IMG/VR virus record: IMGVR_UViG_3300050821_010487 | Location: 1-64,000 of that record | Length of the DNA: 64,000 nucleotides | Origin: a virus | Direction: 5' to 3' (one strand) | Part shown: positions 1 through 64,000 of the stretch, piece by piece | Position numbering within the stretch: the first letter of the stretch is position 1 | Layout: every line of letters begins with the position of its first letter | Notes under the pieces: generated by a model | What the model was told of the DNA's origin: nothing | Database searches by the model: none | What the model saw: the letters and a program-made list of their open reading frames with translations, nothing else | Translations under genes and position numbers: made by a program

Positions 1-1739
1 TCCTTGAAGCCGCCGGCCGTCATGATGCCATCAAAGTCGGCGGTGTCCACTTCCACCAGGCGCGTCCCGCCGCTGCCGACGGGCACCGGGCGGTTCAGCA
101 GCCGGCCGGCCCGGCTCCACCGCTCGGCGTAGTCGTCGCCCAGCGCGGTCGCGGTCAGCCGGTCGAGCGGCGGCCGGACGGTCGCGGTGTCCATCGCGAC
201 GCGGTAGATCGGGCATGTAGGCACGCATCCGCTGTCGCAGAGCGTCTCGTCGGTCTCGCTGCCCGGCTTCTTCGGGTGGTCGAGGAAGAAGAACTTGGTG
301 GCCAGCGAACTCTGCTTGCTCATGGTGATGGTGCCCGCACCCTGGATGCCGGCCAGCGCCGCGGAGCGCTTCTGCGCTTCCCGGTTGTCGGGGTTGACGT
401 AGCGGGCTTCGGCTTCGGTGGCGGTGCCGAGCATGATCCTCTGCTTGCAGTTGGCCTTCATGTCGCCCGAGCCGGCCATGGAGTTGGTGCCCCGCTGGGA
501 CGCCCACACCGAGGTGCATGCCAGCGCGCGGCCCTTCTGGGTGATGTCCTCGCCCATCCTGATGAACTCGGTGTTGGTGGTGGCGTCGTCGCCAACCTCC
601 TTGCGGGTGCCCCGCATCTGGCCGAACAGGTCGGCCATCTCGTCGGTGATCAGGATGATCTGCGGCATCGAGGCCGACGGGGTGATCTTGGAGCCGTGGG
701 CGGAGTTCATCCGGGCGTCCACTGCCTTGACGAAGCAGTGCATCATCAGGGCGGCCTCGCCCCTGGTGGTCGCGACCCAGTCGATCGCGGGCACGCTGGT
801 CTTACCGTCGGCGAAGGGGCGCAGCCAGGGCCTGGCGACCATGCCGCCCTTCATGTCGATGACCCAGATGACGGTGTCGGTCATGCCGCAGAGCTGCGCC
901 AGGATGACGTTGATCAGGTTGCTCTTCCCGGCGTCGGTCAGGCCGATGATCATTGTGTGCAGGCCCTTGAGGGTGATCATCGCGACCGAGCCGTCCTCCT
1001 GGATGCCGATGGCGAACATCTTGTTGATGGTGTGCGCGCGGTGCTCGGGCTGGAACGGGATGGTCTGGCCCAGGAAGTCCTTCTCCCGCAGCCGCATGGT
1101 GACTTCGGCCGAGTGAGCGCCCTCGGCGAACTCGATCTTGCCGCCTTTCAGGTGCAGGATGACCTCGATCCGCTTGGCGGCCTGGCTGAGGTCATCGATG
1201 GTGACCTTGCCCGAGCGGGGGAGCTGCAACTGAACGATCCGGCCGCCCAGCTCGCGGTCCAGGCCGGTCACCTGGACGCCCTCGAATCCCAGCGCCGTGA
1301 ACATGTGCTCGAACTTCTCCACCTGCTCGGCCAGCTCGGCGTCGGGGCCCGGCTTGGCCGCTGCGGCCTTCTTCTCCTCTTCCGGCATGTCCCGCGCGTG
1401 CGCCGCGGTGAGCGCCATGAGGGGGATGAAGGTGGTCACGCTGGCCATCCAGGCGAGGAGCACCACCGGGTGCCACAGCCGGGCGGCCTGTGCCCACGCG
1501 GCCCAGCCGGCCATGGTGGCCCCCATCGCCAGGGCGGAGACGGAGAACCGGGCGCTGCCGGTCAGGCACCAGATGACAAAGGCGGTGATGGCCCCGCCGG
1601 CGGCGCAGACCGAGGGGATCACCCAGGCGTGGATGTGGGTGTGGGGCAGCACCGCGACCGCGGCGAGAGCACCGACCTCCAGGAGCAGCACCGTCTCGGT
1701 GGCGTGTTCCCAGATCTTGCTGCCCGGCGCGCTCCTCAC
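1..1739 (-). CDS. FtsK/SpoIIIE/TraB-type DNA translocase (3' end outside window)
   Basis: Membrane-anchored DNA-pumping ATPase. The GTG at 1739 follows AGGAGG by 7 nt; the frame is open to the window edge, giving 579 residues without a stop. The N-terminus has several hydrophobic segments (about residues 15-110) followed by a charged linker. Walker A is GLTDAGKS (about 264-272) and Walker B is IILITDEMADLF (about 360-371), the arrangement seen in FtsK/SpoIIIE proteins and in the single-protein conjugation pumps (TraB, TraSA) of Streptomyces plasmids and integrative elements. The C-terminal recognition domain, if any, lies outside. It is divergent from a DUF2637-like membrane gene, a common pairing in actinobacterial conjugative elements, so a transfer or segregation role is inferred rather than virion packaging, for which a separate terminase exists. 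Family assignment is confident; role is not. Confidence 0.9.
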   Translation of the reverse strand, partial: MRSAPGSKIWEHATETVLLLEVGALAAVAVLPHTHIHAWVIPSVCAAGGAITAFVIWCLTGSARFSVSALAMGATMAGWAAWAQAARLWHPVVLLAWMASVTTFIPLMALTAAHARDMPEEEKKAAAAKPGPDAELAEQVEKFEHMFTALGFEGVQVTGLDRELGGRIVQLQLPRSGKVTIDDLSQAAKRIEVILHLKGGKIEFAEGAHSAEVTMRLREKDFLGQTIPFQPEHRAHTINKMFAIGIQEDGSVAMITLKGLHTMIIGLTDAGKSNLINVILAQLCGMTDTVIWVIDMKGGMVARPWLRPFADGKTSVPAIDWVATTRGEAALMMHCFVKAVDARMNSAHGSKITPSASMPQIILITDEMADLFGQMRGTRKEVGDDATTNTEFIRMGEDITQKGRALACTSVWASQRGTNSMAGSGDMKANCKQRIMLGTATEAEARYVNPDNREAQKRSAALAGIQGAGTITMSKQSSLATKFFFLDHPKKPGSETDETLCDSGCVPTCPIYRVAMDTATVRPPLDRLTATALGDDYAERWSRAGRLLNRPVPVGSGGTRLVEVDTADFDGIMTAGGFK

Positions 1740-2097
1740 GGTGTCCTCCTGACTATCGCGGGCCGTCACAGTTGCATGGCACAACACTGAAGTTAGCAGG
1801 TTCCTTACCAACGGACGAGGGCCAGGTGTGACGCGGGAACACGAAATGCCGGTTTTGCGCTGTGACCTGTACTGTGACTGTGACGATTCGTTAGCTGGAA
1901 AGGCGTCAGGGCTTAGTCACACTGCAATCGGTCACACTTGCGAATAATCGCAGGTCAGCGCGCTGCAGTGTGACCCCGGGCCTGCCGGAGGGGCCAAAAT
2001 GGGCCATCCTGGAGGTGTGATCGTGGACGATTACAGGGTTTCTTGATAACGTGAGAACCCTGCCGAAGCTCTGCGAACCGCCCCAAAGGAGGCGAAG
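1740..2097. promoter_or_regulatory. Divergent control region with eight TGTGAC/GTCACA hexamers
   Basis: This 358-bp gap separates the leftward translocase from the rightward membrane-protein operon and holds no convincing gene. TGTGAC or its complement occurs at 1765, 1827, 1861, 1873, 1879, 1916, 1931 and 1969. The copies at 1916-1925 (GTCACACTGC) and 1965-1974 (GCAGTGTGAC) form a perfect 10-bp inverted repeat. The rightward promoter element (2023-2052) lies at the right edge. The density suggests binding sites for a regulator, or iterons; no candidate regulator gene was recognised in the window. Confidence 0.55.
2023..2052 (+). promoter_or_regulatory. Promoter with embedded 19-bp element (copy 1)
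   Basis: GTGGAC, an 18-nt spacer, then TAACGT. The spacer carries TTACAGGGTTTCTTGATAA (2031-2049), differing at one base from the consensus. It lies 46 bp before the ATG at 2098, which has its own AAAGGAGG site. Confidence 0.6.
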
Positions 2098-3192
2098 ATG
2101 ACGGCCACCGATACCGCTGAGAAGCCGTCTGGCTGGGACCGTGCCACTGCCGTGGCCAGCTCTCCCGCCACCCAGCGCGTCACCCGTGCCATCGGCCTCG
2201 CTGTGCCAGTCCTGCTGGTCAACACCGTGGCATTCTTTGGCCAGTTCGGGTACCTCAAGGACCACCTGCCGTGGCCCGTGGCCGGCGTGGCCATGGCCGC
2301 GGTGGCACTGGAGTCCATCGCTATCTACCTGCAGTGGCACGCTCACCTGGCCCAGATGGCCAACGACAGCGCGCTGCGCCTGCGCCTGGCCAGCTACGCC
2401 CTGGCGCTGGTGATCGGCGCGATGAACTACTCCCACTACGCCGGGCCGCACTGGGCGCCGACGGTCCCGGCCGTGATGCTCGGCCTGATGTCGGCGATCT
2501 CCCCGTGGCTGTGGGGCATCCACTCCCGGCGCGTCTCCCGTGACGAGCTGATGCGCCGTGGCCTGGTCGAGGAGCACGCGCTCCGGCTCGGTGCCACCCG
2601 CTGGATGTGGCACGCGCTGCGCTCGTTCCGGGTGATGCACCGTGCCACCTGGACCGGCGAGACCGACCCGGCACGTGCCATCGAGCCGTTCGCGGGCCAG
2701 TACGAGCGGCCCGTGCCACCGCGCCGGAACAACGGCACGCCGGAACAGCCCGAGCTGGCACAGCGTGCCAGCGTGCCAGCGGCCGATCGTGCCATCGCTC
2801 CCTGGCACAGCGAGCCGGAACGCATCGCCCTCGGTGTCGCGCCGGCCGCGCCAGCGGTCCACGCGGCCAGAGCCACCCTGACTGCCTCCCCCAGGCTGCC
2901 GAAGGGCGTTCCTGAGGAGAGGGTCACCGAGGTCGAATTGAAGCTGGCCGGAATGACGCTGGACCAGCTCCATGGCACGTCAGCCCGGGAAGTTTCCCGG
3001 ATGCTCGACCCCGATAGGCCGAACAACCAGCGTCGGCTGGGTGCAAACCTTCTCACCGCTGCTATTGGCGCCAAGACCCAGGAGCCGTCCAATCCGCCGT
3101 CGTCCGTGAATGGCGTGCAACGTGCAGCGCAAGTTTCATCACTAATCCCGATCCCCGTCGGGCACAAGCCCGGAGGTGTTGCCAGTGGCTGA
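2098..3192 (+). CDS. DUF2637/SpdB-like four-helix membrane protein
   Basis: Probable inner-membrane protein of 364 aa. Four hydrophobic helices lie at about residues 28-52, 58-80, 94-115 and 121-141, followed by a basic patch (SRRVSRDELMRRG), a proline/alanine-rich linker and a small C-terminal helical region that may bind DNA. The layout matches actinobacterial DUF2637 proteins and Streptomyces plasmid spread (Spd) proteins, usually next to FtsK/TraB genes as here. The start has AAAGGAGG 8 nt upstream and the promoter element at 2023-2052. The gene contains sixteen copies of TGGCAC/GTGCCA in all three reading frames, far above chance, so the DNA itself may be a binding site. The family call rests on topology and neighbourhood. 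Confidence 0.7.
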   Translation: MTATDTAEKPSGWDRATAVASSPATQRVTRAIGLAVPVLLVNTVAFFGQFGYLKDHLPWPVAGVAMAAVALESIAIYLQWHAHLAQMANDSALRLRLASYALALVIGAMNYSHYAGPHWAPTVPAVMLGLMSAISPWLWGIHSRRVSRDELMRRGLVEEHALRLGATRWMWHALRSFRVMHRATWTGETDPARAIEPFAGQYERPVPPRRNNGTPEQPELAQRASVPAADRAIAPWHSEPERIALGVAPAAPAVHAARATLTASPRLPKGVPEERVTEVELKLAGMTLDQLHGTSAREVSRMLDPDRPNNQRRLGANLLTAAIGAKTQEPSNPPSSVNGVQRAAQVSSLIPIPVGHKPGGVASG

Positions 3193-3957
3193 TACCGAAA
3201 CCGTCGCGGCGCCCGAGAGGTCCCGGGCGTCCAGGCCCCGGCGTGCGGGAATCGGGGTGCTGCTCCTGGTCGTGGCCGGGGCCGCGGTCGCCCAGGTCGC
3301 CGGCGCCGGGATCTTCATCGTGATCCTGATCGGGCTGGGGGTGATCGCCGGGCTGTGGGTCCTCTCCCGCGTCCTCCCGGCGCTCGCCTCCATGGCTGGC
3401 CACTGGCGGAGCCTCCGGGGCTCACGCAGCCCGCGTTCCTCCAGGCAGGGCCTGAAACGCCCCCCGGGCGGCCCCAGGCGGCGTAAGCCGTTCGGCCGCG
3501 GTGGCGGCAGCCCTCTCGGCCGCAAGAGCGGAGGGGGCCGCAAGGGGCTCGGGCTCGGCCGTGGCGGCTCCGGCCGGAAGGGCTCGGGCCTGAGCCGGAA
3601 GGGGAAGTCCTCCAGGCCGGCCGGTGGCCAGCGCTCCGGTCTCCTGGGCCGCAAGGGTGGCCCCAAAGGTTCCGCCCGGACTGGTACCGGCAAGAGTTCC
3701 CGCCGGCACAAGGGCCCTGGTGCCAAGCCACCGTCGGGCCGCAAGGGAATCCTCGGCCGTGGCCGTGCCGGTGGCACGGGACGCAAGCGTGGCACGGGCG
3801 GTGCCGGTGGCACAGGTCGCAGGCGTGGCATTCTGGGCCGGCACCGCAGCGGCCGGGGAGGCCGTGGCACGCCGCATGGGCCGGCACACCGCCGCCGTGG
3901 TACTGGCACGGCACGCAGGCGCCGGTTCCTCCGGTTCCGCCGGCACGCCCCTGGCAC
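2141..3957. repeat. Dense TGGCAC/GTGCCA hexamer cluster
   Basis: At least 23 copies: 2141, 2186, 2203, 2303, 2335, 2591, 2608, 2642, 2675, 2713, 2756, 2765, 2773, 2789, 2803, 2973, 3720, 3772, 3790, 3808, 3865, 3904 and 3952. About one copy per 1.5 kb is expected at this GC content. GCTGGCAC-AGC-GTGCCAGC at 2754-2772 is an inverted repeat. Copies fall in different codon frames (Val-Pro, Arg-Ala, Trp-His, Gly-Thr), which argues for a DNA-level signal. Confidence 0.6.
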
Positions 3958-4918
3958 ACCCCCGCGCGGCGGGAACACCCGTGGGCGCCCCCAGGGGCAG
4001 CGCCGTGGCCGCCAGCAGCCTCAGGGCCAGCCACAGGCCAGGCGCCGGCGCTTCCGCATCTTCCGCCGCCGTCGCGGGCCACAGCCGCAGGGCCAGCAGC
4101 AGCCTCAGGGCCGCCCCCCGCCGCCGAGGAGCCGGGCCCGCCGCTGGCTGCGCCGGAACACCCCCCGGGCCCGTGCCCGGCGCCGTGCCGCCCGCCGGCG
4201 TCACCGCCTTGGGCTTCCGCCGAGGGCCCCGCTGCCGCCGCGGTGGCGCCCGAGCCTGCGCCGCACGATGCGCTGGCTCACTCCCCAGGGCCGCAGGGCC
4301 CGGAGGGCCAGGAGAGCGGTCCGGCTGCGTGTCCCGCCGAGGGCCCGGCTGGCGGCTTTCTTGCTAACATGGTGGCAGCGCATGCGCCCGGATGGATACA
4401 GCGGCGAGGACGCACAGCTCCCGCTTCCCCGCCCCGCCCGGTGGGTGCAGCCCCCGCGCCAGGACCCGCATGACGCGGAGATGCCGTCGGCGTCTCCGGC
4501 GCAGCCCGCCAGGACCCTGGTCCCGGCAGGCAACCTCAATGATCCACCCCAAGGAGACAGGATGACTGACGCAGCAACGACCACCCCGATCCAGAGCGCG
4601 ACCGAGGCCATGCGTGAGGTGCTCGGCGGCTACGACCCCCAGAATCTGATGTCGGCGCTCCAGGTCTTCCCCGACCTGGCCGAGCACTACGACGGGATGG
4701 CCGAGAACCTGACCGCCCTGGCGGCCCGGCTCGATGAGAGCCCGGTGCACGAGACTCTTCGGGAAAGCCTCCGCGAGCAGGCGGGGGTCTTCGGTGGCCT
4801 GGCCGACCAGGCCCGGGAGGCTCACGCCCAGGCGCAGAGCCTGCACGAGGACGACATCCGGCGCATCAACGAACCGCGTACCGGCGAGAACATGGCGGAC
4901 TTCGAGGCTCACCAGTAG
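3185..4918 (+). CDS. Very basic low-complexity membrane protein with acidic helical tail
   Basis: 577 aa from the GTG at 3185, 8 nt after GGAGG and overlapping the previous stop. Two hydrophobic segments (about residues 20-62) precede some 330 residues dominated by Arg, Lys, Gly, Pro and Gln, including runs such as RRRRFLRFRR, then a soluble helical tail (about 459-577). No enzyme family is recognisable. The arginine-rich part would bind DNA or RNA strongly, so a membrane-tethered nucleic-acid-binding role in transfer is an inference. AAGGAGA just before the in-frame ATG at 4561 suggests the tail is also made alone. The repetitive base composition might instead produce an open frame by chance, but the helices at both ends look real. 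Confidence 0.6.
   Translation: MADTETVAAPERSRASRPRRAGIGVLLLVVAGAAVAQVAGAGIFIVILIGLGVIAGLWVLSRVLPALASMAGHWRSLRGSRSPRSSRQGLKRPPGGPRRRKPFGRGGGSPLGRKSGGGRKGLGLGRGGSGRKGSGLSRKGKSSRPAGGQRSGLLGRKGGPKGSARTGTGKSSRRHKGPGAKPPSGRKGILGRGRAGGTGRKRGTGGAGGTGRRRGILGRHRSGRGGRGTPHGPAHRRRGTGTARRRRFLRFRRHAPGTPPRGGNTRGRPQGQRRGRQQPQGQPQARRRRFRIFRRRRGPQPQGQQQPQGRPPPPRSRARRWLRRNTPRARARRRAARRRHRLGLPPRAPLPPRWRPSLRRTMRWLTPQGRRARRARRAVRLRVPPRARLAAFLLTWWQRMRPDGYSGEDAQLPLPRPARWVQPPRQDPHDAEMPSASPAQPARTLVPAGNLNDPPQGDRMTDAATTTPIQSATEAMREVLGGYDPQNLMSALQVFPDLAEHYDGMAENLTALAARLDESPVHETLRESLREQAGVFGGLADQAREAHAQAQSLHEDDIRRINEPRTGENMADFEAHQ
4364..4377 (+). promoter_or_regulatory. Half-copy of the 19-bp element inside a gene
   Basis: GGCTTTCTTGCTAA matches the right half of the repeated element, followed by CATGG. 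The left half has diverged and there is no good -35 box, so it may be a weak internal site ahead of the start at 4561. Confidence 0.3.
4561..4918 (+). CDS. Possible internally initiated 118-aa helical protein
   Basis: In-frame alternative product of the 3185-4918 gene. The ATG at 4561 is preceded by AAGGAGACAGG, as good a ribosome site as most in the window. The product is acidic and helical (MTDAATTTPIQSATEAMREV at its start), with heptad-like leucines and alanines. It resembles small secreted or coiled-coil proteins but no family is recognised. The sequence cannot tell whether it is made separately, as part of the long protein, or both. Confidence 0.45.
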
Positions 4919-4930
4919 GTAGCCTCCACC

Positions 4931-4983
4931 GCAGGAGGGCCTGACCGCGGAAGACCCGGCGCCGGTCAGGCCCTCCTGCTTTT
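4931..4983 (+). terminator. Rho-independent terminator
   Basis: A perfect 17-bp inverted repeat (GCAGGAGGGCCTGACCG and its complement, 4931-4947 and 4963-4979) is followed by TTTT. It ends the operon at 2098-4918 and insulates the next promoter. Confidence 0.9.
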
Positions 4984-5061
4984 GGCCAAGATCAGGCCGG
5001 TGTTCCGGTGGCACGCTGGGCAGACTGTCCGAACCTGGCGTCAGGCTTCCCTCATGAAACC

Positions 5062-5091
5062 TTGTGTGATTACAGCTTTTCTTGCTAAGAT
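5062..5091 (+). promoter_or_regulatory. Promoter with embedded 19-bp element (copy 3), leaderless
   Basis: TTGTGT, an 18-nt spacer, then TAAGAT. The spacer contains TTACAGCTTTTCTTGCTAA (5070-5088). The -10 box ends 6 nt before the ATG at 5098, so the transcript should start at or next to the start codon. Confidence 0.7.
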
Positions 5092-5097
5092 GGTCCC

Positions 5098-5970
5098 ATG
5101 ACAAGGAGCCGGAACGCAGAAGAGCAGAACCTGATCGACACGCTGGCCGCGGGCGTCGCCCGGCTCGCCAGCACCGACGAGTGGCAGGCCTACCTGGACG
5201 TGCAGGCCAAGTTCCCCGCCTACAGCTTCGCGAACACGATGCTGATCTTCCGCCAGGCCCCCTGGGCCACGCGCGTGATGGCCGAGGGCGCAGCGGACGG
5301 CAAGAACGGCTGGAAGTCACTCGGCCGCACCCTCAAGCCCGGCGAGAAGCAGAACCCGATCGCGATCTGGGCCCCCTCGTTCCGCACCGTGAAGGCCGAG
5401 GACTCCCCCGACGGCGAGGACCACCGCTGGACCAACTTCCGCCCGGTGCCGGTGTACGACGTCAGCCAGACCGAGGGCGCGGACCTGCCCGAGCCGGTCA
5501 AGCTGCTCGGCGGCGAGGCCCCCGAGGGCGCGCTGGACCAGGCCGTCGCTTTCATCAGGTCACTGGGCTACACGGTCGGCTTCGTGGACGAGATCCCGGG
5601 CGGCGCCAACGGTCACGTCATCTGGGCGGACCGGCTGGTCGAGATCGCCACCTCCGGCCGCTCCACCCGGCAGCAGTTCAAGACCGCGCTGCACGAGGCG
5701 GGCCACATCCTGATGGGCCACGAGGAGCTGGAGCGCATGGACCGTGGCCGCAAGGAACTGGAGGCCGAGTCGGTCGCCTACGTTGCCGCCGCGAGCCTCG
5801 GCGTCGAGACCGATGACTACAGCTTCGGCTACGTCCTGCACTGGCAGGGCAGCGACCCGGCGAGGGCTGCCAGGGCCCTGAAGTCCAGCGGCAAGCGCAT
5901 CCAGCAGGCCGCCCAGAAGATCGTGGCCGGCTTCGAGGCCGTCCCCCAGGAGCAGCAGGAGGCAGCGTGA
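5098..5970 (+). CDS. ArdC-type antirestriction protein (ssDNA-binding plus zincin domain)
   Basis: 290 aa. Residues about 10-110 resemble the ArdC N-terminal ssDNA-binding domain (YSFANTMLIFRQ, GWKSLGRTLKPGEK). The C-terminal half is a zincin-like domain with HEAGH at about 199-203 and a downstream glutamate in ELEAESVAYV. ArdC proteins coat incoming single-stranded plasmid or phage DNA and shield it from restriction. The gene leads an operon reaching 6951. The promoter predicts a leaderless mRNA, which would suit very early expression. The zinc ligands are present, so peptidase activity is possible. Confidence 0.85.
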   Translation: MTRSRNAEEQNLIDTLAAGVARLASTDEWQAYLDVQAKFPAYSFANTMLIFRQAPWATRVMAEGAADGKNGWKSLGRTLKPGEKQNPIAIWAPSFRTVKAEDSPDGEDHRWTNFRPVPVYDVSQTEGADLPEPVKLLGGEAPEGALDQAVAFIRSLGYTVGFVDEIPGGANGHVIWADRLVEIATSGRSTRQQFKTALHEAGHILMGHEELERMDRGRKELEAESVAYVAAASLGVETDDYSFGYVLHWQGSDPARAARALKSSGKRIQQAAQKIVAGFEAVPQEQQEAA

Positions 5971-6407
5971 ACCTCACGCTGGTGACCGCGCGGGACGAGC
6001 CCATCTCGATCCTGCGCGGCCTGGACCCCGCCGATGTCGAGGCTCTCGGCCGCGACGTCGTGTACCTGATCCACCTGGAGATCCCGTTCATCCTCGGCCG
6101 GTACGCCTTCCGGCACTACATCGGCACCGCGCACGCGGGCAAGTTCACGAACCGGATGGTCCAGCACCGCACCGGCCAGGGCTCGAAGTTCCTCCGGATG
6201 GCCATGCGTGCGCGCATCACCTGGCACATATCCCGGGTGTGGGCCGTTCCCGCGGGCCAGACCCTGAACGGTGAGGAACGCCGGATCAAGAACATGGGCG
6301 GGGCCAGCCGGTCGTGCCCGAGCTGCGGCATCGTTCCCCTGGCCGAGCGCCAGAAGTACCGGGGCACTGACGGCCGCTACGTCACGATCCCGAGGAGGAC
6401 AGCGTGA
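5967..6407 (+). CDS. GIY-YIG-like nuclease with zinc motif
   Basis: 146 aa, start overlapping the ArdC-like stop by 4 nt. VYLIHL and RHYIGTA lie where the GIY and YIG strands belong, followed by a conserved-looking Arg/His stretch (MVQHRTGQGSKFLR) and a glutamate in GEERRIKN that would bind the metal. The C-terminus has CPSCG. Such small GIY-YIG-like proteins occur in actinobacterial plasmids and phages. The spacing between the two motifs is normal, but the first motif is degenerate, so activity is uncertain. Confidence 0.6.
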   Translation: MNLTLVTARDEPISILRGLDPADVEALGRDVVYLIHLEIPFILGRYAFRHYIGTAHAGKFTNRMVQHRTGQGSKFLRMAMRARITWHISRVWAVPAGQTLNGEERRIKNMGGASRSCPSCGIVPLAERQKYRGTDGRYVTIPRRTA

Positions 6408-6670
6408 GCAGTTTGACGGTAAGAGGCCACACCGCCCGGCAGGACGGCCAGACGGTGGCCTTCCTGACCTACAGCGGCCGGGTGGTCACGGTCAAGGCGC
6501 CTGGCGGCAAGGTGGCCGGGCGCCTGCTCCGGCAGAACGACACCCAGCCCTACTCCTACGACGCCTGGACGGCGCTGCACGAGGGCGCAATGACCCCCAG
6601 CGACCGCCTGCTGGCCGAGGGCCAGCCCATCGAGGCCGCCGTCGAGCGCGTCCTCCAGGAGGTGGCGTGA
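6404..6670 (+). CDS. Hypothetical protein, 88 aa
   Basis: Starts at a GTG overlapping the previous stop (GTGA) and ends overlapping the next start. Predicted beta-rich N-terminus with a small helical tail (EAAVERVLQEV). No family recognised. Translationally coupled within the ArdC operon. Confidence 0.65.
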   Translation: MSSLTVRGHTARQDGQTVAFLTYSGRVVTVKAPGGKVAGRLLRQNDTQPYSYDAWTALHEGAMTPSDRLLAEGQPIEAAVERVLQEVA

Positions 6671-6951
6671 TGACCAGCCGTAAGCCGGTCAGGCCCCTGG
6701 AGGACATGCCGGACGGTGAGCGCGAGGAGTGGATCAGGAAGGCGCCGGTCCCCGTCCGGGACTACATCAAGCACCTGGAGGCCGAGCTGGCCGGCCAGGA
6801 CGAGGAGCTGGCGGACGTCCAGAAAGCCGAGGACTTCGGCCAGGCGATCATCAGCCTGTGGACGGTAACCGCCATGCGCCGTCACAAGGCGGGCGACCAG
6901 GCGGGCTCTGACCGGGCTTTCCGGGCCGCGCGGCTTCTCCGGGTTGACTGA
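6670..6951 (+). CDS. Hypothetical coiled-coil protein, 93 aa
   Basis: Starts in a TGATG overlap with the previous gene. A short charged N-terminus precedes a helix (VRDYIKHLEAELAGQDEELA) likely to form a coiled coil. No family recognised. The -35 box of the next promoter (TTGACT) lies across its last codons. Confidence 0.65.
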   Translation: MTSRKPVRPLEDMPDGEREEWIRKAPVPVRDYIKHLEAELAGQDEELADVQKAEDFGQAIISLWTVTAMRRHKAGDQAGSDRAFRAARLLRVD

Positions 6952-6973
6952 CTACAGCTTTTCTTGCTAACCT
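6944..6973 (+). promoter_or_regulatory. Promoter with embedded 19-bp element (copy 4)
   Basis: TTGACT, an 18-nt spacer, then TAACCT. The spacer contains CTACAGCTTTTCTTGCTAA (6952-6970). It drives the gene at 7014. Confidence 0.75.
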
Positions 6974-7013
6974 CGTGCCAAGCACGAACCACCCAGCGAA
7001 AGGGAGACCAAGA

Positions 7014-7811
7014 ATGACCGCCACCGCCGAGACCACGGGCACGACCGCCAAGCTGGCGCCGGTAGCCCCTGGCATCCTCGCACAGGCCCAGCCCGGCAAG
7101 TCCTGGACCGTTGCTTCGCTCGCCGGCCTGCTCGCAGGCCCGGCGCCGGAGCTGCCAGAGACCGCGCCGTTCCCTGAGCCTCCTGCGGCCGTTACCTTCA
7201 CCCCGGCCCTGCGGAAGTCGCTCAGCGCGCTGCCCAGCATCGTCGGCCAGGTGAACCCCACCGCCCGCCGGCTTCTGACGGCCGGCGAGCTGGCCCAGGT
7301 CACTGATGAGCGCAACGCGATCAACGCCGTGGCCGAGCCGCTGGCCAAGCGGGTCAAGGTCATCAGCGAGTACGTCCGGACCCACCAGGACCTCCAGGCC
7401 GAGGCGGCCCGGCAGGCCACCCCTACCGCGGTGGTCCGCGGCGGGCGTGTCATCACTCTGGCCACCGAGCGTGTCGCCGACGGCGCCGCGAAGGGCCACT
7501 ACCTGCTGGCGATGCCCGAGGCTCCGTACGAGACCCCCGTCGAGGGTTACGACGACGCCTGGCAGCAGCGCTACGTCAGCGGCCCGGTGAGCCAGTCCCT
7601 GGGCGCGCTCGAAGCGCTCCTGGCCGACGGCGCCATCGACCGCAAGGAGTACCTGGCGATGACCCGGGAGACCCGGGCCCTCGACCAGGGCAAGATCACA
7701 GCGTTCATCGCGAAGAACCCGGCCCGCGGGCTGGAGATCCTCGCGGCGATCACCAAGCGCGGCGCCCCCAGCGCTTCCCTGTACGCCCCGAAGAAGAAGT
7801 CTGAGGGGTAA
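7014..7811 (+). CDS. Hypothetical phage protein, 265 aa
   Basis: The ATG at 7014 has GGGAGA 5 nt upstream. An Ala/Pro-rich N-terminus precedes a helical core (about 75-130) and a C-terminal helical part ending in a basic tail (YAPKKKSEG). It forms a single-gene unit with its own promoter element and a strong hairpin downstream, so it is probably well expressed. No family recognised. Confidence 0.7.
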   Translation: MTATAETTGTTAKLAPVAPGILAQAQPGKSWTVASLAGLLAGPAPELPETAPFPEPPAAVTFTPALRKSLSALPSIVGQVNPTARRLLTAGELAQVTDERNAINAVAEPLAKRVKVISEYVRTHQDLQAEAARQATPTAVVRGGRVITLATERVADGAAKGHYLLAMPEAPYETPVEGYDDAWQQRYVSGPVSQSLGALEALLADGAIDRKEYLAMTRETRALDQGKITAFIAKNPARGLEILAAITKRGAPSASLYAPKKKSEG

Positions 7812-7821
7812 GCCAACGATC

Positions 7822-7858
7822 GCGGCGGGACCCCCGGATGACCCGGGGGTCCCGCCGC
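7822..7858 (+). terminator. Strong hairpin terminator without U-tract
   Basis: GCGGCGGGACCCCCGG, a 4-nt loop, then the complementary strand. GC-rich stems lacking a U-run are common as actinobacterial terminators. Confidence 0.7.
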
Positions 7859-7885
7859 ACGAACACGAAAGGCAAGGCGGAGGAC

Positions 7886-8293
7886 ATGGCACCCCCCAGG
7901 CAAGAGGTGGCCTACGTGGTCACGGACGCGATGATTTTGAGCCGCAACTGGAACCGGAAAGCGGCGCCGTTCTACAGCGTGCACCTGGTCGCGCAGGTGT
8001 TCTTCGCCATGTCCAGCTCGTGGCTGAGGCTCAAACTGAACTCCGAGCCCGGCCGCCCGAATACCTCGTTTGTCGGCGAGGACGGCAAGCGCATGGAGAT
8101 CCGCCGGCGCAACCCCAGCAAGTCCGACTCGGCCCGGGTGTTCACGCTGGCCGACGTTGAGAGGATGGCCCGGTCCCTGGCCGGCTTCGGCGACATCTCC
8201 CAGGCCCGGCTGGCGCAGATCCTGCGCCTGGTCGAGGCCGAAGCCACCCTGTACGGGCTGTTCGATGAAGCGCCCGAGGAGGCCGCTTCCTGA
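7886..8293 (+). CDS. Hypothetical protein, 135 aa
   Basis: ATG at 7886 preceded by GGAGG. The N-terminal half is rich in Trp, Arg and Lys; the C-terminal half is helical (SQARLAQILRLVEAEATLYG). Its stop overlaps the start of the exonuclease gene, suggesting a replication-associated role. No family recognised. Confidence 0.65.
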   Translation: MAPPRQEVAYVVTDAMILSRNWNRKAAPFYSVHLVAQVFFAMSSSWLRLKLNSEPGRPNTSFVGEDGKRMEIRRRNPSKSDSARVFTLADVERMARSLAGFGDISQARLAQILRLVEAEATLYGLFDEAPEEAAS

Positions 8294-9303
8294 TGACTGC
8301 ACGCGCGGGTCTCTCCGGCCCTCAGCGGCCCCGGGCGGTGACGGGACAGCCTGACACCGTCCCGCTGCTCCCGGCCGCTACAGGGCCACCAGAGGCACGC
8401 GCGGAGCCGATTCTCGCGATAGACGGCACGGGGCTGCTGGTCCGGTGCAGCCGCGCGGCACGGCATGCGGGACTCCACGGTCCTGCCGGTGAGCCCACGG
8501 GCGCGCTGATGATGTTCATCAGCTCCCTGTCCAGGAAGATCAGGCTGGTCCAGCCCAGCCACGTCGTGGTCGCCTGGGACGGCCCGGACGCCACGCTCTG
8601 GCGCCGCGGGCAGTGGCTGCCCTACAAGGCGGGGACGCCCGACGTCCACCGGCTGGGCGGCGAGCTGGACAACGCCATGGAGTTCTGCGGCGCGGCCGGG
8701 ATCTACCAGCTCTGCTTCCACGGGTTCGAGGCCGACGACGTCCTGGCCGCGATCAGCCGGGCGGCGATGAACATGCCGGAGCACCCGCTGCTGATCGCCT
8801 CCGACGACCAGGACCTCCACCAGCTCGCCGATGAGTATCCCCATCACAGCGTGGTGATCACCGGGCTCACCAAGGACCACCTCATCACCGAAGACGACGT
8901 CCGGCAGCAGTGGGGCACGTCCGGTTGGGCTCTTCCCCGGCTCCGTGCGCTCGCGGGAGACGCCAGCGACAACATCCCGGGGCTGCCGGGAGTGGGCCCG
9001 GCCAAGGCACTCAAGATGATGACGCGGGCGCACTGGAGCTGGCCGCCGTGCGAAGTGGTCATAAAAGATCCAGAACAGCGCAGATTGGCTGTAATCTGGC
9101 GGAACGTCATGGACCTTGTCATTCCTGTCAGGCCCCTGGAGGAGACTACTGGGGCGGAGATGTTCCGGCCGTTCCGGGAGCTGTCCCGATGGGACCCAGA
9201 TTCCGGGCAGAACGCCCTGGAGCTGCTGGACAGGTACGGAATGACACAGATCGCTCAGCTACTGCGGAAGGGAGGCCTCTGGAAGCCGGCGGAAGGTGCT
9301 TGA
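8293..9303 (+). CDS. 5'-3' exonuclease, FEN/PolA N-terminal type
   Basis: 336 aa; removes RNA primers or flaps during replication. The PIN-like core has AIDGTGLLVRC (about 42), VVAWDGPDAT, FEADDVLAAI and IASDDQDL as metal-binding acidic motifs, then the helix-three-turn-helix DNA-binding signature GDASDNIPGLPGVGPAKAL. No polymerase domain follows, as in phage stand-alone exonucleases. The first 40 residues are a proline-rich extension. First clear member of the replication block. Confidence 0.93.
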   Translation: MTARAGLSGPQRPRAVTGQPDTVPLLPAATGPPEARAEPILAIDGTGLLVRCSRAARHAGLHGPAGEPTGALMMFISSLSRKIRLVQPSHVVVAWDGPDATLWRRGQWLPYKAGTPDVHRLGGELDNAMEFCGAAGIYQLCFHGFEADDVLAAISRAAMNMPEHPLLIASDDQDLHQLADEYPHHSVVITGLTKDHLITEDDVRQQWGTSGWALPRLRALAGDASDNIPGLPGVGPAKALKMMTRAHWSWPPCEVVIKDPEQRRLAVIWRNVMDLVIPVRPLEETTGAEMFRPFRELSRWDPDSGQNALELLDRYGMTQIAQLLRKGGLWKPAEGA

Positions 9304-9418
9304 CCGCTGGCATCCCCTGGATTTAGCCTCTGAGTCCCGAGCTGTTCCCCGGGCCATCGGCGCAGCTCAGACCTCAGGTCACGTCACTACGATCCTCAAC
9401 TCGGAAGGTGGCCACATC

Positions 9419-9760
9419 GTGGTTTTGTCAACCCTTCTTCCACCCGCCGCACCTGTCACGGATTCCGGCTCCAGCGAGCCCCCTGTCACCCGGGAATCGC
9501 TCGGTAACTACGTCCTGGAGTCAATCCGGAAGTGCAACGGGCCTCAGCTCCCGTGCTTTAACGAGCCTCAGATCCTCGACGGATTCTGGATGCGTTTCGG
9601 CGAATCCGGAATGGAGATCGCCAGGCAGGCATTCGGGGTGCACCGCGGAATGTGGTGTGGTGCTCCTGTCACTATCCAGCGCTTCCAGGCGCACCACGAC
9701 GACTTCTTCGCCACCCCGCTGCTGGACGAGGTCAGGGGTGCCCGGGGCAACAGCGAGTAG
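9419..9760 (+). CDS. Hypothetical protein, 113 aa
   Basis: Placed between the exonuclease and primase-helicase. The GTG at 9419 follows GGAAGG; the same frame is open back to a GTG at 9296 that overlaps the exonuclease stop, so the start is uncertain. A helical core (LGNYVLESIRKC) precedes a Trp/Arg-rich segment (MWCGAPVTIQRFQAHHDDFF). No family recognised. Confidence 0.55.
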   Translation: MVLSTLLPPAAPVTDSGSSEPPVTRESLGNYVLESIRKCNGPQLPCFNEPQILDGFWMRFGESGMEIARQAFGVHRGMWCGAPVTIQRFQAHHDDFFATPLLDEVRGARGNSE

Positions 9761-9768
9761 GGGGGAAC

Positions 9769-12252
9769 ATGGCTGAAAATGACGAGTCCCCCTCGCCTGC
9801 CGCCGAGAGGGACCCTGACACCGCTAATAGCTCTGGCTCCGAGGTTACCGGGCCGTTCCCGGGGGTGCAAGAACTCCCGAGCCTCCCCGCCAACCTGCTC
9901 AACTCCGAGGAGGACGCCCGGCGCTCGGAGCTGTGCGCGGCGGCCGTCGGCTACGCCGCGCACGGCTGGCACGTGGTCCCGGTCCGCTGGATCGACCAGG
10001 ACGGCCACTGCTCGTGCGAGAACGGAGCGGAATGCGCGTCGCCGGGTAAGCACCCGGTTTACAAGGACTGGCCGCATGTCGCTTCCTGCGACCGTGAAGA
10101 GGTTGCTTCGTGGTGGCGCCCGGAACCCGAGGGCCTTGCCACCAACTGGTTCCCGTTCGCCAACATCGGCATTGTCACCGGCCGCAGCTCGGGGATCTTC
10201 GTCGTAGACGTGGACACCTACAACGGCGGCGACCAGACCATGGGTGGCTACGAGCGCCGCCACTCGGCGATCCCCGAGACCCGGGTGCATTACACCTCGC
10301 GCGGAGGGAAGCACTTCTTCTTCAAGCACCCGGGGTTCGACATCCGCAACTCGGCGGCGAAAGTCCTCGGCACGGGCCTGGATATCCGGGGCGAGAACGG
10401 CTTCGTGGTCGCGCCGCCGTCGATCGGCACGGGCGGCCCGTACACGCTGAACCCGGCCCACGACATCGCGCCGGCCGACGCGCCCGCGTGGCTGATCGAC
10501 CTGCTCCGCTCCTACGACAGGGACCAGGCCGGGGCTACGACCGCCGCCACCGAGCCCACCAAGGTGACCGGCGCCGCGCGCAAGTACGCCGAGGCGGCCC
10601 TGGCGTCCGAGGCCCAGGCGATGCGCGACGCTGAACCGGGCACCCGCAACGACACGCTGAACCGGTGCGCCTACACCCTGGGCACCCTCGCCGGCGCCGG
10701 GCTGCTGACCGAGGACGCCGCCTGGGAGGCGCTGCATGCTGCCGCCCTGGCGGCCGGGCTGTCTGAGATCGAGATCCGCGGCACGTTCCTGTCCGGCTGG
10801 CGCTCAGGCCTGCAGAACCCCCGGTCCGTTCAGTGGCAGGTGATGGCCACCGACTGGCCTATCCGGCCGCGGACCGAGTTCGGCCTGGCGGACCGCCTCG
10901 CCGACCACTTTTCCGACCAGGTCCGGTACTGCCCGGAGCGGGACACCTGGCTGGTCTACCGCAACGGCGTCTGGATCGAGGGCAGCAAGAGAGCCGGGCA
11001 GTGGTTCGCGCAGGCGATGATCCGCAGCCTGGAGTTCACCGAGGCCGAGGCCTACGACGATGATCAGATCGTCCTGCCCAGCGGCGACGTCACCGACAGC
11101 TCGCCGCGGAAGGAGTTCATCGAGTGGGCCGCCAAGCAGCAGACCTCGAAAGCGGTCAACGCTGCCGCGAACCTGGCGATGGGCCTGCAGATCATGCAGA
11201 TGCCCCTGCAAAGCTTCGACGCCGACCCGCTGATGCTCAACTGCCGCAACGGCGTGGTGAATCTGTCCACCGGGGAGCTGATGCCCCACGACCCCGAGCA
11301 GAGGATGACACTGCAGTGCGCGGCGAGCTACTACCCCGGCGAGCCGGCGCCGAAGTTCCAGGAGTTCCTGCACCGGGTCCAGCCGGACCCGGAGATGCGG
11401 GCGTACCTGCAGCGGATGTCGGGCTACGACCTCACCGGCCTGACCGGCGAGCAGGTGTTCTTCCTGCACCAGGGCAAGGGCGCCAACGGCAAGAGCGTCT
11501 TCGAGGGGGTGCTCGGGCACGTGCTCGGGACCTACGCCCAGACGATGCCGGTGGAGACTCTGACCGCTTCCTCGGTGGATGGCCGCATCCCCAACGACGT
11601 GGCCAGGATGGCGGGCAAGCGGTACCTGTCGGCCAGCGAGACCAAGGCCGGCAAGGCGCTGGACGAGCAGAAGCTGAAGCAGCTCACCGGGGGCGACAGC
11701 GTCACTGCCCGGTACATGCGCGGTGAGTGGTTCGAGTTCCGCCCGGTCGGCAAGCTGCACCTGACGACCAACCACCTGCCCCGGATGAGTGACGACGCCG
11801 CCACCTGGCGCCGCATCCACCTGGTGCCCTGGAGCGTGGTCATTCCCGAGGAGGAGCGGGACGGGTACCTGCAAGACACCCTGATCCGCGACGAGTCCGA
11901 CGGCATCCTGGCCTGGATGATCGAGGGCGCCATCGCCTGGCGTGCCGAGGGCCTCAGCCCGCCCCAGGCGGTCAAGGCCGCGCTCGCGCAGTACCGCGAG
12001 GAGGAGGACGTCGTCGCCCAGTTCGTCAGCGACTGCCTGCAAGAGGTGCCCCCGGAGAACAAGGCGATCGGCCGCGAGACGGTGGCGATCTACCACGCCT
12101 ACCGCGCCTGGGCCGCGCAGGAGGGCCACCCGGTGAACACCCAGAAGTGGCTGACCACCAGGCTCAAGAAAACCTACGAGTACGCCAACGTCGGCGGCTG
12201 GCGTGGTTTCCCGGGGCTCCAGACGAACATGCCGGGCACAGGAGGCTCCTGA
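9769..12252 (+). CDS. Bifunctional primase-polymerase / D5-type SF3 helicase
   Basis: 827 aa; combines primer synthesis and replicative unwinding. The ATG at 9769 follows AGGGGGG. The N-terminal prim-pol (archaeo-eukaryotic primase) domain spans about 45-250, with GWHVVPVRW, a Cys-containing insert (CSCENGAECASPGKHP), the acidic motif VVDVDT (about 145) and a histidine-containing strand (THY-like VHYTSRGGKHFFF). The C-terminal half is a D5_N plus SF3 ATPase, with Walker A GKGANGKS at about 569-577 and NHLP as sensor. This architecture is common in actinobacterial phages, prophages and plasmids. The iteron-like array immediately downstream makes it the probable initiator. Confidence 0.93.
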   Translation: MAENDESPSPAAERDPDTANSSGSEVTGPFPGVQELPSLPANLLNSEEDARRSELCAAAVGYAAHGWHVVPVRWIDQDGHCSCENGAECASPGKHPVYKDWPHVASCDREEVASWWRPEPEGLATNWFPFANIGIVTGRSSGIFVVDVDTYNGGDQTMGGYERRHSAIPETRVHYTSRGGKHFFFKHPGFDIRNSAAKVLGTGLDIRGENGFVVAPPSIGTGGPYTLNPAHDIAPADAPAWLIDLLRSYDRDQAGATTAATEPTKVTGAARKYAEAALASEAQAMRDAEPGTRNDTLNRCAYTLGTLAGAGLLTEDAAWEALHAAALAAGLSEIEIRGTFLSGWRSGLQNPRSVQWQVMATDWPIRPRTEFGLADRLADHFSDQVRYCPERDTWLVYRNGVWIEGSKRAGQWFAQAMIRSLEFTEAEAYDDDQIVLPSGDVTDSSPRKEFIEWAAKQQTSKAVNAAANLAMGLQIMQMPLQSFDADPLMLNCRNGVVNLSTGELMPHDPEQRMTLQCAASYYPGEPAPKFQEFLHRVQPDPEMRAYLQRMSGYDLTGLTGEQVFFLHQGKGANGKSVFEGVLGHVLGTYAQTMPVETLTASSVDGRIPNDVARMAGKRYLSASETKAGKALDEQKLKQLTGGDSVTARYMRGEWFEFRPVGKLHLTTNHLPRMSDDAATWRRIHLVPWSVVIPEEERDGYLQDTLIRDESDGILAWMIEGAIAWRAEGLSPPQAVKAALAQYREEEDVVAQFVSDCLQEVPPENKAIGRETVAIYHAYRAWAAQEGHPVNTQKWLTTRLKKTYEYANVGGWRGFPGLQTNMPGTGGS

Positions 12253-12263
12253 ACAGCCGTTCA

Positions 12264-12368
12264 GTGCGCATCTTGAGGGCCAGTGCGCATCGAGTGCGGA
12301 TTAAAGTGCGGAAGATATTTTCGGTTTTCACCGGATGAGCAGCCGATAGTGCGCAAGTGCGCATCGAG
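12264..12368. repeat. Iteron-like GTGCGCATC array, candidate origin
   Basis: GTGCGCATC at 12264, 12283 and 12357, GTGCGCA at 12349, GTGCGGA at 12294 and 12306. A rare AT-rich stretch (about 12300-12330, AAGATATTTTCGGTTTTC) sits between the repeats. Repeats, AT-rich DNA and the adjacent primase-helicase gene together suggest a replication origin. Confidence 0.5.
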
Positions 12369-12404
12369 CTGCTCTCCGGGCTGTTCTGGATTTTTGGAGG
12401 CAGG

Positions 12405-12644
12405 ATGACCGCCGCGGAGCCCCAGCCGTTCGATCCGGAGCACCTATGCCCGAAATGCGGTGCGGAAGGCGGTCACCCGGTCCATCATGAACGGCCTGTC
12501 CTGCTGGTGTTCGGCGGCGATCAGTGGCCGTGTTCCTTCCGGGATGACGCGCTAGGTGAGCATTTGTGCGTCATGTGCGGAGGGTGCGGCTTCCGGTGGA
12601 TTGAGACCGTTTCGCCGGGAATAGGCGGCCTTCTGGGAACCTGA
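12405..12644 (+). CDS. Small zinc-ribbon protein, 79 aa
   Basis: ATG at 12405, 4 nt after GGAGGCA. Two Cys pairs (CPKCG near residue 17 and CVMCGGCG near 61) would bind one zinc. Lies directly after the candidate origin. Function unknown. Confidence 0.65.
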   Translation: MTAAEPQPFDPEHLCPKCGAEGGHPVHHERPVLLVFGGDQWPCSFRDDALGEHLCVMCGGCGFRWIETVSPGIGGLLGT

Positions 12645-12661
12645 CCGCCCAGAATGTACGA

Positions 12662-12675
12662 TTAGCAAGAAACCC
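12662..12675 (+). promoter_or_regulatory. Half-copy of the 19-bp element (copy 5)
   Basis: TTAGCAAGAAACCC, then diverged (GACTCT). It lies 18 bp before the start at 12693, directly ahead of its AGGAGG site. It has the same orientation as the rightward copies at 38898 and 40660. Confidence 0.45.
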
Positions 12676-12692
12676 GACTCTAGGAGGACGGC

Positions 12693-12848
12693 GTGGGCAT
12701 CCGCAAATACGGCACCGCCGACGGCGACGTGACCGGCGTCGAGCAGGACGGCATCACCCGGGAGGCGGCCAAGCCCGCCTGGGGCGAGGATGACGACCTT
12801 GAGCTGGCCGCCGAGAACGAGGCTGACAGGCTCCGGGGCGATGCCTGA
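12693..12848 (+). CDS. Hypothetical acidic protein, 51 aa
   Basis: GTG at 12693 with AGGAGG 6 nt upstream. The product is acidic (GEDDDLELAAENEADR). It ends overlapping the next gene by 8 nt, and the promoter element lies just upstream. No family recognised. Confidence 0.6.
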   Translation: MGIRKYGTADGDVTGVEQDGITREAAKPAWGEDDDLELAAENEADRLRGDA

Positions 12849-13920
12849 AGAGCCGTTCAAGTACCGCAACCCCGACGGGTCGCTGGACCTGGACGCCGCG
12901 CTCGGCGAGGATCACGTCAAGCACTACACGACGATGCTGGAGGCCTCCCCGCGCGAGTTCACGGCCATGCAGCTCGCCGCGGGCGTGGTCCCGGACGGCG
13001 ATACCGCGTACTCCTGGCGGGAGCCAGCCACCACGGTGTTCCCGCCGTCGTGGGCTCTGGTGGACGGCTACGAGCTGGACACCCTCGGCTCCGGCCCGGA
13101 GTCCTGCTCCTCGTCGGTGTTCCTGGTGCTGCTGCCCGAGATCATCTGGGACGTCTGCGGCTACTACCGCACGCTGGGCTTCCACTGGACCGAGTTCCGG
13201 CAGGCCACGGCCCGCGACATCCGGCTGCACTACCTGACGGTGGACCCCCGCCAGGAGGACACCGAGGCGTTCTACGCCTGCCAGCAGCTCCTCGACCCGG
13301 ACATCCGCTACACCTACGACCGGCAGCCCCTGGGCGGCCTGTTCTTCGGCGACCGCAACGTCCGGCTGATGCTGGAGCGCATGGCGGCCCGGGAGGCGTC
13401 CCGGATCAACGCCGAGGCCCACGCCGAAGGCTGCTACGAGGACGAGCCGGTCACCCAGCAGGACGTCCTGGACAAGTGGGGGCTTGACAAGTCGGGAGTG
13501 GGCGCGGCCGAGGCCAAGGAGCGGCTGCGCCGGCAGCGCTCGGCGCCTGAGCCTGGCGACGGCCCCAGCTCGGTCCTGGGAGCCTCCCTGAGCCGCTGGG
13601 ACCGGCGCTGGATTCACTACCGCCTGACGGCCCCCGGCAGCTCCTACTGGGCCAGGGAGACGCCGTCAGCGGCTGTCCTGGAGACCTGGCAGGCGCTGCT
13701 CTGCGCCGTTTTGTCAGACCGTGGCGTTACCGTTCAGTTCGCGGTCGGGATCTGGCCCGGCCCGGGACCCAAGGTGTGGCGCGATAGCAATAATTCCTGT
13801 ATCTTCTTCGTAGTCAACAGTGGGCAACCTACCCGACAGATGGCATATGAGGCCGTAGAGGGGTTCCTGGCCCAGAAGCGACAACCGGAAGGAAACATCG
13901 TTCATGCCAAACTGGAGTGA
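12841..13920 (+). CDS. Hypothetical protein with J-domain-like segment, 359 aa
   Basis: ATG at 12841 inside the end of the previous gene. Residues about 104-165 follow a DnaJ-like pattern (YYRTLGFHWTEF, DIRLHYLTVDP, LLDPDIRYTYD), but the HPD loop that stimulates Hsp70 is missing. The C-terminal part (about 285-359) looks like a separate beta-rich domain. Near DNA polymerase; perhaps a replisome remodelling factor, as J-like proteins are in some phages. That role is speculative. Confidence 0.6.
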   Translation: MPEEPFKYRNPDGSLDLDAALGEDHVKHYTTMLEASPREFTAMQLAAGVVPDGDTAYSWREPATTVFPPSWALVDGYELDTLGSGPESCSSSVFLVLLPEIIWDVCGYYRTLGFHWTEFRQATARDIRLHYLTVDPRQEDTEAFYACQQLLDPDIRYTYDRQPLGGLFFGDRNVRLMLERMAAREASRINAEAHAEGCYEDEPVTQQDVLDKWGLDKSGVGAAEAKERLRRQRSAPEPGDGPSSVLGASLSRWDRRWIHYRLTAPGSSYWARETPSAAVLETWQALLCAVLSDRGVTVQFAVGIWPGPGPKVWRDSNNSCIFFVVNSGQPTRQMAYEAVEGFLAQKRQPEGNIVHAKLE

Positions 13921-14926
13921 AGGCGACGAGGCAGCAGAAGTCCTAGCGGAGGAGGCCGCCAAGCGGCGGGGCTCGGGCCGGTTCAGGGTCCAGACGCTCT
14001 CGATCGCGAAGGGTGCCGACTTCGTCTTCCGCCCCTACACCGACCGGAAGGGCCGCATCGTGGTCCCCGCCGGCGACGGGGCCCCCGCAGTCACCCACCC
14101 CGGCTGGATCTCGGTGGATGCCCATCAGTTCATCCCGACCAAGGACCAGCCGGCGGAGTACACCGGGGACAAGTGGCCGCAGAAGATGTGGGCCATCTGC
14201 CCCAACGACCGGATGTTCCGGGTGCGCGAGGGCGATGAGCTGACCGACAGCTACGAGCCCGGCTACGGCAACTGCTACCTCCACACCGCACTAGCGGGCC
14301 AGAAGGACGCCCGCTACGGCTATGACCTCAGCATCCCCAGCGCGCAGGTGATCGGCCTGGCGGTGCTGCGGGAGGCAGTACACGGGGACTCCGCCAACCC
14401 GAAGAAGGTCACTGCGTTCACGGACAAGACCGTCGAGTGGTACGACAGCGAAGGCAACATGACTAAGATCCCGCACTTCGTGATCTTCAGTCAGCGGTAC
14501 GACAAGTTCTGGGCCGCAATCGCTGCTGCCGGGTACATGGACCAGACGGCCTGCAACAAGGACTTCTGGGTCCGGCGCGGTCCCGACGACAAGTCGAAGA
14601 TCGAAGTCAGCTCGATCAACATGGACCCGTCGTTCGTGCCCGGGACCGACCGGTGGAAGGCCATGTACGACGAGACCCTGAAGCTGATCGGTTTCGACCT
14701 CCGGGAGTGGGTGCTGGATCACGCCAGGCTGGACCACTACAAGCGGTGGTTCATCCCCGGGGCGGTTCCCGAGGGCGGCTACGACCGGCGCGACAAGGAC
14801 GGTACCGCCGCCACCGAGGGCAGCGATTCGGGCGGTGTCCCCGCCAACGGGACCCCGGTCGCTTCCGGCATCGACCAGGACAAGATGAACGAGTTCGCCG
14901 CTTCCCTGGCAACCCGCGGCAGCTAA
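13904..14926 (+). CDS. Hypothetical protein, possibly ssDNA-binding, 340 aa
   Basis: Overlaps the previous gene by 17 nt. The body is a beta-rich globular domain with many aromatics (WPQKMWAICPNDRMFRVREG), and the C-terminus is a Gly/Ser/Asp-rich linker with an acidic tip, reminiscent of phage single-stranded DNA-binding proteins. Position between primase-helicase and DNA polymerase supports that, but no oligonucleotide-binding motif can be confirmed by eye. Confidence 0.5.
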   Translation: MPNWSEGDEAAEVLAEEAAKRRGSGRFRVQTLSIAKGADFVFRPYTDRKGRIVVPAGDGAPAVTHPGWISVDAHQFIPTKDQPAEYTGDKWPQKMWAICPNDRMFRVREGDELTDSYEPGYGNCYLHTALAGQKDARYGYDLSIPSAQVIGLAVLREAVHGDSANPKKVTAFTDKTVEWYDSEGNMTKIPHFVIFSQRYDKFWAAIAAAGYMDQTACNKDFWVRRGPDDKSKIEVSSINMDPSFVPGTDRWKAMYDETLKLIGFDLREWVLDHARLDHYKRWFIPGAVPEGGYDRRDKDGTAATEGSDSGGVPANGTPVASGIDQDKMNEFAASLATRGS

Positions 14927-14960
14927 GCCCCGCCCGCCGCTCTGAGACCGTCGGGCCGCG

Positions 14961-14989
14961 CCCCGGGTGAGAACCCCGGGGCCGGCCCG
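14961..14989. other. GC-rich hairpin before the polymerase gene
   Basis: CCCCGGG and CCCCGGGG with flanking GGCC/GGCC pairs form a stem with a 6-nt loop. No U-run follows; it may attenuate or process the transcript upstream of the start at 15032. Confidence 0.4.
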
Positions 14990-15031
14990 GCTCCCAAAAC
15001 CACCTCGTGATCCTCAAGGGGCTTACCCACC

Positions 15032-18000
15032 GTGGGCGGATTCGTACACCTGCACAACCACACCGAGTACTCAGCGCTGGACGGCCTGTCCACGTGCGCC
15101 GAGGCGGTGGAGCAGGCTGCCGCGGACGGGCACCCGGCGCTGGCGATCACCGACCACGGGGTGTGCTCAGGCCACCCGGAACACCAGCGCGCCTGCCTGG
15201 CCGCTGGCCTCAATCCCATCTTCGGCATCGAGGCTTACTGGCGGCCCAACCGGCTGATCCGGCCCGGGGACCCCGGCGTCACCGCAACCCGGGCCGACCT
15301 GGAGCGTGGCAAGCACCTGATCCTGCTGGCCAAGAACGACAAGGGCCTGCACGACCTGTGGGCAGCCTCCACCGAAGCGAACGCTACCGGCTTCTACGGC
15401 AGGCCCCGGTTCGACTGGGAGCTGCTCGAACGCTACGGAAGCGACCTGATCGCCACCTCCTCCTGCCTCGGCGGGGTCATCTCCGGCCGGCTGCGCGAGG
15501 GGTTCCGGTCCCGGCAGCTTGACGGTGTCCTCGCTGACATCGACCGGTTCAAGGCGACCTTCCCGGGACGGTTCTACCTGGAGATCCAGGCCAACGACCT
15601 CCCCGACCAGATCCAGCTCAACCTGCTGCTGGAGCAGGTCTCCAAGGCGCTCAAGATCCCGCTGGTGGCAGCCGCCGACGCGCATTACCCCAGCGAGGAC
15701 CAGGAGGCGCTGCACAAGATCTGGATGCGCTGCCAGTCCGGCAAGGGCAAGGACGACTACTGGCACTTCTCGGCGATGCTCACCGGGGCCCGGGTGCGGG
15801 AGATCCTGCTCGGCCACGGCCTGGAGCCGGCCAGCGTCGATGCCGCGATCCGGAACACGAGCCTGATCGCTGAGCAGTGCACCGCCCGGATCAGCGGCTA
15901 CGCCGCGCCGCCCGTGTTCACCCCGGGAGGCCGGGCTTCCGACGACGCCCGCCATCTCATGGACCTGTGCAGGCAGAACTGGCACAAGGTGCCCGACACC
16001 CAGGTCTACCGCGACCGGCTGGAGCGTGAGTTCGGGCTGGTGTCCGACAAGCGCCTGGCCGGCTGCTACCTGATCGTCGCCGACATCGTGAACTGGGTCC
16101 TCGCGCAGAACATCCTGGTCGGCCCGGGGCGGGGTTCCGCTGCCGGGTCGCTGATGAGCTACCTCACCGGCATCACCTCAATCGACCCGATCCCGGCCGG
16201 GCTGCTGTTCGAGCGGTTCCTGACCCCCGGCCGCGAAGCGCTCCCGGACTTCGACCTGGACTTCCCCAGCTCGAAGCGGGAGATGATCCAGGGTCGCGTG
16301 ATCGGCAAGTACGGCGCCGACAGCGTGGTCCGGGTTGGCACCCACATGCGTTACGGCGCCCGGGGCATCCTCAACAAGCTGTTCTCCGTCCTCGAAGACG
16401 CGCTGCCCGCTGAGGCGCAGGGCGACGCCGTCCAGATCTCCCACCTGATCGAGGAGGCCGAGGCGGGCACGGCCGGCCTGGGCCTGCCCTGGGATGAGAT
16501 CGTCGCCGACCAGGCCATCACCGAGTACGTGGAGAGGTACGGCTCAATCTTCCGGCTGGCCGCGAAGCTGCAGGGCCGCCTGTATAGCTACGGGAAGCAC
16601 CCGGCCGGCCTGATCATCTCCCCCGGCCAGTCACTGCGGGGCACGATGCCGATGAAGGTGTCGGACACCAGCAACAAGGACCTGCTGGTCAGCGAGTTCG
16701 ACTACCGCGCGGCTGAGGAGCGCGGCCTGCTGAAACTGGACCTGCTGACGGTGCGCACCCTGGACACCGCGCAGTTGGCCTGCGAGCTGATCGCGAAGCG
16801 GACCGGGACGATGCCCGACCCGCGCTCCTGGAACGTCGAGCACGGCGACCCGCAGGTGTACGAGGCGATCGGCAAGGGCGCCACGCTCGGCATGTTCCAG
16901 TTCGAGACGAGCCTGTGCACGAGCTACGCGCGGCAGATCAGCCCCCGCACCCTCAGCGAACTCTCTGACCTGACCACGATCATCCGGCCGGGCCCGAGCA
17001 ACTCCGGCGCGGCCGACGCTTACGTGCGCCGGGGCCAAGGGACCGAGGACCCGGAACCACCGCACCCGGCCCTGGCTGAGCACCTGAAGCGCTCCCGCGG
17101 GCTGCTGCTCTACCAGGAGGACATCCTGATGGCCTGCCGGGTCCTGGCTGGCTACAACGACCTGGAGGCTGACGGCGTCCGGAAGATCCTCGGCAAGAAA
17201 CTGCTCGACAAGATCGCGGCGGCCGGTGAGGAGTTCACCCGGCGCTGCGTCGAGCGCGGCCACGACCGGGAGCAGATCGAGGCCCTGTGGGACAAGATGG
17301 CCGAGTTCGGCAAGTACGCCTTCAACCGGGCCCACGGCTACTCGTACGGGACCCTGTCGTACTGGACCGCCTGGCTGAAGGTGCACTACCCGGTGGAGTT
17401 CCTCACCGCGGTACTGAGCACGCTGACCGACAAGGACCGGATGGCGGACTTCGCGATGGAGGCGCGGCGGCTGGGCATCCAGGTGCTCCCTCCCGACGTC
17501 CGGACGGCGGGCGGCGAGTTCACCTACGAGGGCCTGACGATCCGGTACGGGCTCAAGTCGGTCAAGCACGTCGGCGTGGCGGCCATCTTCAAGATCGTCG
17601 CCAGCCAGCCCTACACGACCCTGGACGACTTCCGGGCGCGGTCGGGGGTGGACATCGGGATTCTGAATCACCTGGCGCGAGCGGGCGCCCTGGACGGTCT
17701 GGTGGTGTCCCGGAGGGGGCTGCTCCAGGTGGTTGGCGCCCAGCGCGACGGCTCGGCGGTCCGGTGCATCCACAAGGCCGAGCCGGGCACCGGGCCGGGC
17801 GGCCTGCCGTGCTCGTTCGCCTGGTCCGCCGAGCCGCTGCCGCCGCCGCGATTCCACAAGACCACCCGCCGGCCACTCAAGGTCATCCCGCTGGCGGTTC
17901 CGGCGCGGTGCACGGTCTCCTGCCGGCACTACACCCCACCCGAGATGGTGGACATGGACCAGGTGCCCGAGTACACCCCCGCCGAGCTGTTCAGGATGGA

Positions 18001-18397
18001 CGACGACACCTACGGCTGCTGGATGGCTCAGGCGCCGTTCGAGCAGCTCAACAAGCTCGGCCCGGGGATGCGCGGGCAGGCCCGGGAAATGGCGCTGATG
18101 GTGCTCGGCGCCCCGGCCGGCACCTACCCGATGGCGGCCGTCTACGGCGGCTACCGCAAGGCCTACACCAGGACTGGCAACGCGATGTGGCGGGTCCGGC
18201 TGGTCACCGAGGTGTCGTCGCTGAGCATGGCGTGCTTCACCCCACGGCGTGACGACGAGCCCGACGTGCCGCTGATCCTGCCCACGCTGCGGATCGGCAC
18301 CCTGGTCTCAGCTCAGGTGATCAAGCGGTCCTACACGGTCCCCGGCCGTGGCCCCCGGATGGGCTGGAACATTCACGACCTCTGGGCGGTGCGATGA
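15032..18397 (+). CDS. dnaE: DNA polymerase III alpha subunit (DnaE type)
   Basis: 1121 aa, C-family replicative polymerase. The N-terminal PHP domain (HLHNHTEYSALDG, ITDHGV) keeps its metal-binding histidines. The catalytic palm shows GRGSAAGSL (about 370) and PDFDLDFPS (about 407). The finger region has FNRAHGYSYG. After about residue 860 a helix-hairpin-helix/OB part follows, though shortened compared with the roughly 1160-1180 aa of cellular DnaE. GTG start at 15032. A C-family polymerase on a phage-like element fits the large genome and the encoded primase-helicase. Confidence 0.95.
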   Translation: MGGFVHLHNHTEYSALDGLSTCAEAVEQAAADGHPALAITDHGVCSGHPEHQRACLAAGLNPIFGIEAYWRPNRLIRPGDPGVTATRADLERGKHLILLAKNDKGLHDLWAASTEANATGFYGRPRFDWELLERYGSDLIATSSCLGGVISGRLREGFRSRQLDGVLADIDRFKATFPGRFYLEIQANDLPDQIQLNLLLEQVSKALKIPLVAAADAHYPSEDQEALHKIWMRCQSGKGKDDYWHFSAMLTGARVREILLGHGLEPASVDAAIRNTSLIAEQCTARISGYAAPPVFTPGGRASDDARHLMDLCRQNWHKVPDTQVYRDRLEREFGLVSDKRLAGCYLIVADIVNWVLAQNILVGPGRGSAAGSLMSYLTGITSIDPIPAGLLFERFLTPGREALPDFDLDFPSSKREMIQGRVIGKYGADSVVRVGTHMRYGARGILNKLFSVLEDALPAEAQGDAVQISHLIEEAEAGTAGLGLPWDEIVADQAITEYVERYGSIFRLAAKLQGRLYSYGKHPAGLIISPGQSLRGTMPMKVSDTSNKDLLVSEFDYRAAEERGLLKLDLLTVRTLDTAQLACELIAKRTGTMPDPRSWNVEHGDPQVYEAIGKGATLGMFQFETSLCTSYARQISPRTLSELSDLTTIIRPGPSNSGAADAYVRRGQGTEDPEPPHPALAEHLKRSRGLLLYQEDILMACRVLAGYNDLEADGVRKILGKKLLDKIAAAGEEFTRRCVERGHDREQIEALWDKMAEFGKYAFNRAHGYSYGTLSYWTAWLKVHYPVEFLTAVLSTLTDKDRMADFAMEARRLGIQVLPPDVRTAGGEFTYEGLTIRYGLKSVKHVGVAAIFKIVASQPYTTLDDFRARSGVDIGILNHLARAGALDGLVVSRRGLLQVVGAQRDGSAVRCIHKAEPGTGPGGLPCSFAWSAEPLPPPRFHKTTRRPLKVIPLAVPARCTVSCRHYTPPEMVDMDQVPEYTPAELFRMDDDTYGCWMAQAPFEQLNKLGPGMRGQAREMALMVLGAPAGTYPMAAVYGGYRKAYTRTGNAMWRVRLVTEVSSLSMACFTPRRDDEPDVPLILPTLRIGTLVSAQVIKRSYTVPGRGPRMGWNIHDLWAVR

Positions 18398-18630
18398 CTC
18401 AGTACTGCGACTTTTCCGACCTGCCGGTGGCGTCATGCGCCCACTGCAAGGCAGGCGGCAGGGTCCTTCCCGCGGAAATCGAGATGACCGAGGCCGGCCC
18501 CGCCAGGGGGCCGTGGATCACCGCCCAGTACTCCGGCCGGTGCGTGCTCAACCGGGGCCATCAGATCAAGCCCGGCGACCAGATCCGCTCCGACGGCGAG
18601 GGGGCGTGGCTGTGCGCTTCGTGTGGATGA
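18394..18630 (+). CDS. Small zinc-finger protein, 78 aa
   Basis: ATG overlaps the polymerase stop by 4 nt. CAHCKAGG near residue 15 and CASCG at the C-terminus would bind zinc. Coupled to the polymerase and RecA-like genes. Function unknown. Confidence 0.65.
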   Translation: MTQYCDFSDLPVASCAHCKAGGRVLPAEIEMTEAGPARGPWITAQYSGRCVLNRGHQIKPGDQIRSDGEGAWLCASCG

Positions 18631-18652
18631 ACCTCAAAGGACGGTGGTAGCA

Positions 18653-19723
18653 GTGGCAAACCCCAAGCTGGCCGCGTTCGCGGCCAAGATGGTGACTGAT
18701 TACGGCGCGGCGAAGGTCTCGAACGAGCCTCCCCCGGTGATCGTGCCGACAGGCATCACAAGCATGGACTGGGCGCTGGCGATCGGCGGCTGGCAGCTCG
18801 GCCGGATCTACGAGATCGTCGGGCCGAAAGACGCCGGGAAGACCCTGGTAGTCATCTACGCGCTGCGCGAGCACCGGAAGAAGTTCCCCGACCGGGGCGT
18901 GGTCTACGTCAACATCGAGAAGACCTTCTCGGGCAAGTGGGCACGGCTCCACGGACTTGACTGTTCCGACGACGCCCGCAGTGCCGGGACGTGGCTGCCG
19001 CTGCAGGCCAGCACCAGCGAGGAAGCCAGCAACATGGCCCGTGATGCCATCGGCAGCGGCCTGTACTCCTGCCTTGCGATCGACTCCGTCGGCGCTATGG
19101 AGAGCGCCAAGGTCCTGGACCTGGAAGCCGGCAAGGACACGATGGGCAAGAACGCCCAGGTGATCACCAAGCTGGTCAAGGCCCTGGCCGGCCTCGGCGC
19201 TGAGCACCAGTGCACGGTCCTGCTGGTCAACCAGCCGCGCGCCAACTTCTCGATGTTCGGCGGCGACATCTCGGCCGGCCCGAAGGCGCTGACACACTCG
19301 ACCACGGCCCAGATCAAGATGAGCAGCCTGAGCGGCGTGAAAGACGTCAGGAAGCTGCGGCTGCTCGGCGACGACGCGGCAGAACTCACGACCATCGGCG
19401 CCCGGTCGGTCGCGCGGGTGCCGAGGATGAAGAACGGCACCCCCGGCCGTAAGGCCGACTGGTTCATCATGAAGCAGGCTTCGGCTGAGTTCGGGCCGGC
19501 GGGGGTGGACCTCGCCGACGACGCCCTGTCTCTCGGCATCAGGCTCCAGGTGATCGAGCGGTCCGGCAACAGCCACTACATCCTGCCTGGCGGCAAGAAG
19601 TTCAACGGCCGCGATGCCGTCGGCGCCTACCTCCGTAAGAACCCTGAGGCCATGGCGGAGATCCGCGCCGCGATCCCCTTCGAAGACCCGATCCTCGATC
19701 CGACGGAAGAGGCGACTGCCTGA
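18653..19723 (+). CDS. RecA-like recombinase
   Basis: 356 aa; strand-exchange ATPase. Walker A GPKDAGKT at about 57-64, Walker B region LAIDSVGAM at about 143, and the loop region VNQPRANFSMFGG. The frame is open to 18623, but the GTG at 18653 has AAAGGACGG at a good distance. Sequence is closer to phage RecA/UvsX-like proteins than to host RecA, and the C-terminal domain is shorter. It overlaps the next start by one base. Confidence 0.9.
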   Translation: MANPKLAAFAAKMVTDYGAAKVSNEPPPVIVPTGITSMDWALAIGGWQLGRIYEIVGPKDAGKTLVVIYALREHRKKFPDRGVVYVNIEKTFSGKWARLHGLDCSDDARSAGTWLPLQASTSEEASNMARDAIGSGLYSCLAIDSVGAMESAKVLDLEAGKDTMGKNAQVITKLVKALAGLGAEHQCTVLLVNQPRANFSMFGGDISAGPKALTHSTTAQIKMSSLSGVKDVRKLRLLGDDAAELTTIGARSVARVPRMKNGTPGRKADWFIMKQASAEFGPAGVDLADDALSLGIRLQVIERSGNSHYILPGGKKFNGRDAVGAYLRKNPEAMAEIRAAIPFEDPILDPTEEATA

Positions 19724-20595
19724 TGCCACCCACTCCGACCACCGCCGAGATGGGCGAGCGCCACGTGCGCCACGTCGCTGAGGTCCTGGGCGCTCACACG
19801 ACCAAGGCCAGCGGCGCCACGGCCACCGACAAGGCTGACGGAGCCCACCACCACGACCTGCCATTCGCCTTCCGGTTCGACGGCAAGTCCACCAAGGGCC
19901 AGCAGATCGCCGTCACCCTGGCCATGGTCGAAAAGATCTGCGAGCAGGCTGGCGGCGAGCGCCCGGCCCTGCCGCTGCGCTGGTACGGCAACGGGATGCT
20001 GACCCAGGTCCTGGCCGACTGGATCGCGGTGCAGCTCGTGGACTTCGCCGAGGTTTTGGCTTCGGCCCGCGCCTGGGCGGAGGTAGTACGCCGGCTGAAC
20101 GATCCCCTCGCCGACCCGGGTGACGTTGCCGAGCGGGCCATGTCCGTACGGGACAAAGATGCTGCCCTGCAGCGCATAGCGGAATCTAACGAGAGCCAGG
20201 GCGACATCATCGGGGCGCTGGCGGAGGAGAATGATCAGCTCCGGGAGCGCCTGGAGGCAGCGAACGCCTGGAAGGTGACCCAGGCGCAGATCCAGCCTGA
20301 CCCCCGCGTCCTGGGCGGGCCCGCCATCCCCGGCTATATCCCGGTACTGCCCTGGACCGTTATCCACCAGGTTCATACCGCTGGCACCGTCAAGAACGGC
20401 GGGGTTCATTACGACGAGCGCGGCTACCAGAGCACGTTCAGTGCCGGCGAGGTCCGGGTGGAGCGGTCACCGGGCAGCACGAACCGGCCGAGGCTGATGG
20501 TCAACAACGTCAGGGTGCCCAAGGGGGCCATGTACGTGGACGGGGTGCTGCGCGTCCTGGTCTGCGACAGCAACCGGGAGATCGAGGTCGGCTGA
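19723..20595 (+). CDS. Hypothetical protein with coiled coil, 290 aa
   Basis: Overlaps the recombinase stop. An N-terminal helical domain is followed by a coiled coil around residues 160-185 (LAEENDQLRERLEAANAW) and a C-terminal beta-rich part (YIPVLPWTVIHQVH onward). It lies between a recombinase and a RecB-like nuclease, so a recombination-mediator role is possible but only by position. Confidence 0.6.
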   Translation: MPPTPTTAEMGERHVRHVAEVLGAHTTKASGATATDKADGAHHHDLPFAFRFDGKSTKGQQIAVTLAMVEKICEQAGGERPALPLRWYGNGMLTQVLADWIAVQLVDFAEVLASARAWAEVVRRLNDPLADPGDVAERAMSVRDKDAALQRIAESNESQGDIIGALAEENDQLRERLEAANAWKVTQAQIQPDPRVLGGPAIPGYIPVLPWTVIHQVHTAGTVKNGGVHYDERGYQSTFSAGEVRVERSPGSTNRPRLMVNNVRVPKGAMYVDGVLRVLVCDSNREIEVG

Positions 20596-20597
20596 CC

Positions 20598-21359
20598 ATG
20601 CCCACGTTCTCCGACACCAGCCACTGGGCGGCCGACGGCTGCCTGATCAAGCCCCTGTTCTTCCGGTTCTTCAACGACCCCGACGTGCCGTTCGAGTTCA
20701 ACTTGCGGGTGTCGCGGCCGGTGCGGCGCAAGCCCGACGGGTGGTTCCACGCCAGCACCCACCCGCTGGCCGACGAGCAGCAGCTCTGCCTCTACATGTC
20801 CGACCCGGAGAAGTACGCCCGCGAGCCCCTGGACTACATCGGGGCGATGTCGGTGATGTTCGGGTCCCTCGGGCATGCGGTGATCGAGGCGTTCCTGGAC
20901 AAGATCGGCGTGGCTGTGCCGCTGCCCGAGGGCCCGTGCCCGGCCTGTGGCCGCCCCCGGAGGCCGCTGCGGGCCCATCCGGACCCGGGCAAGTACTGCA
21001 CCGAGCACGGCGCGGCCGACCTGGCGACGCGCTCCCGCTGCCACCTGGACTCGATCGTTGACTTCAGGCAGGCCGGGGTGTTCGGCTTCGATTTCAAGTC
21101 GATCAACCAGTTCGGGCTGAGCAAGGTCCCCGACATGGACGAGCTGGCGTTCCGGGCGAAGTGGCCCGGCTACTGGGCGCAGATGCAGGAGTGCATGCGG
21201 CTGACCGGGCTGCGCCGCTACATCGTCTTCTTCCTGACCATGGGCCTGCCGTGGGAGACCAGGGAGTTTCACTTCGACTACGACCCGGCGTTCGCCGCGC
21301 AGACCGAGGCCAAGTACAGGCGGGTCATCCAGCGGGCCGGCCTGGAGGTGCCGGCATGA
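20598..21359 (+). CDS. PD-(D/E)XK nuclease, Cas4/RecB-like
   Basis: 253 aa. HLDSIVDF (about 149) and GFDFKSIN (about 163) give the D...(D/E)XK core, and LGHAVIEAF upstream fits the usual motif I helix. A Cys pair (CPACGRPRR, then YCTEH) may bind a metal or a cluster as in Cas4 proteins, though four Cys are not seen. Between RecA-like and RuvC-like genes, so probably makes or trims recombination ends. Confidence 0.75.
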   Translation: MPTFSDTSHWAADGCLIKPLFFRFFNDPDVPFEFNLRVSRPVRRKPDGWFHASTHPLADEQQLCLYMSDPEKYAREPLDYIGAMSVMFGSLGHAVIEAFLDKIGVAVPLPEGPCPACGRPRRPLRAHPDPGKYCTEHGAADLATRSRCHLDSIVDFRQAGVFGFDFKSINQFGLSKVPDMDELAFRAKWPGYWAQMQECMRLTGLRRYIVFFLTMGLPWETREFHFDYDPAFAAQTEAKYRRVIQRAGLEVPA

Positions 21360-21988
21360 CCATCGCCCCCGGGGAGCTGCGCGGCCGTCTCCGCGAGCGC
21401 AGGAAGCCTGCCCCGCCGCCGTGGAAGCCGCCGCCGCTGCTGGCGTTCCGCGGCTTCCTGCGGCTCCTGGCGTGGGATGCCACCTTGTCCCATTGCGGGT
21501 ACGTGCTGCTGGAGCGCACCCACCACCTGGTGGTGATCCACGACCGTGGCACCATCCACCCGAAAACTGACCTGACCGGCTACCTGTCCACGTGGGAGAA
21601 GGGCCGGCTGCTGCAGGCCGAGATCCGCGGCGTCCAGGCTGACCACAAGGGCGTGACCCAGGTGGTCGAGAGCCCGTCCGTGGCTGGCAGCCGCCTGGAG
21701 TCGTCACTGGTCGCCGGGCTGCTGGTCTGGCTGGAAACCGTGGGCCCTGCCGGGACGGGCTGCGCCCAGGTCTCCGCCACCCACGTTTCGTCGGTGCTGC
21801 TCGGCAACCCCCGGATCAAGAGCGCCGAGCGGAAGAAGATGATCAAAGAGGCCGTGGCCCGGTACGTCCCCGGGAGCGAGGCCAGGCCCTGGAACGAGCA
21901 CGAGCGTGACGCGCTCGCTGTCGGCCTCACCCATCTGTACGACCTGAACCAGCGGCTGGGCACCTTCACGATGCCCAGCTTCACCTGA
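21356..21988 (+). CDS. RuvC-like Holliday junction resolvase
   Basis: 210 aa from the ATG at 21356 (4-nt overlap). RNase H fold motifs: LLAWDATLSHCGYVLLE (first Asp about 40), VVESPSVAGSR (Glu about 103) and NEHERDALAVG (Asp about 183). The order and spacing match RuvC resolvases. The first 25 residues are basic and proline-rich. Would resolve branched replication or recombination DNA before packaging. Confidence 0.85.
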   Translation: MTIAPGELRGRLRERRKPAPPPWKPPPLLAFRGFLRLLAWDATLSHCGYVLLERTHHLVVIHDRGTIHPKTDLTGYLSTWEKGRLLQAEIRGVQADHKGVTQVVESPSVAGSRLESSLVAGLLVWLETVGPAGTGCAQVSATHVSSVLLGNPRIKSAERKKMIKEAVARYVPGSEARPWNEHERDALAVGLTHLYDLNQRLGTFTMPSFT

Positions 21989-21998
21989 GGAGATCCCC

Positions 21999-22691
21999 AT
22001 GAGCGACGCAAGAGATCAGGCGGACCGGGTACTGGCGGCGATCGACCGGCCGGAAGACCCGGCCGGCGAGAGCCCGATGGACCCGGCGATCCCCCCGGAC
22101 CGCACCCGGCAGTTCAACGGCACCCAGCTATCCCGGATGAAGCGGAGCTGGGCCGGCGACGAGGCCATCGCGATGGGCGACATCAACTACGCCGCGGAGC
22201 AGGCCATCGAGGGCCTGTTCGGCCGCGCGATCCGGCTGATCGACCGGCTCCGGTCCATCGCCCAGACCCCCATCGAGATCAACGGCGAGATCCAGTACCA
22301 CCTGAACGGGAAGCCGAAGGTCCGGGTGGACGAGTACGGCGACCCGATCGAGGACTGGTCCCGGCTGGGTCCCGAGCAGGCGAAGAACTTCCTCTTCGTC
22401 ATCAACACCAGCCTGTTCGAGTGGGAAGCCGTCAAGGTGCGGCTGTGGGGCGAGGCGATGTTCGCCAAGGGCCTGTGGGAGCAGGCATTCTCGTACGGTT
22501 TCCGCGTAAGGGGCGGAGAAGCCATTTCAGGCAAGCCCACCATTGATGACAAGACCCAGATGGGTCATCTCAATTCCGCCCAAGACCGGTTCTTCGGTAT
22601 CTTCTGCGCAGTCCTCAGCCGGAGGGCAGACGTCCTGGTCATGCGCCTGGACCGCATCCAGTGGATGCTGGAGAAGACCCTGGATAGCTGA
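21999..22691 (+). CDS. Hypothetical helical protein, 230 aa
   Basis: ATG preceded by GAGGAGA. Almost entirely helical and charged (GDINYAAEQAIEGLFGRAIR; DRIQWMLEKTLDS at the end). Last gene of the recombination operon; a hairpin follows. No family recognised. Confidence 0.65.
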   Translation: MSDARDQADRVLAAIDRPEDPAGESPMDPAIPPDRTRQFNGTQLSRMKRSWAGDEAIAMGDINYAAEQAIEGLFGRAIRLIDRLRSIAQTPIEINGEIQYHLNGKPKVRVDEYGDPIEDWSRLGPEQAKNFLFVINTSLFEWEAVKVRLWGEAMFAKGLWEQAFSYGFRVRGGEAISGKPTIDDKTQMGHLNSAQDRFFGIFCAVLSRRADVLVMRLDRIQWMLEKTLDS

Positions 22692-22708
22692 AACAGCTTT
22701 CCTTGACA
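22690..22708. promoter_or_regulatory. Degenerate copy of the 19-bp element (copy 6)
   Basis: AAACAGCTTTCCTTGACAC keeps the core of the element but loses both TTA/TAA ends. It overlaps the start of the hairpin at 22704. Probably a weak or dead site. Confidence 0.3.
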
Positions 22709-22739
22709 CGCCCGGGGAAGTGATTCCGCGGGCGTGTCA
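22704..22739 (+). terminator. Hairpin terminator after the recombination operon
   Basis: TGACACGCCCG (22704-22714) pairs with CGGGCGTGTCA (22729-22739) around a 14-nt loop. No U-run. Confidence 0.65.
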
Positions 22740-22836
22740 GGCATTCCCTCCCTTCCATGCTTTACAATCCCGCCAGGACACTGGATGCCCTGGAGTTTTT
22801 TGGGGTGGAGCTGGGAGGTGCGCAGTAGACCACCGC

Positions 22837-23244
22837 GTGCTGAGAGAACTATTCCGGCATCTCCAGGCATTTGAGGCCCTATTCGAAACTGAGGGCAAAG
22901 ATGCCATAACTGGACCGGACGGGACGACCTACTCACTCCACGATCTGCGCCGCCTCTACGACATGAGGCACCGGGTGCTCCCCCCGCAGCGGGCCAGGGC
23001 CATCGAGTTCTTCCTCTACCGCGACATGCGTGAGCAGGACGCGGCGGTCGCGATGGGCCTGTCCGTGGCAACCCCGGTTGCCATCTACGCCACCCAGGGG
23101 CTCAGGCAGCTAGCGGACGAGTGGAACGCGACGTGCCAGGACGAGGAGGGCCGCGGGGATGACAGCCAGCACGATGAGGCTGCGGCACGGCGTCTGCCGG
23201 GAGCTGGAGTCGCAGGCAGACGAGCTGATACGGCAGTCGCTTAA
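22837..23244 (+). CDS. Sigma region 4-like HTH protein, 135 aa
   Basis: Probable transcription factor. LPPQRARAIEFFLYRDMREQ leads into DAAVAMGLSVATPVAIYATQ, the layout of a sigma-70 region 4 helix-turn-helix; no region 2 is present, so it resembles phage late regulators rather than a full sigma factor. The start is uncertain: the GTG at 22837 is the first in-frame start, but the nearest GGGAGG is 18 nt away. It precedes the terminase region, consistent with a late-gene switch. Confidence 0.65.
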   Translation: MLRELFRHLQAFEALFETEGKDAITGPDGTTYSLHDLRRLYDMRHRVLPPQRARAIEFFLYRDMREQDAAVAMGLSVATPVAIYATQGLRQLADEWNATCQDEEGRGDDSQHDEAAARRLPGAGVAGRRADTAVA

Positions 23245-23491
23245 AGGGGTCACCAGCCGCGAGGCGAAGTCGGACATCCTCACCGAGTGGAAGCAGCAGG
23301 ACCGGCTCGACCACGAGGTCTACACGGCCGCGGGCGTCGCCGACCCGGCTGTCCGCCAGGGCATGTTCACCAGGGCGTGGAACTCGAAGTACCCGCACCT
23401 GAACAGCCGCGACGGCCACTACCCGGTGCGGCGGGCGCAGGACGGCCTGGACACCCATACCGGCGACGAGATCCACGACCTTGGCGAGTAA
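23159..23491 (+). CDS. Hypothetical protein, 110 aa
   Basis: Overlaps the HTH gene by 86 nt in another frame and the next gene by 11 nt. Charged and helical, with a hydrophilic C-terminus (THTGDEIHDLGE). Position fits a small packaging or DNA-binding protein; no family recognised. Confidence 0.6.
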   Translation: MTASTMRLRHGVCRELESQADELIRQSLKGVTSREAKSDILTEWKQQDRLDHEVYTAAGVADPAVRQGMFTRAWNSKYPHLNSRDGHYPVRRAQDGLDTHTGDEIHDLGE

Positions 23492-24089
23492 ACAGCTCAC
23501 CCGCCGCGTCGTCATCGGCGGCCAGAGCTACGACAAGCCCTGGGACCCTTCCTGCGGCGCCTGCCGGTCGCCGTGGCTGCAGCAGATCGACGTGATGCTG
23601 GCCGAGGGCTACGCGCTGCTGCAGATCCGCAAGCACCTGTCCGGGCTCAAGCCGGCCTGCCCGAACGCCGAGATCCTCCGCGCCCACATCCCGCACCTGG
23701 CCGGCCCGCACCGCAAGGCCCGGATGGCGTTCGAGGCCGAGGCAGAGGCCCGGGGCGACAACACCGACTCGGCGGGGGCGCAACTGACCGATGCGCTCCA
23801 GGCGATAGTCCGGGCGGGCAGCGAGCGGCTGGCGCTCGGCGACCTGGACATCCAGGCGAAGGACTCCCTCAAGGCCATCCAGCTTCTGCTGCAGCTACAG
23901 CGCTCCCAGGCTGCGGAAGGGGTGGAGGCGTCTGCGTGGCAGGCGGCCTTCATGGAGTTCTTCGAGATCGTCCGCAAGCACCTGACCCCGTCCCAGTGGA
24001 GGGCGTTCGTGACTGACGTCTATGACTCCCCGGCGATCCGGGCGGTGCTCACCGGGCAGTCCCCAGCGATCCCCGGAGGGGCACCGTGA
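23481..24089 (+). CDS. Candidate small terminase-like protein, 202 aa
   Basis: TTG start at 23481 is the only reasonable start. CGACRSPWLQQIDVML suggests a zinc-assisted helical DNA-binding domain, followed by long helices (DSLKAIQLLLQLQR) that could support oligomerisation. The large terminase gene lies 1 kb downstream. Assignment is by position and domain pattern only. Confidence 0.5.
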   Translation: MASKQLTRRVVIGGQSYDKPWDPSCGACRSPWLQQIDVMLAEGYALLQIRKHLSGLKPACPNAEILRAHIPHLAGPHRKARMAFEAEAEARGDNTDSAGAQLTDALQAIVRAGSERLALGDLDIQAKDSLKAIQLLLQLQRSQAAEGVEASAWQAAFMEFFEIVRKHLTPSQWRAFVTDVYDSPAIRAVLTGQSPAIPGGAP

Positions 24090-24487
24090 CCACTGACATC
24101 CTGAACGTCCTCGACAGCGAGGTCCTGGCGATCGAGCGTGTGCACCTGGCGCTGCAGGACCGCGCCCGGGGCCGGAAGCTGAACTACGGCAACTTCGAGC
24201 GCGAGGCCACGGAGCGGTTCGCGGAGATCGGGTTCACGATCGCGGTCAACTGGTACCGGTTCTCGGTGGACGGCGCCGAGCAGAAGGACGCCGCGATGCC
24301 GGAGATCACGATCAACGGCCGCACCGAGGCGAAAGCCTGGGACCCCGACCGGCAGGTCCACGAGGCCGTCCACAACATCCTGGAGCTGCCCGGCCAGGAG
24401 GGCTGGATCAAGACCGACCCGGATACCCTCAAGCGGTTCCTCGGCGACCAGGGAGGGCATGGACATGGCCACAAGCACCAGCACTGA
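24086..24487 (+). CDS. Hypothetical protein with His-rich tail, 133 aa
   Basis: GTG start in a 4-nt overlap. Globular body with a C-terminal GGHGHGHKHQH that could bind metal. Between the small and large terminase candidates. No family recognised. Confidence 0.6.
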   Translation: MTTDILNVLDSEVLAIERVHLALQDRARGRKLNYGNFEREATERFAEIGFTIAVNWYRFSVDGAEQKDAAMPEITINGRTEAKAWDPDRQVHEAVHNILELPGQEGWIKTDPDTLKRFLGDQGGHGHGHKHQH

Positions 24488-24740
24488 CCGGGGTGTCCCT
24501 GAGCCGCCCCGGCTGGCGGCGGCGGCTCATGCGATCCATGCGATCTGGCAGCCACCAGCGGGCGACGGTGACGCCGTGGACGCTTACACGCTTGCGCGGG
24601 CCGCTCTTTCAGCTCAGCCCGACGGCCCCCTCGTCCAGGTCCTCGCTGAGGTCCGCGACGAGCTGCGCGCCCTGCGCGAGCTGATCCACGACGCCGTGGT
24701 GGGCGAGCTGGTGGACACTTCAGGCCCAGAAGGTATGTGA
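24465..24740 (+). CDS. Hypothetical protein, 91 aa
   Basis: The ATG at 24465 lies 8 nt after GGGAGG; another in-frame ATG at 24459 is too close. Ala-rich N-terminus and a C-terminal amphipathic helix (VLAEVRDELRALRELIHDAV). Overlaps both neighbours. Confidence 0.55.
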   Translation: MATSTSTDRGVPEPPRLAAAAHAIHAIWQPPAGDGDAVDAYTLARAALSAQPDGPLVQVLAEVRDELRALRELIHDAVVGELVDTSGPEGM

Positions 24741-25066
24741 CCACCTGGCCAGCTCGCCGCGTAGCGGACATGGACGCACTGGAGCGGCCCGGGGATTACT
24801 GCGGCCCGTTCCCCATCATCTACGGCCCGGGTGACGAGCGAAAGGTCGTGTGGTTCCTGCTGCCCCTGCACGAAGGTGCCGGCAGGTTCGACCGGCCCAC
24901 CCCGGGAAGCGGACTGCACGGCGTCTACGAGCCGCCGTGGACGTTCCGGGAGTGTGGGGGCGGCTCCCTGGAGATCCGGGCGTCGATCGCCTGCGGGCGC
25001 GGCTCCCCGGACGGCGAGTACTTCCATGGCTACCTCGATGAGGGCAACATCTGGCGGTCGGCCTGA
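24737..25066 (+). CDS. Hypothetical protein, 109 aa
   Basis: GTG start in ATGTGA overlap. Rich in Trp, Pro and Gly, probably beta (VVWFLLPLHEGAGRFDRP). Ends one base into the terminase start. No family recognised. Confidence 0.6.
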   Translation: MTTWPARRVADMDALERPGDYCGPFPIIYGPGDERKVVWFLLPLHEGAGRFDRPTPGSGLHGVYEPPWTFRECGGGSLEIRASIACGRGSPDGEYFHGYLDEGNIWRSA

Positions 25067-27192
25067 TGGCGATCAGCCGCTGGCAGGCGCCGGATACCCA
25101 GGCGGCCGGGCCGCTGGACGTCCTGTCGTGGTTCGATGGGCCCCCGGTGCCGGACCCGGTCACTTTCGTCATCGGTGAGGAGTGGCTGGGGAAGCCGAAC
25201 CTGTATCCCCGCCAGGTGACGCTGCTGAAGCTCATCTTCCTGCGCGACGACCTGTTCACCGACTACGACCGGGCGGTCATTGACGAGTGGTGCCAGCGGT
25301 TCGCCGACACCAACCCTGACGCCGAGGACAACAAGTTCTCCGCCCGGACCAAGGGCCTCCAGCCGGACATCTACGAGCGGATCGCCTACCTGAAGCGGCG
25401 CGGCTACAAGTGGTTCCCCGAGGTGATCCTTGCGATCGGCCGGCGCGGCTCGAAGGGGTACCTGTCGGCGCTGTGCATGGCGTACGTGCTGTGGAACTAC
25501 ATCGCCAAGGGCAACCCGCAGGAGTTCTACGGCATCGACCAGGAGAAGCCGCTGGCGGTCGCGATCTTCGCCGGCAAGAAGGAGCAGGCGAAGGAGAACC
25601 TGTGGGGTGACCTGTACTCGGTGCTGACCACCGCGCCGTGCTACACGTCCTACATCTCCGAGCCGCAGGCCGAGAGCCTGACGATCTACGCGCCGTACGA
25701 CTTCGTCCGGATGCACAAGATGGCCCAGCGGGGCATCTCCACGACCAAGGACGCGGCCAGCTTCCGGGTGGTTCCCCGGGAGTCCACGCCGCTGGCCCCC
25801 CGTGGCCCGGCCGGGTGCATCCTCGGCTTTGACGAGGCCGCGCACGTGAAAAACGCCGGCGTCACCCGGGAGTTCGGCATCGTCTACGGCGCGGCTAAGC
25901 CGTCCCTCGACCAGTTCGGCACCGACGGCTTCATCGTGCTGCCGTCCTCCACCTGGGAGATGATCGGCAAGTTCTACGAGCTGTGGAACCTGTCGCTGCA
26001 GCGCGAGCCGGGCCCCGAGCCCGGCGAGTACTTCCCGGCCTACCCCACCAAGTTCATGGTCCAGCTCGAATCGTGGGCGCCGTACGAGGACTGGGAGCGG
26101 GCCCCGCTGATCCCGCTGTTCCCGGCCGGTTACCGCGGCGACCTTGGCGAGTACGAGCCGGACGCGCTGCCGACCCTCCAGCCGCTCAAGGGCGCTATCC
26201 AGGCCTACGACGAGGAGATGGCGAGGGAGGAGAAGGCCAACCCCGACACATTTGCCGTAGAGAGAAGATCAGACTGGGCTACGGCGATGGACGCCTACCT
26301 GAACACCGCCAAGATCGATGCGATGTTCTCCCCATGGGAGGGGCGGCTGCCGGACTACGGCCGGCCCGAGCTGATGATGCAGGTGTCCGGCCCGATGTCG
26401 ATCGACTACTCCGCGCACGGCGACCCGGCCTCGGTCAACTGCCGCTTCGGTTTCGCGGTCGCGCACACCGAGCCGGGCCGCGACGGCCTGGACCACGCGG
26501 TGTTCGACCTGATCCACTTCTGGGACCCGGCCGACTTCGAGGGCCACATCATCGACTACGACGAGGTCATCGGGTGGATCTACGACAACGTCGTGATGCG
26601 GTTCATGCCGGGGGAGCTGACCTTCGACCAGTTCAACTCGGTCGCCTCGGTCCAGGCGCTGCAGAAGAAGGTCCGCGCATCCCGGCTGCCGAAGAACGTC
26701 CTGGTGTACGAGCGGACCGCGACGGCGCCGCTGAACTGGTCCACCTGGGAGACGTTCAAGGCGGCGCTCAACATGGGGTTCGTGCACGCGCCGCTGCACG
26801 GCGAGGCCAAGGACGAGCTGAAGTTCGTGCAGAAGCCCGAGGGGGTCCAGAAGGTGGTCCCGGCCGACTCCGGGCCGGTGCAAACGAAGGACATTGCCGA
26901 CTGCATCGCGATCGTGTCGGCGCGGCTGCTCGGCGAGCAGATGAAGGCCTACCTGGCCAAGGACCTGAAGAACCAGCGGCCTCACGTGGCGATGCAGGGC
27001 TACGACGCGATGGACCGGTTCTCCCCCGATGCCGGCAACCCGTATTCGGCGGCCCTGGGCGGTCTCGGCGGCCGTGGTGCGCTGTCGCGGGGGATGCGCC
27101 CGGGGATGCCGGGGGCGGCCGGGAGGATGGGCAGAGTCCCGGCTGGCCGGCTGGGCAACGGGCCCGCGGGGATGCGCCGGCATAGATCCTGA
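25066..27192 (+). CDS. terL: Terminase large subunit
   Basis: 708 aa; packages DNA into the capsid. The ATPase half has a non-classical Walker A, LAIGRRGSKGYLSA (about 122-135), and Walker B LGFDEAAH (about 260). The nuclease half shows SIDYSAHGDP (about 446) and an acidic C-terminal motif (KDIADCIAI). The final 60 residues are Gly/Met/Arg-rich. It is the clearest phage hallmark in the window; neither portal nor capsid gene was recognised downstream, where the giant polyvalent genes begin. Confidence 0.85.
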   Translation: MAISRWQAPDTQAAGPLDVLSWFDGPPVPDPVTFVIGEEWLGKPNLYPRQVTLLKLIFLRDDLFTDYDRAVIDEWCQRFADTNPDAEDNKFSARTKGLQPDIYERIAYLKRRGYKWFPEVILAIGRRGSKGYLSALCMAYVLWNYIAKGNPQEFYGIDQEKPLAVAIFAGKKEQAKENLWGDLYSVLTTAPCYTSYISEPQAESLTIYAPYDFVRMHKMAQRGISTTKDAASFRVVPRESTPLAPRGPAGCILGFDEAAHVKNAGVTREFGIVYGAAKPSLDQFGTDGFIVLPSSTWEMIGKFYELWNLSLQREPGPEPGEYFPAYPTKFMVQLESWAPYEDWERAPLIPLFPAGYRGDLGEYEPDALPTLQPLKGAIQAYDEEMAREEKANPDTFAVERRSDWATAMDAYLNTAKIDAMFSPWEGRLPDYGRPELMMQVSGPMSIDYSAHGDPASVNCRFGFAVAHTEPGRDGLDHAVFDLIHFWDPADFEGHIIDYDEVIGWIYDNVVMRFMPGELTFDQFNSVASVQALQKKVRASRLPKNVLVYERTATAPLNWSTWETFKAALNMGFVHAPLHGEAKDELKFVQKPEGVQKVVPADSGPVQTKDIADCIAIVSARLLGEQMKAYLAKDLKNQRPHVAMQGYDAMDRFSPDAGNPYSAALGGLGGRGALSRGMRPGMPGAAGRMGRVPAGRLGNGPAGMRRHRS

Positions 27193-27259
27193 CTGCGATC
27201 GGTTGTCATGATCGGCTTACCATGGCAAGGAATGTGAACCTCCACGAACCGGGAGAATC

Positions 27260-27478
27260 ATGGCAACGACCGGTGGCACCGAGACGGCCAGCAAGATCGG
27301 CGGCCGGCCCACCGCGGCGGTGAGGTCGGGCTGCGGCGGGTGCGGGCACCCCCACGCCCTGCACAGCAACGGCAGAACCGCCTGCAAGGCCTGGGCTTGC
27401 AGGACTGGCCCCAACGGCAAGCCTTGCCAGGGCTTCGAGCCTGCCAGGGTGCATCAGGCGGCGTTAGTTACGGTCTGA
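27260..27478 (+). CDS. Small Cys-rich protein, 72 aa
   Basis: ATG preceded by GGGAGA. CGGCGHPH, CKAWACRT and CQGF suggest a compact zinc-binding fold. Lies between the terminase and the giant genes. Function unknown. Confidence 0.6.
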   Translation: MATTGGTETASKIGGRPTAAVRSGCGGCGHPHALHSNGRTACKAWACRTGPNGKPCQGFEPARVHQAALVTV

Positions 27479-27544
27479 CGCCGGGGGAGAGAGGCCGCTC
27501 CCCTGGCTTCGTGCTGCCCCCAGAAGGTCCAGGAGGGCACCCCC

Positions 27545-30500
27545 ATGGACCTGCTAGACCACTTCTCGCGTGATACAGGCTTTCTTGCTATCGTAGAAGC
27601 CATGGGCACGTCCTACCGGCTGTGGCGCGGCGAGGGGCCGCACGATCAGAAGCCGCTGTCGGACGAGCATGCGGGCCGGTGGTTCACCCCAGACCGGCTG
27701 ACGGCCGAGGACTACGCCTACAAGAGCGGCGGTCACCTGCTCCATCTCGACGTCACCGAAGCGGACAAGGAGCACATCACCAAGCCGGACAGCACCTGGC
27801 CTTCGGTGGTCAACGGTGACGCTTCGACCATTCACGTGAGCCCGGAGCTGGCTGCCCGCAGCGAGCACCACCCCGGGGGCTGCCCGTCCTGCGACCCGGG
27901 CCATGACGAAACCCACCGGCACCAGCGGGAGTGGCTGAAGTCCCAGGCCGCCGCCGAGCCCGCGCGCTACTTCCACATCACTTCACCGGGCAACCGGGCT
28001 GGCATCCAGCACCGCGGCCTGGTCCCAGCCGAAGACCTGCACGAGGATGAGCCCGGGGAGTCCGGGGGCGGAGACGCCAGCTCCACCTGGTTCCACGTTC
28101 TGCACAAGGCGCCTGAGCATCCCCGGCGCGACGTCTGGGAGCTGACGCACCCGCACCTGTACGACCTGGACGAGGACTCAAACTTCGAGAACGGCGCCAG
28201 CAACCCCTTCGTCCGCACTACGCGGGTGGACCCGGATCATCTGCGCCTGGTGCACGAGGGCGCCGTTTCACGTGGAACATCGCTGGAGGCTGCTGCCCGC
28301 CCCGGCCGGGGCGAGAAGGTCTGCCCCTGCTGCCAGGGTGAGGGCGAGCACGGCGACGGCTCCGAATGCGACCCGTGCGACGGCCAGGGCATCGTCCACT
28401 CCAATGAGCCGGACCGTTACTGCCCCGGCCAGCCACAGCCCCGCCGCCGCCACTGGAGGGAGGGAGCGGCCGTGGATGACGAGAAGAGCCCGGATCTCCT
28501 GGAGCACTTCCAGGTCGCGGCGATGGCATGGGAGAACCAGAGCCCCCGGGACAAGACCCAGTACACCCCCATCAGTGTCCGCCACGCCGGGTTCGCTGGC
28601 CTAGTCGGCGACAGCGAGTATGACCGGGAACTGCGGGAGGATACCGGCGAGGAGCGCGCCGAGGACGGCCATTTTGATGAGGACCTCTACGACGACACGT
28701 CGCCCGAGCCGACTCACGAGGAGAAGGCCCACTACGACGAGCACGACGAGTGGCCCGACAGTTTCTACGAGCGCCACGACCAGGCCTACGAGCAGGCGGT
28801 CAGCCAGCGCAAGAAGGCGGCCGAGGAGGAGGACACCCCCGACCACGAGGACGAGGGGCTGATGCACTTCGTCCGCGAGCACGGCGGCAACACCGATCTG
28901 TGGAAGAAGCACGGCGAGTTCGGCCCGGTGGACATCAAGCACCAGCCGGTCTACGCCACCCAGTCGCATGTCGCCAAGGAGCACATCGAGCGCTACCAGG
29001 GCGACCGCCAGGCCCCGAGCCACGCGGAGAGCCTGCACGGCGACCGGTCCCATGTGGGGTACCTCGGCGATAAGCACCCGCTGTTCGTCACTCACGAGGG
29101 CCGGGTGCACACGATCGAGGGCCACCACCGGGTTGCGACCGACATGGCGATGGGGCGGCACGAGACGCTCGGCTGGCATTTCAACCTGGACAAGCACCCG
29201 CGCCTGGCCGACCGCTGGGAGGAGGACCCGGAGGACTGGGAAGGCAAGATCGCCGAGCATCACCAGCATCTGCAGGCCCAGGGCGGCTTCGAGCATCCAC
29301 TGGCACCAGGTCACCTGGGCGAGCAGGGTTACCGGGTGCACGACGAGAACCGGGGCTTCTACGCCGAGCGCGACAACTGGTCCGGGCACCAGCCGCAGCA
29401 GACCTGGGGCACGCTGCACCTGCACCACCCGGATGGGACCGCTGTGGCTCATCTCGACTACGCCCAGGTCGGCAAGGACGAGGACCCCCATCACGAGATG
29501 CATGTCGAGGACCTGCGGTCTGGTGAGGGCGGCAAGGGCTATGCCTCGGCGCTGATGGACCACGTCTACGCCACCCACCCAGAGCCTGCCGAGGTCTCTC
29601 ACTCGCTGCGCACCGACGAGGGCGGCGGCTGGTGGGAGCACTACATCGCCAAGCGGCCCGAGATCGCCGAGCGCGAGCGGCGCCAGGAAGAAGGCGGCGA
29701 AGGGCATGAGGTGGTCGCCCACTTCGAGGAAGAAGCAGCTCCAGCAGCCGGGCCGCGCCCCGCTGCCCTACCTTCCGAGGACTGGGAGGAGCATCTCCGG
29801 AAGCTGCGCTACCGCAAGCGCAACGAGCCCCTGATGCACCGGGGCATGGCGATCGAGCTGCCGCCCGAGGTGCACGACTTCGTTCATGACCAGTGCCAGA
29901 CCCGGGACAGGCAGGCTCAGGCGATCCTCGACCACCTGAAGAGCCAGCCTCTCGGCATGCACTGGTCCACTGACGAGCGAGTTCCCCGGTTCTTCGCGGG
30001 CAAGGAGCGAAAGAACAACCTGCCGGGGTCCACGAAGGTCATCCTGCACGCGAAGCTGCCCGGGGCCAGCGACATCGAGACCGACCCGCAGAAGCTGCAG
30101 GAGGAGGCGGTCTTCCGGCACGACAACTGGATGGGCGGCGAGCACGAGATCCCGATGAAGGCCGGCGCCCCCGTCCACGTCACGGGGGTGACCTGGTACG
30201 GCTACGGCAACCGCAAGCGCACCGGTCATGTCTGGGGCGAGCAGCATCTCGCTGTCCGGGGCGGGGAACCGGAGCCCGAGATTGAGGTGGTTGCCCACTT
30301 CGAGGCCGAGGCGGCTCATCAAGGCCCCCTCACCATGGAATACGCCCACAACACCGAAAAGGCTCCCGACATGGGCGAGATTTTCGGCCAGCACGTTGAG
30401 CCGCACGGCCGGTACATGGTGCAGCGGGAGCCGGGCGACTCCTACGGCCAGGACCCGAGGTGGGTGACCGGAACAGTCACCTTTCACAACCCGCTGCACG

Positions 30501-33500
30501 TTCCTTACGGCGGCCTGGCCAGCGAGCCCACCAACTGGAAGCACCAGCTCAGTGAGCAGTTCGGAGGCAAGCGCGGCAAGGCCTTGTCCCGGGCGGTTAC
30601 CAAGGCCGGTCACGATGCGATCGTCACGCATGACGAGGACGGATCGACCCGCGAGATCGTTGACCTGACGGGCTTCCACCGGCAGGGGACGGCCGAGCCG
30701 GACCCTGAGCCCGTGGCGGTGGTCGCCCATTTCGAGGAAGGGGGACATCGCCCCGTCGGCTTTCCGATCTACCGGGGGCTTATTGTCGGCCCCGAGCACC
30801 GGGACAACCCACTAGCTGGTGTCCGCACGAACGGGATAGGCGAACACTGGACCGATGATGAAGAGGAGGCCCGCAACTGGGCTACGCCTGGTCACGACAT
30901 CGGCAACCCGTTGCACGAACACGGCATCGGTGTGGTGCTGCACGCTGATCATCCCGGCGAAGAGCATGAGATGCCTGACTGGAGGAAAGCTGCCACGGGG
31001 GTGTATGACGAGGCCGAGGATGATGATGACGGCTGGGGAACCGAGCGCGAGATAGCCCTGGACGATGGTGCTCCGATCCATGTTCACCACGTGTCTTACG
31101 GTCCTGATTTCGAGACCGAACACCCGGTACACCTGCACGCCGAGGCTGCTGCTGGCGGTAATCCGGCGCGGCTTTGCGCCCACTTCGAGGCCACCGCCAC
31201 CGAGCACACCGGGATGACTCACGACGAGCTGGACCAGCACCTGGAGACCTGGTTCCGCCCGCAGCGCCTGGATGCCGAACGGACTACGCATCCCCGCAGC
31301 GGCTACCAGGTCGAGACGGGCACTCAGCTCCGGCTGCACCAGCCGTCCCGCGACGACGAGGGCCCCGGCGAGGACGGCGTCGAAGGCCCGGTTCACTTCG
31401 AGGTCTGGGACCACGGCGACCCGCACACCCAGACCGGGCTGCAGGGGCTGCAGTACCCGAAGAAGACCGGTGAGACCCGGCCGGTCGAGCACGTCTACCG
31501 GGGGGTGTCCGCAGACGAGTGGCGGCAGGCCCAGCAGCGCGGCCACGTCCAGTCCGACGGCCGGGGCACGATCGGCTCCTGGGAGGGCACCAACGCCGAC
31601 GTGGACCCGAAAGCGGCGGTGTCCTACCTGCCCCGCAACGCCACCGGCCACATCCTCAAGATCCGGGTGCACCCAGACGACGGCTGGTTCACCCACAGCG
31701 CAGACAGCTATGTCCGCACCCGCCACCCGGTCCCGCTGGACCGGGTGGAGGCGGTCTCCCCGGAGATCACCAAGGGCGGCAAGTACGGCGGCGAGATCAC
31801 CGTCGGCAAGACCGCTTCGCTGCAGGCGACGGCCGCGCTGGAGAACCCCTACACCGGTCATGGTGTCTGGTACCACGGCACCCAGGCCGACCCGGAGGAC
31901 ATCAGGCAGCACGGCCTGTCGAACGCGGGCGAGCATGCCACCGGCCGGTACCAGGTCCCGGAGAGCGAGTCCGACGATTCCGGCCACTGGAACGCGATGG
32001 TTGGCAGTCACTTCACCGCCGACCATGCCATCGCGGGGGAGTTCGCCAAAGGTGAGCACGAAGGCAGCGACAACGAGGGCTACTGGGGCGAGGACGAGCC
32101 TGAGCACCACGGGATCATCCACGCCTACGTGCACCTGAAGAACCCGAAGGTCTATTCCTCCGAGCACGACATGGACCACGAGGCCTACGAGCACGAGTTC
32201 GCCGCGGGCAATCACCCCTCGAACCATCATCCAGGCCTCGGCCGGGAAGGTGACGCCGACGAGCTGGCCGACGCCGAGGAGATGTGGCCGCACGCGCACC
32301 GGATCGCCCGGGATTACGGGCACAGCGAGATCCCCCGGAGCGTCTACGGCCATCACATGTCACCGTTCGAGCAGCACCCGATGCGGACCGCCTGGCTGAA
32401 CACACACCCGGACAAGGTGGGGATCGCCGACCGGTTCAAGCAGCGGCTGATGGACGCCGGCCACGACGGCATCGTCTACGGCAACGAGTACGAGCGCAGC
32501 AACCGCGGTGCCGCCGCCAATTCCTCAGTCGTCGCCTTCCATCCGCATCAGGTCGAGATCACTCAGCACCACCACGTCGATGAGCCCCACGACCCGGACC
32601 CTGAGCCCAGCGGGCACCTGGCGGCCCTGGCCTCGCTGCCGGACGCCCCGGAGCAGAAGCCCGCGGTGGTGCAGCACTTCGGGGTGCAGGACGATCACGA
32701 GGAGTGGGAGCGCCGGGTGACGCCGCCGTACACCGGCCAGCCGCTGTTCCACGGCACCCGCTCGATCCTGGAGCCTGATGAGGAGCTGACCCACGAGCAG
32801 GCGGCGGAGCACGCGAACAACACCGACATCCATGCCGAGCCTTACGTGCACGCGACCAGCAGCGGCGCCGAGGCGCACGACTGGGGCAAGCGTGCCGATT
32901 CCTCTCAGGCCGCCTGGCGGATGGAGGAGCTGGGCCGCGCCCGCGATCTGCGGCCGGGCGAGAACGAGGATCAGGCCTATCCCTCGCGGGTCTACCAGGT
33001 GCATCCTCTCGGCGATGTCGAGCCCGACCCGCACAAGGAAGGCGCTTCCTACCGCTCGGCCAGCCCAATGCGGGTGATCAAGGAGGTGCGCCCGTTGTCC
33101 TGCTACGCCGAGGAGTGCGACAACGCCGAGCACTGGCCGGATCACCCGCACTACGAGCACCTGGCCCGGGACGAGGATGACGAGGACATGAATCACTACG
33201 CGGCGGCCCAGCCGGGTCAGTACATCGCTCAGCCTCCCCGCACCGCGGCCGTGGTCGCCCACTTCGACGCCGGGGCCCTGAGCGCCTCTGAGAGCCCCGG
33301 GTTCGCCCGGGGGGTCCTGGAGGGCATGCCGGCTCTCCACCACGCCGTGGCGGGCAGCCTGGAGGCCCTGGCGGGGAGTTTTGCGGAGTCCCCGGTGCAC
33401 CCGCACCTGGTGGACCAGCTCATCGACATGGCGAGCGCGGCCCGCTCCGCGGAGAGCCACGCCAGGGACCTGGTGGCCCAGTTGCCGGCCGCAGAAGGTG

Positions 33501-33526
33501 TGTGCGAGCCAGCCCCAAAAGCGTGA
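27545..33526 (+). CDS. Polyvalent protein 1: ADP-ribosyltransferase module array, 1993 aa
   Basis: ATG at 27545, 8 nt after AGGAGG. Modules in order: ART-like (about 24-100, YRLWRGEG); ART-like (138-237, YFHITS); DnaJ-type zinc region (260-295, CPCCQGEG); ParB-like (464-545, EGHHRVATDM); GNAT-like (619-699); R-S-E ART (762-889, HRGM, HWST, EHEIP); ART-PolyVal (932-1046); R-S-E ART (1074-1189, YRGL, EREIAL); ART-like (1315-1419, HVYRGVSADEW); ART-PolyVal (1439-1645, WYHGT to GHDGIVYGN); Arr-like rifampin ADP-ribosyltransferase (1732-1849). A peptide like VVAHFE recurs between modules. Such multi-domain proteins are described in phages and conjugative elements as polyvalent proteins delivered with DNA. 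Module calls vary in strength; the R-S-E and Arr-like ones are best. Confidence 0.8.
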   Translation: MDLLDHFSRDTGFLAIVEAMGTSYRLWRGEGPHDQKPLSDEHAGRWFTPDRLTAEDYAYKSGGHLLHLDVTEADKEHITKPDSTWPSVVNGDASTIHVSPELAARSEHHPGGCPSCDPGHDETHRHQREWLKSQAAAEPARYFHITSPGNRAGIQHRGLVPAEDLHEDEPGESGGGDASSTWFHVLHKAPEHPRRDVWELTHPHLYDLDEDSNFENGASNPFVRTTRVDPDHLRLVHEGAVSRGTSLEAAARPGRGEKVCPCCQGEGEHGDGSECDPCDGQGIVHSNEPDRYCPGQPQPRRRHWREGAAVDDEKSPDLLEHFQVAAMAWENQSPRDKTQYTPISVRHAGFAGLVGDSEYDRELREDTGEERAEDGHFDEDLYDDTSPEPTHEEKAHYDEHDEWPDSFYERHDQAYEQAVSQRKKAAEEEDTPDHEDEGLMHFVREHGGNTDLWKKHGEFGPVDIKHQPVYATQSHVAKEHIERYQGDRQAPSHAESLHGDRSHVGYLGDKHPLFVTHEGRVHTIEGHHRVATDMAMGRHETLGWHFNLDKHPRLADRWEEDPEDWEGKIAEHHQHLQAQGGFEHPLAPGHLGEQGYRVHDENRGFYAERDNWSGHQPQQTWGTLHLHHPDGTAVAHLDYAQVGKDEDPHHEMHVEDLRSGEGGKGYASALMDHVYATHPEPAEVSHSLRTDEGGGWWEHYIAKRPEIAERERRQEEGGEGHEVVAHFEEEAAPAAGPRPAALPSEDWEEHLRKLRYRKRNEPLMHRGMAIELPPEVHDFVHDQCQTRDRQAQAILDHLKSQPLGMHWSTDERVPRFFAGKERKNNLPGSTKVILHAKLPGASDIETDPQKLQEEAVFRHDNWMGGEHEIPMKAGAPVHVTGVTWYGYGNRKRTGHVWGEQHLAVRGGEPEPEIEVVAHFEAEAAHQGPLTMEYAHNTEKAPDMGEIFGQHVEPHGRYMVQREPGDSYGQDPRWVTGTVTFHNPLHVPYGGLASEPTNWKHQLSEQFGGKRGKALSRAVTKAGHDAIVTHDEDGSTREIVDLTGFHRQGTAEPDPEPVAVVAHFEEGGHRPVGFPIYRGLIVGPEHRDNPLAGVRTNGIGEHWTDDEEEARNWATPGHDIGNPLHEHGIGVVLHADHPGEEHEMPDWRKAATGVYDEAEDDDDGWGTEREIALDDGAPIHVHHVSYGPDFETEHPVHLHAEAAAGGNPARLCAHFEATATEHTGMTHDELDQHLETWFRPQRLDAERTTHPRSGYQVETGTQLRLHQPSRDDEGPGEDGVEGPVHFEVWDHGDPHTQTGLQGLQYPKKTGETRPVEHVYRGVSADEWRQAQQRGHVQSDGRGTIGSWEGTNADVDPKAAVSYLPRNATGHILKIRVHPDDGWFTHSADSYVRTRHPVPLDRVEAVSPEITKGGKYGGEITVGKTASLQATAALENPYTGHGVWYHGTQADPEDIRQHGLSNAGEHATGRYQVPESESDDSGHWNAMVGSHFTADHAIAGEFAKGEHEGSDNEGYWGEDEPEHHGIIHAYVHLKNPKVYSSEHDMDHEAYEHEFAAGNHPSNHHPGLGREGDADELADAEEMWPHAHRIARDYGHSEIPRSVYGHHMSPFEQHPMRTAWLNTHPDKVGIADRFKQRLMDAGHDGIVYGNEYERSNRGAAANSSVVAFHPHQVEITQHHHVDEPHDPDPEPSGHLAALASLPDAPEQKPAVVQHFGVQDDHEEWERRVTPPYTGQPLFHGTRSILEPDEELTHEQAAEHANNTDIHAEPYVHATSSGAEAHDWGKRADSSQAAWRMEELGRARDLRPGENEDQAYPSRVYQVHPLGDVEPDPHKEGASYRSASPMRVIKEVRPLSCYAEECDNAEHWPDHPHYEHLARDEDDEDMNHYAAAQPGQYIAQPPRTAAVVAHFDAGALSASESPGFARGVLEGMPALHHAVAGSLEALAGSFAESPVHPHLVDQLIDMASAARSAESHARDLVAQLPAAEGVCEPAPKA
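27565..27594 (+). promoter_or_regulatory. Promoter-like 19-bp element inside the first codons (copy 7)
   Basis: ATACAGGCTTTCTTGCTAT (27573-27591) with TATCGT as -10 but no good -35. The -10 ends 7 nt before the in-frame ATG at 27602, so a leaderless shorter form of polyvalent protein 1 is possible. Confidence 0.55.
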
Positions 33527-36500
33527 GCCGCCAGGCCGAGGCGGCGGTCACTGAACCTGTTTATGGCGGCTACGCGCACCAGTGGGACGACTACGAAGAT
33601 CCTGAGGACAACGAGGACGAGTACGACACCTGCTACCACTGCCAGCGCAACCACAACCCGCACGAGCACGCGGGAGATCAGACGTTCAGCCCCGACTGGC
33701 ACGAGGAGCTGCCAAAGATCCCCTCGATCCACCGGTCGGTCGGTGTCGTCCTGCCTGACGAGCTGGACAAGAAGGTCCACGACCCGGCGACCCCGCCGCA
33801 CGAGGCCGCCTCGGCGCTGATGCACCACCTGACGACCGCCTACCCCTACCAGGGCCACACCCACTGGTCGGCCCATCAGGGGCTGGAGCACGCCGAGAAG
33901 ACCTTCGGCCATGCCCACCCGGAGGGCTACCACGGCCCATCGAGCAAGATCACCCGGGTGATGATGCACGCCAAGACCCCCCGCCCGGACGACATCGAGT
34001 ACGACAACGACTCGCTGATCGAGGACGAGATCAGTCCCTACCGGCACCCTGAGTACGAGGTCCCGCTGCACCCGAATGCCCCCGTGCATCTCACGGGAGT
34101 GAGCTGGAGCCGCCCGCAGACCGGCCGCTGGAACGAGGGGGGCAGCAAGTGGCACAGTGACCCGGCGCCGGCCGTGCACCATCACATGTTCGGGAAGCCT
34201 TTCGAGCTGACTGCCGCCCTGGATAGGGCTGCGGCTCTCAAGCGTGCCACCGCCGCGATCGAGCACGAGCCCACCGGTGACGGCGCACACTGGTTCGAGC
34301 ACTTCGATTCTGAGGGCAACTCCGCTGGCCACGCCATCGTCCATGAGCGCCCCGATCACACCTGGGTCCAGTCGATGACGGTCAACCCGGGCGAGCGCGG
34401 CAAGGGCATCGGCGCCGGGCTGCTCGACCACGTCCAGAACCACTTCGGCAAGCCGCTGCGGCTCAAGCCCTACCCGATCGGGGAGCGCGAGGACGACCCG
34501 GGCGAGGAACAGCTCCGCGACTGGTACGGGCGCCGGGGCTTCACCGACTACGAGCGCCGCGAGGGCGACGACCTGGACGCGCACGACTGGATGGAGCGTC
34601 ACGCGGCCGGCGAGATCCTCCGCAACCCGCACACTCAAGGCCGTGAGTGGTACCACGGCACCAAGGCCAGCAGCGAGCAGCTAGCGGGCGGCTTCCGCAT
34701 CGCGGACAGCGACCCGGACCCCGACTGGCCGGCGCACTGGTCCACCGGGGTGGGCGTGCACTTCGCCGCGCATCACTCAATGGCCAGCAAGTTCGCCGAC
34801 CCGAACATTGGGGTCGGCGGCAAGGGCGGCGCGGCCGACCCGTGGCACAGCACCACTCCCTCGGTGGTGCATGCGCGGCTGCACATCACCAACCCGAAGG
34901 TGTATCCCAACGAAGACAGGATGGCCGACGACGTCTTCGAGCACGAGTACGACCACCGGAAGAACTACATCAGCAGGTACCTCGACGGGGGCGATAAGGA
35001 GGGCGATAAGGAGGCCCCCTACGCGGCCAGCGACTACTTCTCCTACGACCACCACCCTTCGGAACGGCCCTCCCGGGGCGAGGACGAGCACTTCGATGAC
35101 TGGGAAGACCACAGTGAATGGGGCGAGGAGCAGCCGGAGCCGGTCTACCGCCGCGAGCAGTGGCTGAACCTGCACCCGGACCAGGCGGGCATCGCCAAGC
35201 GGTACCGGGAGCGGCTCCAGTCCGAGGGCCACGACGGCATCGTCTACGGCAACAGCGCGCCGGACGAACGAGTACGCTCCTCCAAGCCTGAGTCCAACAT
35301 GGCGGCCATCGCTTTCCACCCGCACCAGATCGAGATCACCAAGCACCACGTCCACGGCGACGAGCACAAGACCGCCGCCCGCTGGGAACCTAGCTCGGGC
35401 GTGTTCGGCCCGACGACCGGCCACGACCCCCGGCTGTTCGAGAACCACGAGCTGCGCCCGGAGGTCCGCCGCGACCTGATGGAGCGCCTCGACCGGGCGC
35501 TGCGGGTGGACACCGGCCTGGTGGGCAGCGACTGGCAGGACTGGACCCGGATCTACCTGGTCGGCGGGTCAGCGTCGGAGTGGGCTGGAGCGCGGCCGAA
35601 CGACGCCGCCCAGGACCTGGACGTCGTCATCGGGGTGAACTTCTTCGAGGCACGGCGCCACCAGAGCCAGTCCGATGCCTTCCAGAACATGGACTCCGAT
35701 CAGATCGCCACCGCGTTCAACTCGGCGCTGCGGGCGGCGTTCAACGACCCGGACTGGCACCCGGGCTTCGGGGGCACCTGGCAGCTCACCGCCTACGTCA
35801 ACCCGCTGGCGTGGGACATCACCGCGATCAAGCCGTACGCGGCCTACGACGTCAGCGACATGAAGTGGGCGGTGCACCCGCCGCACCTGCCCGAGCACTC
35901 GGTGGCCGACTTCCACCCGGCGATCCTGGCGATAGCCCGCGCGGTGGCGACCGAGGTCCGCGCGGTCCTGCGGCTGCCCGAGCCCGCCCGCACCCGCGAG
36001 GCCCGCGCGCTGTGGGAGCGCATCCACTCCGACCGGAGCCGGGCGTTCTCCGGGGAGGGCGAGGGCTGGGAAGATCCTGGGAACCTGATCGAGAAGTACC
36101 TCGCTTACGCTCCCGGCAACATCCTCGGCCAGATCAAGGACCTGGTCTGGGCCCAGACGAAGACGGCCGACCTCCAGCAGCAGGTCAAGACGGCGGTGGC
36201 CACGGGCGTCTGGTACCACGGCACCCCCGACGACCGGAACTGGGAGCACGGCGCTGCCAACGGTTTGCATATCGGAACCGAGGAGGCGGCCCGCCAGGCA
36301 CTGAACGCCCGGATCGGCAAGCCTCACGAGGGCGAGTGGGACGGCACCCGGCCGTACGGCAGGACGCTGCTGAGTCCTGCCCAGACCACGGGTGTCGAGC
36401 GGAACCTGACCATGCCCCGCTATCCGAGCGGCAGGGCGACCTATTCCGACGGCAAGCAGGTCCCGGCCGACGCCCGGCCGAACATCTTCCCGGTGCGGGT

Positions 36501-38901
36501 CAAAGGCGAGATGGCTAACACCCCGCACGATCCGGTGCACGACGACTACGCCAACAGCCGGATGCGTGGGCAGATCACCCGGGGACAGGCGCGTCGCGGC
36601 TACTACTACACCAACATCGGCGAGGACGCGGGGTCGCTGTCGGCGGTGGTCCCGTCGGCGGAACACCTGGAGCGGATCGAGCACGAGCCGAAGACGGCTT
36701 CGGCTGAGCCCCAGCTCGAAGCGCACGACTACGAGGGCACCGCCGGCGACCCGGCCCACATCACCCGGAACGAGAGCGGTCTGCTGCCGGTGGATTCGGT
36801 CCGGGACCTGCACGGCGTCAACGGCGAGCAGCCCGGCCACTCGGACTGGCACCGCACCGGGCAGGAGTGGGAGGACTTCAAGGGCGCGGTCGCCCGCGGC
36901 GAGGGCGGCGCCGGGGAGCCCATCTTCATCACGGTGGACCACGGCCAGGAGCCGAAGATCAGCGAGGGCAACCAGCGCCGCGACGCTTACGTGGAGAACG
37001 GCGCGTCTCACGTGCCGGTGGAGGTCCGCTACTTCGGGCATGCCGAGCAGCAGGGCACCGTCCACGAGCGCGCGATGCGCCGGACCGCTGCCGTGGAGCC
37101 GTTCGATGAAGAGACCGGAGAGCCCCGGCCGTGGCATAAGCGCTGGGAAGGCGAAAGCGATCGGGAGACGTCCGACCGCCGCGAGCGGTATGTCCATCAG
37201 GTCGCTGAGCGTCACGGAGTAGGAGCCGAGGTAGCCAGGCACGCGATCACCCGGGTGGCGCAGGACGTCCGCACAGGCGAGCCTTTTACCGGTGTCCGTG
37301 GCTACGGCTACACCCGAAGCCCCGGCGACATGAACGACAGCTTCTACACCGAGCGCCGGATCAAGGCCCTCAACGATCCGGAGACGTGGCGCGGCCGGAA
37401 GGTTCAGCACGTCTCTACCGATGAGGTTCATGCCTCCCAGCCATGGCTGAACCCGCCCAAACTCGCCCACAACCTGTTCCACCCTGGCAAGGACCTCCCG
37501 GCAATGGAGGGGGAGACCGGTCACCCGGACATCGACCCGGATGAATCCTGGGAGGATGCCGGAGAGGAACGCCGCCACCAAGACTCGCTAGGCGCTACCA
37601 CCCGGTTCGTGCGCCGCTCCGACGGCCGCCTCCAGGTCGGCGACGGGCACCACAGGGCCGCGATCGACATGCTGCTCGGCAAGGAGACTACCCCGGGGCT
37701 GGTGATCAACGAGCACGAGCTGGATTCACCCCCGGTACGGCTGCACGGCGAGGAGATGACCGCTCCGGAGCTGCACGCCCACATGCTGGAGCACCACGAC
37801 CGCACCCGGTCCGAGCTGCCCGAGCCCAGGGATGCCAATCACCTGGACCTGGTGGACGAGCACGACCACAGCCACGAGTTCGATGACCCGAGCCACGTCC
37901 ACGCTGTCCGCAAGACCGCTTCAGGCTCCGACGGTGATGACTACTTCACCTGCGCGAAGGGCCACGAGCACTGGGGCGAGCACGGCGCCGCTGGCCTGCT
38001 GATCCGGCACCGGGACGACGACGGCCTCTACCGGTACCTGCTGCAGAAGCGGGGCCCGGACGGCACGGGCAAGGGCCAGGTTGACCACGGCGGGAAGTGG
38101 TCGATCCCGTCGGGGGCGATCGGCGAGGGCGAGGAGCCCCTGGATGGCGCCAAGCGGGAGTACCGCGAGGAGATGGGCTCGCTGCCCCAGGGCGTCACCC
38201 ACCACCACTCGGTGACCTCGACAAATTGCGGGGACTGGCGGTTCACCACCCACGTGATGGACGCCCCGGAGCGGTTCATGCCGCGCGGCCGGGGCGAGAC
38301 CGAGGACGAGGTGGCCGGGGCCGCCTGGCACACCGCCAAAGAGGTCCAGGGCCTCAAGGACCGCGGCGAGCTGCACCCGGCGTTCGCCAAGTCCTGGGAC
38401 GAGGTCCGGCGCTCGCGCGGCCAGAAGGAAGCCGTCAAGGGCTACGACCCGGAGCCCCGCACCGGCATGATCTACCTGGACGTCCCGCCTGAGCTGATCC
38501 ACCAGGTGCCAGGCGGGGTGAACGATTCCCACATCACACTGGTGTACCTCGGCAAGGGGCTGAGCGACGAGCAGTTCGGGGAGGCGTGCCGCCGCGCGGC
38601 CAAGGCAGCGGCCGGCGCCCAGCCCATGGAGGGCGTGCTGCGGGGCGTCGAGACCTTCCCGCCGAGCGACGGCAAGACCCCGGCGTTCGTCCCGGCCTAC
38701 ATCCCCGGGATCGGGGAACTGCGCCGCGGCCTGGAGGACCTGTCGGCGAGCGAGCACAAGGACTACCGTCCGCACCTCACGCTTGGATATCTGGAGCCCG
38801 GCGACGAGATGCCGCCGCCGCACCCGCCCGTCCACCTGCGGTTCACCCACCTGCACGTGAAGCGCGGCGACCAGGTGGTAGCTTTCCCCCTGGGTGGTTA
38901 G
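33502..38901 (+). CDS. Polyvalent protein 2: ART, GNAT, NTase, ParB, Nudix and 2H-phosphoesterase modules, 1799 aa
   Basis: GTG at 33502, overlapping polyvalent protein 1 by 25 nt. Modules: R-S-E ART (about 76-203, HRSV, HWSA, EYEVP); GNAT acetyltransferase (258-357, RGKGIGAGLL); ART-PolyVal (382-580, WYHGT to GHDGIVYGN); Pol-beta-type nucleotidyltransferase (684-883, LVGGSAS and DLDVVIGV); ART-like (903-1063, GVWYHGT); ParB-like (1077-1187, ISEGNQRRDAY); second ParB-like (1270-1440, GDGHHRAA); Nudix hydrolase (1487-1610, complete Nudix box at 1538-1562); 2H/LigT phosphoesterase (1652-1793, HITLVYLG and HLTLGYL). Modules are separated by KTA or RTA peptides. Making and removing ADP-ribose within one protein suggests a role in NAD+ chemistry of the host, which is inference. 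Confidence 0.82.
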   Translation: MRASPKSVSRQAEAAVTEPVYGGYAHQWDDYEDPEDNEDEYDTCYHCQRNHNPHEHAGDQTFSPDWHEELPKIPSIHRSVGVVLPDELDKKVHDPATPPHEAASALMHHLTTAYPYQGHTHWSAHQGLEHAEKTFGHAHPEGYHGPSSKITRVMMHAKTPRPDDIEYDNDSLIEDEISPYRHPEYEVPLHPNAPVHLTGVSWSRPQTGRWNEGGSKWHSDPAPAVHHHMFGKPFELTAALDRAAALKRATAAIEHEPTGDGAHWFEHFDSEGNSAGHAIVHERPDHTWVQSMTVNPGERGKGIGAGLLDHVQNHFGKPLRLKPYPIGEREDDPGEEQLRDWYGRRGFTDYERREGDDLDAHDWMERHAAGEILRNPHTQGREWYHGTKASSEQLAGGFRIADSDPDPDWPAHWSTGVGVHFAAHHSMASKFADPNIGVGGKGGAADPWHSTTPSVVHARLHITNPKVYPNEDRMADDVFEHEYDHRKNYISRYLDGGDKEGDKEAPYAASDYFSYDHHPSERPSRGEDEHFDDWEDHSEWGEEQPEPVYRREQWLNLHPDQAGIAKRYRERLQSEGHDGIVYGNSAPDERVRSSKPESNMAAIAFHPHQIEITKHHVHGDEHKTAARWEPSSGVFGPTTGHDPRLFENHELRPEVRRDLMERLDRALRVDTGLVGSDWQDWTRIYLVGGSASEWAGARPNDAAQDLDVVIGVNFFEARRHQSQSDAFQNMDSDQIATAFNSALRAAFNDPDWHPGFGGTWQLTAYVNPLAWDITAIKPYAAYDVSDMKWAVHPPHLPEHSVADFHPAILAIARAVATEVRAVLRLPEPARTREARALWERIHSDRSRAFSGEGEGWEDPGNLIEKYLAYAPGNILGQIKDLVWAQTKTADLQQQVKTAVATGVWYHGTPDDRNWEHGAANGLHIGTEEAARQALNARIGKPHEGEWDGTRPYGRTLLSPAQTTGVERNLTMPRYPSGRATYSDGKQVPADARPNIFPVRVKGEMANTPHDPVHDDYANSRMRGQITRGQARRGYYYTNIGEDAGSLSAVVPSAEHLERIEHEPKTASAEPQLEAHDYEGTAGDPAHITRNESGLLPVDSVRDLHGVNGEQPGHSDWHRTGQEWEDFKGAVARGEGGAGEPIFITVDHGQEPKISEGNQRRDAYVENGASHVPVEVRYFGHAEQQGTVHERAMRRTAAVEPFDEETGEPRPWHKRWEGESDRETSDRRERYVHQVAERHGVGAEVARHAITRVAQDVRTGEPFTGVRGYGYTRSPGDMNDSFYTERRIKALNDPETWRGRKVQHVSTDEVHASQPWLNPPKLAHNLFHPGKDLPAMEGETGHPDIDPDESWEDAGEERRHQDSLGATTRFVRRSDGRLQVGDGHHRAAIDMLLGKETTPGLVINEHELDSPPVRLHGEEMTAPELHAHMLEHHDRTRSELPEPRDANHLDLVDEHDHSHEFDDPSHVHAVRKTASGSDGDDYFTCAKGHEHWGEHGAAGLLIRHRDDDGLYRYLLQKRGPDGTGKGQVDHGGKWSIPSGAIGEGEEPLDGAKREYREEMGSLPQGVTHHHSVTSTNCGDWRFTTHVMDAPERFMPRGRGETEDEVAGAAWHTAKEVQGLKDRGELHPAFAKSWDEVRRSRGQKEAVKGYDPEPRTGMIYLDVPPELIHQVPGGVNDSHITLVYLGKGLSDEQFGEACRRAAKAAAGAQPMEGVLRGVETFPPSDGKTPAFVPAYIPGIGELRRGLEDLSASEHKDYRPHLTLGYLEPGDEMPPPHPPVHLRFTHLHVKRGDQVVAFPLGG

Positions 38902-38916
38902 CAAGCAAGGCTGTAT
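38898..38916 (+). promoter_or_regulatory. 19-bp element over the stop of polyvalent protein 2 (copy 8)
   Basis: TTAGCAAGCAAGGCTGTAT in the second orientation. TATCCA follows at 38914-38919, just before AGGAGG, so the transcript for the gene at 38930 would be almost leaderless. No good -35. Confidence 0.5.
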
Positions 38917-38929
38917 CCAGGAGGAATGG

Positions 38930-39169
38930 GTGGAAAAGGCCGAATACCCCCAGCGGCAGTGCCGGCAGCCGGTCACTGAGGACGGCCTGATCGACCACTT
39001 CTGCGACGGCCCCGACCTGCACCCCGGGCCCTGCGCCCCGTCCACCTCGGAGGCCGCACTGAAGCGCCGTCAGGCCTGGGAGGACGCCCATCCGGGATGG
39101 GAGAAGCTGATGAGGCCCGCCGACCCGTTCGCCGAGATAGGCGCCACCGTCCCCGAGGAGCGCAAGTGA
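38930..39169 (+). CDS. Hypothetical Cys/His-containing protein, 79 aa
   Basis: GTG at 38930 follows AGGAGG by 5 nt; upstream in-frame starts lack a site. Contains CRQPVTEDGLIDHFC and HPGPC, a possible zinc site. Begins a run of four overlapping genes after the element at 38898. Confidence 0.55.
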   Translation: MEKAEYPQRQCRQPVTEDGLIDHFCDGPDLHPGPCAPSTSEAALKRRQAWEDAHPGWEKLMRPADPFAEIGATVPEERK

Positions 39170-39450
39170 CGCAGCCCAGCGAAGTGATGATCAGCCGCCT
39201 GGCCCCCGAGCCGGGCGCCCCTGCCCCCGCCGCGAGCGCGCCATCGCGCGGGCCGGAGTTCCTGATCGAGATCCTGGCCCCGTCCGACGGCGCACCGCTG
39301 CTGCGCATGTTCGAGCGCGGCGGCAGGCTGGCCGTCGAGTACGACGACAGCCGGCTGGAGGAGGGTGCCAGGGCGTTCGTCCACGAGATGATGCGCTGGT
39401 CCGGCCTGGCTGGCATCGACTGGAAGAACGAGGCTAAGGCGGCCGGGTGA
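39166..39450 (+). CDS. Hypothetical protein, 94 aa
   Basis: GTG in a 4-nt overlap, GAGGAG upstream. Pro/Ala-rich first third, then a beta-helix body (LLRMFERGGRLAVEYDDS). No family recognised. Confidence 0.6.
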   Translation: MTQPSEVMISRLAPEPGAPAPAASAPSRGPEFLIEILAPSDGAPLLRMFERGGRLAVEYDDSRLEEGARAFVHEMMRWSGLAGIDWKNEAKAAG

Positions 39451-39830
39451 GCGAGCCCGTCTTCGTCTGCCCGCGGTGCGCGCATTTCAGCCAGCACCCG
39501 CTGGAGGTCTACTTCCAGTGGTGCGCGGCCTGCAAGACCGTAACAGGCATCCCGCGGAAGTGTGTGCACGAGACCGAGCCTCAGCCCACGACCCCCTGGC
39601 GGGTCATCCGCGACAACCAGGACGACTGCCTGCTGGCGATCGAGCGCCGCAACCCGCTGCCGGTCAAGGCGCTCAAAGCGCTGCCGCCGTGGCGCGCGGT
39701 CATGATGGCCACGGTCGCCAACCGTGCCTGCATCTGCTTGGAGCGGGGGACCCTCGCCCAGATCCACGCCGAAGCCGCCGCGGTGGGTGGCACCGGCAAG
39801 CTCGGCGACTGGTGGGAGAGACCAGAATGA
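39447..39830 (+). CDS. Zinc-ribbon protein, 127 aa
   Basis: GTG in a 4-nt overlap. CPRCAHF and CAACKT within the first 35 residues form a zinc ribbon. The rest is helical. Coupled to both neighbours. Confidence 0.6.
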   Translation: MSEPVFVCPRCAHFSQHPLEVYFQWCAACKTVTGIPRKCVHETEPQPTTPWRVIRDNQDDCLLAIERRNPLPVKALKALPPWRAVMMATVANRACICLERGTLAQIHAEAAAVGGTGKLGDWWERPE

Positions 39831-40549
39831 AGATCGGTGTGCAGAACCTGTCCACGCTCGTCAGCGGCGAAGACGCTTACATCATGGCGATGCTGGTGGA
39901 CAAGCAGCTCCGCGAGCACGCCGCGCCTGCCTGGGGGCTGCTGCCGCCGGCGGTCGCCTATCTCGGCACCGGCATCCGGGGCACGCCCTACCAGAACGCG
40001 ATCATCGGCATTCTGGACGACGCCGACCAGGCGGGCGACCTCGGCTGGCACACCGAGGGGCCCGACGCCGACGTCTACGGCCGGGTGTTCGCCCGGCCGG
40101 TGCTCGGCAACGGCGGCAGCGCACTCGGCCCGGTGGGCCTGACGGTGTGCTCGGTGCTGAGCCACGAGTGCCTGGAGACGTTGCTCGACCCGGCGTGTGA
40201 CTTGTGGGCCCAGGCTGCCGACGGCACGCTGTACGCCCGGGAGCTGGGTGACCCGGTGGAGTCCGACTCCTACTTGATCGAGATCACGGCGTCGGATACC
40301 AGCTCGGTCATGAGCACAGTCTCGGATTTCGTGCTGCCGTCATGGTTCGACCCGGACGCCGCGTCCGGGCAGACCGACTACATGGGCCTGACCACGGCCC
40401 CGTTCGAGGTCCGGTCCACCGGATACGTGATCGTGATGCAGGACGGCGTGATCAGCTCGCAATGGGGTGACGAGTATCCCGAGTGGCGCAAGGCCACCAA
40501 GCTGACTCCCGCCGCCCGCACCGCCCGCCGCCTACAGAGAGGAAGCTAG
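39827..40549 (+). CDS. Metallopeptidase-like phage protein, 240 aa
   Basis: ATG at 39827. LSHECLETLLDPACDLW (near residue 112) followed by ELGDPVESDSYLIE resembles phage proteins with a SHExLE...DPxxD zincin-like motif. The His-Glu pair and downstream acidic residues could bind zinc; the classical HExxH second His is absent. The C-terminus is basic (TPAARTARRLQRGS). Could be a virion-associated protease, which would suit the cleavage-like linkers in the polyvalent proteins; this link is speculative. Confidence 0.6.
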   Translation: MKIGVQNLSTLVSGEDAYIMAMLVDKQLREHAAPAWGLLPPAVAYLGTGIRGTPYQNAIIGILDDADQAGDLGWHTEGPDADVYGRVFARPVLGNGGSALGPVGLTVCSVLSHECLETLLDPACDLWAQAADGTLYARELGDPVESDSYLIEITASDTSSVMSTVSDFVLPSWFDPDAASGQTDYMGLTTAPFEVRSTGYVIVMQDGVISSQWGDEYPEWRKATKLTPAARTARRLQRGS

Positions 40550-40551
40550 TT

Positions 40552-40659
40552 ATGCATCTCTTCGAGCAATGTGCCGGAATCTTCGCGGGGCTAGTTGTCG
40601 GCAGCGTCCTGGTCCTGTGGCTTCGCCACTTCTCCTGGTGGCCGAAGCCCCGAGGTTGA
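40552..40659 (+). CDS. Single-helix membrane microprotein, 35 aa
   Basis: ATG at 40552 with AGAGAGGAAG upstream. One hydrophobic helix (AGIFAGLVVGSVLVLWL) and a basic, Trp-rich end (RHFSWWPKPRG). Small membrane protein of holin or antiholin size, but function is unknown. Its stop overlaps the TTGACT of the next promoter-like element. Confidence 0.55.
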   Translation: MHLFEQCAGIFAGLVVGSVLVLWLRHFSWWPKPRG

Positions 40660-40681
40660 CTAGCAAGGAAAGCTGTATTAC
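40656..40681 (+). promoter_or_regulatory. Promoter-like 19-bp element before the glycosylase gene (copy 9)
   Basis: TTGACT at 40656, element CTAGCAAGGAAAGCTGTAT at 40660-40678 and TATTAC at 40676. The spacing between boxes is only 14 nt, so a regulator that bends DNA may be needed, or a different -35 is used. Confidence 0.55.
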
Positions 40682-40765
40682 CCTTGCTCGTGGTGAGATT
40701 GGTCTGCGAGAGCCTCCGGCTCACCGGTTCCTTGCAAGCAGTGGCCCCGATGGTCCCTGCCGCGC

Positions 40766-40797
40766 CGGGTGCACCCGAGCCACAACGGGTGCACCCG
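40766..40797. promoter_or_regulatory. Tandem CGGGTGCACCCG palindromes
   Basis: A perfect 12-bp palindrome occurs at 40766-40777 and 40786-40797, centres 20 bp apart (about two helical turns), ending 24 bp before the glycosylase start. Typical of a two-dimer operator. Confidence 0.65.
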
Positions 40798-40821
40798 GTT
40801 CGTCGTTGAGAGGGGAGAGCG

Positions 40822-41448
40822 GTGGACAGCAAAGAAGCCAGGCTCCAGGACTTGTACCAGGGCTACGCGGAAACCGAGATCCTGCAGCAGGTCAGGCACC
40901 GGGACGGCAAGCCCAAGACCCTGGTCATGCCCAAGGGCCCTCTCGACTCCCCGCTGGCCATCGTCGGCGAGGCACCGGGCCGCGACGAGGAGCAGACCGG
41001 TGAGCCGTTCACCGGCAACGCCGGCCGGCTGCTGCAGGAGCTGTTCGCGGAGGCCATGATCCCGTGGCAGTTCTGTTACCGGGCCAACGTGCTCCCGTGG
41101 CGCCCGTCGCTCGCCAACCGCACCCCCTACCCGTTTGAGATCGACGCCTCCGTGCTCCGTGTCCAGGCTGAGATCGCGCTCGTAGGCCCGCAGATCGTGA
41201 TCGCGGCCGGGGCGGTCGCCTGGCAGGGGATCACCGCCCGGCAGATCATGCATTTCGCGGCTGCCCGCGGCCGGTGGGTCCGGAACTGGTCCCCCGGCTG
41301 GTACGCCCACTTCCAGTGTGACCTGCTCGCGATCTACCACCCGGCCGCCCTGCTGCACGCCCCGGCGACCAGGCGCAGCGAGATGCGGGCCGAGACCGTG
41401 GCCGCCCTGCGCAGCGTCCTGGCAGGCGAGCGTGTCGCAGCCGCCTGA
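40822..41448 (+). CDS. Uracil-DNA glycosylase superfamily protein
   Basis: 208 aa; removes uracil from DNA or a related base. GEAPGRDEEQTGEPFTGNAG is the family 4/5 motif I, and LAIYHPAALLH is the motif with the catalytic-region histidine. The four Cys that hold the iron-sulfur cluster in family 4 enzymes are missing; the N-terminus is instead basic and helical. Similar cluster-free phage proteins exist. Controlled by the tandem palindrome and the promoter-like element upstream. Confidence 0.85.
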   Translation: MDSKEARLQDLYQGYAETEILQQVRHRDGKPKTLVMPKGPLDSPLAIVGEAPGRDEEQTGEPFTGNAGRLLQELFAEAMIPWQFCYRANVLPWRPSLANRTPYPFEIDASVLRVQAEIALVGPQIVIAAGAVAWQGITARQIMHFAAARGRWVRNWSPGWYAHFQCDLLAIYHPAALLHAPATRRSEMRAETVAALRSVLAGERVAAA

Positions 41449-41767
41449 GGAGGCCGGGGCCCCCGAGGTGGAGGGCCCCGACTTCAGCGACCTGCCTGAC
41501 TCGCACGCGGAGCTGTGGAAGGTGGTGCTCGACATCGAGCACCACGAGCGGCTGACGGCAGCGCTGAAAGGCCACGCGCCGGGGGAGCCGGCCCACTCCG
41601 AGGCGCTGAAGTTCATGCAGCAGCAGGGCGCGCACCTGCGGGTGCTGCTGGCGGTGATGCTTCTGGACGCCTACGGCATCGAGGCGCCCGATACCGAAGC
41701 GTCACCGTACGGGCATGCGGGGAAGGCCCGCGCTTTCGGCAGTGACCTCAAGCCCCCGCCCGCGTAA
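41432..41767 (+). CDS. Hypothetical helical protein, 111 aa
   Basis: GTG at 41432, overlapping the glycosylase by 17 nt. Acidic N-terminus, then two long helices (LWKVVLDIEHHERLTAALKG; AHLRVLLAVMLLDAYG). No family recognised. Confidence 0.6.
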   Translation: MSQPPEEAGAPEVEGPDFSDLPDSHAELWKVVLDIEHHERLTAALKGHAPGEPAHSEALKFMQQQGAHLRVLLAVMLLDAYGIEAPDTEASPYGHAGKARAFGSDLKPPPA

Positions 41768-41825
41768 CGTTTGACCCGCTGGGGACCCACCGGCTCGCCC
41801 TCCCTGCCTTCTGCCACCGGAAGGT

Positions 41826-42332
41826 ATGGAGGGCGAGTCTTTGTCTACGACCACTGTCTGGGAATCTGGCCTGACGTGCGATGGCTCCGAGTGCGGGCGG
41901 GAGTTCGTGCTCGGCGAGGAGTTCATCTTCTGGTACGGGCAGAAGCTCTGCCAGCCCTGCGCCGCCAAGGACGCCGCCGGCCGCCGCGTGGCCGCCTGCG
42001 AGAGCGAGGACGTCCTGGACGTGGCCCGCCGTCACCTGGACGCCGGAGGCCGCGTGATCCTCACCAGGCGCCAGCTCCGCGAGCTGATCGCCCTGGCGTG
42101 CGCCGGCCCCTCCTTCACTCCGGTGCGCAAGCCCGACGCCGGCCATGGCCGCAAGCAGTGGTACGGCCGGCTGGCCGGGTGGGATGCGCGGCGGGTCGCC
42201 GCGGGCCTGTCCGCCGAAGAGGTGGCAGGCCTGTGGTCCGACTTCCTGGACGTCGGGCGCATGCCCCCGATCCGGCATTCCGACGTCGCGAGCCTTGTCA
42301 CGGCGATCGGTGCTCCCGCCGCCGCCGCGTAA
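41826..42332 (+). CDS. Zinc-binding protein, 168 aa
   Basis: ATG at 41826, or TTG at 41841 which has the better placed GGAGGG. CDGSECGREFV and CQPCAAKD form a treble-clef-like zinc site; the rest is helical with a basic, Trp-containing middle. No family recognised. Confidence 0.6.
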   Translation: MEGESLSTTTVWESGLTCDGSECGREFVLGEEFIFWYGQKLCQPCAAKDAAGRRVAACESEDVLDVARRHLDAGGRVILTRRQLRELIALACAGPSFTPVRKPDAGHGRKQWYGRLAGWDARRVAAGLSAEEVAGLWSDFLDVGRMPPIRHSDVASLVTAIGAPAAAA

Positions 42333-42429
42333 CCGAGCTGTGTTCGTGACCGTCCCGTGACCGCCTGGCTTTTGCGACCTGTGACCGGGCCGCAGAAGAA
42401 ATGAGACCAGCGACACGGAGGACGGCCCG

Positions 42430-45400
42430 ATGACTGACCGCAGCGACCTGGTGCGCGCGATCCACGCAGCCAAGACCGGCCGGGATATCTCCCGGGCCGT
42501 CGCGGCGCTCGACGCCCACGACCGGGCGGCCGTCCGCACGGCTGCCGCAGACAGAGAGCTGGACCTCGGCCACCGGATGGCCGCGAGCCGGCTGGACCCG
42601 GTCCCGGTGCACGAGCTGCACACCGCCGCGACCGACTGGCTGGCCGACTTCCAGGAACCCCAGGGTGACGGCAACTTCCGGACCGCGATGATCGCCGAGG
42701 CATCCACCTGGTACTCCCGCCTCGACCCCGCGGTGCGCGAGGATGGCCAGGAGCTGACCGAGCAGGCACGCGGGCGCGCGCGCAGCCTCGCCTCCGCCTA
42801 CGGCTCCCAGGCCCGTGCGGCCGAGCGCGAGTTCCTGCAGACCGTCGGCTACCTGCAGAGCCAGGCTGCCAGCGGCCTGCCACAGATCGACCAGACGATC
42901 GACCCGAACAACCAGCCGTCCGCGACGCCTTACCCCGCCGAGGTGTTCCCGACTTTCGGGGAGGAGCAGGACCAGTTCAACGGCGTCGAGACCAACAACC
43001 ACGGCTCCGGCGCCGCCAGCACGGGGGCGCCGATGCTGCAGCAGCTCCAGCAGCAGCAGAACTCGGGCTCGGGCTTCGGCTCAGGACCTGAGAAGCCCGA
43101 CGAGCACGGCACCGCGTTCGACACTTCGAACAGCTACGCCGAGGTCCCGCTGGGCACCCCCGGACAGATCCCGACGGCGGCTCCGGGCCAGGGCCCCACG
43201 CAGCCGTCGAGCGCCCCGACCCCGATGGAGGGCCAGCCGCAGGACGAGGGTGCCGACCGGCGCCAGGCGGTGGCCGCGGTGCAGGGCTACAGCTTCCCGG
43301 ACGCTTTCGGCTACCGGTGGGTGATGACCAGCGAGGTCATGCACCCGTTCCACGAGAAGTGCGCCGCCGCCCACTGGCCGGAGGAGGGATGCGGCGACCG
43401 GTCCCACACCGCTTCGGTGGCGATCGGCTACCAGATGGACCTGGACAAGGCCCGCCTGCTGGCCGGGGCCGAGCGCCTGGGCGTCCAGGAGGGCCTGCGG
43501 GCCTTCCACGGGTCGAAGACCCTCGCCGACCTGGTCGTGGCCCACAACCGGTTCACGAGCGCCTGGGGCGAGAGCGACCGGTCGGATGCGGACAGCGCGG
43601 TGCTGCACGGCTTCATGGCCGTGGTGCGGCCGGTGATGGCGGAGATGCTCCCGAACCACGCCTACCGCGGCGACGAGGAGCTGATGCGCCGTCACGCGGC
43701 TGGTGGCCTGGCGGCCGGCGGGGTTACCGAGCAGGAGCGCGCGGATGCCACGCACCACCTGCCGGGCACCGACAAGTTTCCGATCGACTCGGCGGCTGAC
43801 GTCCGCAACGCCCTGCACGACGTGGGCCGCACCAACGAGCCCCACGCCAAGGTCATGCATTACCTCCACGACATGGAGAACGAGTACCACGTCGGGGGCC
43901 TTCAGAGGATCGCCGCTAGCGGCGGGTGTGCCAACTGCCAGCACGGTGACCACGAGGGGTGCCGGACCGGGCAGTGCGACTGCGCCAAGGCAGGGCACAA
44001 GGCCCACCAGGGGAGCCGCCTGGATTTTAGGGGAGGGGCCGCTGGGCCCCGCCAGGGCGCATCCAGCCTCACCCAGGTCCAGCAGATCACCGACCCGGAC
44101 AACCAGCCCACCCCCCAGGATGACAGCCTGCCCGAGGGCGTGGCGTTCCCGCTGAACGAGGAGTACTCGGCGCAGTGGGTGACCGGCCCTGGCGGCGCCG
44201 CGCCTAAGGGCGCCACGCCCCAGGCCGAGGCCGGGGGGATGAAGGGCCTGCCCCAGAGCGCCGCCCAGATGTTCGGGCACATGGACGCGGTCGAGGGCAA
44301 GGAGCCGCACCACAAGGACCACTACCCGTACACGTCCCGGGCCCACGGCAGCTACCTGCGCGGCTGGAACAACACCAATGCCGTGATGACCGCGTACAAC
44401 GGCACCGACCCGATCAACCGCGAGGCCTACAGCGGCCTGACCGGCCGGCCGGACCTGCACGCCCACTGGCGCGACGCCTACGACACCGCGGTGCGCAACT
44501 ACTCGACCAACCAGGGGCACTCCAACGAGGCCAGCCTCCGCACCGCCGCCGACAGCGGCTCGGGCGTATCCTCCAGCACCGACCGGTGTGCCGACTGCGG
44601 GCACGAGCGCAGCCAGACCAGCGGGGGCTGTGTGCAGCACTGCCCGGGGTGCGCCTGCGATCCCAGTGCGCCGCCGAGGAAGCACGTCCCGCTGCGGCCC
44701 CGCCAGGCCGACGCCTGGAGCCAGCCGCGCCAGACCACCGACGACTTCGCCCCGCCGTTCAGCCAGCCGGCCACCAACGCGCCGATGACCCAGAACCAGG
44801 GTGACTACGAGGCCGGGGCGGCTGCCGCGAAGGCGGACAAGGCCTCCGGGCAGCGCCCGGCGTTCGCCGACAACTCCTCGGCGGTCTCGCCTTATGTGAA
44901 GGGGTACGCCGAGACCTGGGGCGCCTCCAGCGAGCCCCAGGGCGCCCAGGACGTCCCGTACTCGATGGGCGGGGACTCCGGGCAGGCGATGAACGCCCAG
45001 GAGGCGCAGAGAGGCTTCCAGGCATCTCCGCTGTCGGAGATCTCGGCCGCGTTCGTGCCCGCGGAGCTGCGCGGCAACCCGGACTTCTCGAAGGCCTACC
45101 GGTACGCCCAGATCTGGGGCCCTGGCACGCCGCTGGTGAAGCGGGGCTCGGCCGCGTTCGAGGCCGGCCTGTACGCGGGGGTGACCGACCGGCCGCAGAT
45201 CCAGCAGGTGTTCCTGGCCGAGCACGCGCTGCACGCCAAGGACCATCCTGACCTGGCTCAGCGGATCGCGCTGCACCGGTCGTTCAGCGTCAAGACCGCG
45301 GGCAAGACCCGTGGCCTGCGCACCGAGGGCGCGTACCTGGTGCGCAAGGCGGGCACGACCACCGACCTGATCACCGACGGGCCGGGGACCTCCCCGGACC

Positions 45401-45774
45401 CGATGGGTGCTACCCCGCTGAACGGTCCCGGCACGCCGCCGCCGATGGGCGGGCTCAGCGAGCCGGCCGCCCCGGGCGGTGCCCCGCCGTACCAGGGGGC
45501 GCCGCCGCTGTCAGGCGGCCCGGTGGTCCCGGACGACGTGATGGGGCACTCCCAGCAGGAGCCGCAGCCCGACGGGCCGTTCACCAGCACGTTCAGTGGT
45601 GACCACCCGGAGAACACCACCCTGGCGCCGGTCGCGCCGAACAGCGCTGACGAGCCGGGCTACTCGAACAAGGACGCCTACCAGGGCGGCCGTGGCCCCG
45701 ACCGGGTGGCCATGAAGGAAGCGTTCCGCCGGCGGGTCCAGGCCGGACTGGCCCAGATGAGGGAGGCACAGTGA
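42430..45774 (+). CDS. Large modular protein, probably virion- or delivery-associated, 1114 aa
   Basis: ATG at 42430, 5 nt after GGAGG. Mosaic: helical N-terminus (1-160); Gln/Pro/Ser linkers (LQQLQQQQNSGSG); a globular domain (about 285-440) with HEKCAAAHWPEEGC; a Cys cluster (about 498-520, CANCQHGDHEGC) and another near 718-745; and C-terminal modules with KTAGKTRG. Two segments near 638 and 800 share a GSYLRGWNN / YVKGYAETW pattern. No family is recognised. RTA/KTA linkers resemble those in polyvalent protein 2, suggesting a co-processed or co-packaged protein. Confidence 0.65.
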   Translation: MTDRSDLVRAIHAAKTGRDISRAVAALDAHDRAAVRTAAADRELDLGHRMAASRLDPVPVHELHTAATDWLADFQEPQGDGNFRTAMIAEASTWYSRLDPAVREDGQELTEQARGRARSLASAYGSQARAAEREFLQTVGYLQSQAASGLPQIDQTIDPNNQPSATPYPAEVFPTFGEEQDQFNGVETNNHGSGAASTGAPMLQQLQQQQNSGSGFGSGPEKPDEHGTAFDTSNSYAEVPLGTPGQIPTAAPGQGPTQPSSAPTPMEGQPQDEGADRRQAVAAVQGYSFPDAFGYRWVMTSEVMHPFHEKCAAAHWPEEGCGDRSHTASVAIGYQMDLDKARLLAGAERLGVQEGLRAFHGSKTLADLVVAHNRFTSAWGESDRSDADSAVLHGFMAVVRPVMAEMLPNHAYRGDEELMRRHAAGGLAAGGVTEQERADATHHLPGTDKFPIDSAADVRNALHDVGRTNEPHAKVMHYLHDMENEYHVGGLQRIAASGGCANCQHGDHEGCRTGQCDCAKAGHKAHQGSRLDFRGGAAGPRQGASSLTQVQQITDPDNQPTPQDDSLPEGVAFPLNEEYSAQWVTGPGGAAPKGATPQAEAGGMKGLPQSAAQMFGHMDAVEGKEPHHKDHYPYTSRAHGSYLRGWNNTNAVMTAYNGTDPINREAYSGLTGRPDLHAHWRDAYDTAVRNYSTNQGHSNEASLRTAADSGSGVSSSTDRCADCGHERSQTSGGCVQHCPGCACDPSAPPRKHVPLRPRQADAWSQPRQTTDDFAPPFSQPATNAPMTQNQGDYEAGAAAAKADKASGQRPAFADNSSAVSPYVKGYAETWGASSEPQGAQDVPYSMGGDSGQAMNAQEAQRGFQASPLSEISAAFVPAELRGNPDFSKAYRYAQIWGPGTPLVKRGSAAFEAGLYAGVTDRPQIQQVFLAEHALHAKDHPDLAQRIALHRSFSVKTAGKTRGLRTEGAYLVRKAGTTTDLITDGPGTSPDPMGATPLNGPGTPPPMGGLSEPAAPGGAPPYQGAPPLSGGPVVPDDVMGHSQQEPQPDGPFTSTFSGDHPENTTLAPVAPNSADEPGYSNKDAYQGGRGPDRVAMKEAFRRRVQAGLAQMREAQ

Positions 45775-46766
45775 GCGACGAGCTGTGGATCGAGGCGTCA
45801 GCCGACCACGAGGGCCTGGTCAGGGAGGCAGCGTTCGCGCGGGCCGACGCCGAGCTTGAGCCGGTGATGTCGTTCCTGCTCGGTGCCCGCTCCCCCCAGG
45901 AGTTCGCGCACCGCAGCGCGCTCGCCCAGGAGTCTGTGCGCTCTGTCGCCTCCCTCTGCGGCGTGGGCGAGGACGAGCTGATGGCCACGGCCCGGCGCCG
46001 CTTCGAGCTGTACCGGCAGGCTCTTGCCGAGGGCGTGGACCCGCTGCAGGAGGTCGTGGACTGCTCCCACGCCTCCGGTGGCCCGGAGAAGCCTGACGAG
46101 CATTCGACGGGCCCGGCGCCGGACGCCTACTCCGAGGTCCCCCCCGCCCCCCCGAGGGGCCCGGCCCCGCAGGTGACCCAGGTCCGGCCGCCGCAGATGG
46201 GCCCGGTGCAAGAGGCCACCGGCTCGCTGCGCCGGCGGGCCGACACGGGGGGCGCCGCGGACATGACGCCGTTCTACACCCCGCCGATGCCCCCGGACAC
46301 CGGCACGGGGATGGGCTCGACTGACACCAGCGTCCCGGGTGCGAACACCAACGACATGACGCCGTCGCTGCCGAACAGCGGGCCGGCGGGCGCCAACGCC
46401 CCGATGCCTGAGATCGGCCAGGTGACGTCCTCGAAGGACCCGGTCCGGCGCCAGGTTCTGGCGACCGCGGCGCTGATCAGGCAGGCGAACCGGCACCTGC
46501 CCCCGGCCGAGTGCGAGCGCGTTGCCCGCCAGGTGGTCGGCCGTTACCTGACCGCCGACCTGGCGGGCTCGGTGATGGACGATGACCCCGGCAGCGGAGG
46601 CGGTGATGGCGGCGGCAGCCACGACAGCGGCACCGGCCCGTTCGGCCACATGCTTGAGTGGAAGGGACTCAACTCCATGATGCCGGGCGGCGGTGGCGGT
46701 GCTGCCGGCGAGGCTGCCGGAGCCGGTGAGGGGCTCGGGGAGCTGGCAGGACTCGCCGCGCTCTAG
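45771..46766 (+). CDS. Hypothetical linker-rich protein, 331 aa
   Basis: GTG in a 4-nt overlap. Helical N-terminal 100 residues, a long Pro/Gly/Thr linker, a short helical domain (about 222-262) and a Gly-rich end. GPEKPDEHSTG and YSEVP in the linker match GPEKPDEHGTA and YAEVP in the preceding 1114-aa protein, so the two share a motif. Its TAG stop overlaps the convergent gene's stop. Confidence 0.6.
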   Translation: MSDELWIEASADHEGLVREAAFARADAELEPVMSFLLGARSPQEFAHRSALAQESVRSVASLCGVGEDELMATARRRFELYRQALAEGVDPLQEVVDCSHASGGPEKPDEHSTGPAPDAYSEVPPAPPRGPAPQVTQVRPPQMGPVQEATGSLRRRADTGGAADMTPFYTPPMPPDTGTGMGSTDTSVPGANTNDMTPSLPNSGPAGANAPMPEIGQVTSSKDPVRRQVLATAALIRQANRHLPPAECERVARQVVGRYLTADLAGSVMDDDPGSGGGDGGGSHDSGTGPFGHMLEWKGLNSMMPGGGGGAAGEAAGAGEGLGELAGLAAL

Positions 46767-47269
46767 CTGAACTGCAGCGCACCAAGGTGCAAGTCGCTAC
46801 CTGGCATGACTACCTTGTGGACTTCGTAGGGTGGCCCGATCGGCTTCCCGTGGACGTCCCGTAGCTGCACGGTGTGGACAGTGCAGGAGGGCAGCCCCTT
46901 GAGGACAAGACCGCCCTCCCGGCTCCATTCTGAGATGTAGCTCACCCCGGGCGGTTCAGAGGTTATGTCGGCGGTGTACGGCGGCTCAAATCCGAGGTCG
47001 CTGAGGCTGATCTTCCCCTCATCCTCAGCAGCTTCTGGCGAAGTGTCTCCGTTTGCGCAGCCGTAGAAGTATCCGGACCAGAAGTGGGCGAACGCCTTGT
47101 CCTGCTCATCAAGAGTGGGATCGTCGTGGATGACCTTCTGCGCCCTGGCGGCAGCGTTGGCATCTCCCGGGTCAAAACGAACGATCTCGCGCTCGGTGCC
47201 GTCCTCGAACAGGATGACCTCACCGCCGATCTGCTGGATGAGGAACAGTTCACTGGGCAGCCGTGCCAT
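46763..47269 (-). CDS. Hypothetical protein, 168 aa
   Basis: ATG at 47269 with GGAGGC upstream. N-terminus is small-beta-like (FLIQQIGGEVILFEDGTERE), then helices and a C-terminal beta part. Last gene of a leftward run; its stop shares CTAG with the stop of the rightward gene at 46766, leaving no room for a terminator. No family recognised. Confidence 0.65.
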   Translation of the reverse strand: MARLPSELFLIQQIGGEVILFEDGTEREIVRFDPGDANAAARAQKVIHDDPTLDEQDKAFAHFWSGYFYGCANGDTSPEAAEDEGKISLSDLGFEPPYTADITSEPPGVSYISEWSREGGLVLKGLPSCTVHTVQLRDVHGKPIGPPYEVHKVVMPGSDLHLGALQFS

Positions 47270-47270
47270 G

Positions 47271-47537
47271 TCAGCCTCCGGGGGGTTGATCTTTGGGGAA
47301 CCGGAACCCGCCCCAGCATGAGCAGCCGACGGACGGGTCAGAACAGTCGTGGGCATTGCGCAGCCAGCCGGCGAAGTTGGCCAGGTTCACCCGGGGCGAG
47401 TAATGCCGGCTCACGCCAGGGCCCGAAGGAGAGCGCCACGGCTTGCGCCAGAAGAGGTCGAGCACAGGCCCGTGCCAGCGGCGCATCCGCCGCTGCATCA
47501 CGTGGATCACTTCGTCGTTACGGGTTTTGTACGGCAT
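47271..47537 (-). CDS. Hypothetical basic protein, 88 aa
   Basis: ATG at 47537, AAGGAGA upstream. Rich in Arg and Trp (VMQRRMRRWHGPVLDLFWRK) with CSDPSVGCSCWGG at the end. Overlaps the end of the methyltransferase gene by 20 nt. No family recognised. Confidence 0.55.
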   Translation of the reverse strand: MPYKTRNDEVIHVMQRRMRRWHGPVLDLFWRKPWRSPSGPGVSRHYSPRVNLANFAGWLRNAHDCSDPSVGCSCWGGFRFPKDQPPGG

Positions 47538-48483
47538 GTCCCGGGTCTCCTTCCAGTGCATGCTTGATCTCGCGGCCGAAAGCCCGTGCGACGGGCGGCG
47601 GGAAGGCGTTGCCGATCTGCCGGTAGGCGGCCGTCTTGGTGCCTGAGAACCACCAGTCATCGGGGAAGCCCTGCAGCCGCGCGACCATGCGGAGCGTCAG
47701 CCGGGGGAGGTGGTCAGCGGGCTCGTCCGGGCCGGGGGCCAGCTCGGCGATCGAGCCGCCGTTGACGTGCAGCTCCCGCCATGCCGCCCTGGCCCGGGTC
47801 GGGCCGAGGTCGGGGCCGCCGTGCTTCTTGCTGCCGCCCACGATGGTGGGTGCGACTTTGTTGCAGAGTAGCGACCAGTGATGCGCCCACGGCCATCCGT
47901 TCTCTGCCATCAGGTCGTACAGCGCTTCCCCCGCGGTGGCGCCGGGGACGATGGTGTAGGGCCAGTGGAACCGTTGGCACCACGGTGCGCGCAGCGCCAC
48001 CAGGACCAGGCGCGGCCGGAGCTGGGGAACGCCGAAGGTGCAGGCGTTGATGCCCTGCCACCAGCTCTGGGCGTAACCCAGTTTCCAGAGCCGCTCCGCC
48101 ACCTGCCAGCGGTAGCCGGCGAACTTCTTCTGGCCGAGGCCCATGACGTTCTCCAGCAGCACCGCGCGGGGCTGGGCTTCCTCGATGATCCGCAGCGCCT
48201 CAGGGAACAGGTCGCGCTCGTCGGCGTGCCCGAGCTGCTTGCTGCCGACGGAGAACGGCTGGCACGGGACACCCCCGGCGACCAGGTCCACGCCGCGGAA
48301 CTGGCGGCCGTCGAGGTTGCGGATGTCGTCCTCGATGATTTTCGTGCCGCAGAGGTTGGTGCGCAGTGTGATGCAGGCGTCGGAGTCGATCTCGGCTAGC
48401 GCCACGTGCCGGAACCCGGCCTGGTCGAGTCCGAGCGCCTGGCCGCCGCCTCCCGCGCAGATCTCCACGGCTGTGAGGCTCAT
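47518..48483 (-). CDS. DNA (cytosine-5) methyltransferase
   Basis: 321 aa. Motif I EICAGGGGQALG, motif IV GGVPCQPFS with the catalytic Cys, motif VI ENVMGL, motif VIII QLRPRLVLVAL and motif X GNAFPPPVA are all present. Likely protects the element's own DNA from restriction or marks it; no cognate endonuclease is adjacent, so it is probably an orphan methylase. ATG at 48483, just inside the end of the upstream gene. Confidence 0.93.
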   Translation of the reverse strand: MSLTAVEICAGGGGQALGLDQAGFRHVALAEIDSDACITLRTNLCGTKIIEDDIRNLDGRQFRGVDLVAGGVPCQPFSVGSKQLGHADERDLFPEALRIIEEAQPRAVLLENVMGLGQKKFAGYRWQVAERLWKLGYAQSWWQGINACTFGVPQLRPRLVLVALRAPWCQRFHWPYTIVPGATAGEALYDLMAENGWPWAHHWSLLCNKVAPTIVGGSKKHGGPDLGPTRARAAWRELHVNGGSIAELAPGPDEPADHLPRLTLRMVARLQGFPDDWWFSGTKTAAYRQIGNAFPPPVARAFGREIKHALEGDPGHAVQNP

Positions 48484-49181
48484 ACGGACGTGACCTCCTC
48501 TGGGGTGGGTGCCCGCCAGGCCCATGCCTGCGACCGCTCAGCGCGCCTCTCGTGCAGCGCGCGGAGAGAGTAGTAGCGGCTCTGGATGTCAGCCTTGATG
48601 CCGTCCCGGACCCCGAGGTCGATCGTCGCCAGGGCGGCCTGGTAGGCCTTGTAGGAGCAGCGTGGCCGCAGACCCAGGGCAGCCTTCAAACGGCGCGTGT
48701 AGACCTCCTGGGCGCGCTCCATGAGGGTCCTGGTGTAGGCGCTGTACTTCGCCCGCAGAGGGTGCCCGTAGTAGCGACCGTGGCAGGCCTCGCAGTAGTG
48801 CCGGTACCTGCCTCCGCCGACCGAGGTGCCCCAGCCCTGGACCCCAGAGCCCTTGCAGCCAGGGCAATCGAGGTAGCCGGTGAAGTGCTCCCGGTCGCGG
48901 CGCCAGCTCGGGCAGTGCGGCGGGTAGTTCACGCTGCGGGCGCCGTCGAGAACCGCGATCTTCTCGACGTAGGGCCCGGCCGCGGTGCAGGCGTAGCACA
49001 GGCCGTTGCACGCTCCGGCGTGGACTTCAGCGGGGTGGTTGCCGTCGGCGTTCAGCAGCTTGTTACAGCGCAGGCAGTGCAGCTCGACCTGGAATAGGCC
49101 GTCGCTGCCCATCTGCAGATCCTTGAGCTGCTGCTGCCAGCGTTCTACCACTGCTGCGGCGGGGCCGCGTTCGCTGGTCAT
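48480..49181 (-). CDS. Zinc-finger protein, 233 aa
   Basis: ATG at 49181. Several Cys pairs (CLRCN, CNGLCYACT, CPGCKGSG, CEACHG) form two or three zinc sites, the third of DnaJ type (CxxCxGxG). The C-terminal third is helical and basic. Coupled to the methyltransferase; role unknown. Confidence 0.65.
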   Translation of the reverse strand: MTSERGPAAAVVERWQQQLKDLQMGSDGLFQVELHCLRCNKLLNADGNHPAEVHAGACNGLCYACTAAGPYVEKIAVLDGARSVNYPPHCPSWRRDREHFTGYLDCPGCKGSGVQGWGTSVGGGRYRHYCEACHGRYYGHPLRAKYSAYTRTLMERAQEVYTRRLKAALGLRPRCSYKAYQAALATIDLGVRDGIKADIQSRYYSLRALHERRAERSQAWAWRAPTPEEVTSV

Positions 49182-49570
49182 ATCCGGCCACCCCTCCAGT
49201 TGACGGGCCCGTGGACAGCCATCCGGGCACAGAAGACGAGCACCCCAGCGCGCTTGATCACAAGCTGATAGGCCTCGCTGTCAAACGGCACCTTGGCCAT
49301 GTCGAGCGCGACGTCGGTGAGCAGCCAGGCATAACCACCCGGGGTGAGGATGTAGCGGGGGACCTCGCTGTCGTCCGGGTCCTTGACCGAGAGGAAGCCG
49401 CGGTGCACCAGGCTCTCGCAGATCTTCGAGGTGTCGTAGAGCGACCCCGCCAGGGGCGCCAGCGCCCGGGACCAGAATCCGGTGTCAGCGACGGCGCGCA
49501 GCACCTGCCGCTGCCGCCGGCCCATGCCGGAGCCGAGGTCGCGCTCGGTCATGACGACGATCCTGCTCAT
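49178..49570 (-). CDS. Winged-helix-like protein, 130 aa
   Basis: ATG at 49570. QRQVLRAVADTGFW, SKICESLVHRGFL and YILTPGGYAWLL fit the helix-turn-helix plus wing of a small transcription factor. Could regulate the accessory genes, but this is unproven. Confidence 0.6.
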   Translation of the reverse strand: MSRIVVMTERDLGSGMGRRQRQVLRAVADTGFWSRALAPLAGSLYDTSKICESLVHRGFLSVKDPDDSEVPRYILTPGGYAWLLTDVALDMAKVPFDSEAYQLVIKRAGVLVFCARMAVHGPVNWRGGRI

Positions 49571-49571
49571 G

Positions 49572-49964
49572 TCAGGCCTTCTCTGCGTAGATGGTGCTGC
49601 CGAAGCCACCGCCGAGGCGGAAGTAGCCGACGATGGGGCAGGAGCCGCGGAGGACCATGGCCACCGGGCTGTCCTTGACAGGAGCCCGGTAGATGAAGAT
49701 CCCCGGCAGCTCCCTGCTGACGATCCCGGCGTCGAGCAGGTTCTTGTCGGGGGTGCTGAGGTCTCCCTCCCGCCGCAGCTTGATCTCCCGCGCCAGGTGC
49801 CAGGCAAGCGAAGAGCTGGCACGGTCGGCGATCATGCGCCCGGCCGCTGCCTTGTCGGGAGCCACCACCAGGACGTGGACCTGGTGGTGGCTGCCGGTCA
49901 TCCCCAGGGCCCGGCACCAGTCGGTCGGCACCATGGCCACGGAGTTAGACGTGAAGATCTTCAT
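49572..49964 (-). CDS. Hypothetical protein, 130 aa
   Basis: ATG at 49964, within the end of the upstream gene. Mixed alpha/beta with HHQVHVLVVAPDKAAAGRMI near the start. No family recognised. Confidence 0.6.
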   Translation of the reverse strand: MKIFTSNSVAMVPTDWCRALGMTGSHHQVHVLVVAPDKAAAGRMIADRASSSLAWHLAREIKLRREGDLSTPDKNLLDAGIVSRELPGIFIYRAPVKDSPVAMVLRGSCPIVGYFRLGGGFGSTIYAEKA

Positions 49965-50625
49965 GCGGTGCCGCCAGGGGGGAGGAGGTGAAGTGGGTCA
50001 GAACGGTGCGCCGGCTGTAGGACTCGGCGCAGGAGGTGCACACCAGGGCGGTCTCCTGGGGGTCCTGGTTGCGGTAGTTGTAGCTGATCTTGCGGGTGGC
50101 CGGGGTGTGGCTGTGGCCGACGGTGTCGCACCGCTTCTGCTGCGGCAGCCGCATGCTCTTGAGCAGCGCGGCCATGGTGAACTCGGCCGGGCCGATGTGG
50201 AGGCCGCTGTCGAGGTCCGGGTCGGATGAGGTGAACGCGACGTCGGTGACGCCCTGCTTCGACAGCTTGCGGATGTTCGACCAGCCGCCGTGCAGCTTGA
50301 CGTCCACCCAGCCGCGGCCGGTGATGAACACCTGGGCGATGCGGACCTTGTGGTGACCGAAGTATTCGCGTACGGCCGGGGCGGTCGCCTCGTAGATGGG
50401 AACCGCGGTCACGTCCTGGGCGCCGTATCCCCAGCGGTTGGCGTAGGTGATGGCGCGGGAGCGGACCGAGTCGTAGGAGTTGCCGTGCGCCAGCTCGGCC
50501 CACTGGCCCTTGCTGTTGCGCGCGATCCCGGCCACGCCCCACTTGTTCGGCGGGGAGGTGTAGGTGATCTCGGTGCCGTCGGGGGCGTACGCCGCTCCCC
50601 TGACCGTCTTGGTGGTGCTGGCCAT
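49945..50625 (-). CDS. Hypothetical protein, 226 aa
   Basis: ATG at 50625, AGGAGG upstream. Beta-rich with a KVRIAQVFITGRGWVDV strand region and a C-terminal CTSCAESY. First gene after the promoter at 50663-50691, so it should head the operon reaching 46763. No family recognised. Confidence 0.65.
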   Translation of the reverse strand: MASTTKTVRGAAYAPDGTEITYTSPPNKWGVAGIARNSKGQWAELAHGNSYDSVRSRAITYANRWGYGAQDVTAVPIYEATAPAVREYFGHHKVRIAQVFITGRGWVDVKLHGGWSNIRKLSKQGVTDVAFTSSDPDLDSGLHIGPAEFTMAALLKSMRLPQQKRCDTVGHSHTPATRKISYNYRNQDPQETALVCTSCAESYSRRTVLTHFTSSPLAAPHEDLHV

Positions 50626-50645
50626 CTGGTCCTCCTGGCTGCCGG

Positions 50646-50657
50646 TTTCCTTGCTAA
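50646..50657 (-). promoter_or_regulatory. Extra half-site in the leader
   Basis: TTTCCTTGCTAA on the plus strand, between the promoter and the ribosome site. Occupies the same place as the TTGCAAGG motif in the other leaders. Confidence 0.45.
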
Positions 50658-50662
50658 GAGGA

Positions 50663-50691
50663 ACATTACAGCTTTTCTTGCTAACGCGCAA
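50663..50691 (-). promoter_or_regulatory. Promoter with embedded 19-bp element (copy 10)
   Basis: On the minus strand TTGCGC, 17 nt, TAATGT. The spacer holds TTAGCAAGAAAAGCTG. Drives the operon beginning at 50625. Confidence 0.8.
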
Positions 50692-50697
50692 CCCCGG

Positions 50698-51327
50698 TCA
50701 GGCAGCCAGGTCCCATCCGGCCCGGACCCAGCGGGCGGGGCTCAGCCGGTGCCATCGTTCGCACCGCAGGATCTCCGCGGCCACGGGCAGGTTCGGGGAG
50801 TTCAGTCCTGGCCTGTAGTGGACGTAGCCGTCGCGGTCGCGCCAGTAGTTGCATTTGAGGATGTTGCACTCCGAGCACAGCGTCATCAGGTTCCAGATTG
50901 CGGTCAGGCCGCCACCAGCCCACGGGCGGATGTGGTCGGCGTGCAGATCGCCTTTCACCACGCCGCCACCGCCGCACCAGACACACCGGTACCGGTCGGC
51001 CCGCATCACGGCCCGGTGCACCCGGGCGGGGATGTCCTGCGAGTTCTGCTGCAGGCGCGGAACGGGATCGCGCCACCTGGTTCCGTTGATCAGCCTGGCC
51101 CGGTGGCGGGCCCGTGTCTTAGGCGGGATCAGCAGCATCGGCACCTTGTTCAGCGACACCAGGAAGGCGGGCATCATGATGCCGGCGAGCGCGCCCAGGG
51201 AGAGCAGCACCAGCAGGCCCTTCCCCTCGAAAGGCTCGTGAAGGTACCCCCAGCCCGCCACGGCGGCCGTGGGCGGCACGAGAGAGGCCGCGGGGAATCC
51301 GCGGGCACGGCGGCGCCTCCTAGCCAT
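50698..51327 (-). CDS. HNH endonuclease with membrane segments, 209 aa
   Basis: Two hydrophobic stretches (about 25-65, LLVLLSLGALAGIMMPAFLV) precede an HNH domain with CVWCG, LHADHIRPWAGGG and CSECN. The HNH core is intact, so nicking or cutting activity is expected. The membrane segments are unusual for phage HNH proteins and suggest action at the envelope, perhaps on incoming DNA. Confidence 0.8.
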   Translation of the reverse strand: MARRRRRARGFPAASLVPPTAAVAGWGYLHEPFEGKGLLVLLSLGALAGIMMPAFLVSLNKVPMLLIPPKTRARHRARLINGTRWRDPVPRLQQNSQDIPARVHRAVMRADRYRCVWCGGGGVVKGDLHADHIRPWAGGGLTAIWNLMTLCSECNILKCNYWRDRDGYVHYRPGLNSPNLPVAAEILRCERWHRLSPARWVRAGWDLAA

Positions 51328-51592
51328 GGCGGCGCTCCTGGGGGCCCGCTTGCTGCACCCGGGCAGCCAGCTCAGCGAATTGCTCCTGCAGCGTTCTGAT
51401 GTCTCCCTCCAGCTCGGCCACCCGGTTTTCCAGGGTGCGGACGAGCTGGAGGGTAGGCACCCCGCCTAGATCCCTGGCGGTGTGGGTGTGATCCTCGCGG
51501 GCAGCCCTGCTCACGTCCAGGATGTCGTGCTCGTGCCGGTCGGGTGCGGCACCGACGTCGCGGGCATCGTGGGTGTGGCCGTCGCAGCTCAC
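51320..51592 (-). CDS. Coiled-coil protein, 90 aa
   Basis: ATG at 51592, overlapping both neighbours. A His/Asp-rich N-terminus precedes a coiled coil (LENRVAELEGDIRTLQEQF). Overlaps the start of the membrane-linked HNH gene by 8 nt. Confidence 0.6.
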   Translation of the reverse strand: MSCDGHTHDARDVGAAPDRHEHDILDVSRAAREDHTHTARDLGGVPTLQLVRTLENRVAELEGDIRTLQEQFAELAARVQQAGPQERRHG

Positions 51593-51873
51593 AGCACACC
51601 GTCCCGGTACCGCGCCTCGTGCAGCGCCCCGGCCCGCCAGAGGTCCCCCAGCGCGCTCAGGAGGGTGTGCAGCGAGACCTGGCCGGTGAGCCTGTTGTCG
51701 GGGAGTAGCTCGCGGGCCCGCGCCTCGATCACGGCGACAGCCGCGTCCGGCAGCTCGTTGCGCTGCCCCTCGCGGGTCATCGCCACCAGCTTGAGGCGTG
51801 CGTCGGCCTCCGCGACCATCGCGTCCCGCAAGCGCTCTGTCTGGTCTACCAGGTCGGTCAGGGAGTAGGTCAT
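51589..51873 (-). CDS. Hypothetical helical protein, 94 aa
   Basis: ATG at 51873 with AGGAGGAAG upstream. Helical throughout (LVDQTERLRDAMVAEADARL). No family recognised. Confidence 0.6.
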   Translation of the reverse strand: MTYSLTDLVDQTERLRDAMVAEADARLKLVAMTREGQRNELPDAAVAVIEARARELLPDNRLTGQVSLHTLLSALGDLWRAGALHEARYRDGVL

Positions 51874-52355
51874 GGCTTCCTCCTGCGGACGCTCGGGCAG
51901 TTCTCGGGCTTGCGGTGCTTGACCTTCTTCGCCTGGCTCAGCCACAGCCCCCATTGCGTCGAGCGGCCCCAGCACTCCACACAGAAGCCGTGCTTTCTGG
52001 CTTCGGCCGTGAACGCTTCCACGGCCTCGTGGCGGGCCTCTTCCCGGCTGGCGGCCTGCTGCTCGTTGAAGCGGTGCAGCCATGCTCGCTGGGAGGATGC
52101 CTCTTCGGCCTGCTGCCGTGCCAGGCGGATCTGCGCCACGCGCTCGGCGGTGCCGGCGCCGCCGACGATGCACGCCGGGCTGGCGCACGGGCCGGGCCAG
52201 GAGCGCAGCTTGTAGTACTGGCCGCTGGGGTCGCAGACGCCGCCGCAGAACGGGCAGTCCCACGAGCCATCCGGCCACGTGGTGGTGACGGGCCGGGTCT
52301 CCCCGTCGATCGTGGTGACCGACGGGGGCGGCAGGGTGACGACCGGAGTGGTCAC
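51870..52355 (-). CDS. Zinc-finger protein, 161 aa
   Basis: GTG at 52355, AAGGAG upstream. CPFCGGVCDPSG and CASPAC near the N-terminus, a long helix (QIRLARQQAEEASSQRAWLH) and FCVECWG near the C-terminus. No family recognised. Confidence 0.6.
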   Translation of the reverse strand: MTTPVVTLPPPSVTTIDGETRPVTTTWPDGSWDCPFCGGVCDPSGQYYKLRSWPGPCASPACIVGGAGTAERVAQIRLARQQAEEASSQRAWLHRFNEQQAASREEARHEAVEAFTAEARKHGFCVECWGRSTQWGLWLSQAKKVKHRKPENCPSVRRRKP

Positions 52356-52365
52356 GTACGGCTCC

Positions 52366-53229
52366 TTACTTGAAGTAGGCGAGCTGCTTGCGCTCGGCGT
52401 TGCGCTGGATCTTGTCGATCTCTGCCTGGGTGGCTCCGGTGCCGGGGTTGGCGGCCTCACGGGCCAGCAGGACGGCCTTGGCCTGCTCGGCTGCCACAAG
52501 GGTGGTCTCGTACCAGCAGTGGTGGTCGTTGGGGCCGCTGTAGTGCTTGAACTCCATCGCCTCGCGGAGGACCTCCTTGCAGCGGTACACGGTCTCGACC
52601 CAGTCGCCCCGGCCCCCGCGGCCGATGCGGCCGTCGGTGAAGCGCTGCTCGGGGGTGAGGGTCTTGGCGGCCTTCTTGGCGTCGCGCTCGGCCTTGGCAG
52701 CGTCACGTGCGCCCTTGGTCTTGTCGCGCTCGACCTGGCCGAGAGTCTTGCTGCGGTGCTCGACCGGGGCGCTGGGGAAGCAGACGCTGCACAGCGCCGG
52801 GCCCAGCTCGGCGACCGCGTCCTCGGCGGTCTTGCCGGACAGGTTCGGGTACCAACCCATCGGGGTGGTGGCGTAGACGGTGGAGCAGCCGCGCAGCGAG
52901 CTGTGGATGTGCCCGTCGGCATTGCGGCAGGGGAAGAAGCGGGTCCAGCGCTGCTCGCGGTAGATCTCCTCCATGGCGCCGATCTGCTCGCCGATGCGCT
53001 TGAAGGCGCGCTTGGCCTGGTCGTACTCGACTCGGGCAATCGGGCTGGACTTCTCGTAGGCCACGCTGGGCGCCATCCCCCAGGGGTGGTTGCGCTGGCA
53101 GTAGTCGCGCTTGTCGCCGGCGTCGTGGTGGACCTGGTCGGCTTTGTAGCGGAGAGTCCGCTCGGCCTTGGCCAGCTCATCGAACAGAGCGGCTTCGGCT
53201 TCGTCGTGGGCCTTGGGGCTGATGGTCAC
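52366..53229 (-). CDS. Hypothetical charged protein, 287 aa
   Basis: GTG at 53229 in GGGAGGCACAGTG. Charged helices at both ends flank a Cys-containing middle (FFPCRNADGHIHSSLRGC, LCSVCF). First gene after the promoter at 53263-53291. No family recognised. Confidence 0.65.
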   Translation of the reverse strand: MTISPKAHDEAEAALFDELAKAERTLRYKADQVHHDAGDKRDYCQRNHPWGMAPSVAYEKSSPIARVEYDQAKRAFKRIGEQIGAMEEIYREQRWTRFFPCRNADGHIHSSLRGCSTVYATTPMGWYPNLSGKTAEDAVAELGPALCSVCFPSAPVEHRSKTLGQVERDKTKGARDAAKAERDAKKAAKTLTPEQRFTDGRIGRGGRGDWVETVYRCKEVLREAMEFKHYSGPNDHHCWYETTLVAAEQAKAVLLAREAANPGTGATQAEIDKIQRNAERKQLAYFK

Positions 53230-53262
53230 TGTGCCTCCCTGGTTCGGTTCCTTGCAGAACCA

Positions 53263-53291
53263 ACATTACAGGGTTTCTTGCTAACGGTCAA
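53263..53291 (-). promoter_or_regulatory. Promoter with embedded 19-bp element (copy 11)
   Basis: On the minus strand TTGACC, 17 nt, TAATGT: the best match to a sigma-70 promoter among the copies. The spacer contains TTAGCAAGAAACCCTG. The leader then carries GGTT-CTGCAAGG-AACC. Confidence 0.85.
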
Positions 53292-54103
53292 TCCATCCAG
53301 CCCAGCTTCGCCAGCATTCCCTCGCGCCAGAGAAGAGCAAAGCCGAGGCAGTTGTTGCAGTGCTGGTGGGTGTGCCCCGGCAGCGGCAGCTCCCGGCACG
53401 CCGTCAAGGACCAGGACGTCGAGTCCGAGCTGACCAGGCAGTCGCCGAACAGCTCCAGGCCGGTGGTCTTCACGCCGAAGCCGTGCAGCCGGATGCCGTG
53501 GCTGGCGAGGTCGCTGGCGATGATCCCGGCCATCGTCGTGCTCTGCCGCCGGCAGAAGGTGCCGAGCCCCACCGTCTTGAAGCTGGCCAGGTCCACGCCC
53601 GCGTCCTCGTACATCTCCCGGCATCGCAGGTAGTCGAACCGGCGCTTGCCCTGGAGCGTGGGGATGACCGGGCACGGCCCGTCGCCCCCGGACGGCCACA
53701 GCTCCACCAGGCGCAGGTAGTTGTCCACGGTGCGGCGCAGGTGGTCGTGGACCTGCAGCCCGGTCGCGGCGAGGATCTCGTCCTCATTCATGAAATCCAT
53801 GCCCGCGGCCCACTGCAGGCTGCCGATCTCCGCCTGGTAGCGCGCGACGTTCGCGAGGTACTGCTGCTCGGTGAACTGCCAGCGGCCGGTGTGCTTGAGC
53901 TGCATGTAGCCGCCCGAGTCCAGCGCCCAGGGGCCGATCGCCCGGGGAAGGGTCTTGCGGTCGCGCAGGTGCTGGTCGGCGACGAACAGCGGGACGTCTG
54001 TCTGCTCCAGCCATGCGGGCTTGTGGGTACCGAGGTAGAACACAGGGGCCTGAGAGGCCACCGGCCCGGTGGTTAGCCGGGCCGGTGTGGTCGTGGTGGT
54101 CAT
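53288..54103 (-). CDS. DpdA-like 7-deazaguanine DNA transglycosylase (TGT family)
   Basis: 271 aa; ATG at 54103. FYLGTHKPAWL, PWALDSGGYMQL (substrate-binding Asp-Ser-Gly-Gly), AAGMDFMNED, VIPTLQG, KTVGLGTFCRR and LVSSDSTSWS follow the TGT/DpdA order, the last containing the probable catalytic Asp; HCNNC near the end may bind zinc. Phage DpdA proteins exchange guanine in DNA for preQ0-type bases and so block restriction. No preQ0 synthesis gene (FolE, QueD, QueE, QueC) lies in this window, so precursor from the host or from elsewhere in the genome would be needed. Confidence 0.8.
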   Translation of the reverse strand: MTTTTTPARLTTGPVASQAPVFYLGTHKPAWLEQTDVPLFVADQHLRDRKTLPRAIGPWALDSGGYMQLKHTGRWQFTEQQYLANVARYQAEIGSLQWAAGMDFMNEDEILAATGLQVHDHLRRTVDNYLRLVELWPSGGDGPCPVIPTLQGKRRFDYLRCREMYEDAGVDLASFKTVGLGTFCRRQSTTMAGIIASDLASHGIRLHGFGVKTTGLELFGDCLVSSDSTSWSLTACRELPLPGHTHQHCNNCLGFALLWREGMLAKLGWMD

Positions 54104-54495
54104 CAGATGTCCATCGGGTAGTGCTGCGGGCCCGCGCACAGTTCGAGCGCCATCTGGTGCTCGCACAGCTTGCCGCTGAACTCCATGGCGCCGATCCCGC
54201 CGTCCCAGGTGCCGCCCGAGGCGACCACCGCGGCGTAGCGCCCGGCGTCCTCGGGGCTGCCGCCGCCGGCGACCCAGGACATGACCCCTTCGGCGTAGAT
54301 CTCGTCGGCCTGCTGAGAGGCCAGCTCCTCGCTCACCTCGTAGCAGGCGCGGACCGCGGCGGGGTTCTCGTGCCGGACGCGGACTTCGAACCGCGGGTGG
54401 TTGCCGCACAGGATGCCGTGCGGGGCGGTGTCCTCGGGGAGCCCGAAGCTGCCGGAGTTGTAGCCCTCTGCCTCGCGGACCAGGTCTTGTGTCAT
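54103..54495 (-). CDS. Hypothetical protein, 130 aa
   Basis: ATG at 54495 after GGGAGGCAGC. Mixed alpha/beta; EVRVRHENPAAVRACYEVSE in the middle. Overlaps the DpdA-like start (TGATG), so the two are translationally coupled behind the promoter at 54534-54562. Confidence 0.6.
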   Translation of the reverse strand: MTQDLVREAEGYNSGSFGLPEDTAPHGILCGNHPRFEVRVRHENPAAVRACYEVSEELASQQADEIYAEGVMSWVAGGGSPEDAGRYAAVVASGGTWDGGIGAMEFSGKLCEHQMALELCAGPQHYPMDI

Positions 54496-54533
54496 GTTCG
54501 CTGCCTCCCTGTAGCCGTCCCTTGCAAGACAGA

Positions 54534-54562
54534 ACATTACAGGGTTTCTTGCTAATGCGCAA
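54534..54562 (-). promoter_or_regulatory. Promoter with embedded 19-bp element (copy 12)
   Basis: On the minus strand TTGCGC, 17 nt, TAATGT with TTAGCAAGAAACCCTG in the spacer. It overlaps the last codons of the upstream gene. Drives the DpdA-like operon; GTC-TTGCAAGG-GAC follows in the leader. Confidence 0.82.
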
Positions 54563-54761
54563 CCTGGACGTTATGCGGGTGGGCGTTGAGGTAGGCTCCG
54601 GCTTCCTTCTGCCAGTAGGGGTGCACCAGCACCGACGGGCCCAGGAGTGAGCCGAAGGCGGGCAGGCCGCAGACGCAGCGCTGGCCGCCCCACCAGCCGT
54701 TCTCCGCCAGCGCCTCAGCCGGCGCAGGTGTGATCTCGTTTGCAGGTGCGGTCTCGTTCAT
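54552..54761 (-). CDS. Hypothetical protein, 69 aa
   Basis: ATG at 54761, AGGAGA upstream. Contains WWGGQRCVCGLPAFG. Its stop codon lies inside the promoter element for the next operon. No family recognised. Confidence 0.55.
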   Translation of the reverse strand: MNETAPANEITPAPAEALAENGWWGGQRCVCGLPAFGSLLGPSVLVHPYWQKEAGAYLNAHPHNVQVAH

Positions 54762-55024
54762 TGCCTGGTTCTCTCCTGGGCGGTGATCGTGAGCAAGTTG
54801 ACGGCGTGCTGGAGCTGCCCGGCAAGTGTCTGCGCTGCCCTCTCGTTCCCGGTGCAGGCGCGGGCGACTGCGAGCAGCAGGGGGAAGCAGTCGGTCTCCG
54901 CGTTCGCTGCCGCCAGGATGGCCGACTTCATTATCGAGATCTTCCGGTCGGTGAAGCCGCCGAGCTGCCAGTGGGCGAGGACCTCGTCGTGGAGGATTTC
55001 GTCCAGGGTGGCCGGTGCGGTCAT
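54758..55024 (-). CDS. Hypothetical helical protein, 88 aa
   Basis: ATG at 55024 in a 4-nt overlap. Helical (ISIMKSAILAAANAETDCFP). No family recognised. Confidence 0.6.
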   Translation of the reverse strand: MTAPATLDEILHDEVLAHWQLGGFTDRKISIMKSAILAAANAETDCFPLLLAVARACTGNERAAQTLAGQLQHAVNLLTITAQERTRQ

Positions 55025-55293
55025 TGCCGGCACTTCCCCTCGTGGCCCTCGGCCAACGCACGGCCCGGCTTGCACGTGACGCACCGGTTGTAGAGCGGGA
55101 TGCCGGCGGTGTCCTCGTGCTGGTCCAGGTTGGTGGCGGCGGCTTTCCACTCGTCGTCCAGGGCCTGCAACTGCTGTCGTAGTTCTGCCCGCCTCACCGC
55201 GTAGGTGGAGGAGATGGCGTTGTAGCGGTCGCAGGCCTTCTCGTAAGCCTCTTCGCTGGTCGCGGCGATCTGCGCGCGGCGCGTCTCAGTCAT
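55021..55293 (-). CDS. Coiled-coil protein with Cys motif, 90 aa
   Basis: ATG at 55293. A coiled coil (YAVRRAELRQQLQALDDEWK) precedes CVTCKPG and a final Cys. No family recognised. Confidence 0.6.
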   Translation of the reverse strand: MTETRRAQIAATSEEAYEKACDRYNAISSTYAVRRAELRQQLQALDDEWKAAATNLDQHEDTAGIPLYNRCVTCKPGRALAEGHEGKCRQ

Positions 55294-55658
55294 GCCGACG
55301 GCCCCCGCTGCGCGAGCAGTTCTTCGGTGACCTTCTGCGCGAGGATGTGCGAGTCGAACGCCGCGAACACGGCGACACGCACCTCGGGCGGCGCGTCCAT
55401 GTCGCCGCCGAACCGCTGCCAGAACGACAGCGCCAGGCGGATCAGCTCGTCAAGCTGGTCGCTGCCGTAGGGGACCGCGAACCGGATGAACCGCTTGGTC
55501 TCGTAGGTCACCTCGATCGAGCGCTTGCGGTAGACCAGGCCGCGCTTTCCCGCTACCAGGTTGTTCACCCGCAGCCCGCTGGCCTTGGCCCACGGGTCCC
55601 AGGCGTTGCGGCGGACGCCCTCATCGAGCTGGTGGAAGCCGAACCTGATGGTGATCAT
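55290..55658 (-). CDS. Hypothetical protein, 122 aa
   Basis: ATG at 55658. Beta-rich first half (GLVYRKRSIEVTYETKRFIR), helical second half. No family recognised. Confidence 0.6.
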   Translation of the reverse strand: MITIRFGFHQLDEGVRRNAWDPWAKASGLRVNNLVAGKRGLVYRKRSIEVTYETKRFIRFAVPYGSDQLDELIRLALSFWQRFGGDMDAPPEVRVAVFAAFDSHILAQKVTEELLAQRGPSA

Positions 55659-55921
55659 GGCGTGTCCTCGGGAGTGAGGTAGTAGCGGACGGCGCCAACA
55701 CGGGTGTCGGCCTGGATGTAGCCCTCGGTGCGCAGCATTGCTGCCCACGCCTGGGTGTCGTTGGAGTTGGCCGGCAAGCCGTGGTCAGTGAGATACCAGG
55801 CCAGGTCTGCCAGCCCTATGGCGCCGCCTGGGGCGTTGTTGTTGACCGGCAGAAGCGCCTGGATGATGAGCGCCTGGCCATCCCGGGCCCTGTCCACGTG
55901 GCGCTGGTCGTACGGGGTCAT
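55655..55921 (-). CDS. Winged-helix-like protein, 88 aa
   Basis: ATG at 55921. IGLADLAWYLTDHGLPANS, WAAMLRTEGYI and VRYYLTPED fit a small winged helix. No family recognised. Confidence 0.55.
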   Translation of the reverse strand: MTPYDQRHVDRARDGQALIIQALLPVNNNAPGGAIGLADLAWYLTDHGLPANSNDTQAWAAMLRTEGYIQADTRVGAVRYYLTPEDTP

Positions 55922-56190
55922 GACGCCTCCTGAGCGGGCAGGTAGCGCTTGGCGGCGGCGCCGAGCAGATCCGCGACCGCGTCGGTGCGGCGCCTGCGGC
56001 TCCTGGTCCGGTGCCCGGTGATGGGCCCTGCTGACCAGCTCTGGCACGAGGGGAGGCTGCCGAACCGCTCCACGGTGCCGATGTAGTGCCACGTGCCGCC
56101 CGTCTGGGTCTGTACCTCGACGCGGTAGCTGCGCCGGGTCGTGCCACGGCCGTTCGGGATGACGCGGTGGTTGACGATCTCGGTGTTCAT
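55918..56190 (-). CDS. Hypothetical basic protein, 90 aa
   Basis: ATG at 56190. Beta strands followed by an arginine-rich segment (HRTRSRRRRTD). No family recognised. Confidence 0.6.
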   Translation of the reverse strand: MNTEIVNHRVIPNGRGTTRRSYRVEVQTQTGGTWHYIGTVERFGSLPSCQSWSAGPITGHRTRSRRRRTDAVADLLGAAAKRYLPAQEAS

Positions 56191-56321
56191 CTCGTGGCCT
56201 CCCTGATCGCCTGGCGCTTGCGGTTGGCGCGGCCGGTGCGGCCAGGCCGCACGTCGGGCCGGCGGGCACGGGCCCGGAGCGCCATGATCTCGGCGCCCCG
56301 CTTGCCCTTGCTCCTCTTCAC
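56187..56321 (-). CDS. Very basic 44-aa protein
   Basis: GTG at 56321, in a 4-nt coupled arrangement with the next gene. Seventeen Arg/Lys residues (LRARARRPDVRPGRTGRANR). Probably binds nucleic acid. GGGGGAG upstream supports translation. Confidence 0.5.
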   Translation of the reverse strand: MKRSKGKRGAEIMALRARARRPDVRPGRTGRANRKRQAIREATR

Positions 56322-56326
56322 GGTGC

Positions 56327-56605
56327 TCACTCCCCCAGCGCTGATGCGATGGCGTCCATGGCGGTCTCGGCGCTGACCAGGCCGCGCCGGTAGTTGCCGG
56401 CCAGCTCACGCACCAGGGCGGTGTAGCTGCCGGCCAGGAACTCGTCCCGCAGCCGCATGGCCTCGTCGTAGTGGTCCTGCTCGCTGTACCGGACGTGACT
56501 GCCGGCTCGCGCATCCCGTACGAGCACGGCCAGCTCCGCGGTCGCTTGGTCGATCTGGTGGTTGCCGGTGACCTTGACCCCGCGGGTACCCATCTGGTCT
56601 GTCAT
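56327..56605 (-). CDS. Hypothetical helical protein, 92 aa
   Basis: ATG at 56605. Helical (QATAELAVLVRDARAGSHVR). No family recognised. Confidence 0.6.
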   Translation of the reverse strand: MTDQMGTRGVKVTGNHQIDQATAELAVLVRDARAGSHVRYSEQDHYDEAMRLRDEFLAGSYTALVRELAGNYRRGLVSAETAMDAIASALGE

Positions 56606-56610
56606 CGTGC

Positions 56611-56970
56611 TCACTCCCCGAACGGTCCGTTTTCGAAGCAGGATGCGCGGTAGGCGACTTCGCCCAGGTTCTCGGCGTAGACGCCGGTCACCTCGCCGTG
56701 CAGGTAGGCCCGGAAGCCCTTGATCCGGATGCGGCGGACGGTGTACTCGTCGTTCCACTGCAGGTCGATCGTGACCTTGTAGCCGTGGCCGACGGGAAGG
56801 ATGACGCCGTGGTCGTTGTAGAACATCCGGCCGCCCGAGATCGCCAGGAAGTTCATCCGGCCGAGCTGCTGCATGAGCAGGCCGATGTCGCAGCGGTCAC
56901 TGAACCGGCGCTTGTCCTCGGCGAGGAATGACTCGTCCATCTCGCGGGGCGTGGTCTGCGTGATGGTCAT
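56611..56970 (-). CDS. Hypothetical protein, 119 aa
   Basis: First gene behind the promoter at 57006-57033; ATG at 56970 after GGGAGGCACC. Beta-rich (YKVTIDLQWNDEYTVRRIRI). Heads the long leftward run of small genes down to 54552. Confidence 0.65.
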   Translation of the reverse strand: MTITQTTPREMDESFLAEDKRRFSDRCDIGLLMQQLGRMNFLAISGGRMFYNDHGVILPVGHGYKVTIDLQWNDEYTVRRIRIKGFRAYLHGEVTGVYAENLGEVAYRASCFENGPFGE

Positions 56971-57005
56971 CTGGTGCCTCCCTGGCTCGGTTCCTTGCGA
57001 GTCCT

Positions 57006-57033
57006 ACGTTACAGGGTTTCTTGCTAATGTCAA
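57006..57033 (-). promoter_or_regulatory. Promoter with embedded 19-bp element (copy 13)
   Basis: On the minus strand TTGACA, 16 nt, TAACGT; spacer TTAGCAAGAAACCCTG. A further CTAGCAAG half-site lies upstream near 57036-57043. Confidence 0.85.
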
Positions 57034-57056
57034 TCTAGCAAGAGGCACCGACAGAA

Positions 57057-57266
57057 CTACTCCGTGGTGAGGTCCAGGAGCGGGACTTCGCGGGGAGGCC
57101 GCTTGGCCACGCCGTCGTCACAGCGCAAGATCCGCAGCCCCTCAGGCAGCAGCGGCTGGCCTCTCCGCAGCAGGTGCAGCCATGTGACCAGCTCGTGCTT
57201 GACGGTGAAGGCCGCGGGGTCCTCGCCTGGCCTGGTCACGATGAAGATGGTCCGGGCGCGTGCCAT
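57057..57266 (-). CDS. Hypothetical protein, 69 aa
   Basis: ATG at 57266, sharing a base with the upstream stop. Small alpha/beta protein (RTIFIVTRPGEDPAAFTVKH). No family recognised. Confidence 0.6.
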   Translation of the reverse strand: MARARTIFIVTRPGEDPAAFTVKHELVTWLHLLRRGQPLLPEGLRILRCDDGVAKRPPREVPLLDLTTE

Positions 57267-57679
57267 CAGAGCCGCTCCTGCAGCGGCACCCCGGCAGCGG
57301 CCTGGAGTACCGAGTAGGCCAGGTGGCGCTGCCACTCCTCGACGGTGCTGCCCTCGAACCTGCGGCACGAGCAAGCGACAAAGTCGCCCAGCACACCTGG
57401 AACGCCGAGCACGCCACGCGGCCTGTGGTGGCTCACCTCGTCGGCTGCACGCCTGAGGCCGTCGTCGCCGAGGATCTCCCCCGAGCGGTCCTCCCGGCCG
57501 CCCTCGTAGGCACGCCGGAGCGCCTGGAGGGCATCCTCGGGCGAGTCCAGCTTGTACCCGGGGCCCAGCCACAGCACGGGCGTGGGCGGGGCGTCAGGCG
57601 CGGTCCGCTCGCGGATCTCGTAGCCGAGCTGCCCGCGGGGCAGCATGGCGAGTTTGTAGGTGCGCTGGGTCATCGCCAT
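57266..57679 (-). CDS. Hypothetical protein, 137 aa
   Basis: ATG at 57679, with an alternative ATG two codons on. Includes FVACSCRRFEG. No family recognised. Confidence 0.6.
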   Translation of the reverse strand: MAMTQRTYKLAMLPRGQLGYEIRERTAPDAPPTPVLWLGPGYKLDSPEDALQALRRAYEGGREDRSGEILGDDGLRRAADEVSHHRPRGVLGVPGVLGDFVACSCRRFEGSTVEEWQRHLAYSVLQAAAGVPLQERL

Positions 57680-57928
57680 TCACTCCAGCCCTGCCGCCTT
57701 GTAGACCTGCTCGATGATGTCCCGTGCGTCGTCACGCTCCACGCTGATGCTGATGCCTGCTTTGAACACCAGCGACTCGATGTCCTCCAGCAGGTCGGCG
57801 CGGATGTTCTCATCCAGCGAGTCGAACGCCTTCAGCAGCTTCACCCGGCGTGCTGCGGATGCCTCCCGGTTGTTCGGGTTCATGGCCAGGCACGAGGGGC
57901 GCCCGGCGTCCCTGGATGGCTTCATCAT
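57680..57928 (-). CDS. Hypothetical helical protein, 82 aa
   Basis: ATG at 57928 in a 4-nt overlap. Charged helices (RVKLLKAFDSLDENIRADLL). No family recognised. Confidence 0.6.
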   Translation of the reverse strand: MMKPSRDAGRPSCLAMNPNNREASAARRVKLLKAFDSLDENIRADLLEDIESLVFKAGISISVERDDARDIIEQVYKAAGLE

Positions 57929-58203
57929 GTTTGCTCTCCCGTTTCCATCGCGCTGTCGTAGATCAGTTTGTCCAGGGCGTCCAGCAGGCCGCGCAGGCTG
58001 CCGCGCTGCTCAGGCGTGAACAGCCCCCAGGCGGCCGGTGTGGCCTCGTCGCGCAGGATCTTGAGCATGTCCAGGGACTCGCCCCGGTGGGTGTCTATGA
58101 CCAGTTGGTAGCGCTTGACGTAAGCCCGGTCGTAGCCATGGCGCAGCGCCGGGTGGATCTCATGGACTGATCCACCCGGCTGCTCGGCTGGCTGGCTGGT
58201 CAC
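57925..58203 (-). CDS. Hypothetical helical protein, 92 aa
   Basis: GTG at 58203. Helical (YVKRYQLVIDTHRGESLDML). No family recognised. Confidence 0.6.
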   Translation of the reverse strand: MTSQPAEQPGGSVHEIHPALRHGYDRAYVKRYQLVIDTHRGESLDMLKILRDEATPAAWGLFTPEQRGSLRGLLDALDKLIYDSAMETGEQT

Positions 58204-58218
58204 TAGATTTCGTCCATG

Positions 58219-58701
58219 TCAGTGTTCCTCGTCTTCTACCAGCGTCAGGCTGTAAACCTTGTAGGCCGGGACCTTGAGGCCCTCGTTGCGCCTGGCCGCG
58301 AACGCCTTAGCTCCCTCGACGGTGAATGCCAGGCCGTCCTCGGCATTACGGAAGACATAGCCGCAGGAAGTGTCTACGGCTACCGCGTCAGGCACCGCGA
58401 CGAGGCGGCGGGTCGCGGGGTCGGGTTCGGGGATGACGAACGTCTTGCGCGGGTACTGGGCCAGGGTCCTCCAGGCGCGCACCGTGAGTCCGCGGGCGGT
58501 CTTCTCGCGGTCGATGCGGCGGCCGTGCTCGTCCAGGACGTGGACCTGGCCGCGGGCGATCAGGAGGACGCCGTAGTCCCGCCAGCCGTGGCAGATGCGG
58601 GCGCCGTTGCTGCGGTACAGCCAGCCGCCCGCGCGGCCGGTCACGCCGTGCGCCTTGCCGAAAGCCTTGGCGGCTGCTTCGAGGTTCTTGTACGTGGCCA
58701 T
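58219..58701 (-). CDS. Hypothetical protein, 160 aa
   Basis: ATG at 58701. Helix then beta-rich body (YGVLLIARGQVHVLDEHGRR). No family recognised. Confidence 0.62.
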   Translation of the reverse strand: MATYKNLEAAAKAFGKAHGVTGRAGGWLYRSNGARICHGWRDYGVLLIARGQVHVLDEHGRRIDREKTARGLTVRAWRTLAQYPRKTFVIPEPDPATRRLVAVPDAVAVDTSCGYVFRNAEDGLAFTVEGAKAFAARRNEGLKVPAYKVYSLTLVEDEEH

Positions 58702-58702
58702 G

Positions 58703-59041
58703 TCAGGCACCCTTCCTCGTGAGCGTGGCGACCGCGGCGGCGAAGTGGGAGACGATCTCGGGGCGCTTGGTGACGGCCCAGGTGGGGCGGCCGATCGTGA
58801 TGCTGTCGGCGCCCTCGGTGGTGACGGTCCAGCCGTACCACTTGCCCATCCGGCCGTACTTGTCGCGGACGTCCACGCAGCCGAGGAACTCACCGGCAGC
58901 GTCGCGCACCTGGTAGGCGATCGAGTAGGTGTCCGGCCCGCCACTGAGGACCTGGCCGCGGGGGTTGGTGCTGACCTTGACGTTGAATCCCGCCGCCTTG
59001 AGTTCTTCCGCGAGTCGGCCCCAGCCTGCCTCTGATGCCAT
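58703..59041 (-). CDS. Hypothetical protein, 112 aa
   Basis: ATG at 59041 after AGGAGGCACGGGA. Alpha/beta with KYGRMGKWYGWTVTTEGADS. First gene of the operon behind the promoter at 59079-59107. Confidence 0.65.
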   Translation of the reverse strand: MASEAGWGRLAEELKAAGFNVKVSTNPRGQVLSGGPDTYSIAYQVRDAAGEFLGCVDVRDKYGRMGKWYGWTVTTEGADSITIGRPTWAVTKRPEIVSHFAAAVATLTRKGA

Positions 59042-59078
59042 TCCCGTGCCTCCTGTCGTCCGGTCCCTTGCAAGACCA

Positions 59079-59107
59079 ACATTACAGGGTTTCTTGCTAA
59101 CGCACAA
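59079..59107 (-). promoter_or_regulatory. Promoter with embedded 19-bp element (copy 14)
   Basis: On the minus strand TTGTGC, 17 nt, TAATGT; spacer TTAGCAAGAAACCCTG. The leader forms GGTC-TTGCAAGG-GACC. Confidence 0.82.
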
Positions 59108-59143
59108 CCCCAGGGAGGTGCTTTCGCTTCCTCCCTAGGGTTG
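59105..59143 (-). terminator. Hairpin terminator touching the next promoter
   Basis: CAACCCCAGGGAGG pairs with CCTCCCTAGGGTTG around an 11-nt loop, with one mismatch. It ends the gene at 59150-59872 and overlaps the -35 box of the promoter at 59079-59107. Confidence 0.7.
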
Positions 59144-59149
59144 CCTGGA

Positions 59150-59872
59150 TCAGGCGGCCGGGACGACCTCGAAGTCCATTTCGCGCCAGTCACGGATGTT
59201 GTAGCGGCCGTAGCCTGGCACCCCGAACGTGTTGCCCTTGATGAAGTCGAACTCGGCCCACTTGGTGCCGTCGGTGAACTCGATCGCCCGGGGGAACTTC
59301 ACCGTGGTGCCCGGGGTCACCGTACGGGCCAGTGCCACGCGCTCCAGCCGCTGGCGGCAGGCGGTGCGCCACTCGCGCGCCGACTCGTTCGAGCAGTAGC
59401 CGTGGCCGCCTGGCACGTGGAACGGTGCGCTGCCGTCGGCCTGGCGGGCGCTCTCGGGGAAGTGGTAGCAGTGCGGGCCGGTGCACTCGCTGCGCACCTT
59501 CCCGGGGTCAGCTTCGTACACCCACTGGCCATCGCGCACGGTCAGCTCCTGGTTGCAGAGCTGGCAGTAGGTCTCGTCGTGGTGGCACTCGGGGATCGGC
59601 GAGAGCAGGTCCAGGACCTGAGCCGAGGCGCCGAAGTCACCGGGGCCGCACTCTTCGCTGCACGCCTTGTAGGTGAAGTTGAAGTACCCCCGGCTGCGCC
59701 AGGTCAGCGTGACAAGCGCTTCCACGTTGCCGGTGCGGTTGTCGCGTACCGCGGCGTAGTGGGTGGTGCCGGTCATGTTGCTGGCGATGATCGTGTAGTG
59801 CTCGTCCAGCTCGCCCTGCATGACCTGGGTGGTCGTCTGGCCGGGCTCCCGGTGGAAACTCGTTGCGCCCAC
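59150..59872 (-). CDS. Hypothetical Cys-rich protein, 240 aa
   Basis: GTG at 59872 after GAGGAGG. Beta-rich N-terminus, then CSEECG, CHHDETYCQLCNQE and CTGPHCYHF as likely zinc ligands, and a C-terminal beta part. A single-gene unit between promoter element and terminator. No family recognised. Confidence 0.65.
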   Translation of the reverse strand: MGATSFHREPGQTTTQVMQGELDEHYTIIASNMTGTTHYAAVRDNRTGNVEALVTLTWRSRGYFNFTYKACSEECGPGDFGASAQVLDLLSPIPECHHDETYCQLCNQELTVRDGQWVYEADPGKVRSECTGPHCYHFPESARQADGSAPFHVPGGHGYCSNESAREWRTACRQRLERVALARTVTPGTTVKFPRAIEFTDGTKWAEFDFIKGNTFGVPGYGRYNIRDWREMDFEVVPAA

Positions 59873-59899
59873 TGTCTGCCTCCTCTGTGGTTCGGTCCC

Positions 59900-59918
59900 T
59901 TAGCAAGAAACATTGTAA
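59900..59918 (-). promoter_or_regulatory. 19-bp element before the Cys-rich gene (copy 15)
   Basis: TTAGCAAGAAACATTGTAA on the plus strand. On the minus strand TGTTACAAT forms an extended -10; no convincing -35. It has the opposite orientation, relative to the gene, from the other leftward copies except 60392. Confidence 0.6.
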
Positions 59919-59944
59919 CAGAGGGGGTCCGACAGTTTGGAGGG

Positions 59945-60343
59945 TCAGGCCGGCAAACTGCCCTCAGCCTCCAGGTTTGCCTCGGCGGAGCGCACCCGCG
60001 GCGGGATCGTGCCGTCGGCCACGAGCTGCGCGTGGCGCTCCAGCAGCGAGGAGCTGGCGGCCATATGGCGCTCGGTCCACCGGGCGCGGTAGTCGCAGAT
60101 CCGGCACAGGTCCAGCCACACCATGAGTCCACCGGTCAGGGGCGACGGCTCGACCAGGTGGGAGACGAAGATGCGCCGCCTGGTGCACAGGGAACACTTG
60201 CGGTCGTCGCGGTTGAGCATCGCGGCGCGGGCGTCTGCGACGTCGCACCACTGGCCGTAGAAGGCGGCCCAGTCGGGGTCGAACTCGGGCGCTGTGGCCA
60301 GGACCACAATCAGCCGGTCCACGTGCCTGGGGCTGACGTTCAT
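59945..60343 (-). CDS. Zinc-finger protein, 132 aa
   Basis: ATG at 60343. CSLCTRRR and CRICDYR form a zinc site separated by a beta region (IFVSHLVEPSPLTGG), like a treble clef in HNH-type proteins, but the HNH histidines are not clear. Driven by the promoter at 60389-60418. Confidence 0.6.
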   Translation of the reverse strand: MNVSPRHVDRLIVVLATAPEFDPDWAAFYGQWCDVADARAAMLNRDDRKCSLCTRRRIFVSHLVEPSPLTGGLMVWLDLCRICDYRARWTERHMAASSSLLERHAQLVADGTIPPRVRSAEANLEAEGSLPA

Positions 60344-60388
60344 GTCAGGATGCCCTCCTCCGTCTGCGGCTGTTCCTCTGCGAAGGGC

Positions 60389-60418
60389 AGCTTAGCAAGG
60401 AAAGCTGTATGCATGCAA
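60389..60418 (-). promoter_or_regulatory. Promoter with embedded 19-bp element (copy 16)
   Basis: On the minus strand TTGCAT, 18 nt, TAAGCT; spacer ATACAGCTTTCCTTGC. Same orientation and spacing as the rightward promoters at 5062 and 6944. Confidence 0.78.
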
Positions 60419-60468
60419 CGCAGCCGGTTATACGCATATACGCATACTTGATGATCTTGCCAGGCGTC

Positions 60469-60674
60469 TGGCACTCAGCCGGAACGCTGTGCCGCCTCTC
60501 CTGGCACAGGCTGTGCCAGGAGCTGGCTCACGAACATCAGGCACTGGCACCCCGGCACCTGGCACGGCCCCAGCCTGCCGGAACGCCCCTTGTGCCAGAC
60601 CTTGGCGTGCCAGCACGTGAACGGCACGCTGGCACAGGCCGAGCCGTGGGCTGGCACGCTCTCGCCGCGTGCCA
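60469..60674. repeat. Second dense TGGCAC/GTGCCA cluster
   Basis: Ten copies in 206 bp (60469, 60502, 60513, 60545, 60560, 60592, 60607, 60630, 60652, 60669). CCTGGCACAG-G-CTGTGCCAGG at 60501-60521 is a perfect inverted repeat. Lies in the 3' part of the gene at 60475-60840 but not its 5' part. Confidence 0.65.
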
Positions 60675-60840
60675 GCCTGTCCACCAGGACGCCCTCGTCA
60701 GGCGTCATCGGGTGCGCGCCACGGCCGCCGCGGAACGCGCGCCAGAACCTGGTGGCCTCAGGGTGCAGCCGGCACTCCTCGCTGCCGGGGTAGCCGGCCT
60801 GGTGCAGCTCGGCGCAGCGGGGGCAGACAGGCTTGGTCAT
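60475..60840 (-). CDS. Zinc-ribbon protein carrying the hexamer cluster, 121 aa
   Basis: ATG at 60840. CPRCAELHQAGYPGSEEC gives an N-terminal zinc site, and CQVPGCQC a second near the C-terminus. The last 70 codons are made largely of the TGGCAC/GTGCCA repeat, read as Trp-His, Cys-Gln and Val-Pro. No family recognised. Confidence 0.6.
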   Translation of the reverse strand: MTKPVCPRCAELHQAGYPGSEECRLHPEATRFWRAFRGGRGAHPMTPDEGVLVDRLARGESVPAHGSACASVPFTCWHAKVWHKGRSGRLGPCQVPGCQCLMFVSQLLAQPVPGEAAQRSG

Positions 60841-61121
60841 CGCGCGGCCTGGTCCACCATGCGGGCGTTGTCGAGGACCTGCTGGCGGTTGGCCTGCTTG
60901 GTGGCGGCCTCCAGCTCCCGGCTCAGCCTGCTGATGATCGCGCGCTGGCTCTCGATGTGATCGGCCAGGAGCATGACCCGGCCTCCGGTGTAGGCCAGCT
61001 TGCAGGTCTTCCTGCGGCCGTCGATGGTGTAGAGCTTCGTGCCGTCGGGACCGACGAGCACCCAGTGGGTCAGCGTCCAGTGCAGCCGCCGCCTCCTCGC
61101 CGGCGGGTGAACAAGCCTCAT
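60837..61121 (-). CDS. Hypothetical protein with coiled coil, 94 aa
   Basis: ATG at 61121. Basic N-terminus, beta hairpin (LVGPDGTKLYTIDGRRKTCK) and a C-terminal coiled coil. No family recognised. Confidence 0.6.
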   Translation of the reverse strand: MRLVHPPARRRRLHWTLTHWVLVGPDGTKLYTIDGRRKTCKLAYTGGRVMLLADHIESQRAIISRLSRELEAATKQANRQQVLDNARMVDQAAR

Positions 61122-61129
61122 GACAGGAA

Positions 61130-61423
61130 CTACCTTCTTCTCTTGATCTCTCCGTGGATGAACATGAACACGGTGCCCGCGGCGATGAACCAGGGCCCGA
61201 CAATGTCCGCGCCGCCTCCGGGCCAAAACCAGCTCATGACCCAGATCGTGGCCCCCAGGGCGATGAGCGCGGTGCCCAGGAGACTCGCCATGCTGTCGCG
61301 GTGCGGCCGGGTGCTCAGGAGCCTCAGGACGTCCCGGGCCCGCACCCGTCCCCGGTACACCAGCTCCCGCTTGCGGAGCGCTGTCCGGGCCTCCTGGAGC
61401 GCCTTGGGCAGGTTCCTGGGCAT
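61130..61423 (-). CDS. Two-helix membrane protein, 97 aa
   Basis: ATG at 61423. A basic N-terminus precedes two transmembrane helices (LLGTALIALGATIWVMSWFW; IVGPWFIAAGTVFMFIHG). Small phage membrane protein; function unknown. Confidence 0.65.
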   Translation of the reverse strand: MPRNLPKALQEARTALRKRELVYRGRVRARDVLRLLSTRPHRDSMASLLGTALIALGATIWVMSWFWPGGGADIVGPWFIAAGTVFMFIHGEIKRRR

Positions 61424-61462
61424 GGGTCTCCAAAGCGGTATCCGGGGGATGAGTCAATGGTG

Positions 61463-62344
61463 TCAGTCCGGGGGCGGTGCTGTGTAGGTGACGCCCTGGT
61501 ACTTGATGGTTTCTTCACCTGTCAGGTTCCGGTGCGCCTGCACGATCAGGCCGGTGATCTGCTGGGCGAGCTGGACGGCGAGCCTCAGCCGCACCGCGAT
61601 GTCATCCCGGCCTTCCCGCGAGCCCAGTGCGCCCTGGAGCGCGCTCTTCAGGTCCGAGGCCTTGATGATCGATTCGATGAGCGGCTTGCCGTCGGGCAGG
61701 GGCGCTTCCTCCGGCCTGGGACTGGCCTCGCTCTCACTGTTGCGTGCTACAACTTTGGCCGGCCACTTGTTGCCCGGGAACACGTTCGACAGCGGCCCAC
61801 CGGTCGTCACCCGGAAGCACCTGCCGGGCTTGCACACCCCGCTGCCTACCTCCAGGTTGCTGCCGTGGCAGTAGCCGCCGTCGGGGCAGCGGCCAGCTCG
61901 GGCCCTGCGGGCATCCGGGCAGGCGGGGCACGGCACGACAGGCTCGCCGTGCATCTCGGTGGCGTCCTCCATGCGCAGGCAGACCCGGCAGCGCCGCGAG
62001 CATGCCATGGTGCTGCAGTGGTTGCGGCATTCCTGGCCGTCGTGGCAGTGGCCAGCTAGCCGGTGGTTCTCGGGCCCCCGGTCGGCCTCCGGAAGGTTCC
62101 GGTCGTGCCCGAACGGCAGCACGCAGCCGGGGCTCTCTTCGCAGTATCCGGGTGTGTGCTCGTCAGCGTGGGTGTGGTCGTCATCCAGGACGCCTTCGGT
62201 GGCTTTTGCGAACTGGTGCCAGGGGTGCTCGCAACCGGTCTTCGGCAGCCAGGGCGAGCGGCACTCCGGGCACGAGCGTGCCTTGGCGTCGAACACGTAC
62301 AGCTCTTCATCGCTGGAGACGCTGAATCCTTCTGCGGGGGTCAT
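61463..62344 (-). CDS. Cys/His-rich protein, 293 aa
   Basis: ATG at 62344. At least five Cys/His clusters (CPECRSPWLPKTGCEHPWH, CHDGQECRNHC, CSRRCRVCL, CPACPDARRARAGRCPDG) fill the first two thirds; the rest is helical. Likely a multi-zinc scaffold or nucleic-acid-binding protein. No family recognised. Confidence 0.65.
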   Translation of the reverse strand: MTPAEGFSVSSDEELYVFDAKARSCPECRSPWLPKTGCEHPWHQFAKATEGVLDDDHTHADEHTPGYCEESPGCVLPFGHDRNLPEADRGPENHRLAGHCHDGQECRNHCSTMACSRRCRVCLRMEDATEMHGEPVVPCPACPDARRARAGRCPDGGYCHGSNLEVGSGVCKPGRCFRVTTGGPLSNVFPGNKWPAKVVARNSESEASPRPEEAPLPDGKPLIESIIKASDLKSALQGALGSREGRDDIAVRLRLAVQLAQQITGLIVQAHRNLTGEETIKYQGVTYTAPPPD

Positions 62345-62574
62345 CTGGGCTCCTCGTGTTTGGGTGGCTTGCGGCGGCTGCTGATCGTGGCGTCGCCCAT
62401 GAAATGCAGGAGCCGGAATGCCGTGACGATGAACAGCAGCGCCCCCACCGCGGTGGCTATCAGCCCGTAGCGGGTGGGGAGGAACGATCCGGTGATGAAG
62501 GCTCCCGCGGTGCACAAGGCAAAGACCGCTACCTCGATCGGCGGCCGGGGACCGGGGTGCTCGGGCTCTGTCAT
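62341..62574 (-). CDS. Two-helix membrane protein, 77 aa
   Basis: ATG at 62574 in a 4-nt overlap. Helices EVAVFALCTAGAFITGSFL and GLIATAVGALLFIVTAFRLL, basic end. Function unknown. Confidence 0.6.
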   Translation of the reverse strand: MTEPEHPGPRPPIEVAVFALCTAGAFITGSFLPTRYGLIATAVGALLFIVTAFRLLHFMGDATISSRRKPPKHEEPR

Positions 62575-62900
62575 CGCTGCCGCCCCCGTTTGGCGGTGGC
62601 GGCTGCGTAGTGCATGGTCGCTTCTCCCGCGAACGCGGCCATCCGGTCCCACTTCTGCCTGCGTTTACAGAACGGGATCATTGCCGCCGCCTCGTCTCCG
62701 GCCGCGATGTGTTCGTCCGGGGTCATGCTCCCGAGGCCGGGAGGTTCATCGAATTGGTGCTCCGGGAGGTCGTGGTACTCCTGCGCCGCTTCCTCGGCGG
62801 TCATGGGGAGCCGGGCGTCTTCCGCATCCTGGCTGCCGCCTCCCGTCGTGGCGTACGTCTCGCCATCGTCTCGCCGCGCGCCCATCCACCGGCCGCTCAC
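62571..62900 (-). CDS. Hypothetical protein, 109 aa
   Basis: GTG at 62900 (GTGA overlap) or ATG at 62885. Acidic and helical (TAEEAAQEYHDLPEHQFDEP) with a basic end. No family recognised. Confidence 0.55.
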   Translation of the reverse strand: MSGRWMGARRDDGETYATTGGGSQDAEDARLPMTAEEAAQEYHDLPEHQFDEPPGLGSMTPDEHIAAGDEAAAMIPFCKRRQKWDRMAAFAGEATMHYAAATAKRGRQR

Positions 62901-63307
62901 AGCTTGGTCCCGGGGGCGTGTGCCCGCAGCATCTGGTGGCAGCGGTGGTTCTCGGGGATGCCGTCGGGCGCGGGAGCGTGGTACCACCAGGTGGGCGACG
63001 GCTCCCATATGACTCGGCGGCGGTGCGCGATGCACCAGCTCACATGGATGGTGCTGTCGAGCGTCATGGCCTCCTGCCGGGGCGCGGCTTCCCTCTGGCG
63101 GTTTATGGCTTCGGTGAACGCGAGATGGGCGGGGAAGGCCTGGAGGTAGTCGGCGAGGACCTGGGCGGTGGCTTCGTCGGCAGCGATCAGGGTCCCGAGT
63201 GCTAGCCCGTTGGTGCCTGGTTCCGGTGAGACGTAAACGGCCCACCGGCCGATTTCGGAGGCGGGACGTTCTACGGCCACGGCCCGCAGGCCCGGCTCGC
63301 TCATCAT
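62897..63307 (-). CDS. Hypothetical protein, 136 aa
   Basis: Two ATGs in tandem at 63307 and 63304. Alpha/beta with IHVSWCIAHRRRVIWEPSPT near the C-terminus, which could bind metal or nucleic acid. No family recognised. Confidence 0.6.
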   Translation of the reverse strand: MMSEPGLRAVAVERPASEIGRWAVYVSPEPGTNGLALGTLIAADEATAQVLADYLQAFPAHLAFTEAINRQREAAPRQEAMTLDSTIHVSWCIAHRRRVIWEPSPTWWYHAPAPDGIPENHRCHQMLRAHAPGTKL

Positions 63308-63651
63308 GTGGGCTCCCCGGGCACGCAGACCAGCTCGAAGATCGCCTGCGGGATGACGAAGAATCCCCCGGGGAAGGTGCGGATGACCCAGTCGCCTGGC
63401 TTGGCGGTCTGCTCGCCCGCGGCGGTCTGTATGGCCAGGGTGGTCTCGTCTCCCATGCCGCCCGGGTGGTGGAAGTCTGCCGCGTTGACCATCAGCCACC
63501 CGGCCATTCCCCCGGCCTGGATCAGGTCGCCGGGGAGCCACTGCATCGCTTCAACCCCGGGGACCTTGAGGCGGTACAGCGCGGGCATCCCGTATCCGGG
63601 GCGGAGGAGCGGGAGCCCCTTGCCCTGTCTCCTGCCTGCTGCTCTCGTCAC
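63304..63651 (-). CDS. Hypothetical beta-rich protein, 115 aa
   Basis: GTG at 63651 after AGGAGGATGC. Pattern WLPGDLIQAGG, then GDWVIRTFPGGFFVIPQAIF resembles small beta-barrel phage proteins with the PGDWIV signature. Role unknown. Confidence 0.65.
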   Translation of the reverse strand: MTRAAGRRQGKGLPLLRPGYGMPALYRLKVPGVEAMQWLPGDLIQAGGMAGWLMVNAADFHHPGGMGDETTLAIQTAAGEQTAKPGDWVIRTFPGGFFVIPQAIFELVCVPGEPT

Positions 63652-63869
63652 TGCGCATCCTCCTTGGTGTGGTTGTCCTGCTGTTTCCGGCCGGTGTAGA
63701 CGAGCACGTGGGCGTAGATGACGGCCCCGGTGGCACCGGTCAGGGCGCGGGCCCACGTGGGGAGCGGGGTCAGGTGCGGGAAGGTGCTCAGCGTCATCAT
63801 GGCGATGGACACCAGGCCGGACCAGAAGAGGAGTTCCTTCTTCCAGCGCGGCCGGTGGTCTGCTGCCAT
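63648..63869 (-). CDS. Two-helix membrane protein, 73 aa
   Basis: ATG at 63869. Helices ELLFWSGLVSIAMMTLSTF and ALTGATGAVIYAHVLVYTG, basic acidic-mixed tail. Function unknown. Confidence 0.6.
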   Translation of the reverse strand: MAADHRPRWKKELLFWSGLVSIAMMTLSTFPHLTPLPTWARALTGATGAVIYAHVLVYTGRKQQDNHTKEDAQ

Positions 63870-64000
63870 CACGTCTCCTCCAGCCTCATGTAGCGCACGG
63901 TCACTTCGTCCGTGCCGTGCTGGGGGCAGCGGTAGGACGGCTCCACGATGCCGCCACGGATCTGGCGGCGGAAGGTGTGCCCGCACGCGAGTTCGACCCG
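63866..64000 (-). CDS. C-terminal part of a zinc-binding protein (5' end outside window)
   Basis: Open frame from the window edge to a TGA at 63866, overlapping the next start by 4 nt. The visible 44 residues include LACGHTFRRQI and YRCPQHGTD, a Cys/His zinc site. Start and full length are unknown. Confidence 0.55.

What the first reader, a model, noticed from the sequence alone, without database searches (positions are those of the whole stretch)
2141..3957. TGGCAC/GTGCCA hexamer packed next to the DNA translocase operon
At least 23 copies in 1.8 kb where about one would be expected, in all reading frames and on both strands, some as inverted repeats. Streptomyces TraB pumps recognise short repeated sequences at the transfer locus, and FtsK reads oriented octamers, so a translocase-recognition or partition site is a reasonable guess. 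It starts 0.4 kb from the translocase gene.
Basis: partly seen in the sequence, partly recalled or inferred. Interest (0 to 1): 0.75.

Follow-up and report, generated by a model that had tools for sequence, protein, structure and literature searches.

The report
Self-encoded DNA-site array in membrane-protein gene
Inside the gene for a membrane protein, next to a DNA-pump gene of a soil-bacterium virus, the same short DNA word is packed far more often than the protein requires; relatives and Streptomyces plasmids carry their own word in the same gene, which suggests an address label by which the element's DNA is gripped at the membrane.

Summary
TGGCAC/GTGCCA occurs 23 times in 2141-3957 (about 1.5 expected) and is the most clustered hexamer of the 82-kb record. 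A second cluster, 10 copies in 206 bp, lies at 60469-60674. The array fills gene 1 (2098-3192, a DUF2637-type membrane protein) and the start of gene 2 (Gly/Arg-rich), beside an FtsK/TraB-type translocase. Protein sequence does not explain it: synonymous shuffles give 5.0 copies (maximum 10) in gene 1 against 16 seen. Relatives keep the array although the protein changed: Val-Pro codons in one, Arg-Ala codons here, same hexamer. Other relatives carry different words in the same gene (CGCGCCA, CGCACCCC, CCCGCCA, GGAACCA). All 17 plasmid DUF2637 genes tested also carry an array (CGGACCG, CGGAACG, CGGCCCG, CGAACCG, CGAGACC or CGATCGA). Among plasmids the word tracks the protein's own C-terminal domain (AUC 1.00), not the adjacent ATPase (0.54); but linker and domain are inherited together. 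Best reading: an element-specific, self-encoded binding-site array for a membrane-anchored DNA-binding protein that works with the translocase in transfer, spreading or segregation. No binding has been shown.

The parts
3..1739 (-). FtsK/SpoIIIE/TraB-type DNA translocase, cut off by the start of the record (its C-terminus is missing)
   Evidence: PHROGs FtsK/SpoIIIE-like 1.5e-32; 31% identity to Streptomyces plasmid 'DNA translocase FtsK'; open frame 3-1811
1765..2020 (.). Intergenic control region: 8 of the record's 15 GTCACA/TGTGAC boxes, probable operators of a transfer-type repressor
   Evidence: same boxes between the divergent genes of G002, G003, G005 and G006
2033..2049 (+). Promoter-like element ACAGGGTTTCTTGATAA upstream of gene 1
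   Evidence: repeated element, 15 copies in the record; the variant TTCTTGATAA occurs once per genome, just upstream of gene 1, in G000, G002, G006 and G007
2098..3192 (+). Gene 1: DUF2637-type membrane protein, 364 aa
   Evidence: tblastn to Streptomyces plasmid DUF2637 proteins, 30% identity, 2e-9; homolog L045 passes the Pfam DUF2637 cut-off
2141..2978 (.). Main array: 16 copies of GTGCCA/TGGCAC, mostly (C)GTGCCA; densest at 2591-2808 (10 copies)
   Evidence: 16 vs 5.0 expected, 0 of 2000 synonymous shuffles reach it
2704..2895 (+). Codes for the disordered linker (residues 203-266) of gene 1
   Evidence: AlphaFold2 pLDDT about 36
2914..3081 (+). Codes for the compact four-helix C-terminal domain (residues 273-328), candidate reader of the array
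   Evidence: AlphaFold2 pLDDT 90-97; its counterpart in plasmids tracks the motif
3185..4918 (+). Gene 2: N-terminal membrane segment plus Gly/Arg-rich tail; an internal start at 4562 may separate a second protein
   Evidence: same layout in G002, G003, G005, L043, L045, L047
3720..3957 (.). Second block of the array: 7 copies, 6 of them TGGCAC on the + strand in one frame
   Evidence: 7 vs 1.1 expected; minus-oriented excess also in G002 and G003
60469..60674 (.). Distant cluster: 10 copies of CTGGCAC/GTGCCAG in 206 bp with perfect inverted repeats, inside a minus-strand gene (60475-60840)
   Evidence: homologous genes in G006 and G007 also hold GTGCCA clusters

Best explanation
The hexamer cluster is an element-specific array of protein-binding sites written into the coding sequence of the DUF2637 membrane protein and the adjoining Gly/Arg-rich protein. 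Its most likely reader is the C-terminal domain of the DUF2637 protein itself: the protein sits in the membrane through its helical bundle, its disordered linker reaches out, and its C-terminal domain grips the many sites in its own gene. That would tether this element's DNA at the membrane next to the co-encoded FtsK/TraB-type translocase, for transfer or spread between hyphal compartments, or for segregation. Because the array and the DNA-reading domain lie in one gene, they are swapped and diverge together, which would give each element its own address. Shown: the array exists, exceeds what the protein requires, is conserved at the same place with a different word in different elements, and the word matches the C-terminal domain class in plasmids. 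Inferred: binding, membrane tethering, and the role in transfer or segregation.
For: DNA-level selection: synonymous shuffles. In relative G002 (gene 1 protein 50% identical) the same hexamer is again the most clustered, 15 copies, but as GTG CCA (Val-Pro) in a linker that does not resemble the Arg-Ala linker here. L043: GTGCCA 30 vs 7.1. Changing words at a fixed place: G005, L045, L047 CGCGCCA; G003 CGCACCCC; L050 CCCGCCA; L052 GGAACCA. Plasmids: 17 of 17 DUF2637 genes carry an array, in 16 concentrated in the last third of the gene, 3- to 295-fold denser than the flanks. Motif class is predicted by C-terminal domain similarity with AUC 1.00 (15 loci), against 0.72 for the membrane core and 0.54 for the ATPase; 0 of 2000 label permutations reach the 17-locus value. 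Discriminating pairs: L061/L092 versus L005/L064 have related ATPases (40-45%) but different domains and different words; L096, L097 and L100 share domain and word but not the ATPase. Model: membrane bundle, disordered linker, confident four-helix C-terminal domain. Precedents for a site inside its binder's own gene: sps in spdA2 (PMC4170104), parS in parT of SCP2 (PMC12260392).
Against: No binding experiment. Linker and C-terminal domain are adjacent, and same-word plasmid linkers are related by descent (37-64% identity), so co-inheritance could give the covariation without recognition. Among the phages themselves the covariation is weak (AUC 0.70, 7 members). Phage Galactica has its array in the gene-2 equivalent and none in its DUF2637-like gene. 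Relatives L015, L048, L055 and L057 show no array, and L051 at most a weak one. Foldseek of the gene 1 model gave no informative match. The distant clusters (60.5 kb here; 66 and 70 kb in G006) are not explained by a single self-encoded site.
Confidence: 0.52

Rival explanations
1. The array is a clt/TRS-type site: the neighbouring translocase binds the repeats through its C-terminal winged helix, assembles there and pumps the element's double-stranded DNA, as TraB of pSVH1 does with its 8-bp repeats.
For: Array lies beside the translocase; translocase C-termini of relatives form a winged helix in the model (pLDDT 84-87); known clt loci are element-specific direct repeats of 5-9 bp read by the C-terminal wHTH of TraB and may overlap tra (PMC3583192); Galactica has its array (CCGGACC 13 vs 2.4) in the gene next to its FtsK-like gene.
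Against: In plasmids the word does not follow the ATPase or its C-terminus (AUC 0.54, 0.67) but the DUF2637 domain. No translocase was detected within 7 kb of the L050 array. The window's own translocase C-terminus is missing, so the key domain could not be examined.
Confidence: 0.25
2. Centromere-like partition site read by another element-encoded or host DNA-binding protein, unrelated to gene 1 and the translocase.
For: Arrays of short sites next to one operon are typical of centromeres; extra clusters elsewhere in the genome (60.5 kb here; 44, 66 and 70 kb in G006) would suit several loading sites; the Saccharopolyspora plasmid has parA 4.6 kb upstream.
Against: The array is linked to DUF2637 genes across phages and plasmids with otherwise different neighbours and tracks the DUF2637 domain. 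No ParA/ParB gene was recognised among the window proteins scanned, though not all were scanned.
Confidence: 0.13
3. By-product of protein repeats and codon bias in disordered Pro/Ala- and Gly/Arg-rich regions, with no DNA function.
For: Part of the count is protein-driven (5 of 16 in gene 1 expected); gene 2 copies are almost all Gly-Thr in one frame; linkers are low-complexity.
Against: Synonymous shuffles exclude it in G000, G002, G003, L043 and all the plasmids; the same hexamer is written in different frames for different amino acids in G000 and G002; gene 1 tops 27 genes in G000, and plasmid DUF2637 genes exceed 23 control genes of the same loci for the largest excesses.
Confidence: 0.05

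Closest known systems
clt / TraB-recognition repeats (TRS) of Streptomyces conjugative plasmids (pSVH1, pIJ101, pJV1, pWTY27)
   Same: Short, element-specific, clustered direct repeats beside an FtsK-type translocase; may overlap tra coding sequence (PMC3583192)
   Different: Known clt are about 50-175 bp with a handful of repeats; here about 0.8-1.8 kb and up to tens of copies inside a DUF2637 gene; the word follows the DUF2637 domain rather than the ATPase
sps / SpdA2 of pIJ101
   Same: Binding sites lie inside the coding sequence of the DNA-binding protein that reads them; transfer/stability region (PMC4170104)
   Different: sps is a 12-bp palindrome in 2-3 copies, conserved between plasmids; SpdA2 is a small protein with a zinc-finger hit; here many 6-8-bp words that differ between elements
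parS inside parT of SCP2 (ParATS)
   Same: Centromere located in the gene of its own binding protein in a Streptomyces plasmid (PMC12260392)
   Different: A single 18-bp inverted repeat plus ParA; no array, no membrane protein
SpdB2 of pSVH1
   Same: Integral membrane DNA-binding protein of a transfer region that interacts with TraB (reported in PMC4170104)
   Different: Its DNA binding was described as non-specific; homology to DUF2637 was not tested here
KOPS/SRS sequences of FtsK/SpoIIIE
   Same: Short motif near a double-stranded DNA translocase
   Different: KOPS are spread and oriented genome-wide; here clustered, with orientation not conserved among members

Membership tests
DUF2637 protein family (gene 1) | Match to the Pfam model PF10935 or clear homology to members | tested here: met
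   Window protein itself is below Pfam detection; homolog L045 scores 25.5 against a cut-off of 22.8; tblastn to an annotated DUF2637 protein 2e-9
FtsK/SpoIIIE/TraB translocases (neighbour) | FtsK/SpoIIIE motor domain | tested here: met
   PHROGs 1.5e-32; G005 homolog PF01580 27.3 against a cut-off of 24
clt/TRS sites | Clustered element-specific short repeats beside the translocase gene | tested here: met
clt/TRS sites | Translocase with C-terminal winged helix | tested here: met
   Predicted H-H-H-E-E in relatives; cut off in the window's own copy
clt/TRS sites | Motif follows the translocase reading domain | tested here: inconclusive
   Plasmid ATPase C-terminus AUC 0.67, whole ATPase 0.54; phage sample too small
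clt/TRS sites | Translocase binds the repeats and transfer needs them | not testable with these tools
   needs experiment
Self-gene binding site (sps/SpdA2, parS/parT kind) | Site inside the gene of a DNA-binding protein | tested here: met
   Array in gene 1 and in 17 of 17 plasmid DUF2637 genes; HTH hits in the C-termini of L015 and L050, below the curated cut-offs
Self-gene binding site (sps/SpdA2, parS/parT kind) | The encoded protein binds the site | not testable with these tools
   Only covariation available, confounded by linkage
KOPS-type polar translocation signals | Genome-wide distribution with conserved orientation | tested here: not met
   Clustered; outside the array 29 against 40 by strand in G000; orientation mixed in L043 and mostly one way in L045
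ParABS centromeres | Adjacent parA/parB-type genes | tested here: inconclusive
   None recognised among the window proteins scanned; not every gene was scanned

The most novel reading that the evidence does not exclude
DUF2637 proteins form a widespread class of membrane-anchored DNA-binding proteins in actinobacterial plasmids and phages whose own genes serve as the docking site: array and reader domain form an exchangeable specificity cassette that marks the element's DNA for the transfer or segregation machinery, and large actinophages carry this plasmid-type module.
Probability: 0.5. Interest if true: 0.82.

Novelty: new variant of a known kind. Interest (0 to 1): 0.72.

Why it matters
DUF2637 proteins have no known function, and only one paper in the searched library mentions the name, in passing. 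The finding predicts their function, their DNA target for each element from sequence alone, and a mechanism by which a mobile element labels its own DNA through its coding sequence. It also suggests how cis-acting transfer or segregation sites could be found in large linear Streptomyces plasmids and in large actinophages that carry FtsK-type genes, and it makes the specificity of element recognition directly testable by synonymous recoding and domain swaps.

Tried and rejected
Searches of viral and genome collections with the gene 1 or translocase protein alone found no relative; the first useful relative came from the DNA polymerase and the rest from alignments, while the genome collection stayed empty. 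KOPS-like polarity: + strand excess in gene 1 and - strand excess in gene 2 in G000, G002 and G003 looked promising but fails in L043 and L045. Distant plasmid loci first looked negative when searched for TGGCAC; they carry other words. The PDB fold searches of the gene 1 model and of the translocase C-terminus gave no significant match. G004/L015 (different layout) has no array and served as a negative comparison. The published TRS sequence of pSVH1 could not be checked in the library, so no sequence comparison with it is claimed.

Full report
WHAT IS THERE. The window is bases 1-64000 of an 82,335-bp IMG/VR virus record with no named host. It encodes a terminase about 33% identical to those of large actinophages, DNA polymerase III alpha, a prim-pol/D5 primase and a UvsX-like recombinase. 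Relatives include contigs of 162-166 kb, so the record is probably a fragment of a large actinophage. At its left end lie a translocase of the FtsK/TraB type (minus strand, cut by the record start), a 350-bp control region, gene 1 (2098-3192) and gene 2 (3185-4918).

THE OBSERVATION. 23 copies of TGGCAC/GTGCCA lie in 2141-3957, and no other hexamer of the record is as clustered. Sixteen are in gene 1, in all three frames; seven are in gene 2, six of these in one frame as Gly-Thr codons. Shuffling synonymous codons, which keeps the protein and codon usage, gives 5.0 copies in gene 1 (maximum 10 of 2000 shuffles) and 1.1 in gene 2 (maximum 6), so the protein explains a minority. Among 27 genes of the record tested the same way, gene 1 ranks first. 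The motif is (C)GTGCCA(G/C), and the 7-mer CGTGCCA is absent from the 2 kb upstream. A second cluster, at 60469-60674, was not in the finding.

CONSERVATION DESPITE CHANGED PROTEIN. Relative G002 has the same layout with a gene 1 protein 50% identical. GTGCCA is again its most clustered hexamer, but there it spells Val-Pro in a linker where the window has Arg-Ala and other residues. L043 has 30 copies against 7.1 expected. Other relatives with the same three genes lack this hexamer array but have another word at the same place: CGCGCCA (G005, L045, L047) or GCACCCCC (G003). Less close relatives have CCCGCCA (L050), GGAACCA (L052), GGCTCA (L054) and GCGGGCA (L056); L015, L048, L055 and L057 have none and L051 at most a weak one. 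For G005 and L047 the excess over the protein is modest, near the 95% level of the shuffled maxima.

PLASMIDS. DUF2637 proteins of named plasmids are remote homologs of gene 1. All 17 genes examined (15 Streptomyces, one Kitasatospora, one Saccharopolyspora) have an array: CGGACCG (seven), CGGAACG (three), CGAACCG (three), CGAGACC (two), CGGCCCG and CGATCGA (one each), in all but the last concentrated in the final third of the gene, before the C-terminal domain. Of 23 control genes from the same loci the largest excess was 8.3, against 6.8 to 37.6 in the DUF2637 genes, so the weakest plasmid arrays (L100, L005, L099, L094) are not separated from the controls by this measure alone.

WHICH PROTEIN READS IT. 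In the plasmids, whether two elements share the word is predicted by similarity of the last 75 residues of the DUF2637 protein with AUC 1.00 (15 loci with a defined core), by the membrane core with 0.72, by the downstream ATPase with 0.54 and by its C-terminus with 0.67 (the last two on the loci whose putative ATPase gene was fetched, chosen by position and annotation rather than by a confirmed TraB match). With all 17 loci the C-terminal AUC is 0.998 and none of 2000 label permutations reaches it. Caveat: linkers of same-word pairs are related by descent, so linker and domain may simply travel together. The exchange of linker plus domain as one unit on a common core is itself what a specificity cassette would look like, but it is not proof of binding. 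In the phage set the trend is weak (AUC 0.70, 7 members). The AlphaFold2 model of gene 1 shows a helical membrane bundle, a disordered linker (residues 203-266) and a confident four-helix C-terminal domain (273-328); homologs L015 and L050 have sub-threshold HTH matches there. The translocase of relatives also ends in a predicted winged helix, so it stays a serious candidate.

MECHANISM PROPOSED. Shown: array, DNA-level excess, positional conservation with changing word, tracking of the domain in plasmids. Inferred: the domain binds the array; the protein tethers the element to the membrane; the translocase then moves, or helps to segregate, that DNA. Established background: TraB reads element-specific repeats at clt through its C-terminal wHTH (PMC3583192); SpdB2 is a membrane DNA-binding partner of TraB, and SpdA2 binds sites in its own gene (PMC4170104); SCP2 parS lies inside parT (PMC12260392).

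VERDICT. New variant of a known kind: a self-encoded, element-specific site array in DUF2637 genes, found here in large actinophages and actinobacterial plasmids.

Noticed in passing
60469-60674 (minus-strand gene 60475-60840): Second TGGCAC cluster, 10 copies in 206 bp with perfect inverted repeats and strong folding (z -5.6); homologous genes in G006 and G007 also hold GTGCCA clusters, in G007 although its main array uses CGCGCCA.
   Followed up: partly
1765-2020: Eight GTCACA/TGTGAC boxes between the divergent translocase and gene 1, likely repressor operators; same arrangement in relatives.
   Followed up: partly
2033, 4351, 5072, 6954, 50668, 53268, 54539, 57011, 59084 (+) and 12662, 59900 (-): Repeated element TTACAGGGTTTCTTGCTAAC, 15 copies in the record, mostly between genes; probable phage promoter, conserved in G002, G005, G006 and G007; a TTCTTGATAA variant marks gene 1.
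   Followed up: partly
12262-12380: AGTGCGCA-type repeats just after the primase gene; clusters of related words (AGTGCAC, ATGTGCAC, TGCACAA) occur in G002, G003, G005, G006 and G007. Possible replication origin iterons.
   Followed up: partly
53288-54043 (-): DpdA homolog (Pfam 1.9e-79): the phage may carry 7-deazaguanine-modified DNA.
   Followed up: no
L066 (phage Galactica MT316461) 2909-4564: Gene 98, a Gly/Ser/Arg-rich 'membrane protein' beside the FtsK-like gene, holds 13 CCGGACC against 2.4 expected; its DUF2637-like gene 96 has no array.
   Followed up: partly
L102 (Saccharopolyspora pogona plasmid) 6737-8554: DUF2637 gene with 85 copies of CGATCGA against 47 expected, almost none outside the gene.
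   Followed up: partly
G006 66273-66675 and 69747-70206: Two further GTGCCA clusters in large genes of a relative, beyond synonymous expectation (11 vs 2.8, 18 vs 4.5).
   Followed up: no
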